NCBI RefSeq assembly: GCF_018698455.1
Contig: NZ_JABIOQ010000007.1
Span: forward strand, 1-40,553
DNA: 40,553 bases
Direction: 5' to 3'
From: Sulfurimonas sp.
GTDB lineage: Bacteria > Campylobacterota > Campylobacteria > Campylobacterales > Sulfurimonadaceae
Part shown: piece by piece, positions 1 to 40,553 of the stretch
Position numbering within the stretch: the stretch's first letter is position 1
Layout of the letters: every line of letters begins with the position of its first letter
Notes under the pieces: generated by a model
What the model saw: only the letters and a program-made list of their open reading frames with translations
What the model was told of the DNA's origin: nothing
The model's database searches: none
Position numbers and translations under genes: made by a program

Positions 1-290
1 ACAAATAACACATTTTCAGATATAGCAATAACATCAAGACTTAATAATGTGACTTCATTCCTAAAGGAGCGAGAGTCAATTATAAACTTTGAAAAACTCA
101 GACCAATACTAAATAAGAATGGTAAAGGTGGAAAGAATGCAACTGGATCGCCTGCTTATGATAATGTTTTAATGTTTTAATGTTTTAATGTTTAGAATAC
201 TCCTTGTACAAAAATATTACAACCTAAGTGTTCAAAGGATGGAAGATGCTCTATATGCAAACTTATTGTTCATACGATTCGTTGGGCTTC
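1..290 (+). mobile_element. IS5-family transposase N-terminal remnant, frameshifted
   Basis: Frame 1 reads without a stop from base 1 to 180 and contains FLKERE, INFEKLRPILNK and GSPAYDNVLMF, the pattern of the DUF772 N-terminal domain of IS5-family transposases. The reading then moves to frame 2 at about 188 and continues as MFRILLVQKYYNLS, MEDALYANLLFIRF and VGL. That is the expected next segment of the same domain. The shift falls in a tandem 8-base repeat (166-190). The DDE catalytic core is missing, because similarity stops at about 288 where an IS3-type remnant on the other strand begins. The true 5' end lies outside the window. The element is dead. Family assignment comes from recognised motifs, not from a search. 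Confidence 0.75.
166..193. repeat. Tandem 8-bp repeat (gttttaat x3 plus a partial unit)
   Basis: Units lie at 166-173, 174-181 and 182-189, followed by a partial unit gttta. Removing two units (16 bases) restores one reading frame across the IS5-type transposase remnant, giving Asn-Val-Leu-Met-Phe-Arg at the join. The repeat therefore looks like a replication-slippage expansion that broke the gene. Confidence 0.85.
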
Positions 291-605
291 TTTAATCCGT
301 CTTTGTCCGTAAGCTTCTCTGTCAGCTTTGAAGATGCTCTTGATGAGATTACTCAGCTCTTCATCAACCTTTTGAACTATACAACCTGTTCTAACCCAGT
401 GATAATAGCTGCTCACATTAACTTTCAAAACTTTACAAATAATTGTTATACTGAAGTTCAATTTATTTTCTTTGATCCAGGCATATTTTACAGAACTTCT
501 CTTGCAAAATATGCCGCTTCCTTTTTTTAAATATCACGCTCTTGTTTGAGATCTTTGTTTTCAGCTCTAAGCCTAATGTTCTCATCATCAATTGTCTCTT
601 TAACT
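270..605 (-). mobile_element. IS3-family orfA/orfB remnant
   Basis: On the minus strand from about 602 down to 488 the frame encodes the C-terminal coiled coil of an IS3-type OrfA: DDENIRLRAENKDLKQERDI, an in-frame TAA at 527-529 where Leu is expected, then KKEAAYFAREVL and a stop at 488-490. The overlapping next frame encodes the start of OrfB: VKYAWIKENK, SITIICKVLKVNVSSYYHW, then EAYGQRRIKEAQ. This is the HTH_21-type N-terminal region. OrfB ends at a stop at 270 and has no DDE integrase domain. The lost OrfA N-terminus, the premature stop and the truncated OrfB make it a non-functional remnant. It abuts or interrupts the IS5 remnant at about 283-290. Confidence 0.75.
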
Positions 606-645
606 GTAGACCTTTGTATTCTTTGTGTGAATAAGTGTAGCCGTA

Positions 646-1407
646 TCACTCTTTATTAGGATAGATATTAGAATTTTTTTGAGATTTCACAGGGTGATCA
701 GTCACAGAAAGCTCTTCTGCGAAACTTATCATATTACAAAAGTGCTCTACATAGAGTGCTGCACTGCCTACTAGTATACCATCAACATTAGCAATAGCTA
801 AAACATCCTTAGCATTCGTTACTTTTACACTTCCACCATAAAGTAAGGATGCAAGTGACTTTTTCTTAAGTGCAGTATGTATTTCTTCTATATCTTCAAA
901 GGTAGGAGTAAGACCTGTTCCAATAGCCCAAACAGGTTCATAAGCAATAATGAGGTTCTCATATTCAGTATCTATCCCCTCGTATTGAGATGATATATAC
1001 TCCATCATAGCAGTGTTTCCAGCCTCGCGTTTTTCAAGTGGCTCACCTACACAGTAAACTATTTTAAAGCCTAAGTCTTTGTAAAAGTTGAACTTTTTCA
1101 CTAATTCTTCTTGTGACTCGCCAAATATATGACGACGTTCACTATGTCCGATTAAAATAGTTTTAATGCCAAACTCTTCTAAATGTTTCAGACCTATTTC
1201 ACCTGTAAATGCACCATCTATTGTTGGGTAAGCATTTTGTGCACCCTGTATAAGTTTAGTGTCAAATGAATCTAATGATGACATTGCAGGAAAAACGAGA
1301 ACTTCTTGAGTAGTCTTCGTCTCTTTTATAAAAATTTCAGTTTTCTCTATATATTCTCTAGTCTCTGTTCTCGTAAAGTTTGTCTTTAAATTTGCTGCAA
1401 TAATCAT
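646..1407 (-). CDS. tpiA: Triosephosphate isomerase
   Basis: TpiA interconverts dihydroxyacetone phosphate and glyceraldehyde 3-phosphate in the cytoplasm. The sequence begins MIIAANLKTN with the substrate-binding Asn and Lys, and has the electrophilic His in IGHSERR, the catalytic Glu in AYEPVWAIGTG, and the phosphate-binding LYGGSV near the C-terminus. It is last in a gap-pgk-tpiA operon, 8 bases after the pgk stop. The 253-residue length exceeds that of Campylobacterota relatives (about 225-235). After MISFAEELS there is a tail of roughly 20 polar residues that runs to the edge of the IS remnants, so the native C-terminus may have been replaced. The catalytic core is complete, and activity is likely retained. 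Confidence 0.96.
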   Translation of the reverse strand: MIIAANLKTNFTRTETREYIEKTEIFIKETKTTQEVLVFPAMSSLDSFDTKLIQGAQNAYPTIDGAFTGEIGLKHLEEFGIKTILIGHSERRHIFGESQEELVKKFNFYKDLGFKIVYCVGEPLEKREAGNTAMMEYISSQYEGIDTEYENLIIAYEPVWAIGTGLTPTFEDIEEIHTALKKKSLASLLYGGSVKVTNAKDVLAIANVDGILVGSAALYVEHFCNMISFAEELSVTDHPVKSQKNSNIYPNKE

Positions 1408-1415
1408 TTTCTATC

Positions 1416-2609
1416 CTACTTTTTAATAAGAGGTACTACACCTGGTAAAATCTTACCTTCAAGTAGTTCTAAAGAAGCACCACCACCTGTAGATATAAAA
1501 CTCATTTCGTCATCAAGACCTATACGTTGCACTAAGTCAGCAGTATCACCGCCACCAACAACAGTTGTAGCATATGAGTCAGCTACAAAATTTGCTATCT
1601 TTGAAGATCCACGTGCAAACTTATCCATCTCATAAACACCCATTGGGCCATTCCAAAGTACAGTTTGCACATCAGCTAAACCTTCACGGTAAAGTCTTAC
1701 AGTCGCCGGACCGATGTCAAGTCCCATCCAGTTATCTGGTATCTCTTGAGATGTTACTATTTTTATAACCGCATCTTCTGAAAATTTGTCAGCTGCGATA
1801 ACATCTACTGGGAGGTAAAACTTTACACCAAGTTTTTTAGCTTCGTCCATAATCTTTTGAGCTTCTTCTAATAAGTCATCTTCTACTAGTGAAGCTCCTA
1901 TGTCATACCCCATCTGTTTTAAAAAGGTAAATGCCATCCCTCCACCAATAAAAACTTTATCTACCTTCGGAAGTAAGTTTACTAAAGCTTCAAGTTTTCC
2001 AGAAACCTTACTTCCACCGACTATAGCTGCGAAAGGGCGTACTGGTGCATCGATTAGTTTACCAAAAAAACGAATCTCACGTTCAAGTAAAAAACCAGCG
2101 GCCATACTTTTCTCATCAAAGAAATGTGTAATTCCTTCTACTGAAGCATGTGCACGATGGCTTACTCCAAATGCATCGTTTATATAAACATCTGCCATTG
2201 AAGCGAGTTTTTCGCAAAGTTCTTTTGAGTTCTCTGTCTCTCCAGATTCATAACGAAGGTTTTCTAGAAGAAGTATTTCACAGCATTTGAGGGCTTTTAC
2301 TTTAGCCATTGCATCTAAGCCTACAACATCATTCGCTAAAACAACTTCTCTTTTTAAAAGATGATGTAGTCTTCTTGCTACAGAAGTAAGTGAGTACTTT
2401 TCATTGGCCTCACCTTTTGGTCGGCCCAAATGAGAAGCCAATATAATCGCACAATCTTGATCTAAACAGTAATTTATCGTAGCTATAGCAGAGCGAATAC
2501 GTCTATCATCAGAAATATTTCCAAATTCATCCATTGGAACATTAAAGTCACATCTAATAAATACTTTTTTCTTCTTTAAGTCTAATTCTTTTATATTTAA
2601 TAATTCCAA
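1416..2609 (-). CDS. pgk: Phosphoglycerate kinase
   Basis: Pgk transfers phosphate between 1,3-bisphosphoglycerate and ADP in glycolysis or gluconeogenesis. Family signatures are [12 protein letters not shown] near residue 16, [10 protein letters not shown] near 60, the Arg-containing [14 protein letters not shown], and the nucleotide-binding C-terminal part with [10 protein letters not shown] and [10 protein letters not shown]. The final [17 protein letters not shown] is the classic Pgk ending. At 397 residues it has normal bacterial length. It lies 10 bases downstream of gap and 8 bases upstream of tpiA, consistent with one transcript. Confidence 0.98.
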
Positions 2610-2619
2610 TTAAAAATTC

Positions 2620-3621
2620 CTATTTACTGATGTGAAGTGCCATGTCAATCAAACGCATTGAATAGCCCCACTCATTATCATACCAAGCCATTATTTTAAC
2701 CATATCACCACCGATAACCTGTGTTAAATCCTCTGCAACAATAGAGCTATATTCGCAACCAACAAAGTCTTGAGATACTCTCATCTCTTTATCCATCAGT
2801 AAAAGACCTTTAAGTGAACCATTTGCAGCATCATTAAATACTTTTGTCACTTCTTCTTTTGTAGTGTCGCGTTTAACAACAACATTTAAGTCAACCATAG
2901 AAACATCAGGTGTTGGTACACGAACAGATTGACCATGTAAACGACCTTTAAGCTGTGGCATCACTAGGCTAATTGCTTTTGCTGCACCTGTTGTTGTTGG
3001 GATCATGTTTATAGCACCTGCACGAGCACGGCGTTTATCTTTTGAATGTTTTACATCTAAGATATTTTGATCATTTGTGTATGAGTGAATTGTAGTCATA
3101 AGACCTTTTTCAATTCCAAATGCATCATCTAAAACTTTTGCAACAGGACCTAAACAGTTTGTAGTACAAGATGCATTTGAAACTATTTTTTGACCATCAT
3201 ATAACTCGTGGTTAACACCCATTACAAAAGTATCAGTAGCTGTATCTTTTGAAGGAGCAGAAAAAAGAACTTTCTCCACACCGTTATCTATGTGTACTTG
3301 AGCTGACTCTTGTGTTAAAAACACACCTGTACACTCTAAAACCATATCTGCACCACAATCGGCAAACTTTAGATTTTTAGGATCACGGTCTGAAAAAACT
3401 CTGATTTTATGACCATCAATGCTAATGTTATCATCATCTATTTCTATAATGTCACTTTTAAAAGTACCATGAACGGAATCATTTTTTAAAAGGTACAGCA
3501 TCATATCCATGCTTGCCATATCATTAATAGCTACAATCTCTACATCGTTTCTTGTAGCTGCTATACGAGCAACACAACGACCAATTCTTCCAAATCCATT
3601 AATTGCTATTTTCAGTGCCAT
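2620..3621 (-). CDS. gap: Glyceraldehyde-3-phosphate dehydrogenase
   Basis: This enzyme oxidises glyceraldehyde 3-phosphate to 1,3-bisphosphoglycerate with a nicotinamide cofactor. It shows the Rossmann start INGFGRIGR (residues 7-15), the catalytic Cys152 in SNASCTTNC and His179 in TTIHSYTNDQ. The C-terminal WYDNEWGYSMR motif is also present. Asp34 follows Asn33 at the end of the second beta strand, which suggests NAD rather than NADP preference (inference). It is the first gene of gap-pgk-tpiA and is divergent from nadD across a 63-base gap. The ATG has an AGGA-type ribosome binding site in ataggataga. Confidence 0.98.
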   Translation of the reverse strand: MALKIAINGFGRIGRCVARIAATRNDVEIVAINDMASMDMMLYLLKNDSVHGTFKSDIIEIDDDNISIDGHKIRVFSDRDPKNLKFADCGADMVLECTGVFLTQESAQVHIDNGVEKVLFSAPSKDTATDTFVMGVNHELYDGQKIVSNASCTTNCLGPVAKVLDDAFGIEKGLMTTIHSYTNDQNILDVKHSKDKRRARAGAINMIPTTTGAAKAISLVMPQLKGRLHGQSVRVPTPDVSMVDLNVVVKRDTTKEEVTKVFNDAANGSLKGLLLMDKEMRVSQDFVGCEYSSIVAEDLTQVIGGDMVKIMAWYDNEWGYSMRLIDMALHISK

Positions 3622-3651
3622 TATCTATCCTATATATATTTTAATTGGGCT

Positions 3652-3675
3652 ATTTTAGCAAAAATAAGCTATAAT
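3652..3675. promoter_or_regulatory. Back-to-back promoters for gap and nadD
   Basis: On the plus strand TATAAT at 3670-3675 lies 9 bases before the nadD ATG (3685). On the minus strand TAAAAT at 3652-3657 is a -10 for gap. The two -10 boxes are separated by 12 bases, so RNA polymerase could not occupy both at once. No -35 is evident, as is usual in Campylobacterota. Confidence 0.6.
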
Positions 3676-3684
3676 TCGCTTTAA

Positions 3685-4224
3685 ATGAAAAACATAGCAT
3701 TATATGGTGGTTCTTTTGACCCACCACATATCGGTCATGAAGCAGTTGTAAAAGCTCTTTTAGATTTAAACTATATTGATAAAATCATAATAATGCCGAC
3801 TTTTCTAAATCCTTTTAAGGATGTCTCAACTGCCCCTGCTTCATTGCGTTTAGATTGGCTAGAAGAGATTTACTCTAATTATGAGAGAGTAAGTGTTAGC
3901 TCTTATGAAGTAGATAAAAACAAAAAAGTACCTGCTATCCAAAGTGTGAAGTTTTTACTTCAAACTTATGAAAAAGTATACTTAGTAATAGGTGCTGACA
4001 ACTTAGAGAAACTACAAAGTTGGTATAAGTTTGATGAGTTAAAAGAACTTGTTACATTTATAGTTGCACAAAGAGATGGAGTTGAGATTTCTGAAAATTT
4101 CATCACTTTGGAAGTAGATGAAAAGATATCTTCATCAGCTCTTAGAAAAAAGATAGATATCGCTAAACTATCAAAAAAAATGGCAAAAAAAATTCAACAA
4201 TATTACAAGGAAAACAATGAATAA
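3685..4224 (+). CDS. nadD: Nicotinate-nucleotide adenylyltransferase
   Basis: NadD adenylates nicotinate mononucleotide to give deamido-NAD. The nucleotidyltransferase motif GGSFDPPHIGH is at residues 8-18. The second motif appears as ISSSALRKKI near the C-terminus, equivalent to the family's ISST.IR. The 179-residue length is normal. It overlaps rsfS by 8 bases, so the two are probably translationally coupled. The -10 TATAAT ends only 9 bases before the ATG and no Shine-Dalgarno sequence is visible, so the transcript may be leaderless or nearly so. Confidence 0.96.
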   Translation: MKNIALYGGSFDPPHIGHEAVVKALLDLNYIDKIIIMPTFLNPFKDVSTAPASLRLDWLEEIYSNYERVSVSSYEVDKNKKVPAIQSVKFLLQTYEKVYLVIGADNLEKLQSWYKFDELKELVTFIVAQRDGVEISENFITLEVDEKISSSALRKKIDIAKLSKKMAKKIQQYYKENNE

Positions 4225-4555
4225 TAGAATAGAAACAATCACTAACATTCTAGATATGAACAAAGCAGAAGCTATCGAAGTTTTTGATTTACGAGAGAAA
4301 AACTACTTTGTAGATTATGCAATAATCGCATCATCACTTGGTCTGAGACATACAACTGCTCTTTTAGACCACCTTAAAAATGGTCTTAAACCGTCTGAAA
4401 ATTTCAATAATGTTGATGAAAGTGGAGACTGGGTTGTTATTGATCTAGGTGATGTACTTATACACATAATGACTCCAGAGTATAGAATTAAATATGATAT
4501 GGAAGCTTTTTTAGCTGAACTATCAAATAACAATGAAGATTCTACGGAAGAATAG
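4217..4555 (+). CDS. rsfS: Ribosomal silencing factor RsfS
   Basis: RsfS (Iojap family) binds ribosomal protein uL14 and blocks subunit joining when nutrients are short. The sequence has the family features in order: an N-terminal helix, then [19 protein letters not shown], a [19 protein letters not shown] stretch and a short acidic tail. The 112-residue length is typical. Its start lies inside the end of nadD with the upstream sequence aaggaaaaca, whose AAGGA is a good ribosome binding site. nadD-rsfS is a common pair. The 3' end overlaps the convergent mltF-like gene by 14 bases. Confidence 0.95.
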
Positions 4556-5945
4556 CTATATCTCCATTATCTAGTATTTCTCTGTAGTTATAAATAGCTT
4601 CTACATACTTTACAGGTTCAGCACCTCTTGCATAACCATACTTTAAAGTTTTGTAGTACTTCTTTTTTGATAAGAGAGGAAGTACTATCTTTAAGTCACT
4701 CCAAACATTTTTATTCAGACCCAGTTTTACTGCTAGCTTTTGAGCATCTCTCACATGTCCCATCCCTATGTTATAAGCAGCAAGTGCGAACTTAAGTCTA
4801 TTGTCCCCCTGTACTTCTTCTGGAACATACTTAAGCATATGTTTGATGTGTTTCGTTCCACCTTTAATACTCTCTTTTGGATCAAGTCGATTTGTAACAC
4901 CTAACATTTTTGCAGTACTTTGAGTAAGCATCATCAAGCCTCTTACTCCTGTAAAACTTTTTGCATTTGGATTCCAGTGAGATTCCTGATAAGACATACT
5001 TGCTAAAAGACTCCATGGTATACTAAAACGAGTAGCAGCCTCCTCAAAATACTTTTTAAATTTTGGTAGTCTACTTTTAATTCGTTTATAAAACATCTTT
5101 GTATTATAATAATCAAAAAAGAGAACATAGCTATAGTAGTGATCTTTTAGCTGTAACATTTTTCCTTGTTGATTAAAAGAGTTTAACCATGAATACATAT
5201 CTTTTTCAAGTTCTTCTGACCCCTCAGGAAGTATCCAAGCTAACTGCTCTCGTCCACTAATAGAAAACGCTAAAGCAATTTCAGGAAAATATCGTAAATT
5301 TAAAGCATAAATATTAGAATCAGCAATAGTACAATCTATCTCGTGTGAGGAGACTTGACTTAATAACTCTTCAGTAGAGTAGTCTTCACTCAAGCTTACA
5401 TTAATATCAAAACCATCATTTTGTAATGATTTTATTGTCTCACTATAACTAGTTTCTGCTCCAACAACAATACTTAATCCTGCTAGCTCTTCAACATCTC
5501 TGGGAAACTGTGGACTTCCAAGCATTCCACGATGGCAGACAACCTGCTCTTGTACTTCAAAGTAGGATGGACCAAAATTATATTTTTTTTCTCTCAATAC
5601 TGTTTTAGCAATAGAAGCAGAGGTTATGTCAATATCCTTACTTTTGCTAAGCTCTAGTGCCTCTTTTACAGTATGAACAGCTGTAATATTGAGTTTAACT
5701 CCTAAAGAATCTGAATATGCTTTTAAAAGATCGTATTCAAAACCTTGAGAGTCTTGTGTTCCTATATAATATGTAGAAGGACCATTAAGTAAAACTACAT
5801 TCAAGGATTTTCGTTTTTTTATTTTATCTAGTAATGAAAGTTTTCCTATCTTTTTACCTGGTTCATAAGAAGCATGACTTACCCAACCAAAAGAAAAAAA
5901 AGAGAGTGCAAGAAAAATTCCTAAGAAGTATTTATAATTATTCAT
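4542..5945 (-). CDS. mltF: MltF-type membrane-bound lytic transglycosylase
   Basis: The protein combines an N-terminal signal segment (residues about 5-25), a periplasmic solute-binding (SBP_bac_3-like) domain (about 48-270) and a C-terminal SLT lytic transglycosylase domain (about 295-455). The catalytic Glu321 lies in [11 protein letters not shown], followed by [13 protein letters not shown] and AAYNIGMGH, all typical of the family-1 goose-lysozyme-like fold. It would cleave glycan strands to anhydro-muropeptides at the cell envelope. The binding domain may sense a muropeptide or amino acid (known for MltF, inferred here). It lies 23 bases downstream of the histidine kinase gene, suggesting a shared operon. 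Confidence 0.92.
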
Positions 5946-5968
5946 TCTTATAGTTTACATCTTTAAAC

Positions 5969-7243
5969 TTATGCAAAAATAAAACGATTCACTCCATTTT
6001 CATACTCATGTGCTAAAACCTCTCCGTGTGCTTTGAGTATAGAATCTACAAGGTATAGACCTAAACCAAAACTATTTTTGGATGGATTATCTTTAGTAAA
6101 TGGTTCGATGTAGTAACTTAAAGGATTAGATAAACACTGTCCTTTACTCTCAAAACTAAGTTCATCGTTTAGTAGTAAAATCTTGATTTTTGAATCATCT
6201 GAGTACTTCATGGCGTTATCTATCATATTTTTTATAGCTGTTGAATAGAGTCTATAGTTCGCCATTATTTTTGTATCACATGATATATCAATGTTGACGT
6301 TGCTTCTATCGACCATTGATATATCTACTGCCCCATCTATGATGTCAACGAGTCGATACTCTTTAAAGTCGCGTTTATCATCTATACTCGTTACCTCTTC
6401 TATAAGAGCAAATTCCGTTACTAAATTTTCTAGCCTTGTAAATATTGAGCTAAATCTATCACGTTGCTTTTGTGAATCTAACATCTGTGTAGCAATAGTA
6501 CCTTTAGCAATCGGTGTTTTTAGTTCATGCATCAAGTTTCTCAAAAAAAGTGTTCTTGACTCGAGAAGATTGTTTACATACTGCCTAGTCGATTCTATCT
6601 CATTAGATACAAGCCCTATTTCATCATAACTTTTTGTCTTAAAGGATATATCCATATTTCCATCACCATAAAGAGCTATCTTTCTTCTGAGTCTAATAAG
6701 TGGACGTAGTTTTTGAAGGACCAGAACAAAAGAAGTACTTATTATCAAAAAAATGGTGATGTATGTATAAAACATACTAAGATAATTATAAACCTTTAAA
6801 CTGCCATCCTTTATCAAGATACCTGCAGATTGTGTTTGTATATAAAAATATATACCCTGTTTATGTTCTATCATTGTTGCACGTAACTTTGTAACTATAT
6901 CCTTTCGATAAATTCCCCCTCCATCTATCAAAAATGATGAGTTCAGACTTTCAAACCCTTCGCGTTTAAGAATTTTTCCATTAGTAATTACACAATTTTG
7001 CTCTTCTTCATTTTTTGTTATCTGCATCTTGTAAACAGCGAGATTAGCGTCTAACATAATTTCTGAATGATTTTTTTGTTGATGGTTACGATAGATTTGA
7101 GTTATAACAGAATATTTTGTAAAGATATGGTCTATATATTGTTGCTTATTTAGCTTATAAAACTCCCAAAATATTGCACTTACACTTGCAAGCGAAACAG
7201 TAAGTGCAAAGAGAATAGTTATGAGGACAGCATGGCGTTTCAT
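5969..7243 (-). CDS. Sensor histidine kinase (ArsS/RacS-like)
   Basis: A membrane sensor kinase of 424 residues. An N-terminal membrane segment (about 7-25) is followed by a periplasmic domain of about 125 residues, a second membrane segment (about 155-178) and a HAMP-like linker. The phospho-accepting His is in FLRNLMHELKTPIAKG (near 240). The ATPase domain has NMIDNAMKYSD (N box) and FGLGLYLVDSIL (G box). Layout and motif wording resemble the ArsS/RacS kinases of Helicobacter and Campylobacter. The partner regulator ends 14 bases upstream. The periplasmic domain has a single Cys and no recognised sensory fold, so the signal is unknown. Confidence 0.9.
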   Translation of the reverse strand: MKRHAVLITILFALTVSLASVSAIFWEFYKLNKQQYIDHIFTKYSVITQIYRNHQQKNHSEIMLDANLAVYKMQITKNEEEQNCVITNGKILKREGFESLNSSFLIDGGGIYRKDIVTKLRATMIEHKQGIYFYIQTQSAGILIKDGSLKVYNYLSMFYTYITIFLIISTSFVLVLQKLRPLIRLRRKIALYGDGNMDISFKTKSYDEIGLVSNEIESTRQYVNNLLESRTLFLRNLMHELKTPIAKGTIATQMLDSQKQRDRFSSIFTRLENLVTEFALIEEVTSIDDKRDFKEYRLVDIIDGAVDISMVDRSNVNIDISCDTKIMANYRLYSTAIKNMIDNAMKYSDDSKIKILLLNDELSFESKGQCLSNPLSYYIEPFTKDNPSKNSFGLGLYLVDSILKAHGEVLAHEYENGVNRFIFA

Positions 7244-7257
7244 TTGAGACCTATAGT

Positions 7258-7920
7258 TTATTTTAAGAGCTTATAGCCAACACCGCGAACTGATTCTATG
7301 AGGGTTTTATCGCCAAGTTTATTACGTATACGGCCAACCATTACATCTATACTTTTATTTGAAGAATCTTCATTAATAGCATTAACATTATGTATAAGGT
7401 CTTCACGTGAAACTACAAGTCCCTGTTTACTTATCATATAAGATAGTATCCCGAATTCAGCATTAGTGAGATCGATATTACGACTTTTATAGGTTATCAC
7501 CATTGTCGCTTTATCGCATTTAAAATCACTTTTAGATTCTGCCTTTTCTTCACTTTTTGCCTCATAACGACGGAGTACAGAATGAATTCTTGCTTCTAAT
7601 TCTCTTGGATCATAAGGTTTTGGAAGGTAGTCATCTGCTCCAAGTTCTAATGCTTTTATTTTATCATTTACATCACTTCTAGCTGAGGAAATAATTATGG
7701 GAATATCTTGGCGTTCACGAATTGCTTCACAGACTTCAAGACCATCCATACCTGGAAGACTTAAGTCAAGGATTACTAAATCATATGGTTCAAGCTTTAG
7801 AATGCTTACTGCTTTAAAGGGGTCATCTTCTGTGATAACTTTAAACTCATACTGCTCAAGATATTCTGTAAGTATCTCTGCGAGTTCTAAATCATCTTCA
7901 ATCATTAGTATTTTATTCAT
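7258..7920 (-). CDS. OmpR-family response regulator (ArsR/RacR-like)
   Basis: The receiver domain (1-120) has the acidic pair near residues 8-10 in MIEDDLE, the phospho-acceptor Asp in LVILDLSLPGMDG and the conserved Lys in DYLPKPYDP. The C-terminal winged-helix (about 130-220) has the recognition region SNKSIDVMVGRIRNKLGD and ends in ESVRGVGYKL, as in OmpR/PhoB regulators. The segment PIIISSARSDVNDKI closely matches the pH/temperature regulators ArsR and RacR (from memory). It is the first gene of an operon with the kinase and the lytic transglycosylase. Targets cannot be read from the sequence, but cell-wall turnover is a reasonable guess from context. Confidence 0.93.
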   Translation of the reverse strand: MNKILMIEDDLELAEILTEYLEQYEFKVITEDDPFKAVSILKLEPYDLVILDLSLPGMDGLEVCEAIRERQDIPIIISSARSDVNDKIKALELGADDYLPKPYDPRELEARIHSVLRRYEAKSEEKAESKSDFKCDKATMVITYKSRNIDLTNAEFGILSYMISKQGLVVSREDLIHNVNAINEDSSNKSIDVMVGRIRNKLGDKTLIESVRGVGYKLLK

Positions 7921-7992
7921 AGTTACATCTTATCAGAGTTTATTAATGTTTTGGTAAACTCTAATGTAAAACTCATCGCTTAAGGATACTTT

Positions 7993-10128
7993 CTACACTA
8001 CTAATAATGTAATATTATACCCTAGAAATGCCATTACATAAGCAATTATTGATGTAAACATAAAAAGATAAAAAAAGTATTTAATATGTCCTGCTTCACG
8101 AGTAAATACAACTGAGGCTGCTAGACATGGTAAATAAATCATGACAACAATAATAAATGCAATAGCAGAAGCCAAAGATATATGTTTTGATATAGCATTA
8201 ACCAGAGAACTATTTGATTCATCTACATCTCCACCAAGTGCATACAATACACCAAGTGTTGATACTACTACTTCTTTCGCAGCAAGACCAGTTTGAAGAG
8301 CAACACTCATCTTCCAGTCAAAGCCAAGTGGAGCAAATATAGGCTCAGAGAACTTTCCAATAGTTCCTAAATAACTCTGTTCAAGTAAGCCTTCTGCAAG
8401 TTGGTTTTGCAAAACAAACTTTTTATCTTCACTCACTGCAATTTCTATTTTAGAGTTATACTCTTTTTCCAACTCTTGATTATGTGGATAATTACTTAAA
8501 AACCAGATGAGCAGAGAAGCTGCAGCGATATATGTTCCTGCTTTTTTAAGATACATCATTGTTTTTGTTAAAACAGTATGCCAAATTAACTTCACGGAGG
8601 GAAGTCTATACTTAGGCATTTCCATAACAAAAGGTTCATCGACCCCTTTAAACGCAGTGAGCTTTAATATTTTCGCGGCAACTAAACCAAACATAGCTCC
8701 ACTTATATAAATAATAAATAAAACATTTCCAGCCATTTCAGGACTAAAAAATGCACCTGCAAAAAGTACATAAACGGGAAGTCTTGCTCCACATGACATA
8801 AAGCCTATGATAAAAAGAGTAAGTAATCTATCTCTATCATTTTTAAGTATTCTTGCAGACATATAGGCGGGTATTGAACAGCCAAATCCTGTCACGAGTG
8901 GGATAAAACTTTGTCCATGCAAACCAAATTTATGGAAAAAGCCATCAAGTAAAAAGGCAACACGTGACATATAACCCGTACTCTCTAAAAGTGCTATACC
9001 TATAAAAAGTATTATAATATTTGGCACAAAAAGTACAACTGCTCCAACTCCCGCAATTACTCCATCTACAATCAAAGAACGTATATCCTCATTTTGAATT
9101 GTTGAACCTATTGTATTGCCAAACCAAGAAAAGAACATATCTATGTAATCCATTGGTATCGCACCAATTTCAAATGTCAATTGGAAAAGACCCCACATTA
9201 AAAATAAAAAGATTGGTATTCCCAAAGTTGGATGAATAAGAATAAAATCTATTTTTTCTGTCATTGTCACTTTTTCTTCAAGCAACTTACTCTTAACTAC
9301 TTCAGCGACAACACCTCTATTAAAAGAGGCATACTCTTCAGCAAAACATTCTTTTATATCATCACTATCATGATGTAGTTCTATATGTCTACTTGCATCT
9401 ATAAGAATAGGTTGCAGCTCAGTCCATATAGGATTATCATGAAGTTTTTCATATGTTCGTTTATTGTTTTTGAGAATATTAATTGCTATGTTTCTATAAG
9501 AATTAACAGACTCATACTTATGTTTATCAAGGTACCAAACTAAACGAGCTATTTCTTCTTCTACAGCTTCGCTAAATATAAGTTTTGAACCATTGTTTGG
9601 TGTTTCATTGGCTAAACTAACAGTTTCTATTAACTCTTCAATTCCAAGTTTTGTAACTGCTGATACTTTTACACAAGGGACACCAATTAACTCACTCATA
9701 TAATTTTCATCTATTTGAATATTTTCTCTGTCTGCTTCATCGCTCATATTTAAAGCGATTACTACTTTTTTACTCATTGTTAAAAGTTCAGACGTAAGTT
9801 GTAGGTTTTTTTCTAAGTTAGTTGAATCTACTACATTAATGATAATATCATACTCTTGGGCACTAAGATAATCATGTGTTACTCTCTCTTCAATAGTATA
9901 ATCCGTAAAAGCATAAGTTCCCGGTAAGTCAACAACTGTATAGCTGTAATCTTTATAGTCAAAAATTACTTCTGTCTTATCTACTGTTACACCCGAAAAA
10001 TTTCCAACATGTAAATGTGAGTTCGCTACAGAATTTATAAGCATACTTTTTCCAACATTTGGCTGTCCAACAAGAGCCACTTTGATGTGTTTCGCAGTTA
10101 TTGGACAGGCTTTCATATCTTCATTCAT
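7993..10128 (-). CDS. feoB: Ferrous iron transporter B
   Basis: FeoB imports Fe(II) across the inner membrane. The N-terminal G domain has G1 GQPNVGKS (about 21-28), the G3 region VVDLPGTYAF and G4 NMSD. A helical spacer follows, then a polytopic membrane part with the Gate and core segments, for example GFGCSIPAYMSAR and ARLPVYVLFAG. The 711-residue length is normal. The start overlaps the feoA stop by 4 bases (ATGA), so translation is coupled. It should be controlled with feoA from the Fur-box promoter at about 10372-10386. Confidence 0.97.
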   Translation of the reverse strand: MNEDMKACPITAKHIKVALVGQPNVGKSMLINSVANSHLHVGNFSGVTVDKTEVIFDYKDYSYTVVDLPGTYAFTDYTIEERVTHDYLSAQEYDIIINVVDSTNLEKNLQLTSELLTMSKKVVIALNMSDEADRENIQIDENYMSELIGVPCVKVSAVTKLGIEELIETVSLANETPNNGSKLIFSEAVEEEIARLVWYLDKHKYESVNSYRNIAINILKNNKRTYEKLHDNPIWTELQPILIDASRHIELHHDSDDIKECFAEEYASFNRGVVAEVVKSKLLEEKVTMTEKIDFILIHPTLGIPIFLFLMWGLFQLTFEIGAIPMDYIDMFFSWFGNTIGSTIQNEDIRSLIVDGVIAGVGAVVLFVPNIIILFIGIALLESTGYMSRVAFLLDGFFHKFGLHGQSFIPLVTGFGCSIPAYMSARILKNDRDRLLTLFIIGFMSCGARLPVYVLFAGAFFSPEMAGNVLFIIYISGAMFGLVAAKILKLTAFKGVDEPFVMEMPKYRLPSVKLIWHTVLTKTMMYLKKAGTYIAAASLLIWFLSNYPHNQELEKEYNSKIEIAVSEDKKFVLQNQLAEGLLEQSYLGTIGKFSEPIFAPLGFDWKMSVALQTGLAAKEVVVSTLGVLYALGGDVDESNSSLVNAISKHISLASAIAFIIVVMIYLPCLAASVVFTREAGHIKYFFYLFMFTSIIAYVMAFLGYNITLLVV

Positions 10129-10352
10129 ATCTTCTCTACCTCTATTTTTTGAGCTTCATTTGCTCTGAGAGCTATTTTCATTTTGCCTACTTTAATTTCT
10201 ATTGTACTTTTTGTTGGTGAGTACTCTATTACTTCTATTATTGTTTCTTTCATAATTCCAAATGAAATTAATCTCTGCTTTAAATCAGTATCTGCATTTA
10301 GCTTAACAACTTTAACTCTACATGCTTTCTTGCAATCTTTTAATGTTTTCAT
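10125..10352 (-). CDS. feoA: Ferrous iron transport protein A
   Basis: FeoA is a small cytoplasmic SH3-like protein that supports FeoB. The 75 residues show the family pattern: an N-terminal Cys-containing segment, then the turn KQRLISFGIMKETIIEVIEYSP and a terminal beta strand KMKIALRANEAQKIEV, where the family has an 'ialr..eA..I.v' motif. It starts from an ATG preceded by gagaggaaac, a good ribosome binding site. It overlaps feoB by 4 bases and lies 41 bases downstream of the porin gene. Confidence 0.93.
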   Translation of the reverse strand: MKTLKDCKKACRVKVVKLNADTDLKQRLISFGIMKETIIEVIEYSPTKSTIEIKVGKMKIALRANEAQKIEVEKI

Positions 10353-10371
10353 TGTTTCCTCTCAGAATATT

Positions 10372-10386
10372 TTATAATTATAATCA
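10372..10386 (-). promoter_or_regulatory. Fur-box-like operator over the feoA promoter
   Basis: Read on the minus strand the site is tgattataattataa. It matches the 7-1-7 Fur consensus TGATAATnATTATCA at 12 of 14 positions. The minus-strand -10 TATAAT (10377-10382) lies inside it, so bound Fur would block the polymerase. Its place just before feoAB fits iron repression. Matching was by eye in AT-rich DNA. Confidence 0.6.
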
Positions 10387-10393
10387 TTACCAG

Positions 10394-11608
10394 TTAAAAT
10401 GTATATCGTAACATTACCTGAAAACGTTCCCAATCATTAGGTGTTTTCACACTACTTTTGAAATCTTCTTCTATTACATAAACTGACACTAATTCAAAGT
10501 TATCATTAAATGCATAATTAACACCAATATCACGCTCAACGATGTGTTCTTCTTTTCCTAAACTATTTTTTCCACCTATGAAGTTTGTATAAGCATAATA
10601 AATATCGGCACCAAAAAGGTTATAGTTAATCATAGCCATAAATGCATCGGCTTCTCTATCTTGTGCTATGACGTCTAAAATCATAATATTCATACTTGTG
10701 TAGAGCACTCCTCCACCAAATCCACTAAAACTTTTTTTATCTATATTTTCAAGAGATTTGCTATAAGCTACATTTATTGTCGCACCATAGACAGCAAGTT
10801 CTTCTAAAGCACCATAAATATTTGCTTCCACTCCACTATTATTTACCTGTGATTGATTAATATATTGAATGGAACTATTTAATGAAATATTTTTATTAAA
10901 CTCATAACTATATGAAGCATCAAAATAAATAGCTTTTGTCTCTGCACCTTTTACTGAAATATCATAATACCATGCACTCATATCAAAGGCTTGTGAATAT
11001 ATAACTCCTACTAAGTAGGTTCCATTTTCACCATGACTGACCCAAGAGTTATCAAGACCAGCGTCAGTACCTTGCCAATTTTGAAGATTTCCAGCCATAA
11101 AACTAAAGTCACTATATTCATAAGTGGCAATGTAAGCTTCAAAACTATTTGAATTCATAGACCAATCATCACTATCAGCCAAGGGTGTATCTATCACCTG
11201 ACGACCAAGTCTAATATTTAAACCATTATACTTGTAATTAACATAAACTTCTGTTAGTTTAGTATATACACCTGCTGATGAAGATAGATTTGAATTACCA
11301 GAAGTTTTAGTTATACTAGCTTCATGTGTTGCAACACCAATGTCTTGAGAAGTTCTAAATGCAAACCCTGCATTAAAGCCATTTAATACAGCCAACTCAT
11401 ACTTAAGCATACCACCAATAGCAGTTGTATAAGTACTATCCATTGCTGGTGATGGTTGGTGTTCACCAGCAGATATAAACCTTATTTCACCACTTACTGA
11501 TGCATTAGTAAACATTTTTTCTAATGTATCTATTTCTTCTATATCTGCTGCACCAAGTATTTGTATCATGATTACAGTTATTAAAGAAGCTTTCATTATT
11601 TTTATCAT
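10394..11608 (-). CDS. OprD-family-like outer membrane porin
   Basis: A 404-residue beta-barrel candidate. An N-terminal signal peptide (about 1-20, ending near LGAADI) is followed by repeated alternating amphipathic strands, and the chain ends in RYTF with the C-terminal Phe used for BAM recognition. The segment NIRLGRQVIDTPLADSDDW and the following SFEAYIATYEYSD resemble Campylobacterota OprD-type porins. It lies 41 bases upstream of feoA, with its own promoter carrying a Fur-box-like site. I infer that it may admit iron or an iron-linked solute. The OprD fold gives no substrate by itself, and a general porin remains possible. Confidence 0.8.
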   Translation of the reverse strand: MIKIMKASLITVIMIQILGAADIEEIDTLEKMFTNASVSGEIRFISAGEHQPSPAMDSTYTTAIGGMLKYELAVLNGFNAGFAFRTSQDIGVATHEASITKTSGNSNLSSSAGVYTKLTEVYVNYKYNGLNIRLGRQVIDTPLADSDDWSMNSNSFEAYIATYEYSDFSFMAGNLQNWQGTDAGLDNSWVSHGENGTYLVGVIYSQAFDMSAWYYDISVKGAETKAIYFDASYSYEFNKNISLNSSIQYINQSQVNNSGVEANIYGALEELAVYGATINVAYSKSLENIDKKSFSGFGGGVLYTSMNIMILDVIAQDREADAFMAMINYNLFGADIYYAYTNFIGGKNSLGKEEHIVERDIGVNYAFNDNFELVSVYVIEEDFKSSVKTPNDWERFQVMLRYTF

Positions 11609-11664
11609 TCACTTGACCTTATTTCGGAATAATAGCAATAATTTACTTAGAGACAAATTAATAT

Positions 11665-11684
11665 TGATATCTATTATCATTATA
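11665..11684 (-). promoter_or_regulatory. Promoter and Fur-box-like operator of the porin gene
   Basis: On the minus strand TATAAT lies at 11679-11684. Immediately downstream, at 11665-11679, is tgataatagatatca, matching TGATAATnATTATCA at 12 of 14 positions. The site would overlap the transcription start, a classic repressor position. The leader to the ATG would be about 60 bases. Confidence 0.65.
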
Positions 11685-11723
11685 CTATTTTAGTTACTCT
11701 TTTAATCTTGCATTTAAGTTAGA

Positions 11724-11729
11724 TATAAT
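11724..11729 (+). promoter_or_regulatory. -10 box of the CDP-alcohol phosphatidyltransferase gene
   Basis: TATAAT preceded by aga lies 27 bases before the ATG. An AAGG at about 11745 can serve as ribosome binding site. Confidence 0.6.
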
Positions 11730-11756
11730 GTCAGAAATATTTTTAAGGCTTTTAGT

Positions 11757-12314
11757 ATGAAATTTTTATGGACACCCTCTTCTCAATTTAACTTAGCAAA
11801 CCTTTTTACCTTTGTTAACATTTCTGCTGGTCTAACGGCTACTTATTTTATTACTCAAAATAATTTTACTCTTGCAATTATTTTAGCATGGGTGGGTGGT
11901 GCTTTTGATATTTTTGATGGTAAAATTGCTAGAAAATATGAATTAAGTAATGAATTTGGGGTGCAGCTAGACAGTTTTGCAGACTTTTTAAGTTTTGTAC
12001 TTGTTCCTGTCTTTTTAATTTTTCAAGCTGTTTATACAACTTCACTTGAGAGTACTTTTCTCATACCTGCTGCTATCGTTAGTATTTACTATGTAATTGC
12101 AGGTCTTAGAAGACTAATACATTTTAATATAAATACAGATGCTGGGTCAGTTGACAAATATTTCACTGGAGTCCCTACTCCACTCGGTGCTATTCTTCTC
12201 TGGTTAGTTTATGTCGCGTTTACTTATTCTTTCTTACCTGCATATGCGGTAGGAATTTTAATGCTTCTCATAGGATGGAGTCTTAATTCAAAACTAAAAG
12301 TAAAACACCCTTAG
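11757..12314 (+). CDS. CDP-alcohol phosphatidyltransferase (PssA-like)
   Basis: An integral membrane phospholipid head-group transferase. The full family signature DGxxARx8GxxxDxxxD is present: Asp54-Gly55, Ala58-Arg59, Gly68, Asp72 and Asp76. These residues bind metal and CDP-lipid. There are about six membrane segments in 185 residues. The surrounding sequence (FGVQLDSFADFLSF) resembles phosphatidylserine synthase PssA more than PgsA, but the protein is shorter than the PssA I recall from this phylum (about 240). The head group is therefore uncertain. It ends one base before the convergent DoxX-family gene. Confidence 0.85.
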   Translation: MKFLWTPSSQFNLANLFTFVNISAGLTATYFITQNNFTLAIILAWVGGAFDIFDGKIARKYELSNEFGVQLDSFADFLSFVLVPVFLIFQAVYTTSLESTFLIPAAIVSIYYVIAGLRRLIHFNINTDAGSVDKYFTGVPTPLGAILLWLVYVAFTYSFLPAYAVGILMLLIGWSLNSKLKVKHP

Positions 12315-12315
12315 A

Positions 12316-12702
12316 CTATTTCGAATTAACTCCATATCTTCCACTTCCAAGCAGGAAGACTACAAGAGACATTATAAAAAAGATAAGTGGTGATTCCATT
12401 CCTAAGCCACCATACTTCGACAAAGAAAAACTAAATCCATAAGCTAAAAATATAGCTACAAGCATATTAAATGCCAAGACTAAAGAAGCAACTCGAGCAT
12501 AAAGACCAAGTATAATAAATATAGGACTTATTACCTCTCCAATATAAACGCCATTAGCGAAAAACTCAGCAAGGCCAACATTACTGAGCATGCCTTTAAC
12601 TCCATCTACTCCATAAATTACTTTATGAATTCCATGAAACAAGATTAAAACACCTAGACTCACTCTTAATAAAAGTTTTGCTATATCTGGACTAAGAAAC
12701 AT
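12316..12702 (-). CDS. DoxX-family membrane protein
   Basis: A four-helix membrane protein of 128 residues. It matches the DoxX pattern LLLRVSLGVLILFHGIHKV at the N-terminus, the glycine-rich second helix and LYARVASLVLAFNMLVAIF in the third. DoxX-type proteins are linked to respiratory quinone chemistry or oxidative stress in some organisms, but many have no assigned role. It overlaps the end of the upstream small gene by 11 bases. Its ribosome binding site (aaaggaaag) lies inside that gene, which suggests coupling. It is last in the rmuC-small gene-doxX unit. Confidence 0.85.
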   Translation of the reverse strand: MFLSPDIAKLLLRVSLGVLILFHGIHKVIYGVDGVKGMLSNVGLAEFFANGVYIGEVISPIFIILGLYARVASLVLAFNMLVAIFLAYGFSFSLSKYGGLGMESPLIFFIMSLVVFLLGSGRYGVNSK

Positions 12703-12892
12703 TACTTTCCTTTAATTTAAATTTACAACTACCAACGCTAATTGTTTTTGAATTTTTAATGACTTCTTTAATATATAGGAGTGTTCCCGCTACATCGGCA
12801 TCACCTATTTCTTCTTCTATTATTCTTAATAAATCTTTTTCATTAGTATCTGTAAACTTTTTTTCATAACTGTAACATGTTTGTATATTCAA
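12692..12892 (-). CDS. Small protein of unknown function, TTG start
   Basis: A 66-residue protein. The start codon is TTG at 12890-12892, immediately after the rmuC stop TAG, with GAGGAAG of rmuC as ribosome binding site. The predicted chain is mostly helical and charged (DLLRIIEEEIGDADVAGTLLYIKEVI), with Cys near each end, and has no membrane segment or signal. I recognise no family. Tight packing between rmuC and the DoxX gene, and overlap with the latter, support a real gene. Confidence 0.65.
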   Translation of the reverse strand: MNIQTCYSYEKKFTDTNEKDLLRIIEEEIGDADVAGTLLYIKEVIKNSKTISVGSCKFKLKESNVS

Positions 12893-14137
12893 CTACTCTT
12901 CCTCACTTTTAATACTTAATTCTTTTTTAGGTTTAATCCCAAGCTTGACAATATTTTCAGCTTTTTTAATAACATTTCCTCGTCCAGTATGGAGTCTATT
13001 CATTGACTTGTCATATGATTCTTGAGCTTTATTTAGATGTGTGCCTATTTTTTGCATCTCATCAACAAAACCAACAAGTTTTTCATACATTCCTTCTGCT
13101 TCAGTTGCAATTTTTAGAGCATGCTCCTCTTGTCTCTGTGTTCTCCAAATATGTTCTATAGTTCTTAGTGTAACTAAAAGTGTTGAGGGAGAAACAACAA
13201 GTATATTTTGTTCATATGCACTTTTAAAAAATTCTCCATCATGTTCAAGAGCCAATAAAAAAGCACCTTCAATTGGCATAAATAGTAGTACAAAATCAAG
13301 TGTATTTACACCTTCTAACTTCTCATACTTTTTCTCATTCAAACCTTTAACATGAGATTTAATACTAAGTATATGTTCCTTGAGTGAATCTGATTTTATC
13401 TTTTTATCATCTGCATTTATAAATCTTTCATATGCAACAAGTGACACCTTCGAATCTATAATTATATCGCGTTCTTGTGGCATATGAATAATTACATCTG
13501 GTCTATAACTCTTACCTTCTTCAGATTTTAAAGTTGCTTGAAGTTCATACTCTAGATCTTTCCTTAATCCAGATTGTTCTAAAATACTTTCTAAAACTAT
13601 TTCTCCCCAATTACCTTGCGTTTTATTTTCACCTTTGAGTGCATTTGTTAAGTTGAGTGCATCACTTGATAACTGTGAGTTCATATCTCTTAAACGCGAC
13701 AGTTCATCTTTAAGAAGAACTCCTTCTTTTGTTTGCGATATAAATTGTTCTTTTGTTTGAATAGAAAAATTTCTTATTTGTTCACGAAAAGGTTTTAGAA
13801 GTAGTTCAAGTTGTTCTTTATTTGAAGAGCTAAATTGTTTAGCCTTGTCTTCGAATATTTTATTTGCTAAAAGTTTAAACTCATTTGAGAGTTCATCTTT
13901 TGCATCTTGTAATACTTTTAATTTTTCTATAGAAGATTTTTGTTCTTCTTCATAGCGAGTCTTTAAAATCGTACTACTAAGTTCTAAGTTTTTATGGGAT
14001 TCTTGGATTTTTCTATAGTTATCGGCTAAGAAAATATATTGTTGGTTCAAACTTTTTTCTTTTATGTATAGATAGAATGTAATTAGAAAAGATATAAATC
14101 CAATAATGCTAGAAAGAATGTAGAAGTTAAATGCCAT
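12893..14137 (-). CDS. rmuC: RmuC-family DNA recombination-limiting protein
   Basis: RmuC proteins have a nuclease-like fold and limit recombination at inverted repeats. The 414-residue protein has an N-terminal membrane anchor (about 3-23), a long coiled coil (about 30-150) and the RmuC domain with ENKTQGNWGEIVLESILEQSG, YRPDVIIHMP and DIIIDSKVSLVAYERF. The latter two contain the PD-(D/E)xK-like Asp and Lys. The domain continues through FVLLFMPIEGAFLLAL. It is the first gene of a three-gene unit and diverges from the DEAD-box helicase across 246 bases. Confidence 0.93.
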   Translation of the reverse strand: MAFNFYILSSIIGFISFLITFYLYIKEKSLNQQYIFLADNYRKIQESHKNLELSSTILKTRYEEEQKSSIEKLKVLQDAKDELSNEFKLLANKIFEDKAKQFSSSNKEQLELLLKPFREQIRNFSIQTKEQFISQTKEGVLLKDELSRLRDMNSQLSSDALNLTNALKGENKTQGNWGEIVLESILEQSGLRKDLEYELQATLKSEEGKSYRPDVIIHMPQERDIIIDSKVSLVAYERFINADDKKIKSDSLKEHILSIKSHVKGLNEKKYEKLEGVNTLDFVLLFMPIEGAFLLALEHDGEFFKSAYEQNILVVSPSTLLVTLRTIEHIWRTQRQEEHALKIATEAEGMYEKLVGFVDEMQKIGTHLNKAQESYDKSMNRLHTGRGNVIKKAENIVKLGIKPKKELSIKSEEE

Positions 14138-14292
14138 TGTGTATCCTATATTTATATTAGAAGATTATACACTAAATATTTTCTACTTTCATTTATATGA
14201 CATATTGCAAAATAAGAGCTCTATTTGTAGCATTATAAACTTAAGTAATTAGTAGTATATGAATTTTTAATCATATTAAAGATAAATTTGGG
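14138..14292. other. Divergent intergenic region, rmuC / DEAD-box helicase
   Basis: No gene seen in this 155-base stretch. It is very AT-rich. The rmuC promoter presumably lies near 14160-14230, but I could not choose one -10 among several TATA-like runs. Confidence 0.4.
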
Positions 14293-14298
14293 TATAAT
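14293..14298 (+). promoter_or_regulatory. -10 box of the DEAD-box helicase gene
   Basis: TATAAT preceded by ggg. The expected transcription start is near 14305, leaving a leader of about 79 bases before the ATG at 14384. This is long for this window, where other leaders are roughly 0-60 bases. Confidence 0.7.
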
Positions 14299-14304
14299 TC
14301 GCCT

Positions 14305-14383
14305 AATATTTAAGGGGAAGGTACCCTGCTTTGTGTAATGTGTATAAGCAGCTTGTATTATCTCCTTAATTTAAAGGATTATA
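14305..14383 (+). ncRNA. Structured 5' leader with two mutually exclusive folds
   Basis: Fold A: ttaagggga (310-318 within 14xxx) pairs with tctccttaa (361-369), nine pairs with one G-U. This encloses a second stem, ctgctt (326-331) with aagcag (346-351). Fold B: tcctt (363-367) pairs with the Shine-Dalgarno aagga (374-378) over a 6-base loop. The two folds compete for the same strand, so fold A frees the ribosome binding site and fold B hides it. Pairing was worked out by hand. A thermosensor, autoregulation by the helicase, or a ligand switch are all possible, and I recognise no known riboswitch. Confidence 0.5.
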
Positions 14384-15997
14384 ATGCAAGAAAATGCACA
14401 AAACGAACAAACACCCGAAGAACCAAAGATAGAAGAAGAAAAAACTATGACATTTGACGAGTTAGGATTAAAATCTGAACTACTTCAAAGTGTAAAATAC
14501 GCAGGTTTTACTACGCCGTCACCGATTCAAGCACAAGCAATCCCAGTTGTGATAGCTGGTCGTGATATGGTTGGTCAAGCACATACAGGTACAGGTAAAA
14601 CTGCTGCGTTTAGTCTTCCAGCACTTCATAACATGAAGATGGATGGTTCAGTTGAGATGTTAGTTATAACACCAACTCGTGAACTTGCAACTCAAGTAAG
14701 TGATGAAATTTTCAAATATGGTAGAAACTTAGGAGCTAAAACTGTAACAGTTTATGGTGGTAGCTCATACAAACGTCAACTTGACCTTATCGCTCGTGGT
14801 GCTTCAGTTGTTGTTGCAACTCCAGGACGTATGTTAGACATACTTAAGCGTGGAATGGTACCAGATTTTGCTCCAGGAATTGTTGTACTTGATGAAGCTG
14901 ATGAGATGCTTGACATGGGTTTCTTGGATGATATCAATGAAATCTTTTCATATTTACCTAAAGAGCGTCAAACACTACTTTTCTCAGCAACTATGCCAGC
15001 ACCTATTAAAACGCTTGCGTCTAGAATTCTTAAAGACCCTGAGTTTATCTCAATCACTAAAGGTGAAACTACAAACATTGATATCGAACAAGAGTACTAT
15101 GTAATTGACGAGCATGAGAGAGATGATGCTATCATCCGTCTTATGGGTTCTGAAGCTAGTGCAAAATCAGTTGTATTTTGTAGAACAAAATCTGAAGTAG
15201 ATAGACTTTCAAATGTTCTAAGTAAAGAAGGTTATTCTTCGAATAGCCTTCATGGAGATATGGAGCAACGCCAACGTGAAAACGTAATTAAGGGTTTTAA
15301 AAATAATCAAATAGATGTTCTTGTTGCAACAGATGTTGCTGCTCGTGGTATCCACGTTAGTAACATCTCTCATGTTTTTAACTACCATATTCCATTTGAC
15401 CCTGAGTCTTATGTTCACCGTATTGGTAGAACAGGGCGTGCTGGTACAAAAGGTAAGGCGATAACTCTTCTTACTCCAATGGAGTTCAAAGAACTACAAC
15501 GTATCAAGCAAAAAGTTGGAACTTCAATGACTCATGCTTTTATTCCAAGTAAAAATGACCTAAGAAGTAATACTGTTGATGCAATGGTAAGTAGCATTGA
15601 AGAGCAACATATTTACGATGAAGCACATAAAATTCTTGACCGTCTTAAAGAAGACATAGATGAAGAGCAAATCATGTACAAGCTAATTTCTATGATTCTT
15701 GATAAGCAAGATATAAAAGGGCCTGCTAACATTGGTATTCCTGCTGATAAACTTGATGCTATTTTAGCTCGCGCTGCACAGCGTGGTGGTGGAAATAGTC
15801 GTGGTCGTGGTGGTAGTCGTAGTGGTGGTGGATACCGTGGAAACAAACCTCGTTCAGGTAGTGGAGATAGAAACCGTTCTGGTGGCGGTGGTGGATACAA
15901 AGGTAACCGTGAAGGTGGTGACAGAAATTCTTCAGGTGGCGATAGAAACCGCTCTGGCGGAAGAAGTTCTGGTGGTTATAAAGGTAACAGAGACTAA
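14384..15997 (+). CDS. DEAD-box ATP-dependent RNA helicase with RGG-rich tail
   Basis: A cytoplasmic RNA helicase of 537 residues. It has the Q motif (FTTPSPIQ, 42-49), motif I AHTGTGKT (66-73), PTRELA (97-102), DEAD (170-173), SAT (201-203) and, in the second RecA domain, HRIGRTGRAG. A helical extension follows (about 375-462), as in DeaD/CshA-type proteins, then a Gly/Arg/Ser/Asn-rich tail from about 464 to the end with repeated SGG, GGYKGN and DRN. Such tails bind RNA loosely and promote condensates (known for related helicases). Likely roles are ribosome assembly and mRNA turnover, especially in the cold. The structured leader suggests post-transcriptional control. A strong terminator follows. 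Confidence 0.95.
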   Translation: MQENAQNEQTPEEPKIEEEKTMTFDELGLKSELLQSVKYAGFTTPSPIQAQAIPVVIAGRDMVGQAHTGTGKTAAFSLPALHNMKMDGSVEMLVITPTRELATQVSDEIFKYGRNLGAKTVTVYGGSSYKRQLDLIARGASVVVATPGRMLDILKRGMVPDFAPGIVVLDEADEMLDMGFLDDINEIFSYLPKERQTLLFSATMPAPIKTLASRILKDPEFISITKGETTNIDIEQEYYVIDEHERDDAIIRLMGSEASAKSVVFCRTKSEVDRLSNVLSKEGYSSNSLHGDMEQRQRENVIKGFKNNQIDVLVATDVAARGIHVSNISHVFNYHIPFDPESYVHRIGRTGRAGTKGKAITLLTPMEFKELQRIKQKVGTSMTHAFIPSKNDLRSNTVDAMVSSIEEQHIYDEAHKILDRLKEDIDEEQIMYKLISMILDKQDIKGPANIGIPADKLDAILARAAQRGGGNSRGRGGSRSGGGYRGNKPRSGSGDRNRSGGGGGYKGNREGGDRNSSGGDRNRSGGRSSGGYKGNRD

Positions 15998-16025
15998 TTT
16001 TAAACCTATAACACTCTTCTACTCT

Positions 16026-16055
16026 TTCTCGGGATTCTCCCGAGAATCTCTTTTC
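16026..16055 (+). terminator. Rho-independent terminator after the helicase gene
   Basis: A perfect stem ttctcggga / tcccgagaa (26-34 and 38-46 of 160xx) with loop ttc is followed by tctcttttctc. The hairpin is GC-rich for this genome. Confidence 0.85.
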
Positions 16056-16079
16056 TCACACATTCTTTCTAATATCTGC

Positions 16080-16085
16080 TATAAT
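16080..16085 (+). promoter_or_regulatory. -10 box of the HIT-family gene
   Basis: TATAAT after gc lies 19 bases before the ATG at 16105, with a weak AAGG ribosome binding site near 16093. Confidence 0.6.
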
Positions 16086-16104
16086 TGTTAAAAAGGCTCT
16101 AGTT

Positions 16105-16488
16105 ATGTCAAATATGATTATATATGAAGATGCTTCTTTCTATGTCGAACAAGAAGAAAGTGAAATACCTTGGTTGAAGATATTTACAAAAGAGCCATAT
16201 AAAGAGTTAGGTGATATTCCACTTGGTCTTCGTAAAAAACTTTGGGAAACTTATGACTTAATAGAATACGAGATGCAACATTATTATAATCCAGACAAGA
16301 TTAATATGGCATCTTTTGCCAATATCTTACCTCGTGTTCATATTCATGTAATGGCAAGGTTTAAAGAAGATAGTTACTTTCCAAACCCAATGTGGGGAGA
16401 AAAGCAGAGAGATTCAAAACTTCAATTAGCAGATCAAGATGCTTTTCACAAAAGAGTTTTTAATGCTCTTACACAAAAACACAATTAA
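16105..16488 (+). CDS. HIT-family hydrolase-like protein
   Basis: A 127-residue histidine-triad protein. The signature region is ANILPRVHIHVMARF. Against the family pattern HxHxHxx, the first His is Arg while the middle (nucleophile) and last His remain. An Asn upstream (FANIL) and the ending WGEKQR are also HIT-like. HIT proteins hydrolyse or transfer nucleoside phosphates, and the substrate here is unknown. It is a single gene between the helicase terminator and convergent fabH, with its own promoter. Confidence 0.85.
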   Translation: MSNMIIYEDASFYVEQEESEIPWLKIFTKEPYKELGDIPLGLRKKLWETYDLIEYEMQHYYNPDKINMASFANILPRVHIHVMARFKEDSYFPNPMWGEKQRDSKLQLADQDAFHKRVFNALTQKHN

Positions 16489-16503
16489 AAGCTCTGTTAA
16501 ATT

Positions 16504-17502
16504 TTATACGAGAGGGGAAAAAGGGACAAGTGCTGAACCCCAAGTAAGGCCACCACCAAATGCATCGAGAAGCATAAGGTCTCCTTTTTGAAGTTTACCA
16601 TTCTCATAAATATCATTCATCGCCATTGGGATAGATGCACTTGAGGTATTTCCATATTTTCCAACAGTTACTACAACTTGTTCATCTTTCATTTTTAAAG
16701 CATCACCAACAGCTTTAATAATACGATAATTTGCTTGGTGCGGTATAAAATGTTTTACAGAGTCACTTTCTATATTATTCTCGCTCAAAATCTCTTTAAC
16801 ATCTTTTGTAAGTGTGCGTACGGCTACTTTAAATGTCTCGTTGCCCTTCATTTGCATAAAGCAACTATTTACTTCTTCGCTTAATGAATCATGTTCTGAA
16901 CCACTTCCACCATTTGGTGTCATAAGCAAGTCAGCATACGTACCATCAGCACCTGTGTGAACATCTATTATTGCTTCTTCTTTATTCTCAGTTGCACTAA
17001 TTAGTGCTGCACCTGCACCATCACCAAATATAATACAAGTTCCACGGTCTGTATAATCCGTAATCGAAGAAAGTTTTTCAGCACCAATAATAAGTACATT
17101 TTTCTTCATACCAGATTCTATAAAAGCTTTTGCAATTGAAAGTATATAAACAAACCCCGTACAAGCAGCACTAATATCAAATGCAGTAATATTTTTAAGT
17201 CCAAGTTTTTTACTGACAATAGTAGCAGTTGATGGCATACAAAAATAGTCTGGTGAAATAGTTGCACATATGACCATGTCTATTTCATCAGGATTTATAC
17301 CACTTCTGTCAATAGCTATTTTAGCTGCATTAGTACCCAAATCACTAGTGAACTCATTTTCTGCCGCAATATGACGTTCTTTAATACCTGTACGTTTAGT
17401 AATCCACTCATCTGAAGTGTCAACCATTTTAGCAAGGTCTTCATTAGTAAGTATCTTCTCTGGCACATAAGCACCTATAGAACGAAAAGCAGCATATGCC
17501 AT
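16504..17502 (-). CDS. fabH: 3-oxoacyl-[ACP] synthase III
   Basis: FabH condenses acetyl-CoA with malonyl-ACP to start fatty-acid synthesis. The catalytic triad is visible: Cys114 in [10 protein letters not shown], His near 256 in [10 protein letters not shown] and Asn near 286 in GNTSSASIP. The 332-residue length is typical. The start ATG overlaps the plsX stop (TAATG), so the two are coupled. It is last in the ndk-yceD-rpmF-plsX-fabH run. Confidence 0.97.
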
Positions 17503-18500
17503 TAAGATTCCTTTTGTTGTAACTCTTCTAGTCTTTTTATTATATGCTCATTCACACCAGTATCTACATAACTAATAGCCTGATAGATTGCATTTTGGAT
17601 AGCTTTCGGGTTACTTTTACCATGACTCACAATAGCACATCCCTTTATTCCAATAAGTGGTGCACCACCTACTTCTGCATAATCTATCTGTTTTTTAAGA
17701 AGTTTAAAAACTTTTCTCATTAAAAGAGCACCAGTAATAGCAATAGGAGATTTTCTAATATAATCTTTTATCAATTGACCAATAGTCGAGGCAACACCCT
17801 CAGTAGTCTTAAGAACTAAATTTCCAATGAATCCATCACAGGTAATAACATCACAAGATCCATTAAATATATCTCCGCCCTCAACATTTCCTTTAAAGCC
17901 TCTATAACCTTCTAAAAGTTTAAATGCTGCTTTAGTTACTTCATTCCCTTTAGATGACTCTTCGCCATTAGCTAAAAGGCCAATACTGGGATTCTCAATA
18001 TTTAAAACATCTTCCGCATAACAACCACCCATTACCGCAAACTGCACTAAATGTTCCGGTTTTGAGTCTACATTTGCACCAACATCCAACACAACTGAAC
18101 GGCGACCAGTTTTTGTTGGCATAAGAGTTACTAGTGCTGGACGCGAGACACCCTTAAGGCGGCCTAGTCTCAATGTTGCAAGTGTCATCGTTGCTCCACT
18201 ATGCCCAGCTGAGACAACACCATCAGCTTGACCAGTTTTCACAAGATCTACAGCCATATAAATAGTACTTTGTTTGCGTTTAACTGCATCAGTTGCTGCA
18301 TCACTCATAGAAATTACATCATCAGTATCTACTATAGAAATCTTATCTCTATAACGTTTTGGTAACAGAGGTAAAATTTCTGATTTTTTCCCTACAAGAA
18401 TAGGTATGAATTTTTTCTTTTTAAGTGCGGCAATACAACCCTTAACAATTGGCTCAGGACCAAAGTCCCCGCCCATTGCGTCAATAGCAATTTTAATCAT
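17502..18500 (-). CDS. plsX: Phosphate acyltransferase PlsX
   Basis: PlsX converts acyl-ACP to acyl-phosphate, the donor for the first glycerol-phosphate acylation in phospholipid synthesis. It starts [18 protein letters not shown], the family's hallmark. It contains [18 protein letters not shown], the [17 protein letters not shown] segment and the C-terminal [16 protein letters not shown]. The 332-residue length is normal. It lies 3 bases after rpmF and overlaps fabH by one base. rpmF-plsX-fabH is a widely conserved order. Confidence 0.97.
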
Positions 18501-18503
18501 TGA

Positions 18504-18653
18504 CTATTTGTACTCACCCGTAGTTGGGTTAAGGTGATGTGGTAACTTGTAAGTTCCATCTTCACATTTAACTGGTTTTGCTAATGTGATTTTATAGTGA
18601 GTTCTTCTCTTCGCTCCACGTGAATGAGAGACTCTTCGTTTAGGTACTGCCAT
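18504..18653 (-). CDS. rpmF: 50S ribosomal protein L32
   Basis: A 49-residue basic protein, [20 protein letters not shown] then [20 protein letters not shown], ending GEYK. The MAVPKRR start and HxNPTTG-type C-terminus are typical of L32. Only one Cys is present, so this is a form without the zinc ribbon (expected in this phylum, from memory). It lies between yceD and plsX with gaps of 15 and 3 bases, in the conserved yceD-rpmF-plsX-fabH order. Confidence 0.96.
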
Positions 18654-18668
18654 AGTATTAAGTTCCTT

Positions 18669-19040
18669 TTATTTTAAATTTAAGTTTGAGTGCTTACACT
18701 CATCGCAACTGTGATAGTCACTTTTGATAAGTTCTATTTCTGAGTTAAGTAACTCATCTATATCTGCATTCCCATCAAAAGATTCAACAACATCAAATTC
18801 GATGTTATTTTCATCTTCATAAATACCATCCGAGATAAAAAACTCTATCTCTTCTTTAACTGGCATCATAAATTCTTCTGCACATATATCACACGATTTT
18901 GGGAGTAAACCTTCCAAGTTCGCTTTAAGCAAAATTAATTTACCTGTATGATACTGTAAATAACCTTTAAAAGTTATTTCATTGAATTTTATATCAAAAT
19001 CCAATGGAGTTTTATTTACTTTTCTAAGTACAACTTTCAT
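18669..19040 (-). CDS. yceD: YceD/DUF177 family protein
   Basis: A 123-residue DUF177 protein. The family sits beside rpmF in most bacteria and is linked to 23S rRNA metabolism in some. The core shows GYLQYHTGKLILLKANLEGLL followed by Cys50-x2-Cys53, with a second pair Cys112-x2-Cys115 near the C-terminus. These four Cys could bind one metal ion (inference). The start is ATG 10 bases after the ndk stop. Its small size and the acidic central region (DENNIEFDVVESFDGNAD) are typical. Confidence 0.85.
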   Translation of the reverse strand: MKVVLRKVNKTPLDFDIKFNEITFKGYLQYHTGKLILLKANLEGLLPKSCDICAEEFMMPVKEEIEFFISDGIYEDENNIEFDVVESFDGNADIDELLNSEIELIKSDYHSCDECKHSNLNLK

Positions 19041-19050
19041 TAGTATATAC

Positions 19051-19464
19051 TTAAGAAATTTCTCGTTCTGAGAAAAAGAAAGCTATTTCAACAGCTGCAT
19101 TTTCAACTGAATCGCTTCCGTGAACTGCATTTGCATCGATATTTTCAGCGAAATCAGCGCGGATTGTACCAGCTTCAGCTTCTTTAGGGTTAGTAGCACC
19201 CATAAGGTCACGATTAATTTGCATCGCGTTTTCACCTTCAAGTACTGTCACAACAACAGGACCACTAATCATGAAATCAACTAAGTCGTTGAAAAAAGGA
19301 CGCTCTGCATGAACTGCATAAAATGCTTCTGCATCACCACGAGAAAGTTGCATCTTTCTTGTTGCTGCTAATTTAAGACCATTGCTCTCAAATCTGTCTA
19401 AAATTTTACCTATAACACCTTTTGCAACTGCATCTGGCTTAATAATTGATAGTGTTCTTTCCAT
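19051..19464 (-). CDS. ndk: Nucleoside diphosphate kinase
   Basis: Ndk balances nucleoside triphosphates via a phospho-histidine. The sequence has [14 protein letters not shown] at the start and the active-site His in [16 protein letters not shown]. Gly and Arg motifs in [11 protein letters not shown] are also typical. I chose ATG at 19462-19464, which gives 137 residues, the normal length. A TTG three bases upstream is in frame but less well placed behind AGAGGAGA. The -10 TATAAT lies at 19499-19504 (minus), and the gene heads the yceD-rpmF-plsX-fabH run. Confidence 0.97.
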
Positions 19465-19498
19465 CAAATCTCCTCTAAAAATATAAATTGTGAGTGGA

Positions 19499-19504
19499 AT
19501 TATA
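19499..19504 (-). promoter_or_regulatory. -10 box of the ndk operon
   Basis: TATAAT on the minus strand in gatataattcc, 35 bases before the ndk ATG, with AGAGGAG as ribosome binding site. Confidence 0.65.
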
Positions 19505-19580
19505 TCTAAATAAAGATGTTTTTTTGTTTAAAAAGAATATTTTTTGATTTATAAAGGGGAAGTTGTTATTTAGCAGGGAT

Positions 19581-19610
19581 AAAAAGCTAGAATATCAAAA
19601 GATATTCTAG
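19581..19610 (-). terminator. Rho-independent terminator after the ferredoxin gene
   Basis: A perfect 10-bp stem, ctagaatatc (587-596 of 19xxx) with gatattctag (601-610) and a 4-base loop, is followed on the minus strand by cttttt. It lies 18 bases past the ferredoxin stop and separates it from ndk. Confidence 0.85.
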
Positions 19611-19627
19611 TTTGAAGAGTAAAAAAA

Positions 19628-19912
19628 CTACTCTACGATATTTTCGTGATTTGAACGTTGCTCTTCAGTAATGTCTTCTCTATGTGATGGACTATCACCG
19701 ATAGCATCCCAAGTAATACATCCCTCAGTAGGACATGCAGTAGCACATGCTGGTTCATCGTGATGACTTACACACTCTACACATTTGTCACCATATACAT
19801 AGTAAACATCCTCACCATCTGGATTATCATCTTCATCTACAATTGCCTCAACAGGACATTCATCTATACAAGCACCACAGTTGATACAAGTATCATTAAT
19901 TATTACTGACAT
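19628..19912 (-). CDS. 2[4Fe-4S] ferredoxin (Alvin/YfhL type)
   Basis: A small cytoplasmic electron carrier of 94 residues. Cluster motif one is Cys9, Cys12, Cys15 and Cys19-Pro. Motif two is Cys44, Cys47, then an 8-residue insert, Cys56 and Cys60-Pro, with an extra Cys65. The insert between the second and third Cys of the second motif and the C-terminal extension mark the Allochromatium-type ferredoxins, which have very low potentials. I start at ATG 19910-19912 (MSVIINDTC) behind aaaggagaaata. A longer in-frame start 36 bases upstream would pass over this site and its -10 (19940-19945, TATAGT). It is a single gene bounded by a terminator. Confidence 0.93.
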   Translation of the reverse strand: MSVIINDTCINCGACIDECPVEAIVDEDDNPDGEDVYYVYGDKCVECVSHHDEPACATACPTEGCITWDAIGDSPSHREDITEEQRSNHENIVE

Positions 19913-19962
19913 TATTTCTCCTTTTATTTTAATCCTCGTACTATACACTGTAGAGTTTTAAA

Positions 19963-19986
19963 TGTAGCTAAAATTCTCTAGCTACA
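19963..19986 (-). terminator. Possible weak terminator after metK
   Basis: A 7-bp stem, tgtagct (963-969 of 19xxx) with agctaca (980-986), and a 10-base loop. The minus-strand continuation is only atttaaaac, so the U-tract is weak. Confidence 0.4.
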
Positions 19987-20023
19987 ATAAAAATCTACAG
20001 ATTTGTTACATTTGTAGAAAGCA

Positions 20024-21181
20024 CTAAAGAGATAAATACTCTTTAATCTCAGCGACTCTGTCTAGTTTTTCCCAAGTAAAGCCATCTTCTTCACGGCCAA
20101 AGTGACCATAAGCTGCGGTGTTTCTATATATAGGTTTTAGTAAGTCTAAAGACTTAATAATACCAGCAGGGGATAAATCAAAAAGCTCTTTTACACACTC
20201 TTCGATTTTTTCTTCGTCAACTTTTCCTGTTCCATGAGTATCTACCATAATAGATACAGGCTGAACAACACCAATTGCATAAGCAACTTGAATTGTAGCT
20301 TTGTCACATGAACCTGCAGCAACAAGATTTTTTGCAACATGACGAGCTGCATATGCAGCTGAACGATCAACTTTAGTAGGATCTTTTCCACTAAATGCTC
20401 CACCACCGTGAGGACATGAACCACCATAAGTATCCACTATAATCTTACGACCAGTAAGACCAGCATCACCTTGCGGTCCGCCAATTACAAACTTACCAGT
20501 TGGGTTGATATGAAAAATAGTATTTTCATCCATCATGTCAGCAGGGATAACATGCTTAATTACTTCTTCTATCATATCTTTGTGAATCTGTTCTTGACTA
20601 ATTCCATCGTGGTGCTGAGTCGAAATAACAACAGTCTCAACCGCTACTGGTTTGTCATCTACATATCTTACACTTATTTGTGCTTTTCCATCAGGACGTA
20701 GATAAGGAACGATACCCTCTTTACGTACTAGTGCCAGTCTTTGTGTTAAGCGGTGCGCTAAGTGAATTGGTAAAGGCATAAGAACATCTGTCTCACGACA
20801 AGCATATCCAAACATCAGACCTTGATCTCCAGCACCAATCTCGCCATTAGCTTGATCTACACCTTGATTAATGTCTGGTGATTGTTCACCTATTCCATTT
20901 AATACAGCTGCCGCTCTATAGTCAAAGCCATATTGAGCATCAGTGTATCCTATTTCTTGAATAACTTTTCTAGCAATCTCTTGCATAGGGGCATAAGCCG
21001 TTGTCTTCAATTCGCCTGCAATTACACAAAAACCATTAGACACTAATGTCTCACAAGCAACACGTGCTTGTGGGTCTTTCTCAATAATATAATCCAAAAT
21101 TGCATCACTAATTTGATCTGCCATCTTATCAGGGTGCCCTTCTGTTACAGACTCTGAAGTAAATATATACTCTTTTGTCAT
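20024..21181 (-). CDS. metK: S-adenosylmethionine synthetase
   Basis: MetK makes S-adenosylmethionine from methionine and ATP. Family motifs are [20 protein letters not shown] at the N-terminus, [12 protein letters not shown] in the middle, and the phosphate-binding [19 protein letters not shown]. The 385-residue length is standard. A -10 TATACT lies at 21198-21203 (minus) and AAGGA precedes the ATG. The promoter sits inside an inverted repeat, tatagg (21200-21205) and cctata (21213-21218), of unknown meaning. It stands alone, divergent from the peroxiredoxin gene across 187 bases. Confidence 0.98.
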
Positions 21182-21333
21182 CGATTTTCCTTATTGAAGT
21201 ATAGGTTCTAGCCCTATAAATCGATGAAAGTATATCTAAGAATTAATTAATAAAATTTGTATACAAAAAATAAATATTTTCTTTAAGTAATTTCTTTCAA
21301 TTATGAATCAGAGTGTTATTAGTTTACTTTAGC

Positions 21334-21339
21334 TAGAAT
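21334..21339 (+). promoter_or_regulatory. -10 box of the peroxiredoxin gene
   Basis: TAGAAT in agctagaatgg, 30 bases before the ATG. An aaagga ribosome binding site lies at about 21355-21360. Confidence 0.5.
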
Positions 21340-21368
21340 GGCACATACAAAACTAAAGGACATTATAT

Positions 21369-21965
21369 ATGTTAGTAACTAATCAAGCTCCAGACTTTAC
21401 AGCAACAACAGTTTTAGGTGACGGTTCAATCGTTGAAGATTTCAAATTATCAGAGAATATGGGAAAGAAAGGTACAGTTTTATTTTTCTATCCACTAGAC
21501 TTTACATTTGTTTGCCCATCAGAACTTATCGCTTTTGATCACAGACTTCAAGAATTTAAAGACCGTGGTGTTGAAGTTATCGGTTGTTCAGTAGATAGCC
21601 AATTTTCTCATTTTGCTTGGAGAGAAACTCCAATTAATAATGGTGGTATTGGCCGTGTTGGTTATCCTCTTGTAGCTGACCTTACAAAACAAATTTCTAA
21701 AGATTACGATGTACTTTTTGGTGAAGCAGTTGCGCTGCGTGGTTCATTTTTAATTGATGGTAATGGTGTTGTTCGTCATTCAGTAGTTAATGATTTACCA
21801 CTTGGTCGTAACATTGATGAAATGATTCGTATGGTAGATGCAATGCAGTTTACTGATGAGCATGGTGAAGTATGTGCTGCTGGTTGGACAAAAGGTGACG
21901 AAGGTATGAAGGCTACAACTGAAGGTGTTGCTGAGTATCTTGGTAAGCACGAGGGTGACTTATAA
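21369..21965 (+). CDS. Typical 2-Cys peroxiredoxin (AhpC/TSA family)
   Basis: Reduces hydrogen peroxide and organic peroxides in the cytoplasm. The peroxidatic Cys49 is in FYPLDFTFVCPSE and the resolving Cys169 in HGEVCAAGW. Arg in RGSFLIDG completes the active site. The GGIG at 92-95 is the motif found in over-oxidation-sensitive forms, but the C-terminus (YLGKHEGDL) lacks the matching YF. The 198-residue length is normal. Electrons should come from thioredoxin or an AhpF-like partner not in this window. A strong hairpin terminator follows. Confidence 0.96.
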   Translation: MLVTNQAPDFTATTVLGDGSIVEDFKLSENMGKKGTVLFFYPLDFTFVCPSELIAFDHRLQEFKDRGVEVIGCSVDSQFSHFAWRETPINNGGIGRVGYPLVADLTKQISKDYDVLFGEAVALRGSFLIDGNGVVRHSVVNDLPLGRNIDEMIRMVDAMQFTDEHGEVCAAGWTKGDEGMKATTEGVAEYLGKHEGDL

Positions 21966-21979
21966 TCATCACTCCACCC

Positions 21980-22006
21980 TAAGAAGTAAGTACTACTTAC
22001 TTCTTA
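21980..22006 (+). terminator. Terminator after the peroxiredoxin gene
   Basis: A perfect 12-bp inverted repeat, taagaagtaagt / acttacttctta, with a 3-base loop, followed by acttctttgtc. It lies between convergent genes and could act for both. Confidence 0.75.
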
Positions 22007-22032
22007 ACTTCTTTGTCTAGTTATTTTACATA

Positions 22033-22926
22033 TCATTTTTTACTTTTATTTCCTACTAAAATACCACCTAAAACAATTAATCCTATACCTATAAACATCA
22101 TAATATCTGGAAAAACATCACCAAGCATCCAGCCAAAACCAATTGCGAAAGGAATATTAGTATAAGAGATTACACCTATTATACTTAGGTTTGTAGCACT
22201 ATATGCTTTTGTGAGTAACCACTGTGATACAACAGAAATTACACCCATAAAAGCAATAAGCCCCCACACTTTAAATGAACTCGGATAACTAAACACTGGA
22301 AATAAAAATGAAAGAGACTCTGGTCCATCTACAAAAGGAGCAAGGAAAAAAAACAGTGCTGGCAACAGAGTCCCTATTCCCACAAAAGAGAGTACAATCA
22401 CCCTAGCATCGTAAATGTCTTTTATCTTTTTTATGGTCGTATAAGCTGCTGCTGCAAAGAATCCACCCAATATCCCTAAAAAATGCTCATATGATATACT
22501 CATCCCCATAGGCTTAACTATAAATACAACTCCTAAAAAACCTATTAAAAGTGCGACCAGTGTAGTTTTATTTAGCTTTTCTTTAAGAAGATAGTAAGCT
22601 AAAATACTCACAAAAAGTGGTGAAGTTTTGTTAAGAGTTATCGCTTCTCCAAGAGGGATGGTTGCAATTGTATAGAAAAAAAGTATCATGGCAGAAAAAC
22701 CAAAAACTCCACGAGTTATAAGCAAGTACCACTTTCCACCACTCAGAGTTGGAGGAGTATGCTTAAGTGCATAAAGAATCAGTCCAACTCCTATAATATT
22801 TCTGAAAAAGACTATTTCCATAGCTGACATATCATCAGTAAGTATCTTTGAAACTGCCCCATTCAGTGCTGATACAAGAGCACCAAAAAGCATATATAAT
22901 ATGCCTTTATCTATTGCTTTAAACAA
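22033..22926 (-). CDS. EamA/DMT-superfamily transporter
   Basis: A 297-residue inner-membrane protein with about ten hydrophobic segments, arranged as two EamA repeats. The first carries VSALNGAVSKIL and VFFRNIIGVGLILYAL and ends PLFVSILAYYLLKEKLNKTT. The second ends near GLIVLGGILVGNK. The drug/metabolite transporter family exports or imports diverse small molecules, and the substrate cannot be read here. The start overlaps the helicase gene upstream by 8 bases, so they are co-translated even though the functions look unrelated. Confidence 0.9.
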   Translation of the reverse strand: MFKAIDKGILYMLFGALVSALNGAVSKILTDDMSAMEIVFFRNIIGVGLILYALKHTPPTLSGGKWYLLITRGVFGFSAMILFFYTIATIPLGEAITLNKTSPLFVSILAYYLLKEKLNKTTLVALLIGFLGVVFIVKPMGMSISYEHFLGILGGFFAAAAYTTIKKIKDIYDARVIVLSFVGIGTLLPALFFFLAPFVDGPESLSFLFPVFSYPSSFKVWGLIAFMGVISVVSQWLLTKAYSATNLSIIGVISYTNIPFAIGFGWMLGDVFPDIMMFIGIGLIVLGGILVGNKSKK

Positions 22927-24193
22927 TGTATTCTTTTTTATTTTTCACAAATGCCATTGCCCTCTCATTAGCATATGCTAAAGAATGCCACTGTTTTTGA
23001 GGTGCTATAAGGTTTAGGTTACTCGGATTTGAACTACGTGAAAGTGCTACATAAAACTGTGAGGGAGCAAATATCTCGTTTGTTTCTATTATTAAGTCTT
23101 CTATGCTCATTCCCTGTGACTTATGAATGGTTATCGCAAACGCCAACTTGATTGGGAACTGATAAATGGTAAAAATGTTCTCTTCTATCATCTCTTTTTT
23201 TCCATCTATTGTTTTTTCATTCCACTTGGCTTTGCTCTGTGCCACTGATTCCAGTTTTATGATTTTCCCATCACTCTTTTGCACATAGATGTATGTTGCC
23301 TCTACATTGACTACCACTGCTCTTTCACCATTAAAATAGTTCCACGAGTTTCTTGTAAAGAGCACCGGACAACCTACCTTCAACTCCAACTCTTTTTCTA
23401 TCCTTGCATCATTCATAAATCGCTCGATTTCATTCTCTTTTGTGGACTTGTTATGTTTGATTATTTGTGCTTCTTTGATAAAAAGTTCGCTTTGGATAAA
23501 TTCAAGTTGTTTTTTGTTATGTCTCTGTGCTGAGATATTTTTTCCAAAAAGAAATGTAAACTTACTTCCATCATTTGGCAAAGGCTTAATATATTCATTT
23601 AGATAGTTATGCACTTGTTCATTGACAAGACCAAAACGCACATGGTTTAAAAGTTCTATAAATTTTTTGTCATCAGTTCTATATATATGTGTAAGTTCTA
23701 TCTTCTGGAATGCTGATATATTCCATGAAGAAGACTCAAATGCAAATCTGACTTCACTGCTTCCACGGACAACAGGAGGAAGCTGTAAAAAATCACCTAC
23801 AACTAAAAGTGTACCGTTAAATTCTGCCTGATGTAAACGCAGGGATATCATTTCAAAAAGAGTATCACTTACCATGGATATTTCATCTATAACTATGAGA
23901 CTCATTGATAAAATAAGTTTTTTAACTTTATTTTTTATCTCGTACTTACCCTTAGTTTTTAAATCCTCCATATCTGAAGCGATACCTAAATCTAAAAAAC
24001 TATGGAGTGTTTGACCACCTATAAGTGTTGCAGCCATTCCAGTTGAGGCAAGTTTTGCTACTTTTTTTGCTTCATTTTCATAGTGACATATTATCTCTCG
24101 AGTAATTGTTGTTTTCCCAACTCCAGCACCTCCTGTTAAGAAGACATTATTCCCATTTAGTAGTTTTTCTATTGCCATCTCAAGATAATTCAT
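22919..24193 (-). CDS. Pif1/RecD-like superfamily 1 helicase
   Basis: A 424-residue ATPase. Motif I is GGAGVGKTT (about 20-28), motif II LIVIDEISMVSD, and motif III VGDFLQLPPV. Near the C-terminus are FAITIHKSQGMSIED and FYVALSRSSNP (motifs V and VI). This is the compact bacterial Pif1-like layout, with the Pif1 signature LQLPP. It should unwind DNA 5' to 3', possibly at forks or G-quadruplexes (inference). The TATAAT on the minus strand (24200-24205) ends only 6 bases before the ATG and there is no Shine-Dalgarno sequence, so the mRNA may be leaderless. Confidence 0.92.
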   Translation of the reverse strand: MNYLEMAIEKLLNGNNVFLTGGAGVGKTTITREIICHYENEAKKVAKLASTGMAATLIGGQTLHSFLDLGIASDMEDLKTKGKYEIKNKVKKLILSMSLIVIDEISMVSDTLFEMISLRLHQAEFNGTLLVVGDFLQLPPVVRGSSEVRFAFESSSWNISAFQKIELTHIYRTDDKKFIELLNHVRFGLVNEQVHNYLNEYIKPLPNDGSKFTFLFGKNISAQRHNKKQLEFIQSELFIKEAQIIKHNKSTKENEIERFMNDARIEKELELKVGCPVLFTRNSWNYFNGERAVVVNVEATYIYVQKSDGKIIKLESVAQSKAKWNEKTIDGKKEMIEENIFTIYQFPIKLAFAITIHKSQGMSIEDLIIETNEIFAPSQFYVALSRSSNPSNLNLIAPQKQWHSLAYANERAMAFVKNKKEYIV

Positions 24194-24200
24194 TCAATTA

Positions 24201-24222
24201 TTATATCTATTATCACTATAAT
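24201..24222. promoter_or_regulatory. Divergent promoters with a Fur-box-like 15-mer
   Basis: The site ttatatctattatca (24201-24215) is identical at 14 of 15 positions to the Fur-box-like site of the porin gene at 11665-11679, and matches the 7-1-7 consensus at about 11 of 14. It overlaps the helicase -10 and lies just upstream of TATAAT (24217-24222) for the GGDEF regulator. AT-rich promoter DNA could give this by chance. Confidence 0.35.
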
Positions 24223-24268
24223 TTCAGATGAATTATAGTATTATAGCTAGAAGAATTATGGAGAAATT

Positions 24269-25516
24269 ATGACTGAACGAGTATTAATAGTAGAAGACAA
24301 CAAAGCACTGGCAAAATTAATATCTAGAAAAATAGAGACTTCTTTAAAATATCAGGTAGATATTGCCTACACATTTTCCGAGGCTAAGTTATTTCTAAAA
24401 AGGTACACATACTTTTTAACACTTCTTGACATCAACCTTCCTGATGCTCCCAATGGTGAAGTCGTCGATTATGTTTTAGAAAAAGGCAATCGAGCTATCG
24501 TTCTAAGTGGAACTATAGACAACGAATTTCGTCAACAAATGCTTCAAAAAAACATTATAGATTATGTCAATAAAAGTGGCTCAAAAGATGTAAACTATAT
24601 TATTCAAACTATTCAAAGACTAAAAAAAAATACAAACCATAAAGTTCTCGTCGTAGATGATTCTATAGTGTTTCGAAAACAGTTGCAACGTATGTTAGAA
24701 AATATGTTTTTTATTGTTACGGCTGTTGCACATGGAGAAGAAGCAATAAGCCTAATAGGACGCGATACGGACTTTTCACTTGTTTTAACAGATTATAATA
24801 TGCCTGTTATGAATGGCCTAGAACTCACAAGGGAGCTTAGGAAAAAATATAATAAAAATGAGCTAGGCATCGTTGCTATTTCTTCAAATGAAGATAATGA
24901 AATAAATTCTGTTTTTTTAAAAGAAGGGGCAAGCGACTACATCAAGAAGCCTTTTTTAAAAGAAGAATTCTCTTGTCGAATTAATAATTCAATAGAAGCT
25001 TTAGAAAATATACAAATTATAACAAATCATGCAAATCGCGACTTTTTAACTGGACTTTATAACCGCCGATTTTTCTTTGGAAATATGAATGAATATATAG
25101 AAAATAGGCAACTTCATAGTGAAGAATTTGCACTTGCAATGATAGATATAGACTATTTTAAAAAAATAAATGATACATATGGTCATGATGTAGGTGATAA
25201 AGTGATAGTAGCACTTTCAGAGGTACTAAGATCATCTACAAACCATAAAGACCTAGTATCTCGTTTTGGTGGAGAAGAGTTTTGTATTGTTCTCAAAAAC
25301 ATCAACCATAACAGTACTTTAGATATTTTTCAACGTATAAGACAAGATGTAGAAGACTTTATATTTAGAGTTGATCCCTCAACTACAATTAAGTTCACTA
25401 TTTCTATTGGCGTAGCCATTCATAACAATAATTCACTCGAAGATATTATCGCTCAAGCAGATATGATGTTACATAAGGCAAAGAGTTCTGGTCGAAACAT
25501 GGTAGTTTTTGAGTAA
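24269..25516 (+). CDS. Response regulator diguanylate cyclase, REC-REC-GGDEF
   Basis: A soluble 415-residue protein. The first receiver (1-120) has the acidic pair Glu9-Asp10, phospho-acceptor Asp54 and Lys in YVNKSGS. The second (about 127-250) has VLVVDDS, LVLTDYNMPVMNG and DYIKKPF. The GGDEF domain (about 255-415) has DFLTGLYNRRFF, the metal Asp in AMIDIDYFKKINDTYGHDVG and the active loop FGGEEF, so it should make cyclic di-GMP. The inhibitory I-site expected five residues before the loop reads NHKD instead of RxxD, so feedback inhibition may be lost. No histidine kinase is adjacent. A ggaga ribosome binding site precedes the ATG. Confidence 0.95.
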   Translation: MTERVLIVEDNKALAKLISRKIETSLKYQVDIAYTFSEAKLFLKRYTYFLTLLDINLPDAPNGEVVDYVLEKGNRAIVLSGTIDNEFRQQMLQKNIIDYVNKSGSKDVNYIIQTIQRLKKNTNHKVLVVDDSIVFRKQLQRMLENMFFIVTAVAHGEEAISLIGRDTDFSLVLTDYNMPVMNGLELTRELRKKYNKNELGIVAISSNEDNEINSVFLKEGASDYIKKPFLKEEFSCRINNSIEALENIQIITNHANRDFLTGLYNRRFFFGNMNEYIENRQLHSEEFALAMIDIDYFKKINDTYGHDVGDKVIVALSEVLRSSTNHKDLVSRFGGEEFCIVLKNINHNSTLDIFQRIRQDVEDFIFRVDPSTTIKFTISIGVAIHNNNSLEDIIAQADMMLHKAKSSGRNMVVFE

Positions 25517-25560
25517 TCTAGCAGTTTTTACGGGAAGTAGTTTATAAAGGCCAGAGTAAA

Positions 25561-26050
25561 ATGAAAATATATGCACCATGGGGAAAAGCCTTCAATAAAG
25601 TCGCAACACCATTTGAACACTTTATTCATGCTCAGACTACAACTGGTTTAGTTTTGATAGTCATGACTTTTATCGCACTTTTACTTGCCAACACTCCTTT
25701 GACTGAAACATATGTCCACTTTTTTCATATGAAAGTAGACCTTTGTGTTGGTTCTTGGTATCTCTCTCATACTGTACATCATTGGATAAACGATGGTCTC
25801 ATGGCTATTTTTTTCTTTATGTTGGACTTGAAATAAAACGCGAAGCTTTAATGGGAGAGCTCTTGTTACTTTTCTTGTAGCTCTTGCTATTGTAGATGAT
25901 ATTGGTGCTGTAATTGTCATAGCTGATTTAGCATATTTAGGTAACGAATCATGAATCTCTCAAGCTGAAATTGGAATACTCTGTGCCTCTCTATTTGCAG
26001 GAGTATTTGGATATATTTGGTTACATTATGTAGCTAAGAGCGAAATTTAA
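25561..26050 (+). pseudogene. nhaA: nhaA Na+/H+ antiporter pseudogene with two internal deletions
   Basis: The N-terminal 80-90 residues of NhaA are present (FEHFIHAQTTTGLVLIVMTF, WINDGLMAIFFFM). A 1-base deletion then shifts the frame at about 25822; the correct continuation GLEIKREALMGEL is readable in the next frame. Next comes a jump to FLVALAIVDDIGAVIVIA, the Asp-Asp ion-binding segment of helix V. A second jump leads to LAYLGNES, a TGA, and ISQAEIGILCASLFAGVFGYIWL, the last helix. About 60 and 165 residues of the E. coli protein (388 residues) are missing at the two joins. The gene cannot make a working antiporter. It follows the GGDEF gene by 44 bases. Confidence 0.88.
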
Positions 26051-26053
26051 TCT

Positions 26054-27052
26054 TTAAAAACTAATAACTGCTCCATCAAAATGAAAGTCCAATTCAGAAG
26101 AAGCCTCTCTATAAAGAAGAGGACTATCTAAGTCTACATACTTTATAACATCTCTATAGTTAAATGCGAGGTACAGAGCTGCATTTATAGAGTATGGTCC
26201 TTCGAGCATAGAACCTAACATACAGTCTATACCTTTTTCTCGTGCATACTCTAGAATCTCTACGGCCTTACTTACACCACCACATTTCATAAGTTTGATA
26301 TTTATCATGTCTGCACTTTTAGACTCTACAATTGTTTTCACCTCATCAAGTGTAAATGCAGACTCATCTGCTAATAAAGGAGTTTTTGTAGCGTTTCTAA
26401 TCTCTTTGAGACCCTTTAGGTCACTTGCCACAACTGGCTGTTCTATAAGTTCTAAGCCTAAATCATCCGTCGCGTTTACATACAGAAGTGAATCTTCTAA
26501 ACTCCAGGCTTGATTCGCATCTATGAGTAGTCTTGCATTTTGTAATTTTGTTGAGAATTCTTTTGTAACTTCTATAGCATGGTTGATGTCCTTGCCAAGT
26601 TTTACTTTTAGTATATCCATACCTCGACAGAGAGCATCTTTTGCATCGCTCAGCATTCTCTCTTTTGGATTAAAGCTTATAGTTATATCTGTTTTGATAC
26701 TCTCAAAATTCTCCAGTTTAAAGTAACCCATTAGAGAGAGTATTGCTATATCAAGAGAGGCTTTTGCACTTGAACCAATAGATGAATTATGTAGTGCAGT
26801 CATTGCATCTTGGAGTTGTAAGCCGATAAGTTCATCCTTAATACTCTTGATGGAATGAAGTATAGTTTCTATGTCTTCGCCTGTAATGGCAAAAGTAGCA
26901 GGTGCTTCACCTATACCAATACTTCTATCACTACATTCTATACTAACACGCACAAACTCAATGTCTTCTACTCGTCTTAAAGCAGTGATAAATGGTGTTT
27001 TAAGGGCAATGTATTTTACCTCTGTTGTTATTGTAGATATTATTTTATTCAT
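26054..27052 (-). CDS. Dipeptide epimerase, enolase superfamily (L-Ala-D/L-Glu epimerase-like)
   Basis: A 332-residue member of the muconate-lactonizing subgroup. Catalytic residues are readable: Lys149-x-Lys151 in ILKVKLGKD, metal ligands Asp178 (LIDANQAW), Glu204 (ELIEQP) and Asp229 (LLADES), and Lys253 in INIKLMKCGG. The C-terminal GSMLEGPYSINAALYLA is the dipeptide-epimerase type. The family converts L-Ala-D-Glu from peptidoglycan to L-Ala-L-Glu for reuse. Exact dipeptide specificity is not readable. The ATG directly follows the stop of the upstream DUF819 gene (TAAATG), so the two are coupled. Confidence 0.92.
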   Translation of the reverse strand: MNKIISTITTEVKYIALKTPFITALRRVEDIEFVRVSIECSDRSIGIGEAPATFAITGEDIETILHSIKSIKDELIGLQLQDAMTALHNSSIGSSAKASLDIAILSLMGYFKLENFESIKTDITISFNPKERMLSDAKDALCRGMDILKVKLGKDINHAIEVTKEFSTKLQNARLLIDANQAWSLEDSLLYVNATDDLGLELIEQPVVASDLKGLKEIRNATKTPLLADESAFTLDEVKTIVESKSADMINIKLMKCGGVSKAVEILEYAREKGIDCMLGSMLEGPYSINAALYLAFNYRDVIKYVDLDSPLLYREASSELDFHFDGAVISF

Positions 27053-28183
27053 TTAGCTTGTTATTCCTATTAAAATATTTCCTACCAGTAATCCACCAAA
27101 CGTACCTATGATATACCCCATGATTGCCATAAGCACACCTACACTCACAAGGTTCTTATTATAAGTTGCTGCAAGTATGGGAGCTGAAGCTACTCCTCCT
27201 ATATTTGAAAGTGAAGCGACTGCTATTGAAAACAGATCAAGTTTAAAAACCTTTGCCCCCACAATCATAATAGCCGCATGAATAGCTAAAATACTAAAAC
27301 CTGCTCCAACATAAACACCCAGTCCACTAAAACTTTGGATAACTGCCTTTGAACCGATGAGAGCTATAATTATATAGAGCATAGAAGTAGCCACCTCACT
27401 CGATCCATTTAAATCTTTTAATTTTGTAAATGAAGCCCCAATTCCTAAGAGAGTCGCCATGATAACAGTTGTTGTGGGCGTGTTTAGTATTGAGATTATT
27501 GTACTTATATATTGTGCTAAAAAAGAAGCTACTAGAGATAAAAGAATTAAAAGCCAGTACCGCTTAGCTCCCATATTACAAGCACATGCTATATCACTTA
27601 CATAGGCTAAATTCGTATCACTTGAAGTAAATTTGTTAAAGTACTTTGCAAAAGGAACAAGAAAAAGAAGTAACATCACCCATAGGGTATAATTTACACT
27701 ATCGACAACAAAAGCATAAGCAAAAGCTTCTTCACTTACTCCAAGTGCGGAACCCACAGCTATCATATTTGCTGTACCGCCCATCCAACTTCCCGCAAGT
27801 GCTCCAAATGCAGCTGACATTTCAGGTGAAAAATTAAATATTATTGCAACTACTATAAATCCAATACCTAGAGATAAGACAGCTAAGACATAAGCTATCA
27901 GTAAAGATTTTCCAAGTTTGAAAAAGTGTTTAAAATCAATACGCATAAGCATCAAAAAAAGCATCGCAGGGAGTAAGTTTGACTTTGTTAGCTTATATAT
28001 GGAATTCACTTCTTCGTTGAACTCAAAAACACCACTTGTAGCGAGTATCATGCTTGAAGCATATATCATGACAATAGCTGGAACTAGCTTGAAAACTCTA
28101 AATTTAAGTTTTGTCTCAATACTGTATAAAGCAGTAGCTATAAATGCAAGAGTCAAAAGGTATATATACGGATTACTAATCAA
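27053..28183 (-). CDS. DUF819-family membrane protein
   Basis: A 376-residue protein with about ten membrane helices. It carries the family's conserved FGALAGSWMGGTANMIAVGSAL in the middle, matched near the end by ASLSNIGGVASAPILAATYN. These two inverted-looking segments recall ion- or acid-coupled transporters. DUF819 (YjcL-like) has no settled function. Coupling to a dipeptide epimerase (stop and start touching) suggests a role with muropeptides or dipeptides, possibly uptake (inference). The promoter lies in the 78-base gap shared with the PilZ gene. Confidence 0.85.
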   Translation of the reverse strand: MISNPYIYLLTLAFIATALYSIETKLKFRVFKLVPAIVMIYASSMILATSGVFEFNEEVNSIYKLTKSNLLPAMLFLMLMRIDFKHFFKLGKSLLIAYVLAVLSLGIGFIVVAIIFNFSPEMSAAFGALAGSWMGGTANMIAVGSALGVSEEAFAYAFVVDSVNYTLWVMLLLFLVPFAKYFNKFTSSDTNLAYVSDIACACNMGAKRYWLLILLSLVASFLAQYISTIISILNTPTTTVIMATLLGIGASFTKLKDLNGSSEVATSMLYIIIALIGSKAVIQSFSGLGVYVGAGFSILAIHAAIMIVGAKVFKLDLFSIAVASLSNIGGVASAPILAATYNKNLVSVGVLMAIMGYIIGTFGGLLVGNILIGITS

Positions 28184-28225
28184 ATTGTTGCCTATATTTT
28201 TTTATAAGTTTAGCGAACTATCTGT

Positions 28226-28231
28226 TATAAT
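28226..28231 (+). promoter_or_regulatory. -10 box of the PilZ-domain gene
   Basis: TATAAT in ctgttataatatat, 30 bases before the first possible ATG (28262). Confidence 0.5.
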
Positions 28232-28261
28232 ATATACAAGATAATAAAATAATTCACAAAG

Positions 28262-29290
28262 ATGGAACATATGGATAATTTAGAAGCTTTTAATTTACTC
28301 GGGAATGGTGTTATAACCTTTAAAAATAAAAAGATTGAACATATAAACCAGTATATGTTAGAAGTCCTAAACATTGAATTTCTTAGCAAGAAAAATGGCA
28401 TTGATATTTTTCTCAAAACTATTAATATAGAAAATGAAGAAAATCTATTTTTGTTTTTCTGTAACTACGAGTATTTTAAATATATCGGTAAAACAATTAT
28501 TATCTCACAAAAAAAATATGATAATTTAGACATATTCTCATTTATGCTAATCACTCATTCTTTGCTCGGTACGATACAAAACTATGAGAAAGAGCACGTG
28601 CTAGATCACAAGAAAGTTGACACAATAAATATTGATTCTAAAGTCGCAAAATTTTATAAAGTTAATGAAATATCGCAAATAACAGTATTGACTTTATATA
28701 AAGGTCTTCCTTTAAAAAATCTTGGTAAGATTCTTAGGCTAAGTGAAAACTCTATAGAGATATTAGTAGACCATAAGCATCATATTTCACTCCTCCAAAG
28801 TGATGATATTTTACTTATTTCTAATACTAAAAGAGGGAAATTTGTTGTTCATGGGCATGTTGCCAATACACATGAGAATATCTTTACAATTAATAATTTT
28901 GTTTTAGTAAAAAAAGATGCGCACCTAAGACAATCTATTAGAATAAAGCCTACGTTTAAAGTAATTGTAGAAGTTACAGATACTAATTATAAAGTTTTAG
29001 AGTTTACAGTACACGATTTATCAGAAAAAGGTATTAGTATAGCTATATCCAAAGAAGAAGAAGAATTTTTAAAAAATAAAACTTCAATGTCAATTACTCT
29101 TTATGAAGATAAACTCCCTATTCAAACAAAGTATCTTAAAACTATTTATAATAAAGACGGGCAAGTAATAAAAATCATATTTTTAATTATAAGTATAAAT
29201 AAAAGTAGTAAAAAAATTCATGAATACCTTACTAAACAGCAAAATAATATTATTAATGAAGTGCATAACTATGCAACAAGCAATGAATAA
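28262..29290 (+). CDS. PilZ-domain protein with PAS-like N-terminus
   Basis: A cytoplasmic 342-residue protein. Residues about 8-60 look like a short PAS domain (LLGNGVITFKNKKIEHINQYM). Residues about 120-215 are beta-rich and resemble the YcgR/PilZN split barrel. Residues about 218-330 form a PilZ domain with the c-di-GMP contacts Arg223-x3-Arg227 (RQSIR) and Asp252-x-Ser254-x2-Gly257 (DLSEKG). It should bind c-di-GMP, and its output is unknown. The diguanylate cyclase at 24269-25516 is a nearby source. The start could be the first ATG or the one 9 bases later; neither has a strong ribosome binding site. Confidence 0.82.
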   Translation: MEHMDNLEAFNLLGNGVITFKNKKIEHINQYMLEVLNIEFLSKKNGIDIFLKTINIENEENLFLFFCNYEYFKYIGKTIIISQKKYDNLDIFSFMLITHSLLGTIQNYEKEHVLDHKKVDTINIDSKVAKFYKVNEISQITVLTLYKGLPLKNLGKILRLSENSIEILVDHKHHISLLQSDDILLISNTKRGKFVVHGHVANTHENIFTINNFVLVKKDAHLRQSIRIKPTFKVIVEVTDTNYKVLEFTVHDLSEKGISIAISKEEEEFLKNKTSMSITLYEDKLPIQTKYLKTIYNKDGQVIKIIFLIISINKSSKKIHEYLTKQQNNIINEVHNYATSNE

Positions 29291-29326
29291 CAAGATATTC
29301 GACATTTAAATAAAAAAGGCTAAACA

Positions 29327-30070
29327 TTGGCAGCAAAATATATAATTCTAGACACAGAAACAACAGGCACAGGAGACAATGACCGCGTTATACAATTAGG
29401 TTATATCGTTCTTGGTACTAAACCCATAGAAGTTCATAATGAATTCAACTCTACTGATGTTCCAATAAATTTTGGGGCAATGGAAGTGCATGGAATTACT
29501 CCGGACTTACTTGAAGGAAAACCTGAGTGTACGGAGACTTCTGCATATAAAAGGCTCCTCGATCTCAATAATAACGAAAATTATCTCATCATTCATAATG
29601 CACCATTTGATGTTAAAATGCTTCAAAAAGAGGGCTTTACTCCCCAAATGAAGATTATAGATACACTGAGAGTAGCAAAACATATACTTCCAGATGAAGA
29701 TGCTCACAGACTTCAATATTTTAGATATAAAATGGAACTATACAAAGAAGAAGAGAAAGAAGCAGCAGCTCTTGGTGTAGTTGTAAAGGCTCATGATGCG
29801 ATAGGTGATGTTCTTGTTCTAAAGTTACTCCTTTCAAAACTAAAAGAGAGCGTTACTCTACTTTATCCTAGAGAAAATCCAGTGGAAAAAATGGTCGACC
29901 TTACTAGTACACCTATATTAGTCAAAACATTTAGGTTTGGAAAACATAAGGGAAAAGAGTTAGTCGAAGTAGCGAGAGAAGATGCTGGCTACCTAAGATG
30001 GATGCTAAGCTCCATGGATAACCTCGATGATGACATGAAGTACTCTATAAATATTGCATTGGGTCAATAG
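29327..30070 (+). CDS. DEDDh 3'-5' exonuclease, ExoX-like
   Basis: A DnaQ-type exonuclease of 247 residues. Exo I is YIILDTETTGTG, Exo II the HNAPFDVKML region and Exo III HDAIGDVLVLKLL, giving the full DEDDh set. A C-terminal module of about 45 residues, FRFGKHKGKELVEVAREDAGYLRWML, is the ExoX-like C-terminal domain also found in small stand-alone proteins. It may process DNA ends or act in repair. The start is TTG (29327-29329) behind aaaaaaggc; no ATG is available before the first Exo motif. The end overlaps the convergent antiporter gene by 26 bases. Confidence 0.9.
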   Translation: MAAKYIILDTETTGTGDNDRVIQLGYIVLGTKPIEVHNEFNSTDVPINFGAMEVHGITPDLLEGKPECTETSAYKRLLDLNNNENYLIIHNAPFDVKMLQKEGFTPQMKIIDTLRVAKHILPDEDAHRLQYFRYKMELYKEEEKEAAALGVVVKAHDAIGDVLVLKLLLSKLKESVTLLYPRENPVEKMVDLTSTPILVKTFRFGKHKGKELVEVAREDAGYLRWMLSSMDNLDDDMKYSINIALGQ

Positions 30071-31382
30071 CAAAAATAATAAATAAACTTAATGCGATTA
30101 CTCCACTGATAAGTGCATAAGGTAGTTGTGTTTTCACATGATCCATCACTTCACAATCTGAAGCCATCGAAGAAATAATAGTAGTATCAGAAATAGGTGA
30201 ACAATGATCACCAAAGACACCTCCACTTATAACAGCTCCTATTGCTAAGGCTACATCAGTGTCCATACCTACTGCCATAGGAATGGCTATAGGTATCATA
30301 ATACTAAATGTTCCCCAAGATGTGCCTGTTGAAAATGACATCAAAGAACTTAGTAAAAAAATACTTCCTGCTAAAAAGTATGGATTTACATTCTCAGTAG
30401 CTAAAGTTGAAAGATAGACACCAGTTTTAAGTTCTCCTGTCACATTCCCGATTCCAAAGGCAAAGACTAATATAAATGAAATTGGAACAAAACTTTTTGC
30501 ACCTTTGTAAGCAGTACTACTCCACTCACGAAGGGATAAGTTCTTAGTACCCACATAGTAAAAAAGTATAAATACAAATGTACTTAACATAGTGTAAAAA
30601 ATAGAAGATGAACCACTTCCTTTGAGTATTTCACCATTACCCGTAATATATAAAAATACAAAGACTAAACTAACCATTAAAAAAATAGGTAAAAGCATAT
30701 AATACATACTTGAGGGTCGATGCTCTTTGTCTACATTTACTTTAGCTTTATAAACAGTTTCTTTCATAGCACCTATTTCAAAGTTGAAGTATATAAATGT
30801 AAATGTGACAATTAGTGCAGATATAGCATAGAAGTTATACATCAAAGAGTTTATTAAAAGTGTTGTTGAATTTTCCTGAATATATCCTTGAGATATTTGT
30901 GTATTTAACAATCCTAAAAGAAGTGCTCCGTAACCATTAAGTACTATAAGTGAGCCTATGGGTGCAGAAGTTGAGTCACATACAAAGGCTAACTTTTCAT
31001 GAGGTATTTTGTATTTATCGCAGAGTGGTTTTCCAACTGCTCCCGAAACAAGTGCTGTTATTGAAGTTTCAACAAATATAACAACACCTAAAATATAACT
31101 AACCATCAATGCTGAACGCTCAGATTTAATTATCTTTTTTTGATGTAACATGAAATTCACAAAACCATGTACTCCACCGCTCTTTTGAATAAGTGCCATA
31201 ATTGCACCTGCTAAAATAACAAAAGCCAAGGTTTTAAGTATCCATCCTTCACTTAGTAAAAAAGTAAAAAGAGTATATAAGGCTTCAAGTGATGCAAGAA
31301 CATCATAATTATTAAGTATGAAAAGACCGACACAAATACCACTAAACAAGGATACAATCACATTCTTTGTGTAAAGTGCCAA
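30045..31382 (-). CDS. NhaC-type Na+/H+ antiporter family protein
   Basis: A 445-residue inner-membrane protein with about eleven helices. It has the family signature GGVFGDHCSPISDTTIISSMAS near residue 400 and the paired FSTGTSWGTFSIMIPIAIPMA before it. The N-terminal GAIMALIQKSGGVHG matches the same family. NhaC-type proteins exchange Na+ for H+, or in some members malate/lactate or amines, so the substrate is not fixed. It may compensate for the decayed nhaA 4 kb away (inference). It lies 57 bases downstream of the GNAT gene. Confidence 0.88.
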   Translation of the reverse strand: MALYTKNVIVSLFSGICVGLFILNNYDVLASLEALYTLFTFLLSEGWILKTLAFVILAGAIMALIQKSGGVHGFVNFMLHQKKIIKSERSALMVSYILGVVIFVETSITALVSGAVGKPLCDKYKIPHEKLAFVCDSTSAPIGSLIVLNGYGALLLGLLNTQISQGYIQENSTTLLINSLMYNFYAISALIVTFTFIYFNFEIGAMKETVYKAKVNVDKEHRPSSMYYMLLPIFLMVSLVFVFLYITGNGEILKGSGSSSIFYTMLSTFVFILFYYVGTKNLSLREWSSTAYKGAKSFVPISFILVFAFGIGNVTGELKTGVYLSTLATENVNPYFLAGSIFLLSSLMSFSTGTSWGTFSIMIPIAIPMAVGMDTDVALAIGAVISGGVFGDHCSPISDTTIISSMASDCEVMDHVKTQLPYALISGVIALSLFIIFAIDPMQYL

Positions 31383-31439
31383 GACAATAGCAAGGAGAGA
31401 AGGGAGTAAAGATAATGCAGAGAGTTCTATAAATATTTC

Positions 31440-32060
31440 CTAAAACTCTAAGGACAGTAGTACAAGACCAGCACGTCCAAACTTTTCTTTATAAAGTTCA
31501 CACTCTAGTTGAGAGACTTCTTTAAATCCAAGTTTTGTATAAAATAATTTTGCATCTAGAGAGCCTATTTCTATCATTGTTTGTGCGATTCTATAGCCTT
31601 TTAATCGTGCTGTTAAAAGTGATTTTTGCATCAATTCTTTTAAAATTCCTACATCTATAAAACCCTCAAGTTCTTCCATAAAGTCAAACATTAATGTTCT
31701 GTTATTTAAATTAAAATCACAACAGTACATAACAGAAAGAGCTTCATCCATTTCATCGACACCAATTTCTTGGAGTGCTTTTAAAAATGTTTCTTTAGTA
31801 GCTATTCTTGGTTCATAGCTACAAAGTGTTCCAACACTTTTCCCATCCATCTCTGCTATTAAAAAATTACTATAGTTACAGTGACTTTTTGCATTGGTAA
31901 CTGTTAGCTTTTCTAGATACTCTAAAATAACTTTATCATCGTTTGTTTTAAAAAGTAAATCGAAAAGACCATCTTTTTTTCCAGCACGTGAACTTTGTAA
32001 AATCATCTGTGCTAAAAATGAACTATCAATAACAGTAGCCTTACGTATTTTAATACCCAT
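31440..32060 (-). CDS. GNAT-family N-acetyltransferase
   Basis: About 206 residues with a GNAT fold. The beta1-alpha1 part is IRKATVIDSSFLAQMILQSS, the central strand FLIAEMDGKSVGTLCSYE, and the acetyl-CoA-binding helix region LLTARLKGYRIAQTMIEIGSLDAKLFYTKLGFKEV. The last motif (YxKLGF) is typical. The acceptor is unknown. I prefer ATG at 32058-32060. A TTG four codons upstream is in frame, with no better ribosome binding site. It is divergent from the L,D-transpeptidase gene and upstream of the antiporter gene. Confidence 0.8.
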   Translation of the reverse strand: MGIKIRKATVIDSSFLAQMILQSSRAGKKDGLFDLLFKTNDDKVILEYLEKLTVTNAKSHCNYSNFLIAEMDGKSVGTLCSYEPRIATKETFLKALQEIGVDEMDEALSVMYCCDFNLNNRTLMFDFMEELEGFIDVGILKELMQKSLLTARLKGYRIAQTMIEIGSLDAKLFYTKLGFKEVSQLECELYKEKFGRAGLVLLSLEF

Positions 32061-32088
32061 AATATTTTCCAATATTTAATTTAAATCA

Positions 32089-32094
32089 TATAAT
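32089..32094 (+). promoter_or_regulatory. -10 box of the L,D-transpeptidase gene
   Basis: TATAAT in atcatataatag, 19 bases before the ATG (32114), which leaves a leader of about 13 bases. Confidence 0.55.
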
Positions 32095-32113
32095 AGTAAT
32101 AGTACCATACTTT

Positions 32114-32785
32114 ATGATAAAAAGTTTCTTAATTTTACTAAATACCTCAATTTTACTATTTTCATCTCAACAAATACTTCTAGTTACTGCAGATGACTTC
32201 AACACGTCAAAAGCAAGCTTAAATTGTTATGAAGATGATAAACTAATTTTCTCTAATATAAAAGTGAATATTGGGAGGACGGGCTTAGCATGGGGGCTTG
32301 GGGACCATAGTATACAACATGACTCTAGAGAACCTATAAAATATGAAGGTGATGGGAAAGCCCCAATAGGTATCTTTAAGCTCACTGATATATTTGGATA
32401 CTCAAGTGTAAACAACTTTTCTTTACCCTATTTATATACATCAAAGGAACTTATCTGTGTTGATGACTCCAAATCAAACTTCTATAATCAAATCATTCAA
32501 GCACATGGAAATGAGAAAAGTTTTGAGTACATGAAACGCAAAGACTCACAATATACTTTAGGTGTGGTTATAGGGCATAATGGACAAGCTATTTCAAGAC
32601 GAGGTTCTTGTATATTTTTACATGTTCAAAAAGAGGAAGGTGCATCAACGGCTGGTTGCACATCGATGAAATATGGTGATTTAAAAAAGATAGTTAACTG
32701 GTTAGATAAAAAGAAAAAACCTCTTTTAATACAAGTACCAAAAAAGTATCTCCAAGAAGTGAAAGAACTTATTAAAAAGTTCTAG
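32114..32785 (+). CDS. L,D-transpeptidase (YkuD domain)
   Basis: A secreted or membrane-anchored enzyme of 223 residues. A signal segment covers about 1-20. The YkuD active site is HVQKEEGASTAGC with His170 and nucleophile Cys182, followed by TSMKYGDLKKIVNWL. Upstream GDGKAPIGIFKLTDIFGY is also typical. Such enzymes make meso-DAP cross-links in peptidoglycan, attach lipoproteins or trim stem peptides; in curved Campylobacterota related enzymes help set cell shape (family knowledge). It stands alone with its own promoter and fits the wall-turnover theme of the region. Confidence 0.9.
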   Translation: MIKSFLILLNTSILLFSSQQILLVTADDFNTSKASLNCYEDDKLIFSNIKVNIGRTGLAWGLGDHSIQHDSREPIKYEGDGKAPIGIFKLTDIFGYSSVNNFSLPYLYTSKELICVDDSKSNFYNQIIQAHGNEKSFEYMKRKDSQYTLGVVIGHNGQAISRRGSCIFLHVQKEEGASTAGCTSMKYGDLKKIVNWLDKKKKPLLIQVPKKYLQEVKELIKKF

Positions 32786-33035
32786 TCGTCATCCTCGTCT
32801 TCATTTTCATGTTATTATAAATATTTCAGACCTTGACTCAAAAGTTAGTGATTCATTTAGTCTTACCCTTCCCAATCACGTGTTTATAGTGTGTACATTA
32901 GTAACATGGATATCTCTCTATTTTTTACACATAAATACACTACACACATGGATTACAGCCGTTTCTATACCAATTTCAGTCATACACTAAATAAAAAAAT
33001 GTTATAAATTAAGCTCTCTATACATTAGATTTTTT
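32786..33035. other. 315-base gap with a possible membrane-protein remnant
   Basis: The gap runs from 32786 to the lipoprotein start at 33101. From 32811 to 32990 the plus frame is open for 60 codons without a good start. Its last part, FIVCTLVTWISLYFLHINTL and WITAVSIPISVIH, looks like a transmembrane fragment. The ending resembles the fourth helix region of RND efflux pumps, but the match is short and from memory. The rest is AT-rich with no recognisable gene. Confidence 0.25.
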
Positions 33036-33041
33036 TATAAT
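33036..33041 (+). promoter_or_regulatory. -10 box of the lipoprotein/FadL-like locus
   Basis: TATAAT after a run of six T. The expected leader is about 53 bases, with AAGGA at 33091-33095 just before the ATG. Confidence 0.6.
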
Positions 33042-33100
33042 ATATGAAATTTAAATATAGGGTTTTGTTATTTTAATGCAAAATTCTAGCAAGGAAACTC

Positions 33101-35500
33101 ATGTTACATTTAAAATCGTATGTTGGATCAGTTCTATTAGCAGCTCTTCTTTTACAAGGTTGTGGTTCAAGCGAATCAGAGAACACAACAGTTACTTCCA
33201 AGGTTTCTGCTTCAGTTATTCAAGCAGAAAATACTATTGATGCAATTAATGAAGCATTTGTAGGTTTAGATGAAAACTCAACACAAGAAGAAGTTGATGC
33301 AGCCACAAGAGAAGCAAAACTTTTAGCTAGTCAACCTGTTTCATCAACTCAAACTGCTACACAGACAGCTGGTTTATTTTCTAAAATTACTGATAAAGTT
33401 AAAGATAAAGTTAAAGATGGTCTTGTAAAAGTACTAGATACAAAACTTGGTGACAAAGTTACAACTGCTGCTTTTGATGTTGTACTTAACTCCGAGGGTG
33501 TTACTGTTGTTATGCTTGATTTAGCACGTAAGTCTGAGACAACTTCACAAATCATGATTAACTCTATGGAAGCAGACTGGGGTTTAGCTGAAAAAATGTG
33601 TCCTATGCTTCGCGGGAGTACAGAGTTTGGTGAAAAATTTACTGCACTTGCAGAAGAACGTGACATCATAGGTCGTTTCTTCTTTGAAAGAATAGACGCA
33701 AATATGTACGGCTGTTTAACAGATGCCATGCTTCTTTCAAACAATGATGCTGTACATGATGGAAGTGTTTCACACTCTACAAATGCATATATGGGTCTTT
33801 TAATGGATCGTTATGCAAATGACTACTTCATTACTCCAACTGGTTCAACAGCTGTGCGTCGTGCTGATAAGTTTGTTTCTTTACTTTTAAACACAGGTGC
33901 TAATGCAACTTATGATGCAAATACTAAGACTTTTACAGGTCATGGTGATGCAAATGAACTTATAAATGAAAAATTCTTCTACTCACTTTTCAAAACACCA
34001 GAAACAACAGACTCTTTTGTCTCTGCAATGGATAAAGTAAAATCAGCTGATGCAGCTAATGGAACTAATACACTTACTATGCTTATGGACAACATCTTTC
34101 TTGGCAAACCAAATGGTGCTGGTGAAGCTGATACTATACAAGGTTACTTAAACATAATCGCTATAGGTTCTGGTATGTATGATGGAATTTATGGCGAAGC
34201 TAATGCTGAAGGTACTCGTTCTGGTGCTTATGGTTTTGGTGCTTACTCTGGAGCATTTATTGGTTTTGCAGGTCTTATTCCATCTGATCGTTACATGACT
34301 TATGCTAGAGCATTTATGAATGCTGGCTATAAGTATGCTGAATTTCATGGTATAAATGTTTGGGGTACTGCACTTGATAGTGCAACTACTGTTGCTCAAG
34401 CTGCATGGGATGCTTATACTGCTCCAACTGATGTAGCAGCAACTCCTTCTCCTGCTCGTTCAGCTGGTTTAGGGCTTACAGGTTCAGACTGGTATGATGA
34501 TATTTTTGACCTTATGCTTAGTGCATGGTCAAGTGTAAGTCTTGCAGACCTTAGTTCCGCACTATTAAGTAGTGATCAATCTGTTATGGCTGAGTTAACT
34601 GATCAAGGTAATACTGCATACTCAATTTTTGTAGATGGTCGTAATGCTGATGGAAGTAAAAATGAAGCTTATATGACTACAATTACTAATCCTAATTATA
34701 TTCCATCGACTCAAGATGGAATAGAAAATGACAATGTCTATGGGATACATGGTCTCATTGAATTAGCTATGCAAGAAGATATTTTTTATGTTACTTGCGG
34801 TAGTAGTGCAACTGATATAACTACCTCTTTTGAAAATTCACTTGGATACACTTGTGATAACAATGTAAGTTACACTATGGCTCATGCTAAAGCTGCGTTT
34901 ACTTTACCAGCATTTAACGAACTTACTTGGGAATTTGCTTACGGTACTGCAACTAATGGTGCAATGGCTTACTATGATAACAATGTTGATGCTAATTGGC
35001 TCGCTGACTTAAGTTCAAATGAACTAGTTCGTGAATACTTTTATCCATCTGCTAAAAATATTTATATTCCGAACTGGTTGCTCGCTGTTGATTGGCTAAG
35101 TGCCCCTGCAAACTTTAAAAATACAAATGTTGCTAAAACTAACTTTGACTTTAATGCTGGGTACTTTGATATCTATGTAACTTCAATAAATGAGACTCTG
35201 TTTCATGTTACTGATGAAAACAATGTAACAACAACTGGCGACATTGATTTAGTTACGGTTGCTGGTACTGTTAAAACTATTGAAATATCTAAAGTTGATA
35301 TGGGTAACGATGATATTATCGCTGTTGATGAAGATGGTCTTGATATTACTGGTCTTAATGTTTATAAAATCCGTGCTATTACACCAGAAGATACTCAAGC
35401 TCTTATGAACTACCTATCAGATCTAAGTGATAGTGCATTAAGTGCTATCGGACTTGACTCTTCAAACACTGCTAATGTAGATACTACGGTAGCACCGTAA
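33101..35500 (+). CDS. Large lipoprotein of unknown function
   Basis: A 799-residue protein with a lipoprotein signal: Lys5, a hydrophobic core and a lipobox ending Gln-Gly-Cys21. It should be lipidated and placed in an outer-membrane leaflet. After a Ser/Thr-rich linker and a Lys/Asp amphipathic helix (ITDKVKDKVKDGLVKVL), most of the chain is a helical, Ala/Tyr-rich globular region. Examples are GAYGFGAYSGAFIGFAG and AEFHGINVWGTALDSATTVA. A shorter beta-rich C-terminal region starts near 680 (FDIYVTSINETLFHV). Four further Cys occur in two neighbouring pairs and could form disulfides. I recognise no family. The adjacent FadL-like gene suggests a joint role with a hydrophobic substrate (inference). 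Confidence 0.9.
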   Translation: MLHLKSYVGSVLLAALLLQGCGSSESENTTVTSKVSASVIQAENTIDAINEAFVGLDENSTQEEVDAATREAKLLASQPVSSTQTATQTAGLFSKITDKVKDKVKDGLVKVLDTKLGDKVTTAAFDVVLNSEGVTVVMLDLARKSETTSQIMINSMEADWGLAEKMCPMLRGSTEFGEKFTALAEERDIIGRFFFERIDANMYGCLTDAMLLSNNDAVHDGSVSHSTNAYMGLLMDRYANDYFITPTGSTAVRRADKFVSLLLNTGANATYDANTKTFTGHGDANELINEKFFYSLFKTPETTDSFVSAMDKVKSADAANGTNTLTMLMDNIFLGKPNGAGEADTIQGYLNIIAIGSGMYDGIYGEANAEGTRSGAYGFGAYSGAFIGFAGLIPSDRYMTYARAFMNAGYKYAEFHGINVWGTALDSATTVAQAAWDAYTAPTDVAATPSPARSAGLGLTGSDWYDDIFDLMLSAWSSVSLADLSSALLSSDQSVMAELTDQGNTAYSIFVDGRNADGSKNEAYMTTITNPNYIPSTQDGIENDNVYGIHGLIELAMQEDIFYVTCGSSATDITTSFENSLGYTCDNNVSYTMAHAKAAFTLPAFNELTWEFAYGTATNGAMAYYDNNVDANWLADLSSNELVREYFYPSAKNIYIPNWLLAVDWLSAPANFKNTNVAKTNFDFNAGYFDIYVTSINETLFHVTDENNVTTTGDIDLVTVAGTVKTIEISKVDMGNDDIIAVDEDGLDITGLNVYKIRAITPEDTQALMNYLSDLSDSALSAIGLDSSNTANVDTTVAP

Positions 35501-35527
35501 GTAGCTAATTCCTTATTCGCTTATATG

Positions 35528-35550
35528 TAAACCAGCTTTAAGCTGGTTTA
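35528..35550 (+). terminator. Hairpin between the lipoprotein and FadL-like genes
   Basis: A 10-bp stem, taaaccagct / agctggttta, with loop tta is followed by ctctacttt. The weak U-tract suggests partial read-through into the FadL-like gene, or attenuation. Confidence 0.6.
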
Positions 35551-35630
35551 CTCTACTTTACACTCTAAGAAATTTTTCTCTTAATATTCAGTAGAATTTT
35601 AATACAAAAATTTTCAACAATAGGCTTTAT

Positions 35631-37184
35631 ATGTTAAAAAAAACTCTTTTACTATCACTGTCTGCTACTTTACTGCTTGCCACAAACGGTGTTAACATGG
35701 TAGGTACTTCTACGGTTTCTCGTTCTATGGGTGGAACAGGTGTAGCCTTTTACTCTCATGCAACAGAAGCTATGCATAAAAATATCTCAATGCTTGGCGA
35801 CATAGAAAAAGATGAATTTCAGTTTGATATGACTATTTTTAGTGCCACAGTGAATTCAACTGTCTATGATAAAATGCCACTCAATGCAAATCTAGTGCTT
35901 CCAAATCTCCCTAGTTACGACAATCCAATAACAGCGACAAGTGCAAATATGTTCGATACTAACTTCATACCATCAATGACTTATGCAACTCGTATATTTG
36001 ATGAACTAGTATTTGGATTTGCAATTATAGGAGCTGCTGGTATGGCAACACAGTATGAGGGTGAGTATTCACAGCGTCAGTTAAACTCTTCAATGTTACT
36101 TATGAAAATAATTCCAGGTTTTTCGTATAGACAAGGTAATACAACCTTTGGTTTTGCACCCGTTTTAGGTCTTGGTTCTTTAAGCTTAAATTATGATGAT
36201 CGTTACCTAGATGAAAGTGGTAATTCTTATGATTATGGTACAAAACCACAATCACAGCGTGAGGGTATATTTGGAACTAATGTTGGAGGAAGTGAATTAG
36301 AATCCGCTATTGGCTATACTGTTGGAATGGATGTCAAAGTAACTCCAAAACTACGTATAGGTGCAACTTATAACTCTGCTTTAAAAAATACCTATAGAGA
36401 AGTTGCAAATTTTTCGCAGTTTGGACCAAATGGAATGGTCTACATGGCTGATGAATGGATGAGAAATAATACAGGAGCAGGACTAACAACAGGTGATGTC
36501 AGTACTATTGGTGTTCAATTAATGGATAATGTAGCCTTTTCAACTATTCCAAATGCACAGGATATAGCAGATACTATTCAAAAACTTTCTGGAGCTGGTA
36601 GTATTACAGATGCACTTGCTGCAACGAATCCAGATCACCGAGATGATTTAACAATGGAACAGCCTTGGGAAATAGCAGTTGGCTTCGCTTATGATATATC
36701 TAATAAAATGGTTGTGACATTTGATTATCGTTATATTGCATGGGGAACGGCTGAAGGTTATAGAGATTTTGGCTGGGATAGCCAACATGTTTATGCTTTT
36801 GGTATGCAACACACAGGAAAAGATTATGTCCTACGTGCAGGTTATTCCTATGCTGATTCACCTATCCCAAATACTACTGATGAATTTGGAGCAGTCTTGA
36901 CAGATGTGCAAGGTACACTTGTATTTAAACAGGCAGTTTCTATGTTAAATATGGTAGGGTTTCCTGCTATTTCAACCACACATTTTAGTGTTGGTGGAGG
37001 TTATGCCTTTGATGAAGATATAGATTTTGACCTTGCCATGATGTACTCGCCAACAGCAACTGCAACTCGCTCTGGTTCACTAAATCCAGTTGAACTAGGA
37101 TTTGAAGCTGTAGATATGCCTTATGAATATCAAACAACTATGCAACAACTAAGCCTCTCTTTTGGTATTAACTATAAGTTCTAA
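35631..37184 (+). CDS. FadL/OmpP1-family outer membrane protein
   Basis: A 517-residue beta-barrel with a signal peptide (about 1-18). The FadL-type N-terminal hatch reads NMVGTSTVSRSMGGTGVAF. The usual Asn-Pro-Ala of that segment appears as Asn-Ile-Ser (HKNISML). The barrel has the family's segments PWEIAVGFAYDI, FDYRYIAWG, YVLRAGYSYADSPIP and HFSVGGGYAFDEDIDFDLAMMY, ending SFGINYKF with C-terminal Phe. FadL proteins pass long-chain fatty acids or other hydrophobic compounds across the outer membrane. It lies 130 bases downstream of the lipoprotein gene with a hairpin between. The lost Asn-Pro-Ala and the lipoprotein partner make the substrate uncertain. Confidence 0.88.
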   Translation: MLKKTLLLSLSATLLLATNGVNMVGTSTVSRSMGGTGVAFYSHATEAMHKNISMLGDIEKDEFQFDMTIFSATVNSTVYDKMPLNANLVLPNLPSYDNPITATSANMFDTNFIPSMTYATRIFDELVFGFAIIGAAGMATQYEGEYSQRQLNSSMLLMKIIPGFSYRQGNTTFGFAPVLGLGSLSLNYDDRYLDESGNSYDYGTKPQSQREGIFGTNVGGSELESAIGYTVGMDVKVTPKLRIGATYNSALKNTYREVANFSQFGPNGMVYMADEWMRNNTGAGLTTGDVSTIGVQLMDNVAFSTIPNAQDIADTIQKLSGAGSITDALAATNPDHRDDLTMEQPWEIAVGFAYDISNKMVVTFDYRYIAWGTAEGYRDFGWDSQHVYAFGMQHTGKDYVLRAGYSYADSPIPNTTDEFGAVLTDVQGTLVFKQAVSMLNMVGFPAISTTHFSVGGGYAFDEDIDFDLAMMYSPTATATRSGSLNPVELGFEAVDMPYEYQTTMQQLSLSFGINYKF

Positions 37185-37205
37185 AAGTATTTCTTACAAT
37201 ATAAA

Positions 37206-37520
37206 CTAGTCATCGTCCTCATCATCTTCAAGCAAATCGCTCATGTCTAAGACTTTTGGCTTTGCCTTCACCGCTGTCAATTCACTGAGGTCTTCTACTG
37301 GAATATCAAGAGCCATCGAAACAAAAGACATAAGAGCATTATCATCAACAATCTCTTGACATGCCTCAGATGTAGTATAAATAGTTAGTATCTTATTTGT
37401 AAACAATATATCTTTAGGTTGTATTTTCAAGTCTGCTGCAATCTCATGTAGATCAGGACGAGTGAGGTGTATACCTTCTACTTTCATAGAGAAACCTGTT
37501 CTATTATCTGGAATTATCAT
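37206..37520 (-). CDS. Conserved small acidic-tailed protein, unknown function
   Basis: A 104-residue cytoplasmic protein. I start at ATG 37518-37520 (MIIPDNRTGF), one base after the argS stop, with GAGGAAG inside the argS end as ribosome binding site. A longer reading from 37562 would overlap argS. The core (about 10-80) alternates strand and helix (FSMKVEGIHLTRPDLHEIAA, KDILFTNKILTIYT). A linker and the tail LEDDEDDD follow. No family is recognised, but tight coupling to argS indicates a real gene. Confidence 0.7.
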   Translation of the reverse strand: MIIPDNRTGFSMKVEGIHLTRPDLHEIAADLKIQPKDILFTNKILTIYTTSEACQEIVDDNALMSFVSMALDIPVEDLSELTAVKAKPKVLDMSDLLEDDEDDD

Positions 37521-37521
37521 T

Positions 37522-39123
37522 TTATACTTCCTCTTCTTTAACCATCTTATCTTTAGCTGCAATTCCCATAAGAGAAAGACCAGTTTTTATACTTAAAGCA
37601 ACAACAAGTATAAGCTTGAGTAGTTTTGCTTCATCATCTGTACCTATCATTCTTACATCATAGTAAAACTTGTGTAAAGATGCCGCTAATGACTTTAGGT
37701 AATCAGGTAGTTTTTGTACTTGACGAGAATTAAAAGCGTCTTCAACAATCTCAGGAAGTAAAAGAGCGTCAAAAAGTAAGATATCTGCACTCTCACCCAA
37801 GTTTTTAAGCTCGGCTGCATTTATCTCGTCTTTTGAAACAGTAGCCTTGCTCAGTAATGTTTGAATACGAGCATGTGCATACTGAATGTAAAAAACAGGA
37901 TTTGAGCTATCTTGCTTTTTAAACTCAGCTAAATCAAACTCTAATGCAGTATCAGACTTCTTAGATGCAAAGATGAAACGCAGAGCATCAGAACCGATCT
38001 CTTCAACTATGTCACTCATAAGGATTACATTACCTGCGCGCTTACTCATTTTGTAAGGTTCACCATCTTTTAAAAGAGAAACCATTTGAGAAAGAAGTAC
38101 TTCAAGTTTATTTGAATCATAGCCGAGAAAATCTATAGCTGCGTTTACTCTCGGGATATACCCATGGTGGTCAGCTCCCCAGATATTTATGTAATGATCA
38201 TAGCCTCGTTCAAACTTTTGGTTGTGATAGACTATGTCACCAGCTAAGTAAGTTGGACGACCATCATCACGAACAACTACTCTATCGTGATCATCACCCT
38301 TAGACTCAGACTTTATCCAAAGCTTCTCTTCTTTCTCATAAACATTGTCACCCATCTTCTTCATTACTCTATCCCAGTCAGCATAGAGACCAGACTCATG
38401 AACAAAAGTATCAAAATGGATGTTAGTGTCAGCTAAAGAATCAACTACGATGTCCATTACTTTATCTTTAGCCCACATTGCAAGTTCTTTTTGGCGAGAT
38501 TCATCATTTAGAATTTCAGCTCCAAAATGTTCTTTTGCACCTGAAGCTAAAGACTCAAGATACTCACCTCTATAATAAGACTCAGGATACTCAACGTTAT
38601 CTTCTTTTAAAATATTTTCACGAGCATACAGTTGAATAGAGAGACCAAGTAAATCTATCTGATTTCCAGCATCATTAACATAATACTCTGCAGTAATGTC
38701 ATAACCTAAATGTTTTGCTAAACGGTAAAGTGTATCTCCGTAAACAGCACCACGTGCATGACCTATATGAAGAGGTCCAGTAGGGTTTGCAGATACAAAT
38801 TCTAAAAGTATTTTTTGATTTTTGTCTTGCTTAGCAAATGCACTTGGATTATCTAATGCCCAAGATGCATACTCAGCTAAAAAGCCCTCACTTAAACGAA
38901 AGTTTATATAACCTTTAACAGACTCAACACTTGAAAACTCTGGAGACTCTGTAAAAGATGCAACTAAATCTTCTGCAATTATCATAGGGGATTTTTTCAA
39001 CTCTTTAGCAAGTGAAAATGCTATAGGAGTCGCAAAGTGACCAAAAGAACGATCACGTGGTTTTTCTAAAACAACCTCTCGACCTAGCTTTTCGCGCAAT
39101 AGCGCCGATACACGTTGTTTCAT
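37522..39123 (-). CDS. argS: Arginyl-tRNA synthetase
   Basis: A class I synthetase that charges tRNA-Arg. The HIGH motif is in PTGPLHIGHARGAVYGD and the KMSKS loop is KMSKRAGN. The N-terminal additional domain is short (LREKLGREVVLEKPRDRSFGHFATP). The C-terminal helical anticodon-binding domain contains FYIQYAHARIQTLLSK and LAASLHKFYYDVR. At 533 residues it is near the usual Campylobacterota size and shorter than the E. coli enzyme. It lies 3 bases after tatA and 1 base before the small downstream gene. Confidence 0.97.
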   Translation of the reverse strand: MKQRVSALLREKLGREVVLEKPRDRSFGHFATPIAFSLAKELKKSPMIIAEDLVASFTESPEFSSVESVKGYINFRLSEGFLAEYASWALDNPSAFAKQDKNQKILLEFVSANPTGPLHIGHARGAVYGDTLYRLAKHLGYDITAEYYVNDAGNQIDLLGLSIQLYARENILKEDNVEYPESYYRGEYLESLASGAKEHFGAEILNDESRQKELAMWAKDKVMDIVVDSLADTNIHFDTFVHESGLYADWDRVMKKMGDNVYEKEEKLWIKSESKGDDHDRVVVRDDGRPTYLAGDIVYHNQKFERGYDHYINIWGADHHGYIPRVNAAIDFLGYDSNKLEVLLSQMVSLLKDGEPYKMSKRAGNVILMSDIVEEIGSDALRFIFASKKSDTALEFDLAEFKKQDSSNPVFYIQYAHARIQTLLSKATVSKDEINAAELKNLGESADILLFDALLLPEIVEDAFNSRQVQKLPDYLKSLAASLHKFYYDVRMIGTDDEAKLLKLILVVALSIKTGLSLMGIAAKDKMVKEEEV

Positions 39124-39126
39124 ATA

Positions 39127-39357
39127 TTATACTTTTGTTGTTGTGTCAGTTGTTTCAGCAGAAGCTACTTCTTCACTACCTTCAACTTTTTTAGGCTCAT
39201 CTGCTGCGATCTCTTCATCAACCTCTTTCATTTCGCTCTTAAAGTTTTTGATTCCTTTTCCAAAACCTTTTGCTAAGTCAGGTATTTTCTTTGCTCCAAA
39301 GAGAAGAACAATTATTCCAAATATTATTACTAGTTCTGTTGTACCAGGCATGCCCAT
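39127..39357 (-). CDS. tatA: Sec-independent translocase subunit TatA
   Basis: TatA forms the protein-conducting part of the twin-arginine pathway at the inner membrane. The 76 residues have the family layout: a short N-terminus, one membrane helix ([20 protein letters not shown] with the hinge FGAKKIP), the amphipathic helix [16 protein letters not shown] and a charged, Ala/Glu/Thr-rich tail. It lies between gmk (75-base gap) and argS (3 bases). tatC and tatB are not in this window. An AAAGGA ribosome binding site precedes the ATG. Confidence 0.95.
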
Positions 39358-39432
39358 TATATATTTCCTTTTATAAAATTAAGTTGTGAGTATATCGCTA
39401 CTTTGCTGTAACTTCTCTTATCGAGGCTATTA

Positions 39433-40053
39433 CTATATCTCTTCCCATCCTTGCACAAAAGTATTTATCCTGTCGTGAGGGATCTTTAATCGTGCTGTGA
39501 TTGCTACTTTTTTAAGAACTGATGCAGCTGTTTCCAAGTCATCATTTACTATAAAATAATCAAATTCAGAAACCCTTTGTATCTCTCTAATCGCCATTTT
39601 AACACGTCGATTAATTACTTCTTGTGAATCAGTAGAACGGTTTTTCAGTCGTCTTTGCAGTTCAGACAAACTAGGTGGTGTAACAAATACTGAAGTAGTT
39701 ATATCACCTAGTCTATTTTTGATAGCCATATTACCTTGAACATCTATATCAAAGATAACTAACTTACCATCTGCCAGTGCTTTTTTTACTGGTTTTATAG
39801 ATGTCCCATAGTAGTTACCATGAACTGATGCATACTCTAAGAAATTATCATTTTCTATGTCTTTTTCAAATTCTTCTTTTGTAGCAAAATGGTAATGTAC
39901 ATCTTGTACTTCCCCTTCTCTTATGGGACGAGTCGTCGTAGAGATTGAAAAGTAATAATCACCAATGGCATCAGATATCTTATTTATTAAAGAACTTTTA
40001 CCAGCTCCACTTGGTCCAGATAAAACTAAAACTACTCCATTTTTCTCAACCAC
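39433..40053 (-). CDS. gmk: Guanylate kinase
   Basis: Gmk phosphorylates GMP to GDP. The P-loop is LSGPSGAGKSSL near the start. STTTRPIREGEVQDVHYHF is the GMP-binding region, and FDIDVQGNMAIK and FVTPPSLSELQRRLKNR follow. The 206-residue length is standard. The start is GTG (40051-40053), sharing one base with the upstream stop (TAGTG); no in-frame ATG precedes the P-loop. It is coupled to the acidic-protein gene. Confidence 0.97.
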   Translation of the reverse strand: MVEKNGVVLVLSGPSGAGKSSLINKISDAIGDYYFSISTTTRPIREGEVQDVHYHFATKEEFEKDIENDNFLEYASVHGNYYGTSIKPVKKALADGKLVIFDIDVQGNMAIKNRLGDITTSVFVTPPSLSELQRRLKNRSTDSQEVINRRVKMAIREIQRVSEFDYFIVNDDLETAASVLKKVAITARLKIPHDRINTFVQGWEEI

Positions 40054-40553
40054 TATTGATCACCCAGAGTAATGTTAATACTTATTTTCATCCCTTTCAT
40101 AGAAGCTGCGACATCTTTATCACTTAAAGCTGTTAGAAGTTTCTTTAAAGCTTCTATACCATTATTATCAGATGTTTCTTCTTTAATGCTATCTGTAACA
40201 ACTTCTTCGTTTACTTCATTCTCTTCTTCAGAACTTTCTTCTACTAACTCATCAATGATTGAGCCTTCTTCTTCTACTTCTTCACCAATCGCAATTTTAA
40301 GGTCTTTACTCGTTAAACCGTCAAACACATTCATATCATTCTCAACTATATTTAAAAGGGTCTCTGCATCAACCTCACTTTCTAATTCTTCTTCACTCAA
40401 CTCATCAACAGCATTCTCTATTTGAGCTTCTATATCTAGTTCCTCTTCCTCTTGGGCCGGAGCTTCTTCAGGTTCTTCTTCTAGGTCTAGTGATAACTCT
40501 TCGTCTAGCTCAAGATCATCTTCTCCTAAATCTAAATCGTCTAAGTCTAGTTC
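40053..40553 (-). CDS. Highly acidic (poly-Glu/Asp) protein, N-terminus outside window
   Basis: The minus frame is open from its stop at 40053 to the window edge, so the gene continues beyond 40553. The 166 visible residues are very acidic, with repeated blocks such as ELDLDDLDLGEDDLELDEEL and EEEELDIEAQ. They end in a conserved-looking, more ordered stretch, ALKKLLTALSDKDVAASM and KGMKISINITLGDQ. The position before gmk-tatA-argS matches the highly acidic / poly-E-rich protein gene I recall in Campylobacter and Helicobacter, where it sits next to flagellar genes. A role at the cell pole or with flagella is possible but not shown here. Confidence 0.8.
   Translation of the reverse strand, partial: ELDLDDLDLGEDDLELDEELSLDLEEEPEEAPAQEEEELDIEAQIENAVDELSEEELESEVDAETLLNIVENDMNVFDGLTSKDLKIAIGEEVEEEGSIIDELVEESSEEENEVNEEVVTDSIKEETSDNNGIEALKKLLTALSDKDVAASMKGMKISINITLGDQ

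What the first reader, a model, noticed from the sequence alone, without database searches (positions are those of the whole stretch)
33101..37184. Large unknown lipoprotein paired with a FadL-like barrel
A 799-residue lipoprotein with no recognised domain is followed by a FadL-family barrel whose hatch has Asn-Ile-Ser for Asn-Pro-Ala. Both are outer-membrane bound, share a direction and are separated by a leaky-looking hairpin. FadL proteins normally act without a lipoprotein. The pair could be a two-part uptake or export route for hydrophobic compounds, and it is the strongest candidate here for an undescribed system.
Basis: partly seen in the sequence, partly recalled or inferred. Interest (0 to 1): 0.7.

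Follow-up and report, generated by a model that had tools for sequence, protein, structure and literature searches.

The report
Lipoprotein-capped FadL channel gene pair
A few sulfur bacteria carry a large lipoprotein of unknown type beside an unusual FadL-type outer-membrane channel, probably a two-part gate for greasy molecules, usually next to an efflux pump that this genome lacks.

Summary
Window 33101-35500 encodes a 799-aa lipoprotein (LIPO) with no recognised domain; 35631-37184 encodes a FadL-family barrel (FADL) with Asn-Ile-Ser for Asn-Pro-Ala. The pair is real: LIPO is rare (6 of 135 genus genomes plus one other Campylobacterales MAG), yet FADL adjoins it in all 7 (in one, inferred across a contig break); one extra LIPO copy has no FADL downstream. 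LIPO-linked FADLs are a class of their own: 194-202 residues in extracellular loops against 74-128 in 10 other FadLs, with unchanged periplasmic turns, which hints at a surface partner. In 6 of 7 carriers a TolC-adaptor-RND pump follows. The window genome differs: pair at another site, pump not found, but genes for every step of beta-oxidation present. The reading as a two-part route for hydrophobic compounds is the best one but untested; LIPO could not be folded reliably. That FadL proteins act without such partners is too strong a claim: AupA/AupB, VolA/FadL and BamG/BamH are precedents. New variant of a known kind.

The parts
33036..33041 (+). TATAAT, possible -10 box of the lipoprotein gene
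   Evidence: Present in 5 of 6 aligned upstream regions. The sigma-70 scan, which also asks for a -35 hexamer, does not list it; no transcription data.
33101..35500 (+). LIPO: 799-aa lipoprotein of unknown fold (lipobox Cys21; variable stretch about 26-100; conserved body after it; Cys167/Cys205 and Cys566/Cys585 as possible disulfides)
   Evidence: no domain; the first Cys pair is replaced at both positions in the Dive96 relative (L002) and kept in 4 of 5, the second kept in 5 of 5.
35527..35551 (+). Hairpin between the two genes, 11 pairs, followed by a weak T-rich stretch
   Evidence: hairpins of differing sequence in 7 of 7 intergenic regions.
35631..37184 (+). FADL: 517-aa FadL-family barrel with NIS hatch motif and long extracellular loops
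   Evidence: Toluene_X 54.9 bits; model of pLDDT 54.1 closest to FadL/TodX, Z 29.6; loop lengths.
29327..30070 (+). Exonuclease-like gene (name recalled, from no call) that lies directly upstream of LIPO in three relatives
   Evidence: Homologues 88.3, 84.5 and 82.0% identical lie upstream of LIPO in G479, G019 and G001.
30045..32785 (.). Na+/H+ antiporter-family gene (-), GNAT-like gene (-), YkuD gene (+): in relatives these lie beyond the RND gene; here the pair lies beyond them
   Evidence: GNAT hit is below its cut-off; order in G019 and G501.

Best explanation
LIPO and FADL form one outer-membrane unit that takes up hydrophobic small molecules. FADL is a FadL-type barrel that accepts a greasy ligand from outside and releases it sideways into the outer membrane (inferred from the family). 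LIPO, tethered by its lipid and a long variable linker, docks on the enlarged extracellular loops of FADL and acts as a receptor or lid that captures ligand from micelles, droplets or particles (inferred). In most carriers the unit shares a gene cluster with a tripartite RND pump that may expel the same class of compound (inferred); the window lineage keeps only the pair, at another site, and has beta-oxidation genes with which fatty acids or alkane-derived acids could be burned. Shown by sequence: the genes, their conserved adjacency, the pump in relatives and no close pump here, the fad genes. Shown on a modest model only: the loop enlargement. Inferred: surface location, physical complex, direction, ligand.
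For: FADL adjacent to LIPO in 7 of 7 carrier genomes, G001 by inference. In the 70 genomes a FADL of 60% or more identity occurs in 4 of 4 carriers and 0 of 66 others (carriers). Extracellular loops 194-202 residues in 5 linked barrels against 74-128 in 10 others, periplasmic turns 21-22 against 19-24. E. coli FadL, TodX, CymD and TbuX are the nearest solved folds. In FADL and LIPO trees G000 lies on the G018/G001 side (supports 1.000 and 0.989), in the antiporter tree with G479/G501 against G018 and G019 (1.000), so the two seem to have moved together. Genes for every beta-oxidation step in the window genome. Sulfurimonas isolates are reported to grow on C6-C12 alkanes (PMC7368058, abstract and passages).
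Against: LIPO has no reliable model (pLDDT 37.7), so docking is untested. A second LIPO copy in G018 has no FADL downstream. Acyl-CoA dehydrogenase was found in only 1 of 6 genus carriers, so catabolic uptake does not explain the other five. Six of seven carriers join the unit to an efflux-type pump, which suggests export or tolerance as readily as uptake. Strand assignment comes from a model of pLDDT 54.1 and from assuming a periplasmic C-terminus. The trees are small; three LIPO rows are partial; the direct grouping of G000 in the LIPO tree (with Dive96) has support 0.504; GNAT and YkuD trees resolve nothing (0.353, 0.491).
Confidence: 0.5

Rival explanations
1. LIPO faces the periplasm and carries hydrophobic compound from FADL to the inner membrane, as proposed for AupB in Marinobacter.
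For: AupA/AupB is the closest functional precedent: FadL-family barrel plus partner of unknown function, one operon, co-immunoprecipitation, needed for uptake of micellar hexadecane (PMC5989066, abstract, sections 9 and 12). LIPO's long variable linker could also reach across the periplasm.
Against: The enlarged part of FADL is outside, not periplasmic. Gene order is reversed and the gap is 130 nt, against 11 nt. AupB's sequence was not at hand, so homology is untested.
Confidence: 0.2
2. The pair belongs to an export or tolerance system: the RND pump expels hydrophobic toxins or exports a lipid, and LIPO, FADL and the third lipoprotein are outer-membrane accessories.
For: TolC, adaptor and RND follow the pair in 6 of 7 carriers; within the genus the close TolC (70% or more) occurs in 5 carriers and in none of the other 130 genomes.
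Against: The window genome keeps the pair without a close pump: best RND 24% identical, no TolC at 1e-60, no third lipoprotein while 5 carriers match in the same search. A pump with its own TolC should need no FadL barrel.
Confidence: 0.2
3. FADL is not a transporter but a scaffold that holds LIPO at the surface, for outer-membrane protein biogenesis or adhesion, as BamG holds BamH.
For: BamG is a FadL-family barrel whose outer strands anchor the surface lipoprotein BamH (PMC12611786, passages); NCBIfam BamG is a weak hit (3.2e-05).
Against: 23.2 bits against BamG's cut-off of 250; structure match nearer to FadL (Z 29.6) than to BamG (25.7); found in a few species only, unlike a core BAM subunit.
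Confidence: 0.06
4. Two unrelated neighbours; adjacency is accidental.
For: A stable hairpin separates them, so expression may be uneven; one LIPO copy lacks FADL.
Against: 7 of 7 adjacency, down to 50.3% (LIPO) and 53.7% (FADL) identity, in at least three genomic settings: beside the exonuclease-like gene, between YkuD and argS, and in L002.
Confidence: 0.04

Closest known systems
AupA/AupB of Marinobacter hydrocarbonoclasticus (PMC5989066)
   Same: FadL-family outer-membrane barrel beside a partner annotated as of unknown function, same direction, one uptake process.
   Different: AupB sediments mostly with the inner membrane and the word lipoprotein does not occur in that text; barrel gene first as named, 11-nt gap; marine alkane degraders. 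Sequence relation untested.
VolA (vca0863) beside the FadL homologue vca0862, Vibrio cholerae
   Same: Surface lipoprotein coded next to a FadL homologue (adjacency inferred from consecutive locus numbers, PMC9496633 passages; 'lipoprotein' from cited titles).
   Different: VolA is a lysophospholipase; LIPO has no lipase family hit and no GxSxG in 5 of 5 sequences. The same paper finds no through-channel in vca0862 by docking, so that partnership is itself uncertain.
BamG/BamH of Bacteroidota (PMC12611786)
   Same: FadL-family barrel whose extended outer strands anchor a surface lipoprotein: the physical arrangement proposed here.
   Different: Part of the BAM machine, with an extended N-tail; FADL is far below the BamG cut-off.
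FadL, TodX, CymD channels
   Same: Family domain and fold.
   Different: No NPA in the hatch; about 65-130 more residues in extracellular loops than the 10 FadLs compared; a lipoprotein neighbour.

Membership tests
FadL family (Toluene_X, OMPP1/FadL/TodX) | Match to PF03349 over the curated cut-off | tested here: met
   54.9 bits against 29.7.
FadL family (Toluene_X, OMPP1/FadL/TodX) | FadL barrel fold | tested here: met
   Model (pLDDT 54.1) aligns best to E. coli FadL: Z 29.6, 338 residues, rmsd 4.5; modest confidence, Foldseek TM 0.50-0.56.
FadL family (Toluene_X, OMPP1/FadL/TodX) | N-terminal hatch plugging the barrel, and lateral opening | tested here: inconclusive
   The segment aligns with the E. 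coli hatch, but residues 1-51 have pLDDT under 50; the lateral opening was not examined.
NPA-hatch FadL (E. coli type) | Asn-Pro-Ala in the hatch | tested here: not met
   NIS in the window; NVA or NIA in 4 linked relatives; NIS in G018.
AupA/AupB alkane-uptake pair | Partner homologous to AupB | not tested
   No AupB sequence was at hand.
AupA/AupB alkane-uptake pair | Barrel gene first, partner next, short gap | tested here: not met
   Lipoprotein first, 130-nt gap with hairpin.
AupA/AupB alkane-uptake pair | Partner at the inner membrane, bound to the barrel, required on alkanes | not testable with these tools
   Needs fractionation, pull-down and mutants.
VolA lipase paired with FadL | Lipase domain with GxSxG serine (motif recalled) | tested here: not met
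   No lipase model at E up to 1 and no GxSxG in 5 of 5.
BamG/BamH | BamG equivalog score | tested here: not met
   23.2 against 250 bits.
Tripartite RND efflux cluster | TolC, adaptor and RND permease beside the pair | tested here: not met
   Not beside the pair and no close copy in the window genome; present in 6 of 7 carriers.

The most novel reading that the evidence does not exclude
A lipoprotein-capped FadL gate, of a kind that my paper searches did not show described for Campylobacterota, evolved as a movable two-gene uptake unit and was coupled in most carriers to its own RND pump, giving sulfur oxidisers a combined intake-and-expulsion device for hydrocarbons, fatty acids or sulfur; the window lineage shows the intake half freed from the pump and joined to beta-oxidation.
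Probability: 0.25. Interest if true: 0.7.

Novelty: new variant of a known kind. Interest (0 to 1): 0.5.

Why it matters
How very hydrophobic molecules reach a FadL channel through water and lipopolysaccharide is poorly known, and so is how Sulfurimonas takes up the alkanes on which isolates are reported to grow (PMC7368058). A lipoprotein that travels with a FadL of enlarged outer loops, with a pump in most carriers and without one here, is a natural experiment that separates the intake part from the efflux part.

Tried and rejected
LIPO fold: AlphaFold2 on 4 rows gave pLDDT 37.7; not searched, as a poor model gives meaningless matches. Hits of LIPO to DUF3060, D-Ala-D-Ala ligase, EutP, spanin and an SRP receptor (E 0.67): below cut-off or near E 1, rejected. 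LIPO in plasmids: no match. FADL in plasmids: one Planctomyces record covering 22%, not followed. Weak LIPO-profile hits elsewhere (E about 1e-5 to 1e-3) cover only the N-terminus; one, an 857-aa protein of G261, is a phytase. They were dropped before carriers were counted: one search tallied 7 of 397, I count 1 (own); that sample held none of the other known carriers. One search tallied 9 of 135, I count 6. A 137-aa fragment at the edge of G000:C76 (E 5.1e-5) stays unexplained; in the genus it matches only itself and, weakly, G019's LIPO. Flanking repeats of a mobile element around the pair: none seen at the setting used. BAM and lipase readings weighed and put low. The hairpin as a strong terminator: the tail is weak; attenuation, processing or stabilising are open. 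Exonuclease-like gene tree: G000 does not group with G001, in line with the antiporter. Papers: a described pair of this kind was sought (and precedents in 11, 22; physiology in 79, 88); listings were capped (25 of 220, 15 of 16, 10 of 22, 10 of 84, 10 of 11); nothing of this kind in the rows shown beyond the precedents named. PMC10092268 only names a FadL in Nautilia (one passage).
Full report
What is there. The window lies in a Sulfurimonas-like genome (G000, 2.23 Mb, 98.1% complete; the genus is inferred from titles of matching public MAGs). LIPO (33101-35500) and FADL (35631-37184) are intact and co-directional. LIPO has a lipobox-like start, an almost unconserved stretch at about 26-100, and a conserved body. 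It reaches no cut-off in Pfam or NCBIfam and has no convincing solved relative by sequence. Of its cysteine pairs one is kept in 5 of 5 full-length sequences (window included), the other in 4 of 5 and replaced at both positions in the fifth, as expected of disulfides in an exported protein (inference). The residue after the lipid cysteine is Gly; by the E. coli +2 rule (recalled) that favours the outer membrane.

FADL. It is a FadL-family protein by domain and by a modest model whose best solved matches are E. coli FadL, TodX, CymD and TbuX, ahead of BamG and a type 9 translocon chain. By sequence alone the only PDB hit is CymD (E 0.0005). In an alignment with E. coli FadL and 9 unlinked Campylobacterota FadLs the NPA hatch reads NIS in the window and NVA or NIA in 4 linked relatives; G018's reads NIS. 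With the strands of the model, extracellular loops sum to 194-202 residues in 5 linked barrels and 74-128 in 10 others; periplasmic turns are 21-22 and 19-24. The largest addition is between strands 7 and 8 (67-80 against 9-27 residues); some outer loops (S3-S4, S9-S10) are not longer, and E. coli has a longer S5-S6. The net added mass is outside, where a surface lipoprotein could sit. This is the main argument for a surface partner; it rests on a model of pLDDT 54.1 and on the usual topology with the C-terminus in the periplasm.

How general the pair is. LIPO relatives: three loci; 4 of 99 relatives; 6 of 135 genus genomes at E below 1e-100 (G000, G001, G018, G019, G479, G501; the call tallied 9, three by short weak hits); in the phylum sample only the own genome of 397 (7 tallied, six by weak N-terminal hits), a sample without the other known carriers. 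L001 is the contig G479:C46 and L003 the contig G018:C267 by length. With the Campylobacterales MAG Dive96_bin10.281 (L002) there are 7 carriers. FADL is next to LIPO on one contig in 6 (in G018 and G501 LIPO is cut by the contig end); in G001 the first 110 residues of FADL follow LIPO at a contig end and the rest opens another contig. G018 has a second LIPO (C73, perhaps continued by C39) followed by a convergent gene and no FADL. In the 70 genomes a FADL of 60% or more occurs only in the 4 carriers sampled; 48 of the 70 have some match.

The larger cluster. In G018, G019, G479, G501, G001 (on the second contig) and L002 the pair is followed by a TolC-family protein, an RND adaptor and an AcrB-type RND permease. 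Pfam shows an ABC_sub_bind domain joined to the TolC domain in the two scanned (L001, L002); adaptor and permease families were scanned in L001, L002 and G019, the others are called by similarity. A second protein with a lipobox-like start, about 440 residues, lies between FADL and TolC in 5 of these 6, not in L002. Within the genus the TolC at 70% or more occurs in 5 carriers only (13 of 135 pass 1e-60, the other 8 at 24-30%). The window genome has no close copy: best RND 24%, no TolC at 1e-60, no third lipoprotein (in one search, 48 of 135 genomes match, the 5 carriers best).

Relocation. In G019 the order is exonuclease-like gene, LIPO, FADL, third lipoprotein, TolC, adaptor, RND, antiporter, GNAT-like, YkuD; in G501 YkuD is followed directly by argS. 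In the window the exonuclease-like gene abuts the antiporter, and LIPO-FADL lie between YkuD and argS. FADL of G000 groups with G018/G001 (support 1.000) and LIPO lies on that side (0.989), while the antiporter of G000 groups with G479/G501 against G018 and G019 (1.000); GNAT-like and YkuD trees resolve nothing. So the two genes probably moved together, by transfer or from a lost second copy; I cannot tell which, and the trees have 4 to 8 tips with partial rows.

Expression. TATAAT is found upstream of LIPO in 5 of 6 regions. Between the genes a hairpin is found in 7 of 7 regions with differing stems; in the window its T-tail is weak and terminator-like sites are hardly above chance.

Metabolic setting. 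G000 carries, on a contig of matching composition, an acyl-CoA ligase-like gene, a thiolase, a FadJ/FadB-type and a FadE-type gene in a row plus an acyltransferase/hydrolase protein (FadE-type and thiolase over NCBIfam cut-offs, ligase and FadJ by Pfam and best hits). PF00441 was found in 1 of the 6 genus carriers and rings in 9 of 14 control genomes (L002 not searched; how rare it is in the genus was not searched). Sulfurimonas isolates growing on C6-C12 alkanes are reported (PMC7368058, abstract and passages). In this genome an imported fatty acid or alkane product could be oxidised; in the other five that fails, and tolerance, membrane lipid or sulfur handling are open.

Known comparisons. 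AupA/AupB (PMC5989066: abstract, sections 9 and 12, passages), VolA beside vca0862 (PMC9496633, passages; PMC12208996, passages), BamG/BamH (PMC12611786, passages). That FadL proteins normally act alone is thus too strong. No test files LIPO-FADL into one of these pairs; it resembles a mixture of AupAB (uptake) and BamG/BamH (surface docking). In Thalassolituus a FadL homologue and an MMPL protein are induced on a long alkane (PMC6304351, passages), a loose parallel to FadL genes near exporters.

Verdict. Observation confirmed, interpretation partly supported, best reading at 0.5. New variant of a known kind: an undescribed lipoprotein family as far as the libraries searched show, a distinct FADL class and an unusual tie to an RND pump, but not a new principle until tested.

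Noticed in passing
L101:4695-14235 (G000:C28:59694-69234): Genes for every step of fatty-acid beta-oxidation in a row in a Sulfurimonas-like genome; acyl-CoA dehydrogenase not found in the 5 other genus carriers searched.
   Followed up: partly
L061:3097-9049 (G000:C29): Another FadL barrel (421 aa) of the same genome lies between a LolA-like protein and a 547-aa protein without domain, followed by an HAE3/MMPL-type RND protein: a second FadL-exporter neighbourhood.
   Followed up: partly
L051:9986-11302: The first 150 or so residues of the third lipoprotein recur in many larger proteins of the genus; 48 of 135 genomes match, the 5 carriers included.
   Followed up: no
L093:2-415 (G000:C76): 137-aa C-terminal fragment at a contig edge, weakly like the LIPO C-terminus (E 5.1e-5); possible distant paralogue.
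   Followed up: partly
L058, L059, L062, L064, L065, L066, L067: A short FadL is followed by a roughly 330-aa protein (the one scanned, in L058, hits DUF302) and a roughly 270-305-aa protein, in 5 of these 7 with a lipobox-like start: another FadL-lipoprotein neighbourhood.
   Followed up: no
L092 and L091 (G018:C39, C73): Second LIPO copy in G018 without FADL downstream, probably broken over two contigs.
   Followed up: partly
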